The notes under the pieces were generated by a model. That model saw only the letters and a list, made by a program, of their open reading frames with translations. It was not told where the DNA came from and searched no databases. A DNA stretch of 38,113 bases from Ignavibacteria bacterium (GTDB lineage: Bacteria > Bacteroidota > Ignavibacteria > Kapaibacteriales > UBA2268). Made by a program: the position numbers and the translations under genes. Below, one piece after another: positions 1-38,113 of the stretch. The DNA lies in assembly GCA_012518115.1 (NCBI GenBank), contig JAAYTD010000055.1, forward strand, positions 1 to 38,113, written 5' to 3'. Numbering within the stretch: the stretch's first letter is position 1; each line of letters begins with the position of its first letter.

Positions 1-828
1 AATCCGACTTCTTATACAATCGAAACTCCAACAATCACTTTAATTGATTTATCTCGTGAGGGCTACAATTTTAACGGTTGGTATGATAATGCTGATTTCA
101 CTGGTTCTGAAGTTACTACAATTCCTTTAGGCAGTACAGGCAATAAAACTTTTTATGCTAAATGGACACCGAAAAATTATACTATTACTTATCATAATGT
201 TTATGGAGTTACGAACACTAACCCTACTTCATATACGATTGAAACGCCTACAATTACTTTAGCAGATTTGGCACGTGATGGCTATGATTTTGACGGCTGG
301 TATGATAATGCTGATTTCACTGGTTCTGAAGTTACTACAATTCCTTTAGGCAACACGGGCAATAAAGAATTTTGGGCAAAATGGACAGCTAAGACTTACA
401 CAATTACTTACAATAATGTAAGTGGAGCTAGTAATTCTAATCCGACATCCTACACAATCGAAACTCCGACAATCACTTTAGTAGATTTATCTCGTGAGGG
501 TTACACATTTGACGGTTGGTATGATAACGCAAACTTTAGTGGAAATGCCGTAACAATTATTTCTCAAGGCAGCACGGGCAACAAAGAGTTTTGGGCAAAG
601 TGGACAGCAATTACTTATACTATTATTTATCATACTGGTGAGGCTTCTTCGCTCCCTGATGAAAGTTACACAATAGAATCGCCTGAAATTACTTTGCCGA
701 CTCCGACTTGGACGGGACACAACTTTCTTGGCTGGTTTGCAGATGCAAATTTCACAGGAAATGCGATTACCATAATTCCGACGGGTAGCACTGGCGACAA
801 GGAGTATTGGGCAAAATGGGATACTATC
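1..828 (+). repeat. Tandem 219-bp B-repeat units inside the surface protein gene
   Basis: Units begin at 1, 220, 439 and 655. The first three begin with the codons for N-P-T-S-Y-T-I-E and are nearly identical at the DNA level. The spacing is exactly 219 bp for units 1 to 2 and 2 to 3, and 216 bp for unit 3 to 4, which is more diverged. The array continues beyond the left edge. The high DNA identity suggests recent unit duplication or homogenisation. Confidence 0.9.
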
Positions 829-2271
829 CGCTTTACGATTACTATAACGAAAGGTGCAAATGGAACTGTTGTTCCTGCTGGAAATTCTTCAGGCGAAGTA
901 ACTGTGGATTATGGTAATACTGTAAGTTTTTCTTTTGCTCCCGATAATGGCTATCAAGTAGATGTTGTAACTGTGGACGGAAACACGATTACGCCAACTC
1001 CGAGCGGATATACTTTTGACAATGTTACCGCAAATCATACTTTATCTGTAACGTTTAAAGAGCTCCCGCCGAATACTTATAATTTAACGCTTCAGGCAGA
1101 ACCTTTGGATTTAGGTTCAGTTTTTGGAGCGGGAACATACACGGCAGGAAGTGATGCCAACATTTCAGCAAAAGCTAATGCAAACGCTGAATTTGTAAAC
1201 TGGACTTTGGACGGTCAGGAATACTCAAAAAATCCTGAAACAAGCGTAACAATGGACGCAAACAAAACTTTGATTGCACATTTCAAGCTCAAGCCAAAAC
1301 CCAAATATCAGATTTCTGTAACAGTTGATCCTGCCAACGCAGGCACTGTAACAGGTAGCGGAGAATACGAAGAAAACAGAGTCTGCACTTTGGAACAAAC
1401 CCCTTCGGACAAATACAAATTCTTGGGCTATTTCTTAGATGGCAACCTGCTTTCTAACAATGCGAGATACAGCTTCAGCGTTACTAGAGATATGCATATC
1501 ATAGCACGATATGAAAAAATTACAGAATATTACACTGTAAAAGTAACAGCTAATGCAGGGGGCACAGCAAAAGCTAGTCCAACAACCGTAGAAGCAGGAA
1601 AAACTTCTACATTAGAAGCCGTTCCCGATGCAAACCACAAATTTGTGAAGTGGACAACTTCTTCAGGCGAATTTATCTCGTCAGATAATCCGCTAGTTAT
1701 TACTGTAATAAAAGATACAACATTTGTTGCACATTTTGAGAAAGAAGAAATTCTAAATTCAATAGTTATTACACGTGATCTTGAAGAAAATGTGAGTGTG
1801 TCAGTCGGTGGCACTTTGATTTTAGAAGTTAATGTTAAAGATGACTTAGATTATGATCTTTCTTATCAATGGTACAAAGACAATGAAAAACTAGCAAACG
1901 CAACAAGTAGAATTTACACAAAAGATAAGGTTACAGTAGCCGATGCAGGAAATTATTATTGTAAAATCTCCAATTCCGCAGGACACGAGAAAAACTCAAA
2001 AACTGCTAAGGTGAGCGTAATAAGTGGACTACAAGAACAACAAAACCTCTTAGAAGTTTACTTTGATGGAGATAGAGTACTTATAAACAATCCAGAAAAT
2101 CTTGAAATTAAAAACATTCAATTAATAGATCTTACTGGAGTTAATAGACTTACAACGAATAATGCTGAGAGCGTTTTCTCACTTCCAACACTTCTTCCAA
2201 ACGGAGTGTATATGTTAGTGATAGAGCATTCTTTAGGGTATGATGTTTACAAAATAATAAAAGCGAAATAA
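1..2271 (+). CDS. Large repetitive secreted/surface protein, 3' part (InlB B-repeats, Ig-like domain, sorting tail)
   Basis: The reading frame is open from base 1, so the gene starts upstream of the window and 757 codons are visible. First come three near-identical 72-73 residue repeats plus a fourth divergent one, each with GWYDNA..F and K.FWAKW-type motifs typical of Listeria-Bacteroides InlB B-repeats. From about base 830 there are about four divergent B-repeat-like domains (pattern G.y..G....l.A.p..g..F..W), then an Ig-like domain (about 1755-2030) with paired Cys-free strands and DAGNYYCKISN. The last ~80 residues end in LPNGVYMLVIEHSLG and KIIKAK, which resembles a type IX secretion C-terminal sorting domain, although the usual YPNP start is not obvious. 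Probably exported and cell-surface attached, with an adhesin or structural role; the exact function is unknown. A TTG at 268 is internal, not the start. Confidence 0.85.
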   Translation, partial: NPTSYTIETPTITLIDLSREGYNFNGWYDNADFTGSEVTTIPLGSTGNKTFYAKWTPKNYTITYHNVYGVTNTNPTSYTIETPTITLADLARDGYDFDGWYDNADFTGSEVTTIPLGNTGNKEFWAKWTAKTYTITYNNVSGASNSNPTSYTIETPTITLVDLSREGYTFDGWYDNANFSGNAVTIISQGSTGNKEFWAKWTAITYTIIYHTGEASSLPDESYTIESPEITLPTPTWTGHNFLGWFADANFTGNAITIIPTGSTGDKEYWAKWDTIRFTITITKGANGTVVPAGNSSGEVTVDYGNTVSFSFAPDNGYQVDVVTVDGNTITPTPSGYTFDNVTANHTLSVTFKELPPNTYNLTLQAEPLDLGSVFGAGTYTAGSDANISAKANANAEFVNWTLDGQEYSKNPETSVTMDANKTLIAHFKLKPKPKYQISVTVDPANAGTVTGSGEYEENRVCTLEQTPSDKYKFLGYFLDGNLLSNNARYSFSVTRDMHIIARYEKITEYYTVKVTANAGGTAKASPTTVEAGKTSTLEAVPDANHKFVKWTTSSGEFISSDNPLVITVIKDTTFVAHFEKEEILNSIVITRDLEENVSVSVGGTLILEVNVKDDLDYDLSYQWYKDNEKLANATSRIYTKDKVTVADAGNYYCKISNSAGHEKNSKTAKVSVISGLQEQQNLLEVYFDGDRVLINNPENLEIKNIQLIDLTGVNRLTTNNAESVFSLPTLLPNGVYMLVIEHSLGYDVYKIIKAK

Positions 2272-2297
2272 TGCTTATTTCAAGCAAAATTTTGTCG

Positions 2298-2325
2298 GGG
2301 CGTATTTTTATACGCCCTTTTTTTT
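2298..2325 (+). terminator. Rho-independent terminator of the surface protein gene
   Basis: The 7-bp stem GGGCGTA/TACGCCC (2298-2304 with 2311-2317) is followed directly by eight T residues, 26 bases after the stop codon. The same hairpin core recurs at 2350 and 27948, so it may be a dispersed repeat used as a terminator. Confidence 0.8.
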
Positions 2326-2349
2326 AAAATTCCCCTTTGTCGGATGTTG

Positions 2350-2368
2350 GGGCGTATTGCATACGCCC
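2350..2368. repeat. GGGCGTAT hairpin, second copy
   Basis: The 8-bp stem GGGCGTAT/ATACGCCC with a 3-base loop follows the first copy by about 50 bp. No T-run follows, so it looks like a REP-like palindrome rather than a terminator. Confidence 0.6.
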
Positions 2369-2394
2369 TGCAAAAGTGGTTTGACAGGGTAGTC

Positions 2395-2582
2395 ATAATT
2401 GTCTGAACCGGGATTAACAGGATTAAAGGATTAGCAGGATTATTGACACATGTGCCGTAGGCACAAAATTTCGGTAAAAGAAATGTAATCTTACTCATCT
2501 CGTCCCATACGGGATGAAACATAAGCAAGTATAAATTTTTACCGATATTTAATTCCTACGGGATTTTTGAGGATATATAATT
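2395..2582. repeat. Composite intergenic repeat, internal unit, copy 1
   Basis: A 176-bp unit (2401-2576) is bounded by ATAATT on both sides (2395-2400 and 2577-2582). It begins with GTCTGAACCGGGATTAACAG, contains nested inverted repeats (CGTCCC..GGGA.G, CCTACGGG, and the long-range pair AATTTCGGTAAAA with TTTTACCGATATT), and has no coding frame of note. A second copy at 31540-31705 differs by one 10-base indel and about seven substitutions. It fills most of the gene-free stretch 2272-2700. Confidence 0.85.
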
Positions 2583-2586
2583 CATA

Positions 2587-2700
2587 ACCACCTCGCCTGC
2601 TAGCGCAGGCACTCCTCCACAGGAGGAGAATTTTCAACTCAGCGAAGTTGGCAAGTTCCCCTTCTTAGAAGGGGTGACAGGCAAAGCCTGACGGGGTAGT
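2587..2700. repeat. Inverted flanking repeats C and D, copy 1
   Basis: Element C (2587-2633) carries GCCTGCTAGCGCAGGC and CTCCTCC..GGAGGAG hairpins. Element D (2653-2700) carries CCCCTTCTTAGAAGGGG and AGGCAAAGCCT hairpins. D is recognisably a diverged reverse complement of C. D ends exactly at base 2700, touching the stop codon of the minus-strand gene that begins at 2701. Confidence 0.75.
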
Positions 2701-3828
2701 TTACAAAAATTCTTCGCCAAATTTTTCACGAATATCTTCTACTGTTTTTTTCACATTTTGTACTTTATCTTTTGGACATACTAAAATTGCGTCATCAGTA
2801 GCGACAACGACGATATCATTTAATGATAGTCCTGCAACAATTACTTTTTTATTTTTACATTTATTAATAAAAATTGAATTATTTACATCTATTAAAGAGG
2901 TGTTACCATCGCTAATATTTCCTTTTTCATCTTTTGTCTTTGTTCTATCTAAAGAATCCCACGAGCCAATATCGTCCCATTGAAAAACAGCTTTTCCTAC
3001 AACAATATTTTGAGCTTTTTCCATTAAAGCGTAATCAATAGAAATGCTTGGGAAGTTAGTAAAAATTTCTTTGACTTCATTATCTAGCTTGTTGCTGACA
3101 ATATGCGTTTTATCAATTAATATTTCTTTTAGTTCATCTATTTTATTTCCTATTTCGGGAGAGTGTTTTTTCATTTCAGAATGAAAAACATCTTGTCGCC
3201 AAAAGAACATTCCGCTATTCCAAGTAAATTTTCCTGTTTTTATAAAGTCTTTTGCTTGTTCTGCGTTCGGTTTTTCTCTAAATTGCAAAACTTTTTTGAA
3301 ACTGATTTCATTATTTAATTCTTCAAAAGGCTCATTAGTTTCAATATAGCCGTAGCCGGTTTCCGGTCTTGAAGGCGGAATTCCTATAGTTACTATACAA
3401 CTATTTTTTTCAGCATATTCCATAGTTTTATCTAAAGAATATGTAAACTTATCTAAAGGATAGATATTTTGGTCAGCGGTTAATACTGCAATAGAAATTT
3501 TATTTTCAGATATGTCTTTATATCTTGCAGCAATGTAAGCGCTAGCTAGTGCCAAGCAAGGTGCAGTATTTCGTTTAGCTGGTTCTGGAATTATATTTTC
3601 TGGCGGCAACATTTTTAGTGAATTTCTCATCGTGTCAACGAGCAATTCATTTGTAATAATAAAGATATTGTTTCTATCTATTAATGTACTAGCTCTATTT
3701 ATAGAATCTTCTAATATAGAATTTTCATTTTTCCCGAGAGGTAATAATTGTTTTGGTACTTTCTTTCTGCTAAGAGGCCAAAATCTTTCGCCAGAGCCAC
3801 CAGCCATAATTATTGCAACACGTATCAT
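2701..3828 (-). CDS. manC: Mannose-1-phosphate guanylyltransferase
   Basis: Makes GDP-mannose from mannose-1-phosphate and GTP in the cytoplasm, for polysaccharide and glycan synthesis. The 375-aa protein starts with the nucleotidyltransferase signature MAGGSGERFWPLSR followed by KVPKQ (residues 8-26). It also has the family segments PEPAKRNTAPC, TADQ, GYGYIE, FREKP and TFTWNSGMF-like WNSGMFFWR. The C-terminal ~60 residues, with a short beta-rich IDVNNSIF..., match the linker/barrel seen in stand-alone ManC enzymes; the full isomerase domain of bifunctional enzymes is absent. The gene is monocistronic on the minus strand, facing away from the ribosomal locus. Sugar specificity is inferred from the family. 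Confidence 0.87.
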   Translation of the reverse strand: MIRVAIIMAGGSGERFWPLSRKKVPKQLLPLGKNENSILEDSINRASTLIDRNNIFIITNELLVDTMRNSLKMLPPENIIPEPAKRNTAPCLALASAYIAARYKDISENKISIAVLTADQNIYPLDKFTYSLDKTMEYAEKNSCIVTIGIPPSRPETGYGYIETNEPFEELNNEISFKKVLQFREKPNAEQAKDFIKTGKFTWNSGMFFWRQDVFHSEMKKHSPEIGNKIDELKEILIDKTHIVSNKLDNEVKEIFTNFPSISIDYALMEKAQNIVVGKAVFQWDDIGSWDSLDRTKTKDEKGNISDGNTSLIDVNNSIFINKCKNKKVIVAGLSLNDIVVVATDDAILVCPKDKVQNVKKTVEDIREKFGEEFL

Positions 3829-3952
3829 AATTTAATTAAGATTAAAGATAAAAATAATTATGGTGCAATATACAACTTTTAGGTATAAAACAGATGTAAA
3901 TTTTGTTAAAATATAAGAAAAATCAAAAAAACAACATTTTTTTAAATAAAAA

Positions 3953-3984
3953 TTTGGATAGAAACAAAAAAAATCGTATTTTTG
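3953..3984 (+). promoter_or_regulatory. Upstream (P1) promoter of the str-S10 locus
   Basis: TTTG at 3953-3956, a 20-base spacer, then TATTTTTG at 3977-3984. This matches the Bacteroidota -33/-7 consensus TTTG and TAnnTTTG. It lies in the 412-bp AT-rich gap 3829-4240, which otherwise holds no gene that I can see. Confidence 0.6.
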
Positions 3985-4089
3985 TATTCTGTATTTTTCA
4001 ACATTATATATTTTGAAAATGTTTTTTAGTCAATTTTAGATAAAATTTGGCTGAAAAGCAGATTTTTTTTCATTATTTATAATATTTAT

Positions 4090-4120
4090 TTTGTTAATAA
4101 AGAAAAAAGTCGTATCTTTG
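4090..4120 (+). promoter_or_regulatory. Proximal (P2) promoter of the str-S10 locus
   Basis: TTTG at 4090-4093, a 19-base spacer, then TATCTTTG at 4113-4120, a full match to the Bacteroidota consensus. The start codon of rpsL is about 120 bases downstream, leaving a long AT-rich leader. Confidence 0.7.
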
Positions 4121-4240
4121 TAACTCTTATTTTTTTGAGTTTTACGTTTTTTTTACAAACAAATGTTGAATAAATTTAGAGAAAAGAAAAATAATTGGAA
4201 TTTAATACAAATAAAAATATAAGCAGAATGGAGAGCGTAA

Positions 4241-4627
4241 GTGCCAACTATTAGTCAATTAGTTAGAAAGGGAAGAAAAAAGATAGTATCAAAAAGCAAA
4301 TCACCAGCTTTGAACTCATGTCCTCAGAGACGTGGAGTTTGTACTCGTGTATATACAACTACGCCAAAGAAACCGAATTCAGCGTTACGCAAGATAGCGC
4401 GTGTTCGTTTGACAACTGGTTTAGAAGTAACAGCTTATATTCCGGGTGAAGGTCATAATTTGCAAGAACACTCATTAGTGTTTATTCGCGGTGGTAGAGT
4501 AAAAGATTTGCCTGGTGTTCGTTATCATGTGGTTCGTGGTGTTGCAGATACTCAGGGAGTGAATAAACGTACTCAAGGTCGTAGTAAATATGGAACTAAA
4601 AAGCCTAAAGCTGCAGCTCAAAAATAA
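4241..4627 (+). CDS. rpsL: Ribosomal protein S12
   Basis: S12 sits at the decoding centre of the 30S subunit and monitors codon-anticodon pairing. The 128-aa product has the hallmark [12 protein letters not shown] (lysine at the classical streptomycin-resistance position is wild type), [11 protein letters not shown] and a basic C-terminus. The start is GTG, preceded by GGAG (4230-4233); the resulting [12 protein letters not shown] is the normal S12 beginning, and the nearby ATG at 4228 is out of frame. It is the first gene of the locus, behind two promoters. Confidence 0.97.
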
Positions 4628-4664
4628 TATTTAATCGTGAAGAAAGAAAAATACTTGAAAAATT

Positions 4665-5132
4665 ATGAGAAAAAGACGCGCAGAGAAAAGAAGAGTAATT
4701 AAAGATCCGAGATTCGGAGATACAGTAATTACAAAATTTATAAATAATTTGATGTACGACGGCAAAAAAAACATAGCACGCAGAATAATGTACGATGCAA
4801 TGGATATTATAGCTGAAAAAACAGGACAAGATCCTATGGAAGTTTTTCAAGAAGCTATGAGTAATGTTGCGCCGTTGGTAGAAGTACGTTCACGTAGAGT
4901 TGGTGGAGCTACTTACCAAGTTCCTATTGACGTAAGAGAAGAACGTCGTCAAGCGTTGGCTATCCGTTGGCTTAAAGATTATGCAAGAGCAAGACGCGAT
5001 CATACTATGTCATTGCGTTTAGCAAACGAATTAATGGCAGCAGCTAAAGGTGAAGGCTCAGCTGTTAAAAGAAAAGATGAAATGCACAGAATGGCTGAAG
5101 CTAATAAAGCGTTCTCGCACTTTAAATGGTAG
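4665..5132 (+). CDS. rpsG: Ribosomal protein S7
   Basis: S7 nucleates assembly of the 30S head and lines the E site. At 155 aa it is the normal bacterial length, starting MRKRRAEKR and carrying the conserved segments YDAMDIIAEKTGQDP, RSRRVGGATYQVP and RWLKDYAR. It lies 37 bp after rpsL in the usual str order. In many bacteria S7 represses this operon through its mRNA; no clear binding structure is recognised here. Confidence 0.97.
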   Translation: MRKRRAEKRRVIKDPRFGDTVITKFINNLMYDGKKNIARRIMYDAMDIIAEKTGQDPMEVFQEAMSNVAPLVEVRSRRVGGATYQVPIDVREERRQALAIRWLKDYARARRDHTMSLRLANELMAAAKGEGSAVKRKDEMHRMAEANKAFSHFKW

Positions 5133-5214
5133 AAAATTTAACACCTTGAATATAATATGTTCTTTGTCAATTTGTTAAACCTGATGTTTTTTTAGTATAC
5201 TTGGATGTTTGGCA

Positions 5215-7230
5215 ATGAAGGATAAGTCTAAAATAAGAAATATCGGAATAATGGCACATATTGACGCTGGAAAAACCACTACAACAGAAAGGTTTTTGTT
5301 TTATTCTGGATATTTGCATAAAATAGGACAAGTTGATGATGGTACTGCGTTTATGGATTTTATGTTCCAAGAAAAAGAGCGCGGAATTACAATAATGTCA
5401 GCAGTTACCCCTGTAGAGTGGCGAGATTATACTATTAATATAGTTGATACGCCCGGTCATGTTGACTTTACAGCGGAAGTTCAAAGGTCTTTGCGAGTTT
5501 TAGATGGAGTTGTTGCGGTTTTTTGTGCTGTAGGTGGTGTGCAACCACAAACAGAAACAGTATGGCATCAAGCAGATGAGTATGATGTTCCGCGAATTGC
5601 TTACGTGAATAAAATGGACAGAATAGGTGCCGATTTTTTCAAGGTGGTTTCTGATATTCACGAAAAGTTCAAAATAAATTCTTTGCCAATAGAATTGCCT
5701 ATAGGTAGTGAAGACAAGTTTAGAGGAGTGATGGACTTAGTTTCTATGCGTGCTTTGACTTTCGATGCAGAAAGTTACGGTTCTGAAATTATAGAAATTG
5801 ACATTCCTGATGAATATAAGGAACTTGTCGCTGAATATAGAGAAAAGGTAGTAGAAGCAGTATGCGAAACAAATGATGAGCTGCTAACTAAATATTTGAA
5901 CGGAGAAGAAATAAGTGAAGTAGAACTGAAACAGGGACTACGCCAAGGAACTATACATAGAAAATTTGTTCCTGTACTATGTGGCTCTTCGTTGCGAAAT
6001 ATGGGGATACAACCTTTAATTGATGCGGTTGTAGATTACTTACCTTCACCTATAGATTTAAAAGAAGTAGTCGGCTATGGAGTAAAAGACAATAAAGAAA
6101 TAATACGTAAGCCTGACGATAAAGACGCATTTTCTGGTCTAGCTTTTAAAATAATTACAGATGACTATGTAGGTAAATTAACTTATCTTAGAATATATTC
6201 AGGGATTTTGAAAGTAGGTGATACAGTCTATAATCCAAGAATAGATAAGAAAGAAAAAATACTAAAAATAATGATAATGCGAGCTAACAGGCGTGAGGAA
6301 ATACAGACTGCTTCCGCAGGTGAAATAGTTGCAGTATCTGGATTACGCTTGACAGCAACAGGCGATACTTTGTGTGATAATCACAAACCTATTCTCTATG
6401 AGAAAATAAACTTCGCTGAGCCTGTGATTAATCAAGCCGTAGAAGCTAAAAATTTAGCGGAACAAGAAAAATTATTAGATGCTTTGCAAAGATTAACCGA
6501 AGAAGATCCAACTTTTGAATATAAAAATGATGCAGAAAGCGGACAAATAATAATTAGCGGAGTTGGTGAATTGCATTTAGAAATAATGCTTGATAGGTTG
6601 CAAAAAGAATTCGGGATAGATGCTAGAGTCGGGAAACCACAAGTCGCATATAAAGAAACGATTAGCGAAGAGATTACAAAAGAAGGAAGTTTCGACAGAA
6701 GTGGTGGAAAAAACATGTTTGGCTGGGTGAAAATACTTATGAAGCCTGCTACTAACAAAGGAATAATAATAGAAAACGATTATTCAGATAAAAAAGCACC
6801 TAAAGAATTTATTACATCAGCCTTAGAAGGTATCAAAGAAGCATTAAATATCGGTCCTAATGGATACCCTATGACAGATGTAGAAGTCAGGTTGATTGAT
6901 TTACAATACGAAGAAGAGTCGGTGGACGTTGCTTATAAAATAGCAGCTTCAATAGTTGTGAAAGAAGCAATGCGACTAGCTTCTCCCGTATTACTTGAAC
7001 CAGTATTCGAAATCGAGGTTACTTCTCCTGAAGATTATATAGGAGATATTATAACTGATATGAATACAAGGCGAGGTCGAGTTGAAGGAATAGAGCGTAA
7101 AGGTGCTATACAGCTCATAAAAGGAAAAGCACCGCTATCGGAAATGTTTGGATATGTAACAAAATTAAGATCCATAAGTCAAGGACGTGCATCATACTCG
7201 ATGGCTTTTTCACATTATGAGCAGGTGTAG
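5215..7230 (+). CDS. fusA: Elongation factor G (divergent)
   Basis: A translational GTPase that moves tRNA-mRNA through the ribosome or, with RRF, splits it. G1 AHIDAGKTTTTER, switch I ERGITI, G3 DTPGH, G4 NKMD and domains II-V are all present, ending in the usual SMAFSHYEQV. It is short (671 aa against about 690-705) and atypical in domain IV: GGKNMFGW (497-504) replaces the usual GGRGQYGH, and YEEESVDVAYK (565-575) replaces the usual YH.VDSSE.AFK, so the conserved tip histidine is a glutamate. The start is set at ATG 5215; an in-frame TTG at 5209 is the alternative. It occupies the classical str position between rpsG and tuf, so it is probably the main EF-G, but a recycling-type EF-G2 resemblance should be considered. 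Confidence 0.92.
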   Translation: MKDKSKIRNIGIMAHIDAGKTTTTERFLFYSGYLHKIGQVDDGTAFMDFMFQEKERGITIMSAVTPVEWRDYTINIVDTPGHVDFTAEVQRSLRVLDGVVAVFCAVGGVQPQTETVWHQADEYDVPRIAYVNKMDRIGADFFKVVSDIHEKFKINSLPIELPIGSEDKFRGVMDLVSMRALTFDAESYGSEIIEIDIPDEYKELVAEYREKVVEAVCETNDELLTKYLNGEEISEVELKQGLRQGTIHRKFVPVLCGSSLRNMGIQPLIDAVVDYLPSPIDLKEVVGYGVKDNKEIIRKPDDKDAFSGLAFKIITDDYVGKLTYLRIYSGILKVGDTVYNPRIDKKEKILKIMIMRANRREEIQTASAGEIVAVSGLRLTATGDTLCDNHKPILYEKINFAEPVINQAVEAKNLAEQEKLLDALQRLTEEDPTFEYKNDAESGQIIISGVGELHLEIMLDRLQKEFGIDARVGKPQVAYKETISEEITKEGSFDRSGGKNMFGWVKILMKPATNKGIIIENDYSDKKAPKEFITSALEGIKEALNIGPNGYPMTDVEVRLIDLQYEEESVDVAYKIAASIVVKEAMRLASPVLLEPVFEIEVTSPEDYIGDIITDMNTRRGRVEGIERKGAIQLIKGKAPLSEMFGYVTKLRSISQGRASYSMAFSHYEQV

Positions 7231-7366
7231 GGAAAAACAAATTGTAAAAGAAAAAAGTTTGTAATAGTTACTAAGTATAAGTAGTTATTACATATTATGA
7301 TAAAATAAATAAATTTAGAATAAAAATAATTAACTAATATAAATTATAAATAAGGAATAATTCAAA

Positions 7367-8572
7367 ATGGCAAAAGAGAAATTTGATCGTTCGAAACCCC
7401 ACGTTAATATTGGTACAATAGGCCACGTGGATCATGGTAAAACAACTTTAACAGCAGCAATTTCAATGACTTTGTTTAATCAAACAGGTTCAGGAGCTGC
7501 TCGTTCTTATGATTCTATTGATAACGCTCCGGAAGAAAAAGCACGCGGGATCACAATTGCAACATCACACGTAGAGTATGAAACTGCAAACAGACACTAT
7601 GCTCACGTAGATTGTCCGGGACACGCTGACTATATTAAAAATATGATTACAGGTGCTGCTCAAATGGACGGTGCAATACTAGTTTGTGCTGCAACAGATG
7701 GTCCAATGCCTCAAACTCGTGAACATATTCTTTTGGCACGTCAAGTTGGTGTTCCTAAGATCGTTGTTTTCTTGAATAAAGTGGATATTGCAGACGCTGA
7801 GTTATTAGAGCTCGTTGAGATGGAGTTAAGAGAACTTCTTTCTAGTTATGAGTTCCCAGGCGATGAAATTCCTATTATACCTGGTTCAGCTCTTAAAGCT
7901 TTAGAAGCTGCAGCAGAGGGCAAGAAAGATGATCCAGCACAAGAATGTATTATGAAACTTATGGAAGCGGTTGATACTTATATCCCAACTCCTCAAAGAG
8001 ACGTTGATAAACCTTTCTTGATGCCAGTGGAAGACGTGTTTTCAATTACAGGTCGTGGTACAGTAGCTACAGGTAGAGTAGAACGCGGTGTTGTTAAAGT
8101 TAACGAAGAAGTTGAAATCGTTGGCTTTGGCTTACAAAAGAAAACAACTTGTACAGGTGTGGAAATGTTCCGTAAATTGTTAGATGAAGGAAGAGCAGGC
8201 GATAACGTAGGTTTGTTACTTCGCGGTATTGACAAAAATGAAATTGAACGCGGTATGGTTATCGCAAAACCTGGTACAATTAAACCTCGCTCGAAATTTA
8301 CTGCACAAGTACTTGTGCTTACTAAAGAAGAAGGTGGAAGACATACACCATTCTTTAATAACTATAGACCACAATTCTATTTCCGTACAACAGACGTTAC
8401 AGGTTCTTTAACTTTACCTGAAGGTACAGAAATGGTTATGCCTGGCGACAACTTAGATGAAATAGCTATCGAGTTGATAACTCCAGTAGCTATGGAAGAA
8501 GGATTACGCTTCGCTATTCGTGAAGGCGGTAGAACAGTAGGCGCAGGCGTTGTAGTTAAAATTGTTGAATAA
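7367..8572 (+). CDS. tuf: Elongation factor Tu
   Basis: EF-Tu delivers aminoacyl-tRNA to the ribosomal A site as a GTP complex. The 401-aa protein begins [16 protein letters not shown] and has G1 GHVDHGKTT, switch I RGITI, G3 DCPGH and G4 NKVD, followed by beta-barrel domains II and III ([36 protein letters not shown]). AAGGA (7352-7356) precedes the ATG. A 136-bp AT-rich gap separates it from fusA and may hold an extra promoter, but I saw no full consensus. tuf at this position is the Chlorobi-like arrangement. Confidence 0.97.
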
Positions 8573-8588
8573 TTTAATTTTTAAAAAT

Positions 8589-8616
8589 CCATAGAGATGT
8601 TTAGGCATCTCTATGG
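8589..8616 (+). terminator. Strong stem-loop between tuf and rpsJ (attenuator or partial terminator)
   Basis: A perfect 11-bp stem, CCATAGAGATG (8589-8599) with CATCTCTATGG (8606-8616), has a 6-base loop and lies 16 bases after the tuf stop. No T-run follows, so it is more likely an attenuator, RNA-processing site or 3'-end stabiliser than a full terminator. It separates the very highly expressed tuf from the S10 genes. Confidence 0.5.
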
Positions 8617-8694
8617 AACTATTTATTACAAACTGATAACCCCTTGTCTTTCGGGTTAATGAAAGAGTATATTTTTTAATTAAGGGAAAGTATC

Positions 8695-9006
8695 GTGGCA
8701 ACACAAAGAATAAGAATAAACCTAAAATCTTACGACCATATATTAATCGACAAATCTTCAGAAAGAATTGTTACTACAGTAAAAGGTACAGGAGCTGTTA
8801 TTTCAGGACCTGTTCCGTTACCTACTCGTAGAAGTGTATATACGGTTAATCGTTCTCCTCACGTTGATAAAAAATCACGTGAACAATTTGAAACGAAAGT
8901 ACATAAAAGATTAATTGACATATTTAATTCAACACAAAAAACAGTTGATGCTCTAATGCGTTTAGAATTACCTGCAGGAGTAGATGTTGAAATTAAAGCA
9001 TATTAA
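8695..9006 (+). CDS. rpsJ: Ribosomal protein S10
   Basis: S10 is a 30S head protein and also the NusE transcription antitermination factor. The 103-aa product starts with the canonical [15 protein letters not shown] and ends DVEIKAY. The start is GTG, with AAGGGA at 8682-8687 seven bases upstream. It opens the S10 gene cluster after a 122-bp gap containing a strong stem-loop, so the cluster could be controlled here separately from tuf. Confidence 0.97.
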
Positions 9007-9024
9007 TTAGGGAGAATGTAAGAA

Positions 9025-9660
9025 ATGAAAAGAACAATAAAAAAAGCGATATTAGGTAAAAAAATAGGAATGACTAGTTTCTTTACTGAAGATGGAGCAG
9101 CAATTCCGATAACTATAGTAGAGTGTGGACCATGTCCTGTAGTATCAATAAAAACAGATGAAAAAGATGGGTACAACGCTATACAGATAGGATTTCAAGA
9201 TATAGAAGAACGTAAACTATCTAAACCATTAAGAGGTCTTTTTGAAAAAAACAATATCGCATTTAAAAAGTATTTGAAAGAATTTAGAAATACTGAAAAA
9301 GAATATAAAATTGGCGATATTATTACTGTAGAAGATTTTGAAATAAATGATAAAGTTCGTGTATCAGGCATTAGTAAAGGAAAAGGTTTCCAAGGCGTTG
9401 TAAAAAGACATCATTTTAGTGGTGTTGGTATGCAATCACACGGACAACACGACAGAGAAAGGCACCCCGGTTCAATTGGAGGTTCTTCTAACCCGTCAAA
9501 AGTATTTAAAGGAGTGCGTATGGCAGGTCAAATGGGAAACAAACGTGTAACTATAAGAAATATAGAAGTTGTTGAAGTTATAGCGGATAAAAATTTAATT
9601 TTATTTAAAGGAAGTCTCCCAGGTGCACCTAATTCATTATTGGAAATTGTAAAGGTATAA
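9025..9660 (+). CDS. rplC: Ribosomal protein L3
   Basis: L3 binds 23S rRNA near its 3' end and reaches towards the peptidyl-transferase centre. The 211-aa product shows LGKKIGMT, GISKGKGFQGVVKRH, HPGSIGGSSNPSKVFKG and MAGQMGN, the L3 signature block that forms the extended loop. A short extra N-terminus (MKRTIKKAI) precedes the normal start motif. GGGAG lies upstream of the ATG, and the gene is 18 bp after rpsJ. Confidence 0.96.
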   Translation: MKRTIKKAILGKKIGMTSFFTEDGAAIPITIVECGPCPVVSIKTDEKDGYNAIQIGFQDIEERKLSKPLRGLFEKNNIAFKKYLKEFRNTEKEYKIGDIITVEDFEINDKVRVSGISKGKGFQGVVKRHHFSGVGMQSHGQHDRERHPGSIGGSSNPSKVFKGVRMAGQMGNKRVTIRNIEVVEVIADKNLILFKGSLPGAPNSLLEIVKV

Positions 9661-9666
9661 AAGAAA

Positions 9667-10290
9667 ATGTTAGTAGATGTTTATAATAAAACCGGACAAA
9701 CGGTAGGACAAATTGAATTGGCAGATAATGTCTTCGGTATTACCCCTAATGATCATGTTATGCATCAGGCGGTAGTAGCTTATCTTGCGAATAATAGACA
9801 AGGCACAAAGAAAACAAAGGTTCGTTCTGAAGTTTCCGGTGGAGGTAAAAAACCTTGGAAACAAAAAGGACGTGGTGGGGCAAGAGCTGGTTCCAATAGA
9901 TCACCTCTATGGAAAGGTGGTGGAACAATACACGGTCCAAAACCTATAGATTATTCTATGAGACTTCCTATAAAAATAAAAAGATTAGCAAGGAAATCAG
10001 CATATAGCGCTAGAACATCGGAGAATAATCTTATTGTTGTTGAAGATTTTGTGTTGTCAGAAATAAAAACAAAAGAGTTTTTAGAAGTTATAAAGGCATT
10101 AAAAATTGCAGATACTTCTGTACTTATGTTGATGCCTGAAACTAATACAGATATGTACTTAGCTTCACGTAATATACCAAACGTAAAAGTAGATGCATTT
10201 GATAAAATCTCTGCCTACGATATATTAAGACATAAAAAAATAGTACTTTTTAAAAGTGCTGTTGAAATGATAGTTGATTCTTTTAAATAA
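9667..10290 (+). CDS. rplD: Ribosomal protein L4
   Basis: L4 lines the constriction of the peptide exit tunnel and in some bacteria represses its own operon. The 207-aa product has the tunnel-loop sequence GGGKKPWKQKGRGGARAG followed by SPLWKGGGTIHGP. The C-terminal half is the expected alpha/beta domain (LIVVEDFVL, LLMPETN-like block). Six bases separate it from rplC, so they are translated together. Confidence 0.96.
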   Translation: MLVDVYNKTGQTVGQIELADNVFGITPNDHVMHQAVVAYLANNRQGTKKTKVRSEVSGGGKKPWKQKGRGGARAGSNRSPLWKGGGTIHGPKPIDYSMRLPIKIKRLARKSAYSARTSENNLIVVEDFVLSEIKTKEFLEVIKALKIADTSVLMLMPETNTDMYLASRNIPNVKVDAFDKISAYDILRHKKIVLFKSAVEMIVDSFK

Positions 10291-10317
10291 TAATTTAATT
10301 AGATATAGGAAATAAAA

Positions 10318-10620
10318 ATGATTCATATAATAGAAAAACCATTGCTAACAGAAAAAGCAATGAAAAATGTAGATAAAGGACAATATGTTTTTCAAGTAAA
10401 TCCTAATGCTAATAAAATTGAAATAAGAAAAGCTATTGAGGATATGTTTGAAGTTAAAGTAAAAAGTGTTAGGACCTTAAGAGTAAAACCTAAATATCTA
10501 AGACGCTACACGCGTAAAGGTTTGATAGAAGGTAAAACAAAATTAAGAAAAAAAGCATATATTACTTTGCAACCTGGCTTCTCTATTGAGATGATCGGTG
10601 GCATAGGAAATACAGATTAA
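10318..10620 (+). CDS. rplW: Ribosomal protein L23
   Basis: L23 sits at the tunnel exit and is the docking site for trigger factor and SRP. The 100-aa product has the family features IIEKPLLTEKA near the N-terminus, YVFQVNPNANKIEIRKAIE and VKSVRTL in the core, and a basic extended loop. ATAGGA precedes the ATG. The C-terminus (FSIEMIGGIGNTD) is somewhat longer than minimal L23. Confidence 0.95.
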   Translation: MIHIIEKPLLTEKAMKNVDKGQYVFQVNPNANKIEIRKAIEDMFEVKVKSVRTLRVKPKYLRRYTRKGLIEGKTKLRKKAYITLQPGFSIEMIGGIGNTD

Positions 10621-10636
10621 TTTTAGATAATGTAGT

Positions 10637-10663
10637 TATTTATTTTGTTCAACAAAATAAATA
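10637..10663. repeat. 27-bp near-perfect palindrome between rplW and rplB
   Basis: TATTTATTTTGTT (10637-10649) is followed one base later by its exact reverse complement (10651-10663). In RNA this would give an 11-12 bp AT-rich hairpin. A second small hairpin, TTTTAGG/CCTAAAA (10697-10703 with 10715-10721), lies just before rplB. The 110-bp gap is unusually long for this part of the cluster, so a regulatory or RNA-processing role is possible. Confidence 0.5.
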
Positions 10664-10730
10664 TAGAATATAAAATTTTTATTAATAATTATTGCCTTTT
10701 AGGGGCAGAGAATACCTAAAAAACACAGAA

Positions 10731-11570
10731 ATGGCATTAAGAGTTTTTAAACCTATAACCCCGGGAACTAGATTTTATTCGGTTAGCTCGTTTGAAGAAA
10801 TAACAACGGACAAACCCTATAAACCATTACTTGCACCGCTAAAGAAAAGTGGTGGCAGAAATAATACCGGTAAAATAACCTCGCGTCATCGCGGAGGCGG
10901 ACATAAAAGAAAATATAGAATTATAGATTTTAAGCGTAATAAAATAGATATACCTGCAACTGTTTTAACAATAGAATACGATCCTAATCGTAGTGCTAGA
11001 ATAGCGTTGGTAAAGTATAACGATGGTGAAATACGCTATATATTAGCTCCTGACAAAATAAAAGTTGGAGATGTTATAGTTGCAAGTCCTAATGCAGAGT
11101 TCAAAGACGGAAACGCTTTACCTTTGTCAAAAATACCTGTAGGTTTGTTTATTCATAATATTGAACTAAAACCAGGTAAAGGTGGACAAATTGCACGTTC
11201 TGCAGGAAATGCGGCGCAGTTAGTATCGAATGACGGTAAAATGGCACAAGTAAAATTACCATCAGGAGAAATAAGAATGTTTTTAAGTAATTGTTATGCT
11301 ACTTTAGGAACAGTAAGCAATGTAGACCATGAAAACATATCTTATGGTAAAGCAGGTAGAACAAGATGGTTTGGTGTAAGACCACAAACAAGAGGTATGG
11401 CGATGAACCCTGTAGATCACCCAATGGGTGGAGGCGAAGGAACATCTAAATCCGGTGGTGGTAGACAGCATCCAAGAACTCCATGGGGCAAGTATACAAA
11501 AGGATTGAAAACAAGGGATAAGAAAAAACATTCAAATAAATATATAGTTCGTTCAAGAAAATCGAAATAA
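10731..11570 (+). CDS. rplB: Ribosomal protein L2
   Basis: L2 is a primary 23S rRNA-binding protein needed for subunit association and peptidyl transfer. Starting at ATG 10731 gives [15 protein letters not shown], the normal L2 beginning, and 279 aa. An upstream in-frame TTG at 10692 would add 13 unconserved residues. Conserved blocks include [55 protein letters not shown] (split over 11359-11440) and [14 protein letters not shown]. Confidence 0.96.
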
Positions 11571-11586
11571 AATAAAGGAAATATAA

Positions 11587-11871
11587 ATGGCACGCTCGTT
11601 AAAAAAAGGTATATTTGTAAGTGTAAAATTAGTAAAGAAAATAAATGCACTTAATAATACAAAGAAAAAGCAAGTTATAAAAACGTGGTCGCGCGCATCA
11701 ACTATTACGCCCGATTTTGTTGGGCATACTATAGCTGTTCATAACGGTAAAAATTTTGTACCTGTTTTTATTACAGAAAACATGGTCGGACATAAATTAG
11801 GCGAGTTTTCGTTGACAAGAGTCTATAGAGGACATGCCGGACACAGAAAAGATGCTAGAGGAAAGAAATAG
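11587..11871 (+). CDS. rpsS: Ribosomal protein S19
   Basis: S19 forms a complex with S13 in the 30S head and contacts A- and P-site tRNA. The 94-aa product starts [11 protein letters not shown] and contains [22 protein letters not shown]-type sequence and [12 protein letters not shown], the standard S19 core, with a basic C-terminus. It is 16 bp after rplB. Confidence 0.96.
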
Positions 11872-11886
11872 AGGAAAAAATAAATA

Positions 11887-12237
11887 ATGGAAGCAAGAGC
11901 ATTAAAAAAACATATAAGAATGTCGCCTAGAAAAATGCGTCTAGTGATAGATTTAATACGCGGAAAAAGAGCAGTAGAAGCACTAAATATATTGCGTTTT
12001 CACCCTAAACATGCTGCTAAAGAAGCAGAGCTAGTATTGCGTTCAGCAATGGCTAACTTGAATAACAAAGCTATGGAAGCAGGTGAAAGAATTAATGATA
12101 ATGAAGTTTATGTGAAAGTCGCAAAAGTAGATGGCGGTCCTTCTTTCAAAAGGATTATGCCGGCTCCACAAGGTAGAGCTTTCAGAATAAGAAAAAGAAG
12201 TAATCATTTAACCATTATTGTAGGCACAGATAAATAG
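11887..12237 (+). CDS. rplV: Ribosomal protein L22
   Basis: L22 spans 23S rRNA domains and its hairpin lines the exit tunnel. The 116-aa product contains MSPRKMRLVIDLIRG, an alpha-rich middle (KHAAKEAELVLRSAMANL) and the C-terminal block GPSFKRIMPAPQGRAFRIRKR that forms the tunnel loop. Its length is normal and it follows rpsS by 15 bp. Confidence 0.96.
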   Translation: MEARALKKHIRMSPRKMRLVIDLIRGKRAVEALNILRFHPKHAAKEAELVLRSAMANLNNKAMEAGERINDNEVYVKVAKVDGGPSFKRIMPAPQGRAFRIRKRSNHLTIIVGTDK

Positions 12238-12245
12238 GAGCGTTT

Positions 12246-12893
12246 GTGGGACAAAAAACTAATCCAATAGGGTTCAGACTTGGCGTTATAAGAACTTGGG
12301 ATGCCAATTGGTTTGATAGTAAAAATGTAGCAGGTAAATTATCGGAAGATATAAAAGTCCGAAATTATATTAGAGCAAGAAAAAGTAAAGCTGGAATTTC
12401 ACGAATATTGATAGAAAGAACAGCTAAAATGATGCGAATTCATATTAGCTCAGCAAGACCGGGTTTGATTATCGGAAGAAGTGGAGCAGATATCGCATCC
12501 TTAGAAGAAGAATTACGTCGTCTGACTAATCAGGAAGTTAAAATATATGTAGATGAAATAAAACATCCTGAACTAGACGCTAAATTAGTAGCTGATAATG
12601 TTGCTGCTTTGTTAGTGGGACGTTCTAGTTTTAGACGTGCTATGAAAAGAGCTGTAAGCGATACAATGAGAAGTGGCGCTCAAGGAATAAAAGTAATGTG
12701 CTCCGGAAGACTTGGTGGCGCTGAAATGGCTAGAACAGAAGTATATAAAGAAGGTAGAACACCTTTGCATACATTACGCGCTGATATTGATTACGCTACT
12801 GCAGAAGCTTTAACTATATATGGTATTATTGGTGTTAAAGTTTGGATATGTAAAGGCGAAGTTATCGGAAAGCGTGGCGAAAAAAACAAATAG
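12246..12893 (+). CDS. rpsC: Ribosomal protein S3
   Basis: S3 lies at the mRNA entry channel and helps unwind mRNA. The 215-aa product begins MGQKTNPIGFRLGVIRTW from a GTG start with GGAG upstream (12238-12241). It has an N-terminal KH domain with IIGRSGADI and the C-terminal domain with GVKVWICKGEV. Only 8 bp separate it from rplV. Confidence 0.96.
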   Translation: MGQKTNPIGFRLGVIRTWDANWFDSKNVAGKLSEDIKVRNYIRARKSKAGISRILIERTAKMMRIHISSARPGLIIGRSGADIASLEEELRRLTNQEVKIYVDEIKHPELDAKLVADNVAALLVGRSSFRRAMKRAVSDTMRSGAQGIKVMCSGRLGGAEMARTEVYKEGRTPLHTLRADIDYATAEALTIYGIIGVKVWICKGEVIGKRGEKNK

Positions 12894-12933
12894 ATAAATC
12901 ATTTTAGAAAATAATAAAACGACGATATAAAAA

Positions 12934-13356
12934 ATGTTAGCACCAAAAAGAATAAAACATCGCAAAGCAATGCGTGGCCGAATGAAAGGAAAGGCTGAAA
13001 GAGGTTCGCTCGTTGTTTTCGGTTCCTATGGACTGAAAGCTTTAGAGCCTTATTGGATAACAAATAGACAAATAGAGTCTGCACGTATTGCTATCAATAG
13101 ATACCTGAAGAGAGATGGTAAGGTTTGGATAAGAATATTTCCTGATAAACCTTATACAAAAAAACCTGCTGAAACCCGTATGGGGTCAGGAAAAGGTAAT
13201 CCTGAAGGTTGGGTTGCAGTAGTGCGTCCAGGACGTATTATGTTTGAAGTAGAAGGAGTTTCAAGAGAAGCAGCTCAAGAAGCTATGAGACTAGCTAGCC
13301 ATAAACTCCCTATAAAAACAAAGTTTGTTTCACGTATTGATTTGGTGAGAGATTAA
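12934..13356 (+). CDS. rplP: Ribosomal protein L16
   Basis: L16 is a late-assembling 50S protein that contacts A-site tRNA. The 140-aa product begins [11 protein letters not shown] and contains [40 protein letters not shown] and [19 protein letters not shown], all standard. Its stop codon overlaps the rpmC start (TAATG), indicating coupled translation. Confidence 0.96.
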
Positions 13357-13559
13357 TGAAAGCAAGAAAAGCAAAGGATTTAAGAGAATTATCTACAGAA
13401 GAGTTGGAAAAAATTCTTTCTGATGCACAAGAAACTTTGATGCAGCAAAAATTTCAACATTCACTTAAGCAATTACAAGATACAGCTTATCTTAAAATAT
13501 TAAGAAAAGATATTGCTAGAATGAAAACTATTATTCACGAACGTCAAATTAATGGATAA
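13356..13559 (+). CDS. rpmC: Ribosomal protein L29
   Basis: A small helical 50S protein next to L23 at the tunnel exit. The 67-aa product shows the expected two-helix hairpin, with [14 protein letters not shown] and [18 protein letters not shown]. It overlaps rplP by one base and rpsQ by eight. Confidence 0.94.
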
Positions 13560-13836
13560 AAAGATGGAAGAAAATACAGAAAAAAAAGTTTCCCACAAAA
13601 GGATATTGCAAGGGAAAGTAACTTCTAATAAGCCGAATAAAACTATAGTTGTGGCTGTAGAACGTCAAGTGATGCACCCACTATATAAAAAATATTATAA
13701 AAGAACAAAGAAATTTATGGCTCATGACGAAGAAAATGCTTGCCAAATAGGTGATGTTGTGAAAATAAAAGAGTCAAGGCCGTTAAGTGCAAGAAAACGA
13801 TGGACGTTAGAAAGTATAATTACACGCGCTAAGTAG
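13552..13836 (+). CDS. rpsQ: Ribosomal protein S17
   Basis: S17 binds the 5' domain of 16S rRNA and stabilises the 30S body. The 94-aa product has [39 protein letters not shown] and [18 protein letters not shown], the OB-fold S17 pattern. It may start at ATG 13552 (8-base overlap with rpmC) or at ATG 13564, which has a weak GGAT upstream; the first four residues are therefore uncertain. Confidence 0.94.
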
Positions 13837-13847
13837 GAGATAAAACA

Positions 13848-14216
13848 ATGATTAGAGAAGAAGCAAATTTAGTTGTAGCTGATAATTCAGGTGCAAAACG
13901 AGTACGTTGTATTAGAGTGCTTGGAGGACACGGCAAAAAATATGCAGGTGTAGGTGACGTAATAGTTGTTTCTGTAAAAGCAGCAATTCCTAATGCAGGA
14001 GTGAAAAAAGGAACGATCCAAAGAGCAGTAGTAGTTCGTACAAAAAAAGAAATTGGTCGCAGAGATGGTTCATATATAAGATTTGATGAAAACGCAGCAG
14101 TTATTCTTAATGAAAAAGGTGAACCTAAAGGAACACGTATCTTTGGTCCAGTAGCCAGAGAATTAAGAGAAAAAAATTATATGAAAATAATATCTTTAGC
14201 ACCAGAGGTGTTATAA
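13848..14216 (+). CDS. rplN: Ribosomal protein L14
   Basis: L14 takes part in a subunit bridge with 16S rRNA. The 122-aa product has the classic [37 protein letters not shown] and [20 protein letters not shown] upstream of the ATG is a good ribosome-binding site. Confidence 0.97.
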
Positions 14217-14248
14217 TTTAAATATTTAAGAAGCAAATTGGTGAAATA

Positions 14249-14569
14249 ATGAAACTGAAAATAAAAAAAGGTGATACAGTTAAAGTTATATCGGGAAATA
14301 GCAAAGGACAAGTTGGACGTGTTCTTGCTGTAGATCCAAAAAAAATGCGTATTCTTGTAGAACAAGTTAATATACGCGCTAAACATCAAAGACCTAGTCA
14401 GCAGAACCAAACTGGTGGTATTGTGCATAAAGAAATGCCAATACATTACTCAAATGTTATGCTTCTTGATAGCGACAATAAAGTAACGCGAGTTGGAATA
14501 AGACAACAAGAAAATAACGGAAGAATAGAAAAAATCCGTTTCGCTCGTACAAATAAAAAAGATTTATAA
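14249..14569 (+). CDS. rplX: Ribosomal protein L24
   Basis: L24 starts 50S assembly by binding the 5' end of 23S rRNA. The 106-aa product has a KOW motif, KKGDTVKVISGNSKGQVGRV, then VNIRAKHQRPSQQNQTGGI and the downstream VMLLD segment. Length and order are normal. Confidence 0.95.
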   Translation: MKLKIKKGDTVKVISGNSKGQVGRVLAVDPKKMRILVEQVNIRAKHQRPSQQNQTGGIVHKEMPIHYSNVMLLDSDNKVTRVGIRQQENNGRIEKIRFARTNKKDL

Positions 14570-14587
14570 TTTTAATTAAATAAAGTA

Positions 14588-15256
14588 ATGGCAAAACCAC
14601 AAACAAAAAAACCACAACAAGCAGGAAAACAGCAGGGAACTACTGTGAAACGTGGCGATTTTCCAATGGAAGGAAGGCGTTTAGAAGAAGTAAAAACTCC
14701 GCCACCGCCACCGAGACTGAAAGAATTTTATTATAAAGAAGTTGTTCCTGCATTACAAAAAAAATATAATTTTAAATCAGTAATGCAAACACCTAAATTA
14801 GAAAAAATTAATCTTAATATAGGTATAGGAGCAGCTTCACAAGATATAAAATTATTAAACAGTGCAGTAAATGAGCTTGAATTGATTTCGGGACAAAGAC
14901 CTGTTGTAACAAAAGCAAAAAAAGCTATCTCAAACTTTAAACTACGTCAAGGTATGCCTATAGGCTGTAAAGTAACTTTGAGAAGAGCAAGAATGTATGA
15001 ATTCCTTGATAGATTTATAAATATAGCCGCTCCACGTATCAGAGACTTTAGAGGTTTTTCTGATAAAAGTTTCGACGGTAGGGGTAATTATACAATAGGA
15101 GTTAAAGAGCAAATTATTTTCCCTGAAATAGATGTAGATAAAGTAAATAGAATTTCAGGATTAGATATTACTTTTGTTATTAAAGCAAGAAACGATGAAG
15201 AAGCAAAAGCTTTATTAGCAGAGTTCGGTTTTCCATTTTCAAAGAGAGGTCAATAA
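14588..15256 (+). CDS. rplE: Ribosomal protein L5 with N-terminal extension
   Basis: L5 binds 5S rRNA and contacts P-site tRNA and the 30S head. The core from about residue 43 ([60 protein letters not shown]) is standard. At 222 aa the protein is about 40 residues longer than usual because of a Lys/Gln/Pro-rich, low-complexity head with a run of five prolines (residues 38-42). The ATG at 14588 is well placed and the next in-frame ATG, at residue 27, is still inside the extension. It overlaps rpsN by one base (TAATG). Confidence 0.95.
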
Positions 15257-15525
15257 TGTCAAAACTAAGTGTAATAGCTCGTAATGAGAAAAGAAAGCGT
15301 TTAGTAGAAAAATACGCAAAAAAACGTGAAGAATTAAGATTAGCAGGCGATTGGGAAGCTTTACAATTATTACCTCGCAATAGCGCTCCAACTAGAGTGC
15401 GTAACCGTTGTACAATAACAGGGAAAGGCAAGGGAGTATATCGTAAATTTGGAATTTGCCGTAATCAATTCCGTCAATTAGCTCTGGAAGGAAAAATTCC
15501 AGGTGTTCGTAAGGCAAGTTGGTAA
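15256..15525 (+). CDS. rpsN: Ribosomal protein S14, zinc-free form
   Basis: S14 is a late-assembling 30S head protein. The 89-aa product is the long form without the CxxC...CxxC zinc site. It has [52 protein letters not shown] and the ending PGVRKASW. Its start overlaps the rplE stop. Confidence 0.96.
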
Positions 15526-15543
15526 TATAATTTAGGGAAAAAG

Positions 15544-15939
15544 ATGCCAGTAACAGATCAAATAGCAGATTATTTAACAAGAATTAGAAATGCGGGTAAC
15601 GCTAAACATAGAACTGTATTGATACCTAGTTCAAAGCTAAAAATAGCGATAACAGAAATATTAAAAGAACAAGGATATATAACAGATTACGAAGAGATTG
15701 AAGATAGAGTTCAATCTACAATTAAAATCCATTTGCGATACTTTAGCGGTGAACCGGCAATAAAAGAAATTAAGCGGATAAGCAAACCAGGGAGACGAGT
15801 TTATGTATCTGCAGCTAATCTTCCAAGAATTAAAAATGGGCTTGGAACTGCAATTATTTCAACATCACGCGGAGTAATGAACGAAAAACAAGCTAAAAAA
15901 TTTAATGTAGGTGGCGAATTTATTTGCTCACTTTGGTAA
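15544..15939 (+). CDS. rpsH: Ribosomal protein S8
   Basis: S8 binds the central domain of 16S rRNA and in E. coli represses the spc operon. The 131-aa product has DQIADYLTRIRNAGNAKH, SSKLKIAITEILKEQGYI and the C-terminal GLGTAIISTSRGVMNEKQA and GGEFICSLW. Length and position are normal. Confidence 0.96.
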   Translation: MPVTDQIADYLTRIRNAGNAKHRTVLIPSSKLKIAITEILKEQGYITDYEEIEDRVQSTIKIHLRYFSGEPAIKEIKRISKPGRRVYVSAANLPRIKNGLGTAIISTSRGVMNEKQAKKFNVGGEFICSLW

Positions 15940-15956
15940 TTTAAGGAGGTTAAAAA

Positions 15957-16496
15957 GTGTCAAGAATAGGAAAAATGCCGGTTGTTGTGCCGGATAAAGT
16001 TCAAGTAAAAATAGAAGACTCAGTCTTGAGAGCAAAAGGACCTTTAGGTGAACTAAGTGTTCATATTCCAGAAGGAGTATCTTATAACATTCAAGATGAT
16101 AATATTATCTTTGATAGAAAAGATAATAACAAAAAAAATAGAGCATTGCACGGTTTGACGCGAATGTTGTGTGCCAATGCTATAACTGGAGTAAATACAG
16201 GTTTTGTCCGTACTCTTATCATAGAAGGAGTTGGCTTCAGAACTGAAATGAAAGGTACGAAATTACAGTTAAATATGGGTTTCTCTCATCCGATTCTTTT
16301 TATTCCACCGCCAGGTATTTCTTTTGAAACGCCGTCGCCTACTACTGTTAAAGTTAAAGGAATAGACAAACAAGTAGTTGGATTAGTTGCGGCAAAAATA
16401 AGAGCTATCAGACCGCCAGAGCCTTACAAAGGAAAAGGTATTAGGTTTGAAGGTGAGTATGTAAGAAGAAAAGCAGGTAAGACTGCAGCAAAATAA
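15957..16496 (+). CDS. rplF: Ribosomal protein L6
   Basis: L6 lies near the sarcin-ricin loop and factor-binding site. The 179-aa product begins MSRIGKMPVVVPDKV and contains the second-domain motif IRPPEPYKGKGIRF and EYVRRKAGKTAAK. It starts at GTG with a full AAGGAGGT ribosome-binding site (15943-15950), the strongest in the window. Confidence 0.97.
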   Translation: MSRIGKMPVVVPDKVQVKIEDSVLRAKGPLGELSVHIPEGVSYNIQDDNIIFDRKDNNKKNRALHGLTRMLCANAITGVNTGFVRTLIIEGVGFRTEMKGTKLQLNMGFSHPILFIPPPGISFETPSPTTVKVKGIDKQVVGLVAAKIRAIRPPEPYKGKGIRFEGEYVRRKAGKTAAK

Positions 16497-16593
16497 TCAT
16501 ATACTATTGTGTATATTGTTAATTAATTGGAGATTAGAGATAAATAATCTCAAAAAATCATAAAAATAGAAAAAATTATACCGAGCAAAAAAA

Positions 16594-16965
16594 ATGACGA
16601 CTCAAGCATTAAAACAAAAACGAAAGCTTCGTAGAAAGTTAAGAATTAGAAAAAAAATTTTTGGAACACAAAACAGATTACGTTTGAGTGTATTCAAAAG
16701 TGTAACTAATATATATGCACAACTTATTGATGATGTTGAAGGAAAAACAATAATATCGGCTTCTTCAATAGATAAAGAAACACGTAACTTGATAAATTCA
16801 GAAATGAATAAGACAGAAGTTAGTAAAGTAGTTGGGCAAATGGTAGCAAAAAGAGCAAAAGAAGCAAATATAACAAAAATTGTTTTTGATAGGAATGGTA
16901 ATGTGTATCGTGGGCGAGTTAAAGCTTTAGCAGACGCTGCACGTGAAGCCGGATTAGAATTTTAA
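16594..16965 (+). CDS. rplR: Ribosomal protein L18
   Basis: L18 binds 5S rRNA with L5. The 123-aa product has [39 protein letters not shown] and the ending [16 protein letters not shown]. It is separated from rplF by 97 bp that hold a small hairpin (GAGATTA/TAATCTC, 16530-16551), longer than most gaps in the cluster. Confidence 0.96.
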
Positions 16966-16988
16966 ATTATTTAAGCAACGGAGATATT

Positions 16989-17492
16989 GTGTCTAAAATA
17001 AAGGCATCAGATTTAGAATTAAAAGATAAACTTGTTCACGTAGGTAGAACTGCTAAAGTGGTGAAAGGTGGACGACGTTTCAGTTTTTCAGCTATAGTTG
17101 TTGTAGGAGATGGAAATGGTCATGTTGGTTATGGCTTAGGAAAAGCAGGCGAAGTCGTTGATGCAGTTTCCAAAGCAACAGAAGCAGCTAAGAAAAATAT
17201 TGTAAAAGTAACAATTCAAAATGGTACTTTGCCACATGAAGTTATAGGTAGATTTGGTTCTTCTAGAATTTTATTTAGACCTGCTACTGCGGGTACGGGA
17301 GTAATTGCGGCAGGTGGTGTACGTGCTATTTTAGAACTTTGTGGGATTCAAGATGTTTTAACAAAAAGTTTAGGTTCTTCTAATCCACACAATTCAATTA
17401 AAGCTGCAATGGCTGGACTAACAAGTATTGAAAGTGCTGAGGTAGTTGCAGCACGTAGAGGAATTTCAGTAGAAAAAGTTATTCACGGATAA
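16989..17492 (+). CDS. rpsE: Ribosomal protein S5
   Basis: S5 lies at the mRNA entry site and affects decoding accuracy. The 167-aa product has [59 protein letters not shown] and [16 protein letters not shown]. The start is GTG after CGGAGA. Confidence 0.97.
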
Positions 17493-17514
17493 ATATTAAA
17501 AGGAGAATGACAAA

Positions 17515-17700
17515 ATGGGTAACAAATTAAAAGTTACACAAATAAGAAGTGTGATTAAACGTAAAGAAAAACAAAAACGAACTATAGAAGCATTGGGACT
17601 CGGAAGACCTAATTATTTTAATATACTTCCCGATAACCCTCAAACAAGAGGTATGATAGATGTTGTAAAGCATCTTGTAAAAGTTGAAAATGTTCAATAA
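17515..17700 (+). CDS. rpmD: Ribosomal protein L30
   Basis: A small 50S protein of 61 aa with the L30 pattern LKVTQIRSVIKRKEKQKRTI, ALGLGRPNY and DNPQTRGMIDVVKHLV. It has a good AGGAG site and sits in the usual place between rpsE and rplO. Confidence 0.95.
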   Translation: MGNKLKVTQIRSVIKRKEKQKRTIEALGLGRPNYFNILPDNPQTRGMIDVVKHLVKVENVQ

Positions 17701-17747
17701 AACAAATATCTTTTAGTAAATAGTAAAAAAACTTAAGAAATAAAAAA

Positions 17748-18206
17748 ATGAGACATATTGGAAATTTAAAAAAAGCTGCTGGTTCAACGCATGCAAAAAA
17801 AAGAGTTGGTAGAGGAGAAGGATCCGGACGCGGCGGAACATCTACTCGTGGTGCTAATGGGCAAAAGTCAAGATCAGGTGCTAAAATTAGACGCGGCTTC
17901 GAAGGCGGTCAAATGCCTATAAGTAGAAGACTACCTAAATTTGGATTTACTAATAGATTTAGAGTTGATTATCAAGAAGTCAATGTCGGTAGAATTCAAG
18001 AATTAATAGATACTAAAAATATAGATACTAATCTTACAATAGAGGATTTTTATACTTTAAAACTTGTAAGGAAAAGAAATGTACCTATAAAAATACTCGG
18101 CAATGGTGAATTAACTTCCGCTATTGATATTACTGCCGATAGCTTTTCTGCTTCGGCTAAAGAAAAAATTGAAAAAGTTGGAGGAAAAGTAAATATCAAT
18201 GGCTAA
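17748..18206 (+). CDS. rplO: Ribosomal protein L15
   Basis: L15 is a late 50S assembly protein. The 152-aa product has the Gly/Arg-rich head KRVGRGEGSGRGGTSTRG and GGQMPISRRLPKFGF, then the C-terminal L15 domain. Its last eight bases overlap the secY start, suggesting translational coupling. Confidence 0.96.
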   Translation: MRHIGNLKKAAGSTHAKKRVGRGEGSGRGGTSTRGANGQKSRSGAKIRRGFEGGQMPISRRLPKFGFTNRFRVDYQEVNVGRIQELIDTKNIDTNLTIEDFYTLKLVRKRNVPIKILGNGELTSAIDITADSFSASAKEKIEKVGGKVNING

Positions 18207-19530
18207 TTTTGTTCAAACTTTTAGAAACATATTCAAAATAGAAGAACTTAAGCAACGTATTCTTTTCACAATAGGTATTTTAATAGTTGTTAGAATTGGA
18301 GCTCATATTACCCTTCCTGGAATAGATGTAAACGCTCTAGCGCTATCTACTTCAGCAGAAGCTAATACTTTGTTCGGAATGTTTGATATGTTTGTCGGCG
18401 GTGCGTTTTCTAATGCAGCGATTTTTGCATTAGGTATTATGCCGTATATCACTTCTTCGATTGTGTTTCAGCTTGCAGGAATAGTAATTCCTACTATACA
18501 GAAAATGCAAAAAGAAGGGGAGGAAGGACGTAGAAAAATCAATCAGTGGACAAGAATGTTTACTGTTGTAATTTGCGTATTTAATGCTTGGGGTGTATCT
18601 ATAAAATTGATGTCGCAACAAGCTGGAGGCATACCGGTAGTTCCTAACGGCGGTTTTCTATTTGTTCTCAGTACAATAGTTATATTGACAGCGGGCGTTA
18701 TATTTATGATGTGGTTGGGTGAACAAATTACAGAAAAAGGTTTAGGAAATGGTATTTCGCTCATAATTATGATTGGTATTATTGCAAGATTTCCTGCTGC
18801 AGTTTGGCAAGAATGGTTGTTAATTCAATCTGGAGCAAGACATTGGATAGTTGAATTAGTTGCTGTATTCTTGTTAGTTGCTATTATAGCTTTAGTTATT
18901 TTAGTTTCTCAAGGAGCAAGACGTGTTCCTATTCAATATGCTAAAAGACAAATAGGACGTAAAACGGTAGGCGGAGTAACACAATATTTACCACTTAAAG
19001 TAAATGCTGCAGGAGTTATGCCTATAATTTTTGCACAAACTCTAATGTTTATTCCTAATACAATTTTGTACTTTTTCCCTGAAAGTGCTACACTTACTAA
19101 AATAGCTCAGTTGTTCCAGTATGACTCTTGGTTTTATGCATTATGCTATTTCTTGATGATAGTTGCATTTACTTACTTTTATACAGCTATTATATTTAAT
19201 CCAAGAGAGATTGCTGAAAACATGAAAAAACAAAATGGCTTTATTCCTGGAATAAGACCAGGACAGGCTACTAGTGAATATATTGATTATATATTAACTA
19301 GAATTACTTTGCCGGGTGCTATTTTCCTTGGATTAGTTGCAATACTACCTACATTTGTTACTAATGTATTTAATGTAGGAATGAGTTTTGCACAGTTTTT
19401 CGGAGGAACAAGTTTGCTTATTATGGTCGGAGTTGCTTTAGATTCTTTGCAACAAGTGGAATCTCATCTTCTAATGAGACACTATGATGGCTTTATGAAA
19501 AGTGGTAGAATACGTGGCAGAGCTAATTAA
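18199..19530 (+). CDS. secY: Protein translocase channel subunit SecY
   Basis: SecY forms the protein-conducting channel in the inner membrane with SecE and SecG. The 443-aa product has about ten hydrophobic membrane segments. Conserved pieces include RIGAHITLPGID near the N-terminus, GIMPYITSSIVFQL in TM2, GNGISLIIMIGI, and the cytoplasmic loop NPREIAENMKKQNGFIPGIR used by SecA and the ribosome. It ends MRHYDGFMKSGRIRG. Position in the spc cluster is canonical. Confidence 0.97.
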   Translation: MANFVQTFRNIFKIEELKQRILFTIGILIVVRIGAHITLPGIDVNALALSTSAEANTLFGMFDMFVGGAFSNAAIFALGIMPYITSSIVFQLAGIVIPTIQKMQKEGEEGRRKINQWTRMFTVVICVFNAWGVSIKLMSQQAGGIPVVPNGGFLFVLSTIVILTAGVIFMMWLGEQITEKGLGNGISLIIMIGIIARFPAAVWQEWLLIQSGARHWIVELVAVFLLVAIIALVILVSQGARRVPIQYAKRQIGRKTVGGVTQYLPLKVNAAGVMPIIFAQTLMFIPNTILYFFPESATLTKIAQLFQYDSWFYALCYFLMIVAFTYFYTAIIFNPREIAENMKKQNGFIPGIRPGQATSEYIDYILTRITLPGAIFLGLVAILPTFVTNVFNVGMSFAQFFGGTSLLIMVGVALDSLQQVESHLLMRHYDGFMKSGRIRGRAN

Positions 19531-19557
19531 AATTTGACAAAAGTTAGAGATAAAAAG

Positions 19558-20331
19558 ATGTTTCGGTTTCGCCCTCTTAAAGTTGATGAAATAAAAAAAA
19601 TGGAAGTTGCAGGGCAAATTGTTGCAGAAACCTTAAAATTGATAGAAAAAAATATTAGGGTAGGTGTAGAAACTTTAGAACTTGACAGTTTAGCAGAAGA
19701 TTTTATTCGCTCAAAAAATGCAAAGCCGGCATTCAAAAATTATAATGGTTTCCCATATACTTTATGTATATCTATAGATGAAGAAATAGTACATGGATTT
19801 CCAAGCAAGCGTAAGTTAGAAGAAGGACAAATAGTATCTATAGATTGTGGTGCTGAAATAGATGGTTATTTTGGTGATAGTGCGGTAACTTTTTCTGTAG
19901 GAAAAATTTCGGAAGAAAAACAAAGATTATTAAAAATAACAGAAGAATCTTTGTTTGCAGGAATAGAAAAAGCTGTAAATAGAGGAAAAGTTTATGATAT
20001 TTCTTCTGCAATACAAAAACATTGTGAAAATGCAGGTTACTCTTTAACAAGAGAATTAACAGGACATGGAATAGGAAGAAAATTGCATATGTCCCCAAGC
20101 ATACCAAATTTTGTACCACCTTTGTTAAGACGTACTGAATTACCTAATGCAAAATTGCTAAACGGAATGGGACTAGCTATAGAACCAATGGTACATTTAG
20201 GTATGAAAGAATGTTATACTGCTAAAGATAACTGGACAGTAATTACAATGGATAAAACACCTGCGGCACATTTTGAACATACTGTAATTGTAAATGATAA
20301 TAAACCGTTAATATTGACTTTAAGAGATTAA
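19558..20331 (+). CDS. map: Methionine aminopeptidase, type I
   Basis: Removes the N-terminal methionine from nascent proteins. The protein shows the pita-bread fold motifs with five metal ligands: Asp in SIDCGAE, Asp in YFGDSAVTF, His in TGHGIGRKLH, Glu in IEPMV and Glu in AHFEHT. ISIDEEIVHGFP is the typical substrate-pocket segment. Start ATG 19558 gives 257 aa; an in-frame TTG at 19534 would add eight residues but lacks a good ribosome-binding site. It follows secY, as in many bacteria. Confidence 0.95.
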   Translation: MFRFRPLKVDEIKKMEVAGQIVAETLKLIEKNIRVGVETLELDSLAEDFIRSKNAKPAFKNYNGFPYTLCISIDEEIVHGFPSKRKLEEGQIVSIDCGAEIDGYFGDSAVTFSVGKISEEKQRLLKITEESLFAGIEKAVNRGKVYDISSAIQKHCENAGYSLTRELTGHGIGRKLHMSPSIPNFVPPLLRRTELPNAKLLNGMGLAIEPMVHLGMKECYTAKDNWTVITMDKTPAAHFEHTVIVNDNKPLILTLRD

Positions 20332-20398
20332 TTGTTATGTTTATAGATAACAACAAAATGGATTTTATAAAAAAATTATTATTGATTGAAAGAGTAAA

Positions 20399-20617
20399 AT
20401 GGCAAAAACTGACGTTATAAAAATAGATGGTATAGTGGAAGAAGCATTACCTAATACACAGTTTATTGTACGCTTTGAGAATGGTCATAAAATTCATGCA
20501 CATATTTCAGGAAAAATGAGAATGAACTTTATTAAAATTTTGCAAGGCGACAAGGTATCTGTAGAAATGTCTCCCTATGACCTGACAAAAGGAAGAATTA
20601 CATATAGATATAAATAA
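20399..20617 (+). CDS. infA: Translation initiation factor IF-1
   Basis: IF-1 binds the 30S A site during initiation. The 72-aa OB-fold protein has the standard [37 protein letters not shown] and [16 protein letters not shown] small hairpin (TTGTTAT/ATAACAA, 20332-20353) follows the map stop. Confidence 0.97.
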
Positions 20618-20728
20618 TCTATGATAGATTACTTATGTTTATTTATATCTAAACAAGTAGAGATTTATAGAAACATGATAATTATTAAGCATAAATAGAA
20701 ATTTTAAATAATAAAATATATATCAAAT

Positions 20729-20845
20729 ATGAGAGTACAAGCTTCAGTAAAAAAGAGAGATCCTAACGATAAAATAGTTAAACGTAAGGGTCGTGTTTAT
20801 GTAATTAACAAAAAAAATCCACGATTTAAACAAAGACAAGGATAG
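20729..20845 (+). CDS. rpmJ: Ribosomal protein L36, zinc-free
   Basis: A 38-codon gene: translation gives [20 protein letters not shown] followed by [18 protein letters not shown]. This is L36, the smallest 50S protein, in its usual place between infA and rpsM. The Cys and His zinc ligands of the classical form are all absent, so it is the zinc-independent type. The 111-bp gap before it contains a short hairpin over the infA stop (20615-20631) and no other gene that I can see. Confidence 0.94.
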
Positions 20846-20856
20846 GAGTATAGCAA

Positions 20857-21231
20857 TTGGCACGTATAGCAGGAATTGATTTACCTAAAAATAAGCGTGG
20901 TGAAATAGGACTTACTTATATTTATGGTATTGGCCTCACTACAGCAAGAAAAATTTTAGATAATACCGGTATAGAATACGGTAAACGCGTAAGTTCATGG
21001 ACAGATGAAGAAGTAGCTCGTCTGAGACAAGAAATTGAACATTATAAAATAGAAGGTGTGCTTCGTTCTGAAGTTCAAATGAATATAAAGCGATTAATGG
21101 ATATTGGTTGCTATAGAGGAATACGACATAGACGTGGTTTACCTTGCCGCGGACAGCGTACTCGTACGAATGCAAGAACACGTAAAGGTAGAAAGAAAAC
21201 TGTTGCAGGAAAGAAAAAAGCAGTTAAGTAA
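20857..21231 (+). CDS. rpsM: Ribosomal protein S13
   Basis: S13 forms intersubunit bridges and touches P-site tRNA. The 124-aa product starts [21 protein letters not shown], with the helix-two-turn-helix [13 protein letters not shown] and the basic tail [19 protein letters not shown]. The start is TTG, 11 bases after the rpmJ stop, with AGGAG close upstream; no in-frame ATG gives the conserved N-terminus. Confidence 0.96.
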
Positions 21232-21264
21232 TTAACATAATAATTAAAATATAGGGTTTAAATT

Positions 21265-21645
21265 TTGGCTAAGAAAAAAATAAAGAAAAAAATCGTCACC
21301 GACGTACATGGTAAAGCTTTTATTAAAGCATCGTTCAATAATGTATTAGTAACTATTTCCGATACTTACGGTAATGCTTTATGTTGGTCGTCTGCAGGGA
21401 AAAACTCTTTTCGTGGTTCAAAGAAAAACACTCCTTATGCTTCCCAAGTTTCAGCAGAAAAAGCTGCTAAAGAAGCTTATGAAATGGGGTTACGTAAGGT
21501 AGATGTTTTTGTAAAAGGACCTGGATCCGGACGTGAAGCAGCAATTAGAGCACTATATCAAGCAGGGCTTGAAGTAAATACTATTACAGATAGAACTCCA
21601 TTGCCACACAATGGCTGTCGTCCTCCTAAGAGACGTAGAGTATAG
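21265..21645 (+). CDS. rpsK: Ribosomal protein S11
   Basis: S11 forms part of the 30S platform near the mRNA exit. The 126-aa product has [37 protein letters not shown] and the ending PPKRRRV. The start is a TTG codon. The next gene is rpoA; the rpsD gene normally found between them is missing. Confidence 0.96.
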
Positions 21646-21685
21646 TATTTTTTACCATTTTTTATAAAGGAGAAGTTATTAGACT

Positions 21686-22711
21686 ATGATAACACAACAA
21701 ATGCAAATGCCTGATAAAATTCAAGTAGAAGAGGCATATTCCAATTCACATTGTAGATTCGTTATGCAACCTTTAGAACATGGTTATGCAAATACTGTAG
21801 GAAACGCAATGCGAAGAGTTTTGCTTTCATCTGTTCCGGGAGCGGCTATAATTGGTGTGAAAATATCAAACGTACTACATGAGTTTCAAAGTATTCCACA
21901 TGTTGTAGAAGATGTGTCCGAAATTATATTGAATTTGAAAGAAGTAAAAATCAAATTAAGTGATAAAAAAACACAAAGAGTTTTATTCCATGTAAAAGGA
22001 CCAGGAAATTTAACGGCAAAACATATTCAAGATGCTGCACCTAATTTGGAAATTATGGATCTAAAGCAACATATAGCAACTTTATCAAAAGAAGCTGATT
22101 TCGATGTTGAATTAAGAATAGGACGTGGCAAAGGGTTTGTTCCAGCTGAAGAACAAATTATTGTTGATTTTCCTGTTGGTATGTTACCAATAGATTCTGT
22201 ATATACGCCTGTTCTATTAGTAAATACATTGATAGAACCATTTAGAGTTGGACAAAGAACAGACTATGAACGTCTATTGCTTGATGTGAAAACTGATGGA
22301 ACGATTCTACCGCAAGAAGCAGTGCACTATGCAGCAAGAATACTTTTAGAACACTTTAAACTGTTTACATATTTTGAATTGTCAATTGATGACGAAATGA
22401 TTCCTTCTGCTGTCCCAGCTGAAGACGAAGCTAAGATTGCAGAAAAAAATAGAATTAGAACTATTTTGCTGACTCCTATTGATGAATTAGAATTGTCGGT
22501 AAGAGCTCATAACTGTTTGAAAGCTGCTAATATTAAAAATATAGGTGAACTCGTACAATTACAGGAAAGCGACTTGCTGAAATTCAGAAACTTCGGTAAA
22601 AAATCTCTTGCAGAATTAACTGAACTTATATCAATGCATGGATTAACTTTTGGAATGAATACAGAACAATATCTGAAAGAAGATATTAAACCACCTATTA
22701 TTAACTTTTAA
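21686..22711 (+). CDS. rpoA: RNA polymerase alpha subunit
   Basis: Alpha dimerises to start RNA polymerase assembly and binds UP elements and activators. The 341-aa product has the N-terminal domain (FVMQPLEHGYANTVGNAMRR, LLSSVPGAAI) to about residue 235, a linker, and the C-terminal domain with LELSVRAHNCLKAANI and LLKFRNFGKKSLAEL. An AGGAG lies upstream. Slightly longer than the usual ~330 aa because of a short C-terminal tail. Confidence 0.97.
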   Translation: MITQQMQMPDKIQVEEAYSNSHCRFVMQPLEHGYANTVGNAMRRVLLSSVPGAAIIGVKISNVLHEFQSIPHVVEDVSEIILNLKEVKIKLSDKKTQRVLFHVKGPGNLTAKHIQDAAPNLEIMDLKQHIATLSKEADFDVELRIGRGKGFVPAEEQIIVDFPVGMLPIDSVYTPVLLVNTLIEPFRVGQRTDYERLLLDVKTDGTILPQEAVHYAARILLEHFKLFTYFELSIDDEMIPSAVPAEDEAKIAEKNRIRTILLTPIDELELSVRAHNCLKAANIKNIGELVQLQESDLLKFRNFGKKSLAELTELISMHGLTFGMNTEQYLKEDIKPPIINF

Positions 22712-22730
22712 AAATAATAAGAGATTATAA

Positions 22731-23681
22731 ATGAGACACTTAGTTAAGGGAAGAAAATTAAATAGAACTAAAAGCCATAGAGAAGCAATGTTTAAAAATA
22801 TGGCTACATCGCTTTTTGAGCATAAAAAACTACATACAACCGAAGCAAAAGCAAAAGAACTTAAACCTATAGCTGAAAAATTAATTACAAAAGCTAAAAA
22901 TGCACTTGCTAACGAAAAGCAAAATCTATTGCCTGAAGGACAAACTGTTGATATTCACAATAGAAGACAAGTAGGAAGATATATAAGAAATAAAGCTGTA
23001 TTGCAAGAACTGTTTGATGCTATAGCTCCAGTTGTAGAAGGAAGAAACGGAGGCTATACACGTGTAGTAAAAACAGGAACAAGAAGAGGTGATGCAGCAA
23101 GAACTGCTATTATAGAACTTGTTGATTGGGGAGCTCCTCAAGACGGAACTATTTCTAATAAGCCAGCTAAAAGAAAAAGAGATAGTCAAAAAAAGAAATC
23201 TTCTCGCAAAGAAAGCAGTGTAGCTAAAATTACAACAAAAGAAGAAGTAAAAGAAGTTAAAGATGAAGAAGTAGTAACAACAATTGAAACTGCTGCTGTT
23301 GAAGAAACAGATGTTACAACTGCTGAAGTAGTAGAAACTGCTGAAGATATAACAAGTGCAACAGAAGAAACTCCAGATACTGGCGAAATCAAAGAAGAAG
23401 CAGAAGCTCAAAATGAAGAAGAAGCAGTAACAGTTGAAACTGCTGCAACAGAAGAAACAGAAGTTACAACTGCTGAAACTACAACAAGTACAATTGAAGA
23501 AACTTCAGACACTGTCGAAATCAAAGAAGAAACAGAAGCTCAAAATGAAGAAGTAGCAACAGTAGAAACTGCTACAGAAGAAACAGAAGTTACAACTACT
23601 GAAGCAACAGCTGAAGATACAACAAGTGAAACAGGTGAAACTTCAGCTGATACTGAAGAAAACAAAGAAAAAGAAGTATAA
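22731..23681 (+). CDS. rplQ: Ribosomal protein L17 with long acidic C-terminal tail
   Basis: L17 sits near the tunnel exit. Residues 1-130 are typical (MRHLVKGRKLNRTKSHREAM, NMATSLFEHKKLHTTEAKAK, GGYTRVVKTGTRRGDAA, AIIELVDW). The remaining ~185 residues are a basic linker (KPAKRKRDSQKKKSSRK) followed by a low-complexity Glu/Thr/Ala tail built of about three degenerate repeats. Shorter acidic tails occur on L17 in Bacteroidota; this one is unusually long (316 aa against 115-165). The tail probably lies on the ribosome surface. A strong terminator follows. Confidence 0.94.
   Translation: MRHLVKGRKLNRTKSHREAMFKNMATSLFEHKKLHTTEAKAKELKPIAEKLITKAKNALANEKQNLLPEGQTVDIHNRRQVGRYIRNKAVLQELFDAIAPVVEGRNGGYTRVVKTGTRRGDAARTAIIELVDWGAPQDGTISNKPAKRKRDSQKKKSSRKESSVAKITTKEEVKEVKDEEVVTTIETAAVEETDVTTAEVVETAEDITSATEETPDTGEIKEEAEAQNEEEAVTVETAATEETEVTTAETTTSTIEETSDTVEIKEETEAQNEEVATVETATEETEVTTTEATAEDTTSETGETSADTEENKEKEV
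23301..23676 (+). repeat. Degenerate direct repeats encoding the L17 acidic tail
   Basis: Units start at GAAGAAACAG on 23301, 23451 and 23577 (spacing 150 and 126 bp), each continuing with A/GTTACAACT. Shared segments such as AAATCAAAGAAGAAGCAGAA and GAAGCTCAAAATGAAGAA show that the tail grew by tandem duplication and then diverged. Confidence 0.7.
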
Positions 23682-23710
23682 TAGAAACTCATAATTTTTT
23701 AAAAGAGAAC

Positions 23711-23753
23711 AAAAGACTATCTGATATAAAGAAGATAGTCTTTTTTATTTTTT
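23711..23753 (+). terminator. Terminator of the S10-spc-alpha gene cluster
   Basis: The 12-bp stem AAAAGACTATCT (23711-23722) with AGATAGTCTTTT (23733-23744) has a 10-base loop, followed by a T-rich run. It lies 30 bases after the rplQ stop. Confidence 0.88.
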
Positions 23754-23799
23754 AATAAAAAAAATCTCAATTTATAATGTATATATCTGAAAAAAATGT

Positions 23800-23807
23800 T
23801 AAATTTG
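23800..23807 (+). promoter_or_regulatory. Possible promoter (-7 element) of murE
   Basis: TAAATTTG matches the TAnnTTTG consensus, 25 bases before the murE start and just after the rplQ terminator. The upstream -33 element is weak (TTTA-like), so confidence is moderate. Confidence 0.45.
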
Positions 23808-23831
23808 TTGTAAATTTTTTAGATTAAAAAT

Positions 23832-25334
23832 ATGAAAATTACAGACTATTTAGATTATATATCTTACGAAGAATTTCACCTAGCTAGTGTCAATATTGAT
23901 GTAAAAGGAATTGCTTATAATTCCAAATTGTGCAAACAAGATTTTATTTTTGTAGCTATACCCGGCGAAAAATTTGATGGACATAATTTCATTTCAAATG
24001 CAATAGAAAATGGAGCAAAAATTATTGTATGTGAAAAACTGCCGGAAGTTGACGAAAATCTATGTAACGAGAAATTTCCCGGCATTTCATTTCTTCTTGT
24101 GAAAAATTCTAGAATAGCTTTGGCTGAACTGTCTCATGCTTTCTATGGTTTCCCAACTAATAAGCTTAAAATTATAGGTATTACAGGTACGAATGGAAAA
24201 ACAACAACAACTTTTTTATTAAAAAGCATATTGGAAGAAGCAGGGAAAAAGGTTGGAGTTATTGGAACTGTCGGCATATTTATCGGAGATGAAAAAACAG
24301 AGTCTAACAGAACTACTCCAGAATCACTTGAACTAGCGCAGATTTTTTCAAAGATGCAAGAGGCAGGTGTGGAATATGTGATAATGGAGGTTTCTTCGCA
24401 TTCTTTAGTATTACATAGAACAGATACTATTAATTTTCAAGTTGCTGCTTTTACAAATCTTACACATGAGCATTTAGATTTTCATAAAACTATAGAAAAT
24501 TATGTGCTTGCAAAAAAGAAACTTTTTGATAGCTTGCAAGAAAACAGTATAGCTATTGCTAATTCTGATGATGTTTTTGCAGAGCAAATGTTACAAACAT
24601 GCAAAGCAACAAAAATCAAATTTGGAAGAGAAGAAGATTATGCGGAACATTTTGTTAAAATTTTTGATGAAAAAATATCAAAGATTGGAAGTCAATTTAA
24701 ACTTAATTTTGACGGGAAAAATGAAGTTGATTTCAAAATAAATTTGACTGCAAGGTATAATGTAGAAAATGCTACAATTGCAATTATTGCCGCAAAAAAA
24801 TTAGATATTGATGATAACACAATCAAAGCGGGATTACTCAAATCTAATGGAGCTCCGGGACGACTTGAAATAGTGCAACTTAAAAATGGAGCTGTGGCTT
24901 ATGTTGATTATGCTCATACGCCTGACGCATTAGAAAAAGCGCTTGTAACTTGCAAAAATATATTGGAAAATGAAAGTGAAAAAGCGGGAAAATTAATATG
25001 TGTTTTCGGCTGCGGTGGCGATCGTGATAAAAGTAAACGTGCTATTATGGGAAAAATTTCGACAGAAATTGCTGATATAACTATATTAACAGATGATAAT
25101 CCGAGAACTGAAAACAATGAAAGTATAATAGATGATATTATGTTAGGAGTTAAAAAAGGGAAAGAAACGATAAGAATTTCTGATAGAGAAAGCGCTATAA
25201 AGAAAGCAGTAGAACTAGCTAGTAACAAAGAAGATATAATCATTGTTGCAGGGAAAGGACACGAAAACTATCAGATAATTGGAACGGAAACAAAGTATTT
25301 TAGTGATATGGACATACTTAAACTATTTGCATAG
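23832..25334 (+). CDS. murE: UDP-MurNAc-tripeptide synthetase (diaminopimelate-adding)
   Basis: Adds meso-diaminopimelate to UDP-MurNAc-L-Ala-D-Glu in peptidoglycan synthesis, using ATP in the cytoplasm. The 500-aa protein has the Mur ligase three-domain plan: an N-terminal substrate domain, the P-loop ITGTNGKTTT (117-126) with SNRTTPESLELAQ and EVSSHSL downstream, and the C-terminal domain with DYAHTPDALEKAL and FGCGGDRDKSKR. The DDNPR motif marks the DAP-specific form rather than the lysine form. rsgA starts three bases after its stop, so the two are probably co-transcribed. Confidence 0.95.
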   Translation: MKITDYLDYISYEEFHLASVNIDVKGIAYNSKLCKQDFIFVAIPGEKFDGHNFISNAIENGAKIIVCEKLPEVDENLCNEKFPGISFLLVKNSRIALAELSHAFYGFPTNKLKIIGITGTNGKTTTTFLLKSILEEAGKKVGVIGTVGIFIGDEKTESNRTTPESLELAQIFSKMQEAGVEYVIMEVSSHSLVLHRTDTINFQVAAFTNLTHEHLDFHKTIENYVLAKKKLFDSLQENSIAIANSDDVFAEQMLQTCKATKIKFGREEDYAEHFVKIFDEKISKIGSQFKLNFDGKNEVDFKINLTARYNVENATIAIIAAKKLDIDDNTIKAGLLKSNGAPGRLEIVQLKNGAVAYVDYAHTPDALEKALVTCKNILENESEKAGKLICVFGCGGDRDKSKRAIMGKISTEIADITILTDDNPRTENNESIIDDIMLGVKKGKETIRISDRESAIKKAVELASNKEDIIIVAGKGHENYQIIGTETKYFSDMDILKLFA

Positions 25335-25337
25335 AAA

Positions 25338-26330
25338 ATGAAGTACGAGCAAGCAAAGCAAACTCCTATTAGAAAAACACGTGCAAATCGTCTTACCCTT
25401 GTTAAAACAACAGGTGAAGTGCCAGATGAAGCAAATTATGGAAAAGTCTGTTCTATTGTCGGTAATAAAGTTATAGTAGAAACTACAGATAAAAAAGAAT
25501 ATGAATGCGTTCTTACGGGAACAGTAATTTCTGACAATAGTAATTTAGCAAATATAATAGCTGCGGGAGATAATGTATGGTTTTTATTAGAAGAAAACTC
25601 TTTAGGAAGTATAGTAAAAGTTGAAAACAGAGAAACTTTTTTTTCTCGCAAAGATCCAAGTAATACCAATAAAGAACAAATTCTTGCAGCAAACATAGAT
25701 AATGTTGTTATATTTTTTGCAGCTGATGAACCGCTTTTTAATCCGAAGCTTGTCGATAGATTTCTAATTGCTGCAACTTTAGGCGAAGTAAAACCTATAC
25801 TTTGTGTAAACAAAATTGATTTAATTGAAGATGATTCATATATATATGATTATTTAGAAATATATAAGAATAATGGGATTGAAGTTTTTACCATTAGTGT
25901 ATTAGAAAATAAAGGAATTGAACTAATAAAAAAATGTTTAGTTGGTGCGGAAAATCTTATAACAGGTCCTTCAGGGGCAGGAAAATCAAGTTTTCTTAAT
26001 TTAATTCTTGGTTATGAAGCTCAAATGGTAAGAGAAATAAGCTATCGTACAAACAAAGGTATGCATACAACATCATTTTCACGCAGATATGTTTTAGATA
26101 ATCAAACTGCAATTATTGATACTCCGGGATTACGCGAGTTCGGATTGTGGGATATGCAAAAAGAAGACTTTCGTTTATTCTTTCCTGATTTTATTAAATA
26201 TCTTAACAAATGTCGCTTTCCTTCTTGTACTCATACGCATGAGCCGGATTGTGCAGTTAAAGAAGCAGTAGAATCAAACGAAGTTGATTATGAAAGATAC
26301 GAAAGCTATATTTCTTTGTTAGAAGATTAG
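25338..26330 (+). CDS. rsgA: Ribosome small subunit-dependent GTPase RsgA
   Basis: RsgA (YjeQ) helps late 30S maturation and is a GTPase with circularly permuted motifs. In order: an OB-fold head (about residues 35-100), G4 VNKIDL, then G1 GPSGAGKSS and G3 DTPGL, and a C-terminal zinc site with the ligands in CRFPSCTHTHEPDC. The 330-aa length fits, with about 30 extra N-terminal basic residues. It is three bases downstream of murE. Confidence 0.95.
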   Translation: MKYEQAKQTPIRKTRANRLTLVKTTGEVPDEANYGKVCSIVGNKVIVETTDKKEYECVLTGTVISDNSNLANIIAAGDNVWFLLEENSLGSIVKVENRETFFSRKDPSNTNKEQILAANIDNVVIFFAADEPLFNPKLVDRFLIAATLGEVKPILCVNKIDLIEDDSYIYDYLEIYKNNGIEVFTISVLENKGIELIKKCLVGAENLITGPSGAGKSSFLNLILGYEAQMVREISYRTNKGMHTTSFSRRYVLDNQTAIIDTPGLREFGLWDMQKEDFRLFFPDFIKYLNKCRFPSCTHTHEPDCAVKEAVESNEVDYERYESYISLLED

Positions 26331-26350
26331 GTGATTACCGTGATGTTTTA

Positions 26351-26450
26351 AAATTCCCCTTCTCAGAAGGGGTGGACGGCGAAGCCGGACGGGGTAGTCT
26401 ATTACCACACCTCCCCTGCTTCGCAGGTGCTCCTCTCAAGAGGAGAATTT
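26351..26450. repeat. 100-bp imperfect palindrome of repeat elements D and C
   Basis: Element D (26351-26398) is followed five bases later by C (26404-26450). The reverse complement of C aligns with D along its full length, including the AAATTC ends, the inner hairpins, GCGAAGC and the GGT end, so the pair could form one long cruciform or RNA hairpin. It lies between rsgA and the transporter gene. A partial third D-like arm (AAATTCCCCTTCAGTGAAGG) follows at 26453-26472. Confidence 0.8.
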
Positions 26451-26522
26451 AAAAATTCCCCTTCAGTGAAGGGATAAAATCGTAATTTTAATATTGTACA
26501 ATAAAAATATAAGAGATTATTA

Positions 26523-27923
26523 ATGAGAAAATTTCCTGCTGTTTATTGGCTTGTAATTGTATTTGAGTTCTTTGAACGTGGTGCCTATTACGGCATGCTA
26601 AGTATTTTAGCGGTTTATTTAACGGACAAACTTAGTTTTTCTGTAACAGAGGCGGGTTCTGTTTTAGGTATAATTCAACCGATTTTATATTTCTTACCTA
26701 TTTTAACGGGAGCAATAGCAGACAAAGTTGGCTATCGTCGTATGCTGACAATAGCTTTTGCTCTTCTTGGTACGGGCTATTTTTTAGTTAGTCAATCGAC
26801 GGAATACTCAACAGTATTTGCGTCTCTATCTATAATGGCTTTAGGTGCTGGTACATTTAAGCCTATTATTTCAGGAACGATAGCTCGTGTAACTAACGAG
26901 GAAAATTCGGGACTTGCTTTCGGTATTTTTTATTGGTCAATAAATTTAGGTGCTTTTTTATTCCCTCTTTTTATAGTACCATTTTTAAAAGCTATAGATT
27001 GGAGTTATGTTTTCATAGCTTCTTCGATTTGTACGGGTCTTATGATTATTCCGACTATATTTCTTTATAAGGAGCCTGTAGTAGCAGATAGTAAAGAAGA
27101 AAATGAAAAAGAAAGTATTTCGAAGATAATTTTATCTATTTCCAAGAAGATACTAACAGTTTTATTTGATTGGCGTTTTGTTCTATTTATATTAATATAT
27201 TCATTGTTTTGGGTACTTTATTTCCAAATGTACGGCACAGCTCTTTGGTACGTTCAGCTTTTTGTTGATGCTACGCCATTAAATGAATTTATTAGTAATT
27301 TATTTGGAATATCATGGAAATTTGATATTGAACATGTTACGGTAATTAATGCTTTTACTATAATTTTATTGCAATTAATAATTTCGCGTATTGTTCAGAA
27401 GACGAAGCCTATTCCGACTATCATAGCGGGATTTATACTAGCTACATTAGGAATGACTATCTTAGCTATTAGTTCAAATATATGGTTTTTTGTAGCTGGT
27501 TTATTTATGTTTGCAGTAGGAGAGATGACGGCACATCCGAAATACATTTCTTATTTAGGTTTAATTGCACCTGCTGACAAGAAAGCAACATATCTTGGTT
27601 TCGGTTTTCTATACGGCGTTTTTGGTTCGTCTATAGGTAGTATTTTAGGAGCGAATTTATACGAGAAATTAGTAAATGCTCCTATTGTACTTCAATTAAA
27701 GTTGAGACTTAGCGAAGCTGGTATAGCAGTGGCTGAAAGTACTTCGTTAGCTGATTTATTGTCGTTAGCCGAAACGATAGGCATTACGAAAAGCGATGTA
27801 ATAATGTATGGAAATCCGACTAAACTTTGGTTGATTTTTTCCTTAATAGGTGTTGCAGCTGTTGTTGGTTTATTGCTATATAATAAATATATTCGACCTA
27901 AAGGAGAAGAAGTAAAACAATAA
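26523..27923 (+). CDS. POT-family proton-dependent peptide transporter (MFS)
   Basis: Probably imports di- or tripeptides with protons across the inner membrane. The 466-aa protein has about 12 hydrophobic segments. The first carries EFFERGAYYG, matching the POT ExxER...YYG motif; GAGTFKPIISGTIA and GIFYWSINLGAF match the TM4/TM5 signatures, and MFAVGEMTAHPKYISYLGLIAP resembles the conserved GE...P block in TM10 (shown over 27511-27572). The central segments (WVLYFQMYGTALWYVQLF) diverge from classical DtpT proteins, so the substrate is uncertain. It stands alone, with repeats on both sides. Confidence 0.85.
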   Translation: MRKFPAVYWLVIVFEFFERGAYYGMLSILAVYLTDKLSFSVTEAGSVLGIIQPILYFLPILTGAIADKVGYRRMLTIAFALLGTGYFLVSQSTEYSTVFASLSIMALGAGTFKPIISGTIARVTNEENSGLAFGIFYWSINLGAFLFPLFIVPFLKAIDWSYVFIASSICTGLMIIPTIFLYKEPVVADSKEENEKESISKIILSISKKILTVLFDWRFVLFILIYSLFWVLYFQMYGTALWYVQLFVDATPLNEFISNLFGISWKFDIEHVTVINAFTIILLQLIISRIVQKTKPIPTIIAGFILATLGMTILAISSNIWFFVAGLFMFAVGEMTAHPKYISYLGLIAPADKKATYLGFGFLYGVFGSSIGSILGANLYEKLVNAPIVLQLKLRLSEAGIAVAESTSLADLLSLAETIGITKSDVIMYGNPTKLWLIFSLIGVAAVVGLLLYNKYIRPKGEEVKQ

Positions 27924-27936
27924 TTATAAATTAGTT

Positions 27937-27996
27937 CAAATTGTTGGGGCGTATTTGATACGCCTCGACAGTTCGCTGAATTTGCTTGTTTTTTTT
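27937..27996 (+). terminator. Terminator region of the transporter gene, containing the third GGGCGTAT-type hairpin
   Basis: The inner hairpin GGCGTAT/ATACGCC (27948-27954 with 27958-27964) is nested in an outer CAAATT/AATTTG pairing (27937-27942 with 27979-27984). T8 follows at 27989-27996. The T-run reaches into the stop codon of the convergent specificity gene. Confidence 0.6.
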
Positions 27997-29413
27997 ACGC
28001 ACTTACACTTTCAATAAACTTTAATGCTTCGTTCTCGTCTTTTTCGATAGCTATTTCTACTGCACGTTTGGCTGTTTCTAAAAGCTGTTCCGATTGGTTT
28101 TTTAGTCGGAAACTTTCATCAACTAGTTCTGCTATTTCTTGTTGTTTAGTATAGTCAACGATAGGTACATATAAATTTCGTATTGTTGGCAAATCAGTGT
28201 TTTGTCGAACACTTGCTTGGGCTATATTCCTATACAAATAATAAGGTTTAGCAATATTTTGAATATAAAGTCCAAGAAAAACGGGATCAAATCCAGAGTT
28301 GTTTTTCAACCGTACCCTGATTGTAAATGAAGCAAACAACCATCCAACTTCATCTCTTACAACTCCTACATCTCCAACTGTACCCATTTGAGAGATAATA
28401 ATATCTCCCTTTTTTGTATAAAACTTTTCAGGTAAATTCTCTGTGTTTATTATTCTATCAAGTTTTTCTGTCGTAATGTTTGTATTTTTCAGATTCATTC
28501 CTTTTATGTAAGGAATACCACTACCATCTTCTGTGTATGGACTTGTTGGCACAGTTCCATAATTGATTAGTTTTGATATTTCTGAAATTAACTTAAAACC
28601 ATTAGACTTTAGCAGTGATTCAACTTCTTCATACTTCTTTTGATAATATTCCGCATCTAATCTTCCCGTTGCCAAAAAAGATTCTTTGAAACTCTTTACA
28701 TTTATTGGGTCGGTGCTTGGCTGAGAGTCTTTTAAACCTAAAGTTTCGAGTAAAAGGGTTTCGGCTTGTTGGTAAAGTTGTTTTGATTTTAATCTACTTT
28801 CATGAGCAGTATCAAAACAATTCTTTATTTCAAGTTGTATTGATTTATTTAAAATAGGAAATAATATTTCTTTTACTTCTTCAGGATTGACATTCGTTTG
28901 ATTAATTGACTGACGAGAACGCCTTTTTATATCATTAACACCATATTTTGTATTCAAAAAAGCAGTAAGGTATTCAGGATTAATAATGCTTTCATCAGGA
29001 ACAAATCTCACCAAGTATGATGCAAAAGTATATTCTTCTTTTTCGACTTGACGATAAAGTCCTGTTCTACCGACCCATTCATAAGAATTAGTTCTATTAA
29101 ATAAAACGTCTCTGTCCTTTAACTTAAATTTTAAAAATTCTTCTCTTGAAATGTCAGCACTTTTATCAACATTCAAATCAGTTAGCATGTTATGAATTTC
29201 ATTCATTCGATAAATAGGATAACCAATATTATCTTCATTCATGGATATAGAAATTCCATATTGAGCTTTTTTTAAAACATTGCCAATTCTTTCATATTTT
29301 AACTTTGGGTTTCTATATGGTTCTTTTGTCCAAAAATCGCTATCTACTCTTAAATCTTTATTTTTAAATGCTTCAGATAATTTAATTTCTGCTATTTCCA
29401 GCCCTTCCAACAA
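27995..29413 (-). CDS. hsdS: Restriction-modification specificity subunit (HsdS-like)
   Basis: Recognises the DNA target for the methylase-nuclease encoded just upstream. The 472-aa product has two target-recognition halves (about residues 40-200 and 265-425), each followed by a helical spacer (SRLKSKQLYQQAETLLLETL; FRLKNQSEQLLETAKRAVE), the normal HsdS plan. It has no good start: the first usable codon is TTG 29413 with no clear ribosome-binding site, and its frame remains open upstream through LNSPFNEEKYKK into the end of the modification gene. It is therefore probably made by frameshifting, is a coupled product, or was split from a single gene. Confidence 0.87.
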   Translation of the reverse strand: MLEGLEIAEIKLSEAFKNKDLRVDSDFWTKEPYRNPKLKYERIGNVLKKAQYGISISMNEDNIGYPIYRMNEIHNMLTDLNVDKSADISREEFLKFKLKDRDVLFNRTNSYEWVGRTGLYRQVEKEEYTFASYLVRFVPDESIINPEYLTAFLNTKYGVNDIKRRSRQSINQTNVNPEEVKEILFPILNKSIQLEIKNCFDTAHESRLKSKQLYQQAETLLLETLGLKDSQPSTDPINVKSFKESFLATGRLDAEYYQKKYEEVESLLKSNGFKLISEISKLINYGTVPTSPYTEDGSGIPYIKGMNLKNTNITTEKLDRIINTENLPEKFYTKKGDIIISQMGTVGDVGVVRDEVGWLFASFTIRVRLKNNSGFDPVFLGLYIQNIAKPYYLYRNIAQASVRQNTDLPTIRNLYVPIVDYTKQQEIAELVDESFRLKNQSEQLLETAKRAVEIAIEKDENEALKFIESVSA

Positions 29414-29445
29414 CTTTTTATATTTTTCTTCATTGAAAGGGCTAT

Positions 29446-31422
29446 TTAAAAAAAACTTAGTCCTTCTTTTTTAGCAAACTCAATAAATGCTTCGGCAATT
29501 CCGTCTTGGGTTAAGCCGTCGTGATTAAAAAGGTCATGCTTTACAATTAGATGTCCGTGATCATCTAATTTATATGTTCCGGCAGAATTTTTTAGAAATA
29601 TTTTGTCGCCGCTGTTATCTTTGCTTGGTTCTTGCATTGTAGCAAAGAAAATAGGGTAATCATCTACTTTCGGACAAAGTTTATCGTCCCATTTTTGAAC
29701 AAATAAAACGCTTGTTTTTGTTCCTGTATGTGGTTTAAACACGTTACCGTGCAAACCAACAACCGCTAAAATACGGCATCTTTCAGCAATAAATTCTCTT
29801 ATTCGTTTATCGCTACTATTATTAAATCGTCCTTGTGGCAAAACAATTGCCATACGACCGCCCGGTTTCAAAAAGTCGAGGTTTCGCTCAATAAATAAAA
29901 TATCTCTGCCAACTTTATTTTGATACTTTCCATTCTCTTTTTTTCCTAATTCATATTTTGCTAAAATACGGCTTTCTTTTATATCTCCGGCAAATGGTGG
30001 GTTTGCCATAAGTACATCAAATTGAAAATCTTGGTTGCTATTATTGTCTTTACGAAGCCTTCTTAGTTTTTTCCAACCTTCAAAATAAACGTCTTGCCAA
30101 TCGTGATCTTCAGTTTTTTCGTCCCAACGTTCCCAATCTAAAGTATTTAGATGAAGTACGTTAGTTTGTCCATCTCCTGCAATTAAATTCAAAGTGCGTC
30201 CAACTCTAACGGCTTTTTCGTCAAAATCTATTGCAAACACTTTTTCCTGCACATAATCAATACAGCGTGCTGGTTTATTTTCGAGTGTAAACAGATGACT
30301 TTTATCTAAACCTTCTTCTTGTATTATCTGTTCCCAAACGTGAAAAATTGTATGAACAGGAAATCCACAACTGCCTGCAGCTGTATCAATCATAGTTTCA
30401 TTTTCTTTTGGGTTTAACATTTTTACAGCCATATCAATTACATAACGAGGTGTAAAATACTGTCCTTTTTCGCCCTTGCTACTCTTATTTATCAGATATT
30501 CAAAAGCTTCATCAACTACATCGAGGTTTGAATTAAAAAGTTTAACGTCCTGAAGCGATGAAACACAAATAGAGAGGTGCGACGGAGTAAGCATTATTTT
30601 TGCATCATCGTTAAAAACCCCTTCCCATTTTTGTTTGGCTTTGTCAAATAGTCCTTGAAGTTTGTTTTTCAGTTCGGTTTCAGTGTCGCCATAGTTTCTA
30701 AATTCTAAATGTCGTGATTTGTTACGCCCGCTTTCCATTTCGTCATATAGTTTTGTGAAAATCAACTTAAATAATTCCTCAAAAACGTCTACTCCGGCGT
30801 TTGCCAGCACTTCATCTTCCATTTCAAGAATCAAGTCTTTTAATGATTTGCGTTCAGTAACTAATTTGTCTTTTTTAATTAGGTCGTCAATTGTCCAACG
30901 TTCTTTTAAAATATCTGAAAGTTTTTGATTAGCTTTTGGAATGCTTGAAATATCTTCAAAATAGTTAGGGTCTTTTCGGTGGTAATAGGAAATGGAATCG
31001 CCATTAGTCCAAATCCCAATCGGAGCTCCTGTTGCGTTACAATATGACTTTAATTGTTCTTTTCCGTCTTTTAGTTTTGGTTTCTTGAGTTCAACTATTA
31101 TAAAAGGTACAGTTGCTTGGTCTTTGTCAAAAATTACGATGTCTGCTCGTTTTACTTCTCTGCCAAAATGCACATTGTACTCTAGCTCCATTCGCTTTTT
31201 TGGATATTTATAATCGTTAAGCAACTTGTCGACATATAATTGTCTTACAACTTCTTCAGGTGTAAGTTTTATTTCTTGATTTCTTATCTGACAAAGAAAA
31301 TAAGGATTATTTCCTTTCTCGTTTGATTTTACAATTATTTTATCTTCTAATACTTTTATTCTAGCTGGGTCAAATTGAGTAAGTTTGTACTCTGAATCTT
31401 TTAGTATTTCTGCTAATGTCAT
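29446..31422 (-). CDS. hsdM: N6-adenine DNA methylase fused to an HsdR-type nuclease domain
   Basis: A 658-aa protein of a type I-like or BcgI-like restriction-modification system. The N-terminal part (about 50-135) matches the HsdR N-terminal PD-(D/E)xK fold: RADIVIF (Asp94) and VELKKPK (Glu111, Lys113). A helical HsdM linker follows, then the methylase core with the SAM motif DTAAGSCGF (about 345) and catalytic NPPF (about 472). No helicase/translocase domain is present, and no separate hsdR lies in the window. The last codons are GLSFF then stop, within a T8 tract (29448-29455). A good promoter lies 48 bases upstream of the ATG. Confidence 0.88.
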   Translation of the reverse strand: MTLAEILKDSEYKLTQFDPARIKVLEDKIIVKSNEKGNNPYFLCQIRNQEIKLTPEEVVRQLYVDKLLNDYKYPKKRMELEYNVHFGREVKRADIVIFDKDQATVPFIIVELKKPKLKDGKEQLKSYCNATGAPIGIWTNGDSISYYHRKDPNYFEDISSIPKANQKLSDILKERWTIDDLIKKDKLVTERKSLKDLILEMEDEVLANAGVDVFEELFKLIFTKLYDEMESGRNKSRHLEFRNYGDTETELKNKLQGLFDKAKQKWEGVFNDDAKIMLTPSHLSICVSSLQDVKLFNSNLDVVDEAFEYLINKSSKGEKGQYFTPRYVIDMAVKMLNPKENETMIDTAAGSCGFPVHTIFHVWEQIIQEEGLDKSHLFTLENKPARCIDYVQEKVFAIDFDEKAVRVGRTLNLIAGDGQTNVLHLNTLDWERWDEKTEDHDWQDVYFEGWKKLRRLRKDNNSNQDFQFDVLMANPPFAGDIKESRILAKYELGKKENGKYQNKVGRDILFIERNLDFLKPGGRMAIVLPQGRFNNSSDKRIREFIAERCRILAVVGLHGNVFKPHTGTKTSVLFVQKWDDKLCPKVDDYPIFFATMQEPSKDNSGDKIFLKNSAGTYKLDDHGHLIVKHDLFNHDGLTQDGIAEAFIEFAKKEGLSFF

Positions 31423-31469
31423 AATAATTCTTTTTCCTGAAAAAGTTATTGAATCAATTTTTGAATTTG

Positions 31470-31477
31470 CAAATATA
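31470..31477 (-). promoter_or_regulatory. Promoter (-7 element) of the restriction-modification genes
   Basis: On the minus strand this reads TATATTTG, a full match to TAnnTTTG, 48 bases before the hsdM start. The -33 region is only TTTA-like. The methylase and specificity genes thus appear to be one leftward unit. Confidence 0.5.
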
Positions 31478-31521
31478 CAAAAACTTACGCTAAATAAAAG
31501 AATATTTTGAAGAAAAAATGA

Positions 31522-31763
31522 ACGGGGTAGTCTATAATTGTCTGAACCGGGATTAACAGGATTAAAGGATTAGCAGGATTGTGCTGTAGGCACAAAATTT
31601 CGGTAAAAGAAATGTAATCTTACTCATCTCGTCCCTTACGGGACGAAACATAAGCAAGTATAAGTTTTTACCGATATTTAATCCCTACGGGATTTATAAG
31701 GATATATAATTAATAACCACGCCTCCCCCGCTTTGCGGGTACTCCTCTACAAGAGGAGAATTA
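31522..31763. repeat. Composite intergenic repeat, copy 2
   Basis: In order: the tail of element D (ACGGGGTAGTCT, 31522-31533), ATAATT (31534-31539), the 166-bp internal unit (31540-31705), ATAATT again (31706-31711), and element C (31716-31763). The internal unit is nearly identical to 2401-2576 except for a 10-base gap and about seven substitutions. It occupies most of the 409-bp gene-free stretch 31423-31831, directly upstream of the restriction-modification promoter. Confidence 0.85.
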
Positions 31764-31764
31764 A

Positions 31765-31809
31765 CAAAAAAGAAGATGTAGAAACTAACGTTCTACATCT
31801 TCTTTTTTT
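31765..31809 (-). terminator. Bidirectional terminator, serving the aldehyde dehydrogenase gene
   Basis: A perfect 13-bp stem, AGAAGATGTAGAA (31771-31783) with TTCTACATCTTCT (31791-31803), is flanked by A6 on the left and a T-run on the right. It lies about 30 bases beyond the stop of the minus-strand gene ending at 31832. Confidence 0.88.
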
Positions 31810-31831
31810 ATTTTTTTATAATGCGGACAAA

Positions 31832-33313
31832 TTAATAGTTATCGATTTGAGCGCGTTGTAACTTATTTGAATAGTCAAAATAAACAGTTTTCCATTCGGT
31901 GAATATATCGAATGCTGTCCAACCACCTTCACGATGTCCATTTCCAGTTCCTTTAACTCCGCCGAAAGGCATATGAGCTTCTGCACCGATAGTAGGGGCG
32001 TTCACATAGCATATACCAACTTCCATTTCACGAGTAGCGAGCCAAGCAAGATTAACATCTTTTGTATATATTGAGCCTGAAAGTCCGTATTCGCAATGGT
32101 TATGTAATTCAATAGCGTGTTCAAAAGAATCTGCTTTAGAGATACATAGCACTGGACCAAACACTTCTTCGTTGAAAAGAGTATGTTTTTCTGTTACGTC
32201 TGCAATAATAGTTGGTTCAAAGAAACAGCCATTAGCTAGCGCAGGATCAGCAACTCTTTTGCCACCACATACCAAACGTCCACCTTCTTCAAGAGCTATT
32301 TTTGTAATTCTTTCACAGTTTTCCAAAGATTTCATATGGATTACTGGACCCATTTCTGTTTTTGGATCTAATCCATCGCCAATTTTTAATTTAACTACTT
32401 TTTCTTTCAAAAGCTCAATTACTTTTTCATATACATTTTTATGAACAATTAATCTTGAAGTAGCTGTACATCTTTGTCCTGTTGTTCCGAATGCTCCCCA
32501 AAGAACACCTTCTATAGCTAGATCTAAGTTCGCATCGTCCATAATAATTTGTGCATTTTTGCCGCCCATTTCAAGGGAAACGCGTTTGTTTAATTTTCCA
32601 CAAACTTCAGCGATTTGGCAGCCTATTTCTGTTGAACCAGTAAATCCAACGACTTTTACGTCAGGATGATGAACAATATGATCGCCCATAGAACCTGTTC
32701 CTAAAAGTACATTAAATACGCCTGCTGGTACGCCTGCTTCTTCCATAATTTCAGCAAAAATCACTCCTGAATGTGGAGCATCTTTAGAAGGTTTGAAAAC
32801 AACAGTATTTCCTGCAGCTATAGCTGGTAAAATTTTCCATGATGGAACAGCAATAGGGAAATTCCACGCTGTAATAACACCAACAACACCAATAGGAGTA
32901 CGGAAAGCTAGATTTATTTTGTTGTCCATTTCGCTTGGTACAGTGTGTCCAAATAAGCGACGTGTTTCAGAAGCCGCATAATAAGCGGTGTCAATAGCTT
33001 CTTGTACATCTCCTTCTGTTTCGAAAGTAGGTTTTCCCATTTCGCGAGTCATAATTTTTGCGAGCTCTGCTTTTCTGCGTGTGAAAATATCACCAACTTT
33101 ACGCATAATATCGCCACGTTTAGGAGCTGGTACTAAGCGCCAAGATTTATAAGCTTCTTTTGCTGCTGCAACAGCATTATCTACATCTGCTTTATCTGAG
33201 AATGCAAACTCGCCTATAATGTCATTTTGATTTGCAGGTGAAATATTTTTAAATGTTTTTCCTGATACTGCATCAACCCATTTTCCGTTGATATAATTTT
33301 TGAATTTAGTCAT
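31832..33313 (-). CDS. NAD(P)-dependent aldehyde dehydrogenase
   Basis: Oxidises an aldehyde to its carboxylic acid. The 493-aa protein has the full family set: WNFP with the oxyanion Asn, KPSKDAP (cofactor), GFTGSTEIG, LEMGGKNA with the general base Glu248, and GQRCTATSR with the nucleophile Cys282. The C-terminal EAHMPFGGVKGTGNGHRE resembles the semialdehyde-type branch (ALDH7-like or ketoglutarate-semialdehyde-like), but the substrate cannot be told from sequence alone. It starts 57 bases after asnS on the same strand, so read-through from asnS is likely. Confidence 0.9.
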   Translation of the reverse strand: MTKFKNYINGKWVDAVSGKTFKNISPANQNDIIGEFAFSDKADVDNAVAAAKEAYKSWRLVPAPKRGDIMRKVGDIFTRRKAELAKIMTREMGKPTFETEGDVQEAIDTAYYAASETRRLFGHTVPSEMDNKINLAFRTPIGVVGVITAWNFPIAVPSWKILPAIAAGNTVVFKPSKDAPHSGVIFAEIMEEAGVPAGVFNVLLGTGSMGDHIVHHPDVKVVGFTGSTEIGCQIAEVCGKLNKRVSLEMGGKNAQIIMDDANLDLAIEGVLWGAFGTTGQRCTATSRLIVHKNVYEKVIELLKEKVVKLKIGDGLDPKTEMGPVIHMKSLENCERITKIALEEGGRLVCGGKRVADPALANGCFFEPTIIADVTEKHTLFNEEVFGPVLCISKADSFEHAIELHNHCEYGLSGSIYTKDVNLAWLATREMEVGICYVNAPTIGAEAHMPFGGVKGTGNGHREGGWTAFDIFTEWKTVYFDYSNKLQRAQIDNY

Positions 33314-33370
33314 TTTATTTTTTTATCCTTTAAATAATTAAAATTTATAAAAAAGTTGTGTTTTTTTCTA

Positions 33371-34723
33371 TTACGGTACAATGCGATAAATCATTCTTGG
33401 GAATGGAATAACTTCGCGAATATGTGCTGCACCTGTTATCCATTTAACAACGCGTTCTAATCCAAGTCCAAATCCACTATGAGGCACAGAGCCGAAACGT
33501 CGTAAATCTAAATACCATTGAAAATCTTCTAATGGTAAATTTTCATTGTGAATTCTTTGAGTTAAGAGCTCTATATCGTCTTCACGTTGGCTACCGCCTA
33601 TTATTTCGCCTGCTTTTTCAGGACCTAACATATCCATAGCAAGAACAACGCGGGAATCGTTAGGATCACGTTTCATATAGAACGCTTTAACTTCCGAAGG
33701 ATAACGGTGAATAATACAAGGTTTGTCAAACTGCTCCATAATAGCTTCTTCTTGGACTGTGCCAAAGTCTTCGCCCCAAGGGAAAGGAAGTACATCTACA
33801 TCTTTTCCGTCAATTTTTTTCTTAAGCGGGATTTTATTTTCCACTAACCAATCAACAGCATCTGAATAGCTCATTCTGTGGAATGGACGGCGTACTTTTT
33901 CTAATTTAGTTGTATCGCGCTCTAAAAGTTTTAATTCTTGTTGGCAGTTTTTGAGAGTATATTGAACTATATATTCAACTAAATCTTCAGCAAGATCCAT
34001 ATCGTCATTTATATCAAAAAAAGCCATTTCAGGTTCAACCATCCAAAACTCTGTTAAATGTTTACGAGTTTTTGAATGTTCAGCGCGGAAAACAGGACCA
34101 AAAGTATAAACTTTTCCTAAAGACATAGCAGTAGCTTCAGCATAAAGTTGTCCTGATTGCGAAAGGTAAGCATTTCCTAAATCAAAATATTTAGTCTCAA
34201 ATAAAGTTGAGGTACCTTCGCAAGCACTTGGCGTTAAAATAGGGGAGTCCATTAACTTAAAGCCGTTACCATCAAAGAAATCACGAATAGCTTTAACGAT
34301 AGCAGCACGAACACGCATAATTGCATGCTGACGAGAAGAACGAAGCCATAGATGACGATGTTCTATAAGAAAAGCATCACCATGTTCTTTTGGAGTTATA
34401 GGATAATCTTTTGTCAAGCAATATATTTTTAGATCTGTTACATCTATTTCAAACCCACCGGGAGCGCGCTCTTCAGCTCGCACAACACCTTTTACTTCAA
34501 TGGAAGATTCTTGAGTTAATGACTTTGCATCATTAAATAATTCTTCGCTTGTATTAGGTTTGAAAACAACACATTGACAGATACCTGTTCCGTCGCGTAA
34601 GACAATAAATTGCAACTTACCTTTGCCGGTTTTGTTCTGTACCCAGCCACGCAAAGTAACTTCTTTACCAACAGCTTCAGATAAGTTTTCTATATATTGA
34701 AATGATTTATATGGAGACATCAT
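33371..34723 (-). CDS. asnS: Asparaginyl-tRNA synthetase
   Basis: Class IIb synthetase charging tRNA-Asn. The 450-aa protein has an N-terminal OB-fold anticodon-binding domain (VTLRGWVQNKTGKGKLQFIV) and the class II core: RHLWLRSSRQHAIMRVRA, motif 2 FRAEHSKTRKHLTEFWMVEPEM, and motif 3 GFGLGLERVVKWITG. HLTEFWMVEPEMAF and GEIIGGSQRE favour Asn over Asp specificity. Two adjacent ATGs (34723, 34720) are possible starts after AAAGGT. Confidence 0.92.
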   Translation of the reverse strand: MMSPYKSFQYIENLSEAVGKEVTLRGWVQNKTGKGKLQFIVLRDGTGICQCVVFKPNTSEELFNDAKSLTQESSIEVKGVVRAEERAPGGFEIDVTDLKIYCLTKDYPITPKEHGDAFLIEHRHLWLRSSRQHAIMRVRAAIVKAIRDFFDGNGFKLMDSPILTPSACEGTSTLFETKYFDLGNAYLSQSGQLYAEATAMSLGKVYTFGPVFRAEHSKTRKHLTEFWMVEPEMAFFDINDDMDLAEDLVEYIVQYTLKNCQQELKLLERDTTKLEKVRRPFHRMSYSDAVDWLVENKIPLKKKIDGKDVDVLPFPWGEDFGTVQEEAIMEQFDKPCIIHRYPSEVKAFYMKRDPNDSRVVLAMDMLGPEKAGEIIGGSQREDDIELLTQRIHNENLPLEDFQWYLDLRRFGSVPHSGFGLGLERVVKWITGAAHIREVIPFPRMIYRIVP

Positions 34724-34888
34724 TTGTCTTTTTACCTTTTATAGTTCAAAAAATACAATATAATGAATTTATGCGTAAATTCAATAAAAAAAGCATCTTG
34801 TTTCTTAAAAACACATATAAATTTTTATTAGTTAAAAATAAAAAAAATATGTAAATAAAAAAAATATGTTTTTGTCAAAAAAAAATAT

Positions 34889-34896
34889 TATATTTG
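34889..34896 (+). promoter_or_regulatory. Possible promoter (-7 element) of rpoZ
   Basis: TATATTTG fully matches TAnnTTTG and lies 40 bases before the rpoZ start. The only TTTG upstream is too close (14-base gap), so the -33 element is unclear. The 213-bp gap 34724-34936 holds the divergent control region for asnS and rpoZ and no other gene that I can see. Confidence 0.5.
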
Positions 34897-34936
34897 TAGT
34901 TATGTTTAATCTAAATAATAATTCTATTTTTAATAA

Positions 34937-35251
34937 ATGGCAAAATATATTGTAAATCCGGTTAGAGTAAAGATGAAAGAATCTGCTGAAGGCTCTATTT
35001 ATCAATCAATAGTAGCTATGGGAATTCGTTCTAGGCAGATTAACGATGATATAAGATACGAGTTGCGTCAAAGATTGATGGACGTTTCTTCAAATGAGGA
35101 GACAGATGAAACTAATCCTGATCAATTGTCAATAAGTCGTGAATTTGAGAAACTACCTAAAGCTACTTTTATCGCAATGAAAGAAATGTATGACGGTAGG
35201 TTAACTTTTAAGTATCCCGATGAAATGGATGATGAAAATGAAATAATGTAA
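34937..35251 (+). CDS. rpoZ: RNA polymerase omega subunit (Bacteroidota-type)
   Basis: Omega helps fold and assemble the beta' subunit. The 104-aa product has the Rpb6/omega helix GSIYQSIVAMGIRSRQINDDI, here recognisable by the conserved RSRQIN, and then the SISREFEKLPKATFIAMKEM segment with an acidic tail, a form I know from Bacteroidota and relatives. It is monocistronic with its own terminator. Confidence 0.82.
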   Translation: MAKYIVNPVRVKMKESAEGSIYQSIVAMGIRSRQINDDIRYELRQRLMDVSSNEETDETNPDQLSISREFEKLPKATFIAMKEMYDGRLTFKYPDEMDDENEIM

Positions 35252-35257
35252 AGTTTG

Positions 35258-35289
35258 AAAACTCCAGCGTAATAGTTGGAGTTTTTTTT
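35258..35289 (+). terminator. Terminator of rpoZ
   Basis: The 9-bp stem AAAACTCCA (35258-35266) with TGGAGTTTT (35277-35285) is followed by more T residues. It begins six bases after the stop codon. Confidence 0.85.
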
Positions 35290-35295
35290 ATACAT

Positions 35296-35343
35296 AAAAA
35301 AACTCATCTTGCAATTGTTCAAAGCGAAGATGAGTTTTTTGTT
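35296..35343 (-). terminator. Bidirectional terminator, serving the nucleotidyltransferase fusion gene
   Basis: A perfect 14-bp stem, AAAAAACTCATCTT (35297-35310) with AAGATGAGTTTTTT (35327-35340), has a 16-base loop and lies about 20 bases after the end of the minus-strand gene. It can also act as a second stop for rpoZ. Confidence 0.85.
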
Positions 35344-35359
35344 TTTCAAGAATTAGTGC

Positions 35360-37888
35360 CTATTTTTCTTCTTTCCATTGTGTTATTAATCCAGCATAGT
35401 AATTCGCTAAAGACTCAGCTGCTTCAGGCTCTTTACTATTACTTAAAACTACAAAGTTGGCACTTTCTTTTTCAGGATAAAGTAAAACGCTACCTTCTTC
35501 TTTGAAAATTTTAACACCTTCAACTAACATTCGCTCCATACCTTCTGAAGCTTCCATAGCGCGTCTCATTATTGTTCCTTTCTTTTCCCAAGGAACGTGA
35601 ACGATTATGGATTTTTGATAATATTGAGGAAGTTTTTTATCAAGATCAGATATGCGTAAATTAGATTTTGCTAGCGTTTCAAGAATTTGTCCGACAGTAA
35701 ACATAGCATCGGCAGCAAACAAGAAATCGGTAAAAATGAATCCACCATAGCTTCCACCCACAAATTTCACTTTTTCGTCTAAAGTAGATTCCATCATAGC
35801 TGCATTAGAGTTTTTAATGCGTACAACTTCTACATTATAATCTTTGGCAATTTCGTCGATTTCACTTCCAGCTAAAATAGAGATAGCAATTTTATATGGT
35901 TCAAGATGTCTATGAGTTTCTAAGTATAATTTTGTAACTATAGTTAAGAGGCGACTGTGTGAGTACCAAACGCCACGTTCGTCTATCATACGAACCTTTT
36001 CAGCTCCTGCTTCAACTTGAAAGCCGATTTCATAATCTAAACTACGCATAATTTTAGAAGCTTCGTCCATCTCTTTCGGCATTTGTAAAAACTGGCTGTC
36101 AGGGTTAAAATTATTTAAACTATTGACGTAATTATTCAGTGAAATAACCTCAGCATTGCAGTAACCAAGTAAATTAGGCAAAATACTAGCTGCAAGTCCA
36201 TATGAATAGTCTATAAGAATTTTATACTTACGCTTTCGTAGCAATTCAATATCTATAGAGTTAGTATATCTATTCATATAAGCTTCATTTGTAACTGGAT
36301 TTAACGTGATTGTACCCATATTTTCTTCAGGTACACGCAAAATGTCTTCTCCGAAGAAATAGCGTTCAATTTTTTTTGCAACATTTGTAGAAATATCACG
36401 TCCGTCTTTGCTAAAGATTATAATATCGTGCATCTTAGGATTTCTTGGACTGCTTCTTATATGTATTCCTGCGTCGTATTTTCCTGAACGTAGTTCTTGG
36501 CGTGATTGAGGAATAGAAGTTACTTGCAAATCAACGATATTAACACCGACAGAAGCTACTCCGGCAATCATAGCGCGCTTCATAATTCGCGAACAGTTGT
36601 CAGGAGCGCGACTTGCTATAATAGTAGAATTTGCACCTATGGAAAGTCCTAATGCTGTTCCTAATTTTGCAACAAATTCGGGATGAATTTCTATGTTTGA
36701 AAGTCCAGTAATGCGAGCTTCGGAGAATAATTCTCTTTGCCATTTTTCTTCTTGAACTAAAGATCGTGAAAGAACAGCTCCTTCTTCAACATTTTTATTA
36801 GGCCAAAGTTTAATATTAGCATTTAAAATAGCAGATTTGCCTATATTACAATCATTAGAAATAAAAACATTTTCATTTATAACAGCAGATTGACCTATTG
36901 AAACACCGTTGCAAACTACATCATCTGTTAATCTTGCAAAATCACCTATAGTTACATTGTTCCACAAAGTAACGCGAGTGAGTTTTGCTCCGCTTCCTAT
37001 AGTTACATCGTTACCAATTACGCAATCTGTTAAGTGTGCGTGATCACCTATAGTTACGTTATTTCCAAGCATAACTTTACCGCTAAATGTAACAGTAGGT
37101 GAAATAATGCAATTTTCACCGATAATTACACCGTCAGGTCGTTTTGTTCCTTTAAAAGTAACTTTTAATTCGCCATTAAGAGCATCACTTTGACCTATTT
37201 GATATTCATCTAAGTTGCCGACATCACGCCAATAACCATCAGCTATATAACCATAAAGTGGCATGTTTTTAGCTAACATCATAGGAAATAAATCCTTACT
37301 AAAATCAAATTCTTTACGATAAGGAATTAAATCTAAAACATCAGGTTCTAAAATATAAATACCAGTATTAATTGTATCGGAAAAAACTTGCCCCCAAGAT
37401 GGTTTTTCTAAAAAACGCGTAATTCTACCTTCTTTGTCGGTCATAACTATGCCATATTGCAATGGTTGAGTATGGCGAGTTAAAAGTATAGTTGCTTTTG
37501 CTTGCTTAGAAATATGATAATCTATAGCTTTAGTTAAATCGAAATCTGTTAAAACATCACCGCTTATTACAATAAAACGTTTGTCTAAATACCCGCCAGC
37601 ATTTCTCACGCTACCTGCAGTGCCATAATCATCTTGTGCTTTGACATATTGCATGTTAATGCCATATTTAGAACCGTCTTCAAAATGACTTGTTATCGAA
37701 TCTGGTTGAAAATACAGCAGTGAAACTATATCAGTAATCCCATGGTTTTTCAATAAATTAACTATATGTTCCATCATAGATAAATTCATAATAGGAACCA
37801 TAGGCTTAGGTAGCTTCATTGTAAGAGGTCTTAGCCTTGTGCCAAAACCACCAGCCATAATAACCGCTTTATTCATATTAGTATTCAT
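35360..37888 (-). CDS. Sugar-1-phosphate nucleotidyltransferase / beta-helix / phosphomannomutase-like fusion
   Basis: An 842-aa fusion likely acting in sugar-nucleotide or glycan metabolism. Residues 1-235 form a nucleotidyltransferase (MAGGFGTRLRPLT, KPMVPI, SGDVLTDFD, FLEKPSWG, YWRDVGN). About 245-380 is a left-handed beta-helix of hexapeptide repeats (IGENCI, LGNNVTIGD, IGNDVTIGS). From about 395 a phosphohexomutase-like domain follows. That domain lacks the expected motifs: RSSPRNP stands where TASHNP is expected, and VEAGAEKV where the DGDGDR metal loop should be. The C-terminal half is thus probably non-catalytic. Annotated relatives are often called mannose-1-phosphate guanylyltransferase; the nucleotide and sugar are not certain. 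GAGG precedes the ATG. Confidence 0.85.
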   Translation of the reverse strand: MNTNMNKAVIMAGGFGTRLRPLTMKLPKPMVPIMNLSMMEHIVNLLKNHGITDIVSLLYFQPDSITSHFEDGSKYGINMQYVKAQDDYGTAGSVRNAGGYLDKRFIVISGDVLTDFDLTKAIDYHISKQAKATILLTRHTQPLQYGIVMTDKEGRITRFLEKPSWGQVFSDTINTGIYILEPDVLDLIPYRKEFDFSKDLFPMMLAKNMPLYGYIADGYWRDVGNLDEYQIGQSDALNGELKVTFKGTKRPDGVIIGENCIISPTVTFSGKVMLGNNVTIGDHAHLTDCVIGNDVTIGSGAKLTRVTLWNNVTIGDFARLTDDVVCNGVSIGQSAVINENVFISNDCNIGKSAILNANIKLWPNKNVEEGAVLSRSLVQEEKWQRELFSEARITGLSNIEIHPEFVAKLGTALGLSIGANSTIIASRAPDNCSRIMKRAMIAGVASVGVNIVDLQVTSIPQSRQELRSGKYDAGIHIRSSPRNPKMHDIIIFSKDGRDISTNVAKKIERYFFGEDILRVPEENMGTITLNPVTNEAYMNRYTNSIDIELLRKRKYKILIDYSYGLAASILPNLLGYCNAEVISLNNYVNSLNNFNPDSQFLQMPKEMDEASKIMRSLDYEIGFQVEAGAEKVRMIDERGVWYSHSRLLTIVTKLYLETHRHLEPYKIAISILAGSEIDEIAKDYNVEVVRIKNSNAAMMESTLDEKVKFVGGSYGGFIFTDFLFAADAMFTVGQILETLAKSNLRISDLDKKLPQYYQKSIIVHVPWEKKGTIMRRAMEASEGMERMLVEGVKIFKEEGSVLLYPEKESANFVVLSNSKEPEAAESLANYYAGLITQWKEEK

Positions 37889-38113
37889 AATGAACCTCGC
37901 AAAAAAACAATAATAAAAATAGTTGTATAAAATATAATAAAACTAATAGTAAAACGAATAAGAATAAATTTAATTTTATATTTTTTGGCGTAATAGTCAA
38001 AATTAATGGTAAAATCCTTGTAATTATATAAAAAATCATTATCTTAGCAACATTTTAAGTTTATGGTTAAAAAAATTGCTTTTATTGTGGTTCTTTTGCT
38101 ATCATAAAATATG
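37889..38113. other. Right-edge non-coding region
   Basis: 225 very AT-rich bases upstream of the minus-strand fusion gene and, presumably, of a rightward gene beyond the window. It holds a likely plus-strand promoter (38018-38047) and a 14-codon frame at 38063-38107 that begins like a signal peptide (MVKKIAFIVVLLLS) and then stops. No other gene is visible. Confidence 0.5.
38018..38047 (+). promoter_or_regulatory. Promoter for a gene beyond the right edge
   Basis: TTG at 38018-38020, a 19-base spacer, then TATCTTAG at 38040-38047, one mismatch from TAnnTTTG. The spacing equals that of the rpsL P2 promoter. Confidence 0.4.

What the first reader, a model, noticed from the sequence alone, without database searches (positions are those of the whole stretch)
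29411..29460. T8 tract at the end of the modification gene; the -1 frame runs into the specificity gene
On the minus strand hsdM ends ...CTA AGT TTT TTT TAA, with eight consecutive T (29455-29448). A -1 slip, or one extra T in the DNA, replaces the stop by TTA AAT AGC and continues LNSPFNEEKYKK, then enters the hsdS frame (LLEGLEIAEIKLSEAF) without a stop. hsdS has no convincing start of its own (TTG, no ribosome-binding site). So a single base decides between a two-protein system and one ~1,140-aa nuclease-methylase-specificity protein. This could be phase variation, programmed -1 frameshifting (U UUU UUU followed by UAA), a recent split, or a sequencing error.
Basis: partly seen in the sequence, partly recalled or inferred. 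Interest (0 to 1): 0.8.

Follow-up and report, generated by a model that had tools for sequence, protein, structure and literature searches.

The report
Ribosomal frameshift builds two-form restriction enzyme
In this gene pair a built-in RNA signal, kept in bacteria of many phyla, very probably makes some ribosomes slip back one base, so that one message yields both a DNA-cutting-and-methylating enzyme and a longer version fused to the part that recognises the DNA target; I found no earlier report of this for a restriction system.

Summary
The T8 tract and the -1 overlap are real. The T8 run alone is ordinary: 24 such runs in the window against 35 expected. What matters is conservation.

Among the 80 best relatives (71-82% identity), 74 share the arrangement: an in-phase slippery heptamer (U_UUU_UUU, U_UUU_UUC, G_GGA_AAG or G_GGA_AAA) at the end of the nuclease-methylase (RM) frame, a nearly constant 6-nt spacer, then a 10-20 bp stem-loop. 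The specificity (S) frame is -1 and usually lacks a start codon. Stem bases covary through synonymous codons, synonymous sites are frozen only there, and the two heptamer types interchange at least five times on the tree. Three other relatives are natural in-frame RM-S fusions, and two-gene relatives with their own S start lack the signal.

So this is very probably a programmed -1 ribosomal frameshift in a BcgI/BsaXI-like (Type IIB-like) system, producing RM (658 aa) and RM-S (1,142 aa). Its likely purpose is the known (RM)2S stoichiometry; that step is inferred. Phase variation, sequencing error, recent split and general transcriptional slippage are disfavoured. No frameshift product has been measured.

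The parts
29446..31422 (-). RM gene: 658-aa nuclease-methyltransferase (HSDR_N_2 + N6_Mtase/Eco57I), the zero-frame product
   Evidence: best solved relative by sequence and by fold RM.BsaXI 8w0p_A
30937..31260 (-). HSDR_N_2 nuclease domain (aa 55-162)
   Evidence: PF13588, E 7.5e-30
31084..31143 (-). PD-(D/E)xK-type residues D94 ... E111-x-K113, invariant in the aligned relatives
   Evidence: alignments A4/A6; naming of the motif from general knowledge
29617..30522 (-). N6-adenine methyltransferase domain (aa 301-602), with invariant NPPF at aa 474-477 (29992-30003)
   Evidence: PF02384, E 6.9e-32
29461..29465 (-). SD-like AAGGA 5 nt upstream of the heptamer (candidate upstream stimulator)
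   Evidence: sequence; the codons that create SD-like AAG GAG at this place are enriched in the U-type homologues
29449..29455 (-). slippery heptamer U_UUU_UUU in the RM frame (AG U UUU UUU UAA)
29446..29448 (-). zero-frame stop codon UAA directly after the heptamer
29430..29444 (-). 5' arm of the frameshift-stimulating stem-loop (15 bp in the window)
   Evidence: covariation
29399..29413 (-). 3' arm of the stem-loop; also encodes LLEG(L) of S in the -1 frame
   Evidence: covariation
27995..29449 (-). S region read in the -1 frame (484 codons from TTA at 29449): two target-recognition domains separated by long helices CR1 (aa 202-236) and CR2 (aa 433-469)
   Evidence: AlphaFold model pLDDT 85.7; top PDB fold S.BsaXI 8w0p_C
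29411..29413 (-). TTG that an annotator would take as S start; lies inside the stem and is not conserved as a start codon

Best explanation
A programmed -1 ribosomal frameshift signal links RM and S. Ribosomes that reach AGU UUU UUU stall against the stem-loop (in U-type genes probably helped by an upstream SD-like element). A fraction slip back one base on the heptamer and read on through S, giving a 1,142-aa RM-S fusion; the rest stop at UAA, giving the 658-aa RM. The two products can assemble as (RM)(RM-S), i.e. two RM modules per S, the stoichiometry known for BcgI and BsaXI. From the sequences: the conserved signal, its covariation, and protein-level conservation of the -1 frame upstream of any start codon. 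Inferred: that slippage happens in the cell, at what rate, and that the purpose is stoichiometry.
For: (1) 75 of 81 sequences (the window and 74 of 80 relatives) have an in-phase slippery heptamer at the junction, then GCCC of the stem 6 nt later with at most one base of variation, then a 10-20 bp stem. (2) The same heptamers occur in phase 5 times in 46,078 other codon pairs of these genes; the junction is the strongest 55-nt fold of the gene pair in 71 of 75. (3) Covariation: 70 doubly changed cells against 32.9 shuffled (0/500), 85.5% of cells paired against 30-60% for slid partners. Wobble pair 11-44 is paired in 70/70 through CCT.GAA, CCC.GAG, CCA.GAT, CCG.AAC (permutation mean 58). (4) Synonymous sites are frozen only at the junction: Ser AGC 59/59, Gly GGG 72/72. 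(5) Loop codons K/R-Y of the -1 frame, upstream of the TTG, are conserved as amino acids (Y 69/72) while their third bases vary freely, so that stretch is translated. (6) 69 of 77 have no ATG/GTG/TTG in the -1 frame before that TTG; three have none in the first 60 nt. (7) At least five interchanges between U_UUU_UUY and G_GGA_AAR on supported branches. (8) SD-creating GAG in 32/52 U-type genes against 12.2 expected, but 2/23 in G-type. (9) Natural in-frame RM-S fusions (L028, L046, L053; L115 = WP_012308631.1) show the fusion is a viable product; two-gene relatives L056, L086, L087 lack the heptamer and hairpin. (10) These heptamers are among the shift-prone ones measured in E. coli (PMC4066793). 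(11) BcgI and BsaXI are 2RM:1S (PMC3874165, PMC11997821); an engineered EcoKI M-S fusion cuts in vitro only if free M is added (PMC3510504).
Against: No direct product evidence: no reads, ribosome profiling, reporter or mass spectrometry. Two relatives (L021, L024) keep the stem but have T5, so S sits in the other frame. Some sequences of the set come from metagenome bins. The SD-like element of the window itself is weak and lies close to the heptamer. Relatedness inflates the covariation counts, although the slid-partner control keeps relatedness. The stoichiometry step has no test here.
Confidence: 0.93

Rival explanations
1. Two-gene system: S starts independently, or by translational coupling, at the TTG (29413 or 29410), and the -1 overlap is incidental.
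For: RefSeq annotates such relatives this way (E. coli E21845/O/A and K. pneumoniae INF231: WP_086812921.1 + WP_086812922.1). TTG is common at that codon (56/72). True two-gene relatives exist (L056, L086, L087).
Against: The codon is TTA, CTG or TTT in 13 of 72, and three homologues have no start in the first 60 nt. The amino acids upstream of the TTG are conserved in the -1 frame with free third bases in the loop. The TTG lies inside the stem. This reading does not explain the in-phase heptamer.
Confidence: 0.04
2. Phase variation: the T8/T9 tract switches the fusion on and off by replication slippage.
For: Homopolymer at the junction; L021/L024 have lost one T relative to L026, which lies near them on the tree.
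Against: T runs at the junction are only 6-8 long, none of 9 or more. About a third of the family uses G_GGA_AAR with no repeat. Of about 80 genomes only two differ in register. The conserved stem and spacer are not needed for phase variation.
Confidence: 0.01
3. Transcriptional slippage: RNA polymerase adds or omits U on the T8 run.
For: Poly-A/T runs are prone to this (PMC3711429 discusses the ambiguity); 24 of 51 U-type genes have T8.
Against: Cannot work for GGGAAAG, and is unlikely for T6-T7. Would not select a stem at fixed spacing or in-phase codons. May still contribute in T8 genes such as the window.
Confidence: 0.02
4. Sequencing error or a recent pseudogene-like split of a single RM-S gene.
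For: The window is a contig of a 92-contig draft assembly.
Against: The same break is found in complete or isolate genomes of many phyla, and S is intact in 61 of 66 cases where the contig holds its end.
Confidence: 0.005

Closest known systems
E. coli dnaX (tau/gamma) -1 frameshift and the IS3/IS1-family A_AA.A_AA.G signals (PMC4066793, PMC5009743)
   Same: In-phase X_XXY_YYZ heptamer, short spacer, stem-loop, sometimes an upstream SD-like element; one gene gives a short and a long product
   Different: A restriction-modification gene; U_UUU_UUY or G_GGA_AAR heptamer; the long product is the -1 one and adds a 484-aa DNA-recognition module
BcgI / BsaXI (Type IIB, RM + S as two genes; (RM)2S) (PMC3874165, PMC11997821)
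   Same: Nuclease and gamma-type methyltransferase in one chain; S with two TRDs; RM.BsaXI and S.BsaXI are the top solved structures by fold
   Different: There S is its own gene; here S has no start of its own and appears to be made only as an RM-S fusion. 658 aa, against 916 aa for RM.BsaXI
AloI / TstI (Type IIB, single-chain RM-S) (PMC3874165, PMC4027205)
   Same: RM and S in one chain, colinear with the frameshift product; natural in-frame relatives L028, L046, L053 and L115 are of this shape
   Different: There every copy carries S (1:1:1, TstI is a homotetramer); here free RM is made too, which would supply the second RM module
EcoKI M-S engineered fusion (Type IMS) (PMC3510504)
   Same: Joins the C-terminus of the methylase to the N-terminus of S; the fusion needed extra free M for cleavage in vitro
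   Different: Man-made, Type I with a separate HsdR; no recoding signal

Membership tests
Programmed -1 ribosomal frameshift (bacterial) | In-phase X_XXY_YYZ heptamer of a shifty kind at the end of the zero frame | tested here: met
   Window U_UUU_UUU; 74 of 80 relatives; rate elsewhere 0.011%
Programmed -1 ribosomal frameshift (bacterial) | Stimulatory structure a few nt downstream, under selection | tested here: met
   6-nt spacer, 10-20 bp stem, synonymous covariation; window z -4.65
Programmed -1 ribosomal frameshift (bacterial) | Upstream SD-like stimulator (optional) | tested here: inconclusive
   Enriched in U-type homologues (32/52 GAG against 12.2 expected), absent in G-type; in the window AAGGA only 5 nt upstream
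Programmed -1 ribosomal frameshift (bacterial) | Downstream ORF is translated and cannot be started by itself | tested here: met
   No start before the TTG in 69 of 77; amino-acid conservation upstream of it
Programmed -1 ribosomal frameshift (bacterial) | Frameshift product measured | not testable with these tools
   Needs reporter, profiling or mass spectrometry
Type IIB (BcgI/BsaXI-like) restriction-modification | Nuclease and N6-adenine methyltransferase in one chain | tested here: met
   PF13588 + PF02384, invariant D94, E111, K113 and NPPF
Type IIB (BcgI/BsaXI-like) restriction-modification | S part with two TRDs and two conserved helices | tested here: met
   AlphaFold model, S.BsaXI first in PDB
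Type IIB (BcgI/BsaXI-like) restriction-modification | Cuts on both sides of a bipartite site; (RM)2S assembly | not testable with these tools
   Biochemistry needed
AloI/TstI single-chain RM-S | One uninterrupted reading frame for RM-S | tested here: not met
   UAA at 29446-29448; met only by relatives L028, L046, L053, L115
Type I restriction-modification | Separate HsdR with a translocase in the locus | tested here: not met
   The ORF list shows no candidate beside RM-S in the window; neighbours read by eye as an aldehyde dehydrogenase and a peptide transporter
Phase-variable restriction-modification | Long unstable repeat with differing lengths between relatives | tested here: not met
   T6-T8 only; G_GGA_AAR in about a third of homologues

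The most novel reading that the evidence does not exclude
A widespread class of restriction-modification system in which the specificity subunit is made only as a frameshift fusion, so that the ribosome's slip rate sets the ratio of RM to RM-S and forces the (RM)(RM-S) = (RM)2S assembly. This would suggest how a covalent RM-S enzyme with one RM and two TRDs can get its second RM module, and would add restriction enzymes to the few chromosomal non-transposon functions known to use programmed -1 frameshifting.
Probability: 0.6. Interest if true: 0.85.

Novelty: new variant of a known kind. Interest (0 to 1): 0.77.

Why it matters
Conserved programmed -1 frameshifts in bacteria outside mobile elements are few, dnaX being the standard case. 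This one has nearly every hallmark, seems to be old and widespread (330 pattern-matched relatives in the genome collection, isolates among them), and is annotated as two separate genes where I could see annotation. It means many 'S subunits' starting at a TTG are probably mis-annotated, and it makes testable how a restriction enzyme fixes its subunit ratio: break the heptamer or the stem and watch restriction and methylation separately. It also shows three interconvertible forms of one enzyme (two genes, frameshift, fused gene), which bears on how Type I, BcgI-like and AloI-like systems evolve into one another.

Tried and rejected
T8 as a rare feature: rejected, T8 runs are at chance level. 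Phase variation, error, recent split, transcriptional slippage: see rivals. Mobile-element origin of the signal: a covariance model of heptamer + stem (R1) finds strong matches in 3 of 395 Bacteroidota genomes: the window, and two others that also lie in RM-S genes; weaker hits (E > 0.001) that I checked (L124-L126) held no RM, and the own genome has only this one significant hit. E. coli DNA search: 3 of 5,426 genomes carry a distant copy; one read through has the same signal. One large RM + S mixed protein alignment (A3) aligned badly and was not used. The RM AlphaFold model is of low confidence (pLDDT 68), so only its best PDB matches are cited, not details. Literature: no paper in the held library joins ribosomal frameshifting, restriction-modification and specificity subunit; the GeneTack survey (PMC3711429) selected its programmed-frameshift clusters by seven A-rich heptamers and its main text names no such cluster; a suspected frameshift in a C.REase fusion gave no product in its test (PMC3850674). 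Sharma et al. 2011 (PMC3199440) is not held, so it could not be checked.

Full report
WHAT IS THERE. On the minus strand a 658-aa protein with an HSDR_N_2 nuclease domain and an N6-adenine methyltransferase domain ends ...GAA GGA CTA AGT TTT TTT TAA. The specificity region (S; Methylase_S) lies in the -1 frame, which opens 22 nt before that stop and has no ATG, GTG or TTG before 29413. A run of eight T is ordinary in this AT-rich window (24 found, 35 expected), so the homopolymer alone proves nothing.

COMPARISON. A scan of the GTDB species genomes gave 330 relatives, of which the best 80 (71-82% identity) were fetched. In 74 of them, and in the window, the RM frame ends with an in-phase X_XXY_YYZ heptamer of four kinds only (TTTTTTT, TTTTTTC, GGGAAAG, GGGAAAA); the RM stop follows after 0, 1, 4 or 7 codons, and S is in the -1 frame. 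One of these, L068, appears to have an indel inside RM. The other six are three in-frame fusions (L028, L046, L053), one two-gene form (L056), and a pair with T5 (L021, L024).

STEM-LOOP. GCCC of a stem-loop begins 6 nt after the heptamer, with at most one base of variation, and pairs with GGGC near the LLEGL codons of S; the stem has 10-20 bp. In the window it has 15 bp, -17.7 kcal/mol, z = -4.65. Over 71 sequences 85.5% of cells are paired against 30-60% when the partner is slid, and doubly changed cells number 70 against 33 in shuffles. The best pair joins two third-codon positions and appears as CCT.GAA, CCC.GAG, CCA.GAT and CCG.AAC (mostly Pro-Glu): paired in 70 of 70. Synonymous constraint peaks only here: Ser always AGC, Gly always GGG. 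The junction is the strongest fold of the gene pair in 71 of 75.

IS THE -1 FRAME TRANSLATED UPSTREAM OF THE TTG? The loop of the hairpin carries codons for K/R and Y in the -1 frame. Tyr is kept in 69 of 72 although TAT and TAC alternate freely. That is the mark of protein-level selection, on a stretch that no start codon precedes in 69 of 77 sequences. Three homologues lack any start in the first 60 nt. Entry from the RM frame is the simplest way in.

RIBOSOME, NOT POLYMERASE OR REPLICATION. T runs are 6, 7 or 8 long, never 9 or more, and about a third of the family uses GGGAAAR, which has no run to slip on. On the RM tree the two heptamer types interchange at least five times across supported branches while spacing, stem and frame stay; swapping of junctions by recombination could explain some of these. 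In U-type genes only, the Lys-Glu codons about 8 nt upstream favour AAG GAG (GAG 32/52 against 12.2 expected from the same genes), which creates an SD-like element as in dnaX; in G-type genes, where the distance is longer, the preference is absent. E. coli measurements place these heptamers among shift-prone ones (PMC4066793).

NATURAL CONTROLS. Where S follows with its own start (L086 and L087, ATG after the RM stop; L056, a start with a purine-rich stretch before it), heptamer and hairpin are missing. Where RM and S are one frame (L028, L046, L053, and Picosynechococcus PCC 7002 pAQ6, 1,179 aa, WP_012308631.1), no shift is needed. Hits found independently of the first set, namely K. pneumoniae INF231 plasmid and E. 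coli E21845/O/A (annotated as two genes), viral-collection contigs, and two Bacteroidota genomes found by the RNA model alone, show the same arrangement. One diverged viral-collection contig (L137) has U_UUU_UUG and no matching hairpin.

HOW IT PROBABLY WORKS. RM stops at UAA; a fraction of ribosomes slip and make RM-S. BcgI and BsaXI work as 2 RM: 1 S (PMC3874165, PMC11997821), and an engineered M-S fusion of EcoKI cut DNA in vitro only with added M (PMC3510504). RM plus RM-S would supply exactly two RM modules per S in an (RM)(RM-S) dimer. Shown by sequence: the signal and its conservation. Inferred: slippage in vivo, its rate, and the stoichiometry purpose. The RM and S models each have BsaXI as best solved structure; the S model is good (pLDDT 85.7), the RM model poor (68).

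WHAT IS KNOWN. The kind of signal is textbook and the enzyme kind is Type IIB-like; I found no record of the two together in the searchable library. REBASE and some key papers could not be consulted. Hence 'new variant of a known kind'.

Noticed in passing
2395-2591 and 31534-31720: Two near-identical intergenic repeats (47 nt at 100% and 141 nt at 94%); a 25-nt core occurs 20 times in the genome on both strands, 0 in the reversed control. A dispersed REP-like element; the second copy lies just upstream of RM.
   Followed up: partly
L021 6060-6131, L024 6057-6128: Two related Bacteroidales metagenome genomes keep the stem-loop (69 and 64 bits) but have T5 before CG, so S is in the +1/-2 frame: a lost system, a different recoding, or an inherited off state.
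   Followed up: partly
L115 3001-6540 (Picosynechococcus PCC 7002 pAQ6): Natural in-frame 1,179-aa RM-S fusion in a model cyanobacterium; the RNA model still finds a weak remnant of the stem (25 bits).
   Followed up: partly
L137 (viral contig) around 4000: A 60%-identical relative has AGT TTT TTG AAA TAA (U_UUU_UUG), a -1 open frame, but no matching hairpin.
   Followed up: no
L118, L119 (E. coli chromosomes), L116 (K. pneumoniae plasmid): The same RM and S proteins (WP_086812921.1 and WP_086812922.1) lie near a ptaRNA1-family toxin gene, and in E. coli beside a recombinase pseudogene, on both chromosome and plasmid, which suggests a mobile island.
   Followed up: no
window 1-657: Three tandem 219-nt repeats (74-80% identical) at the contig edge, within a long repetitive ORF.
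   Followed up: no
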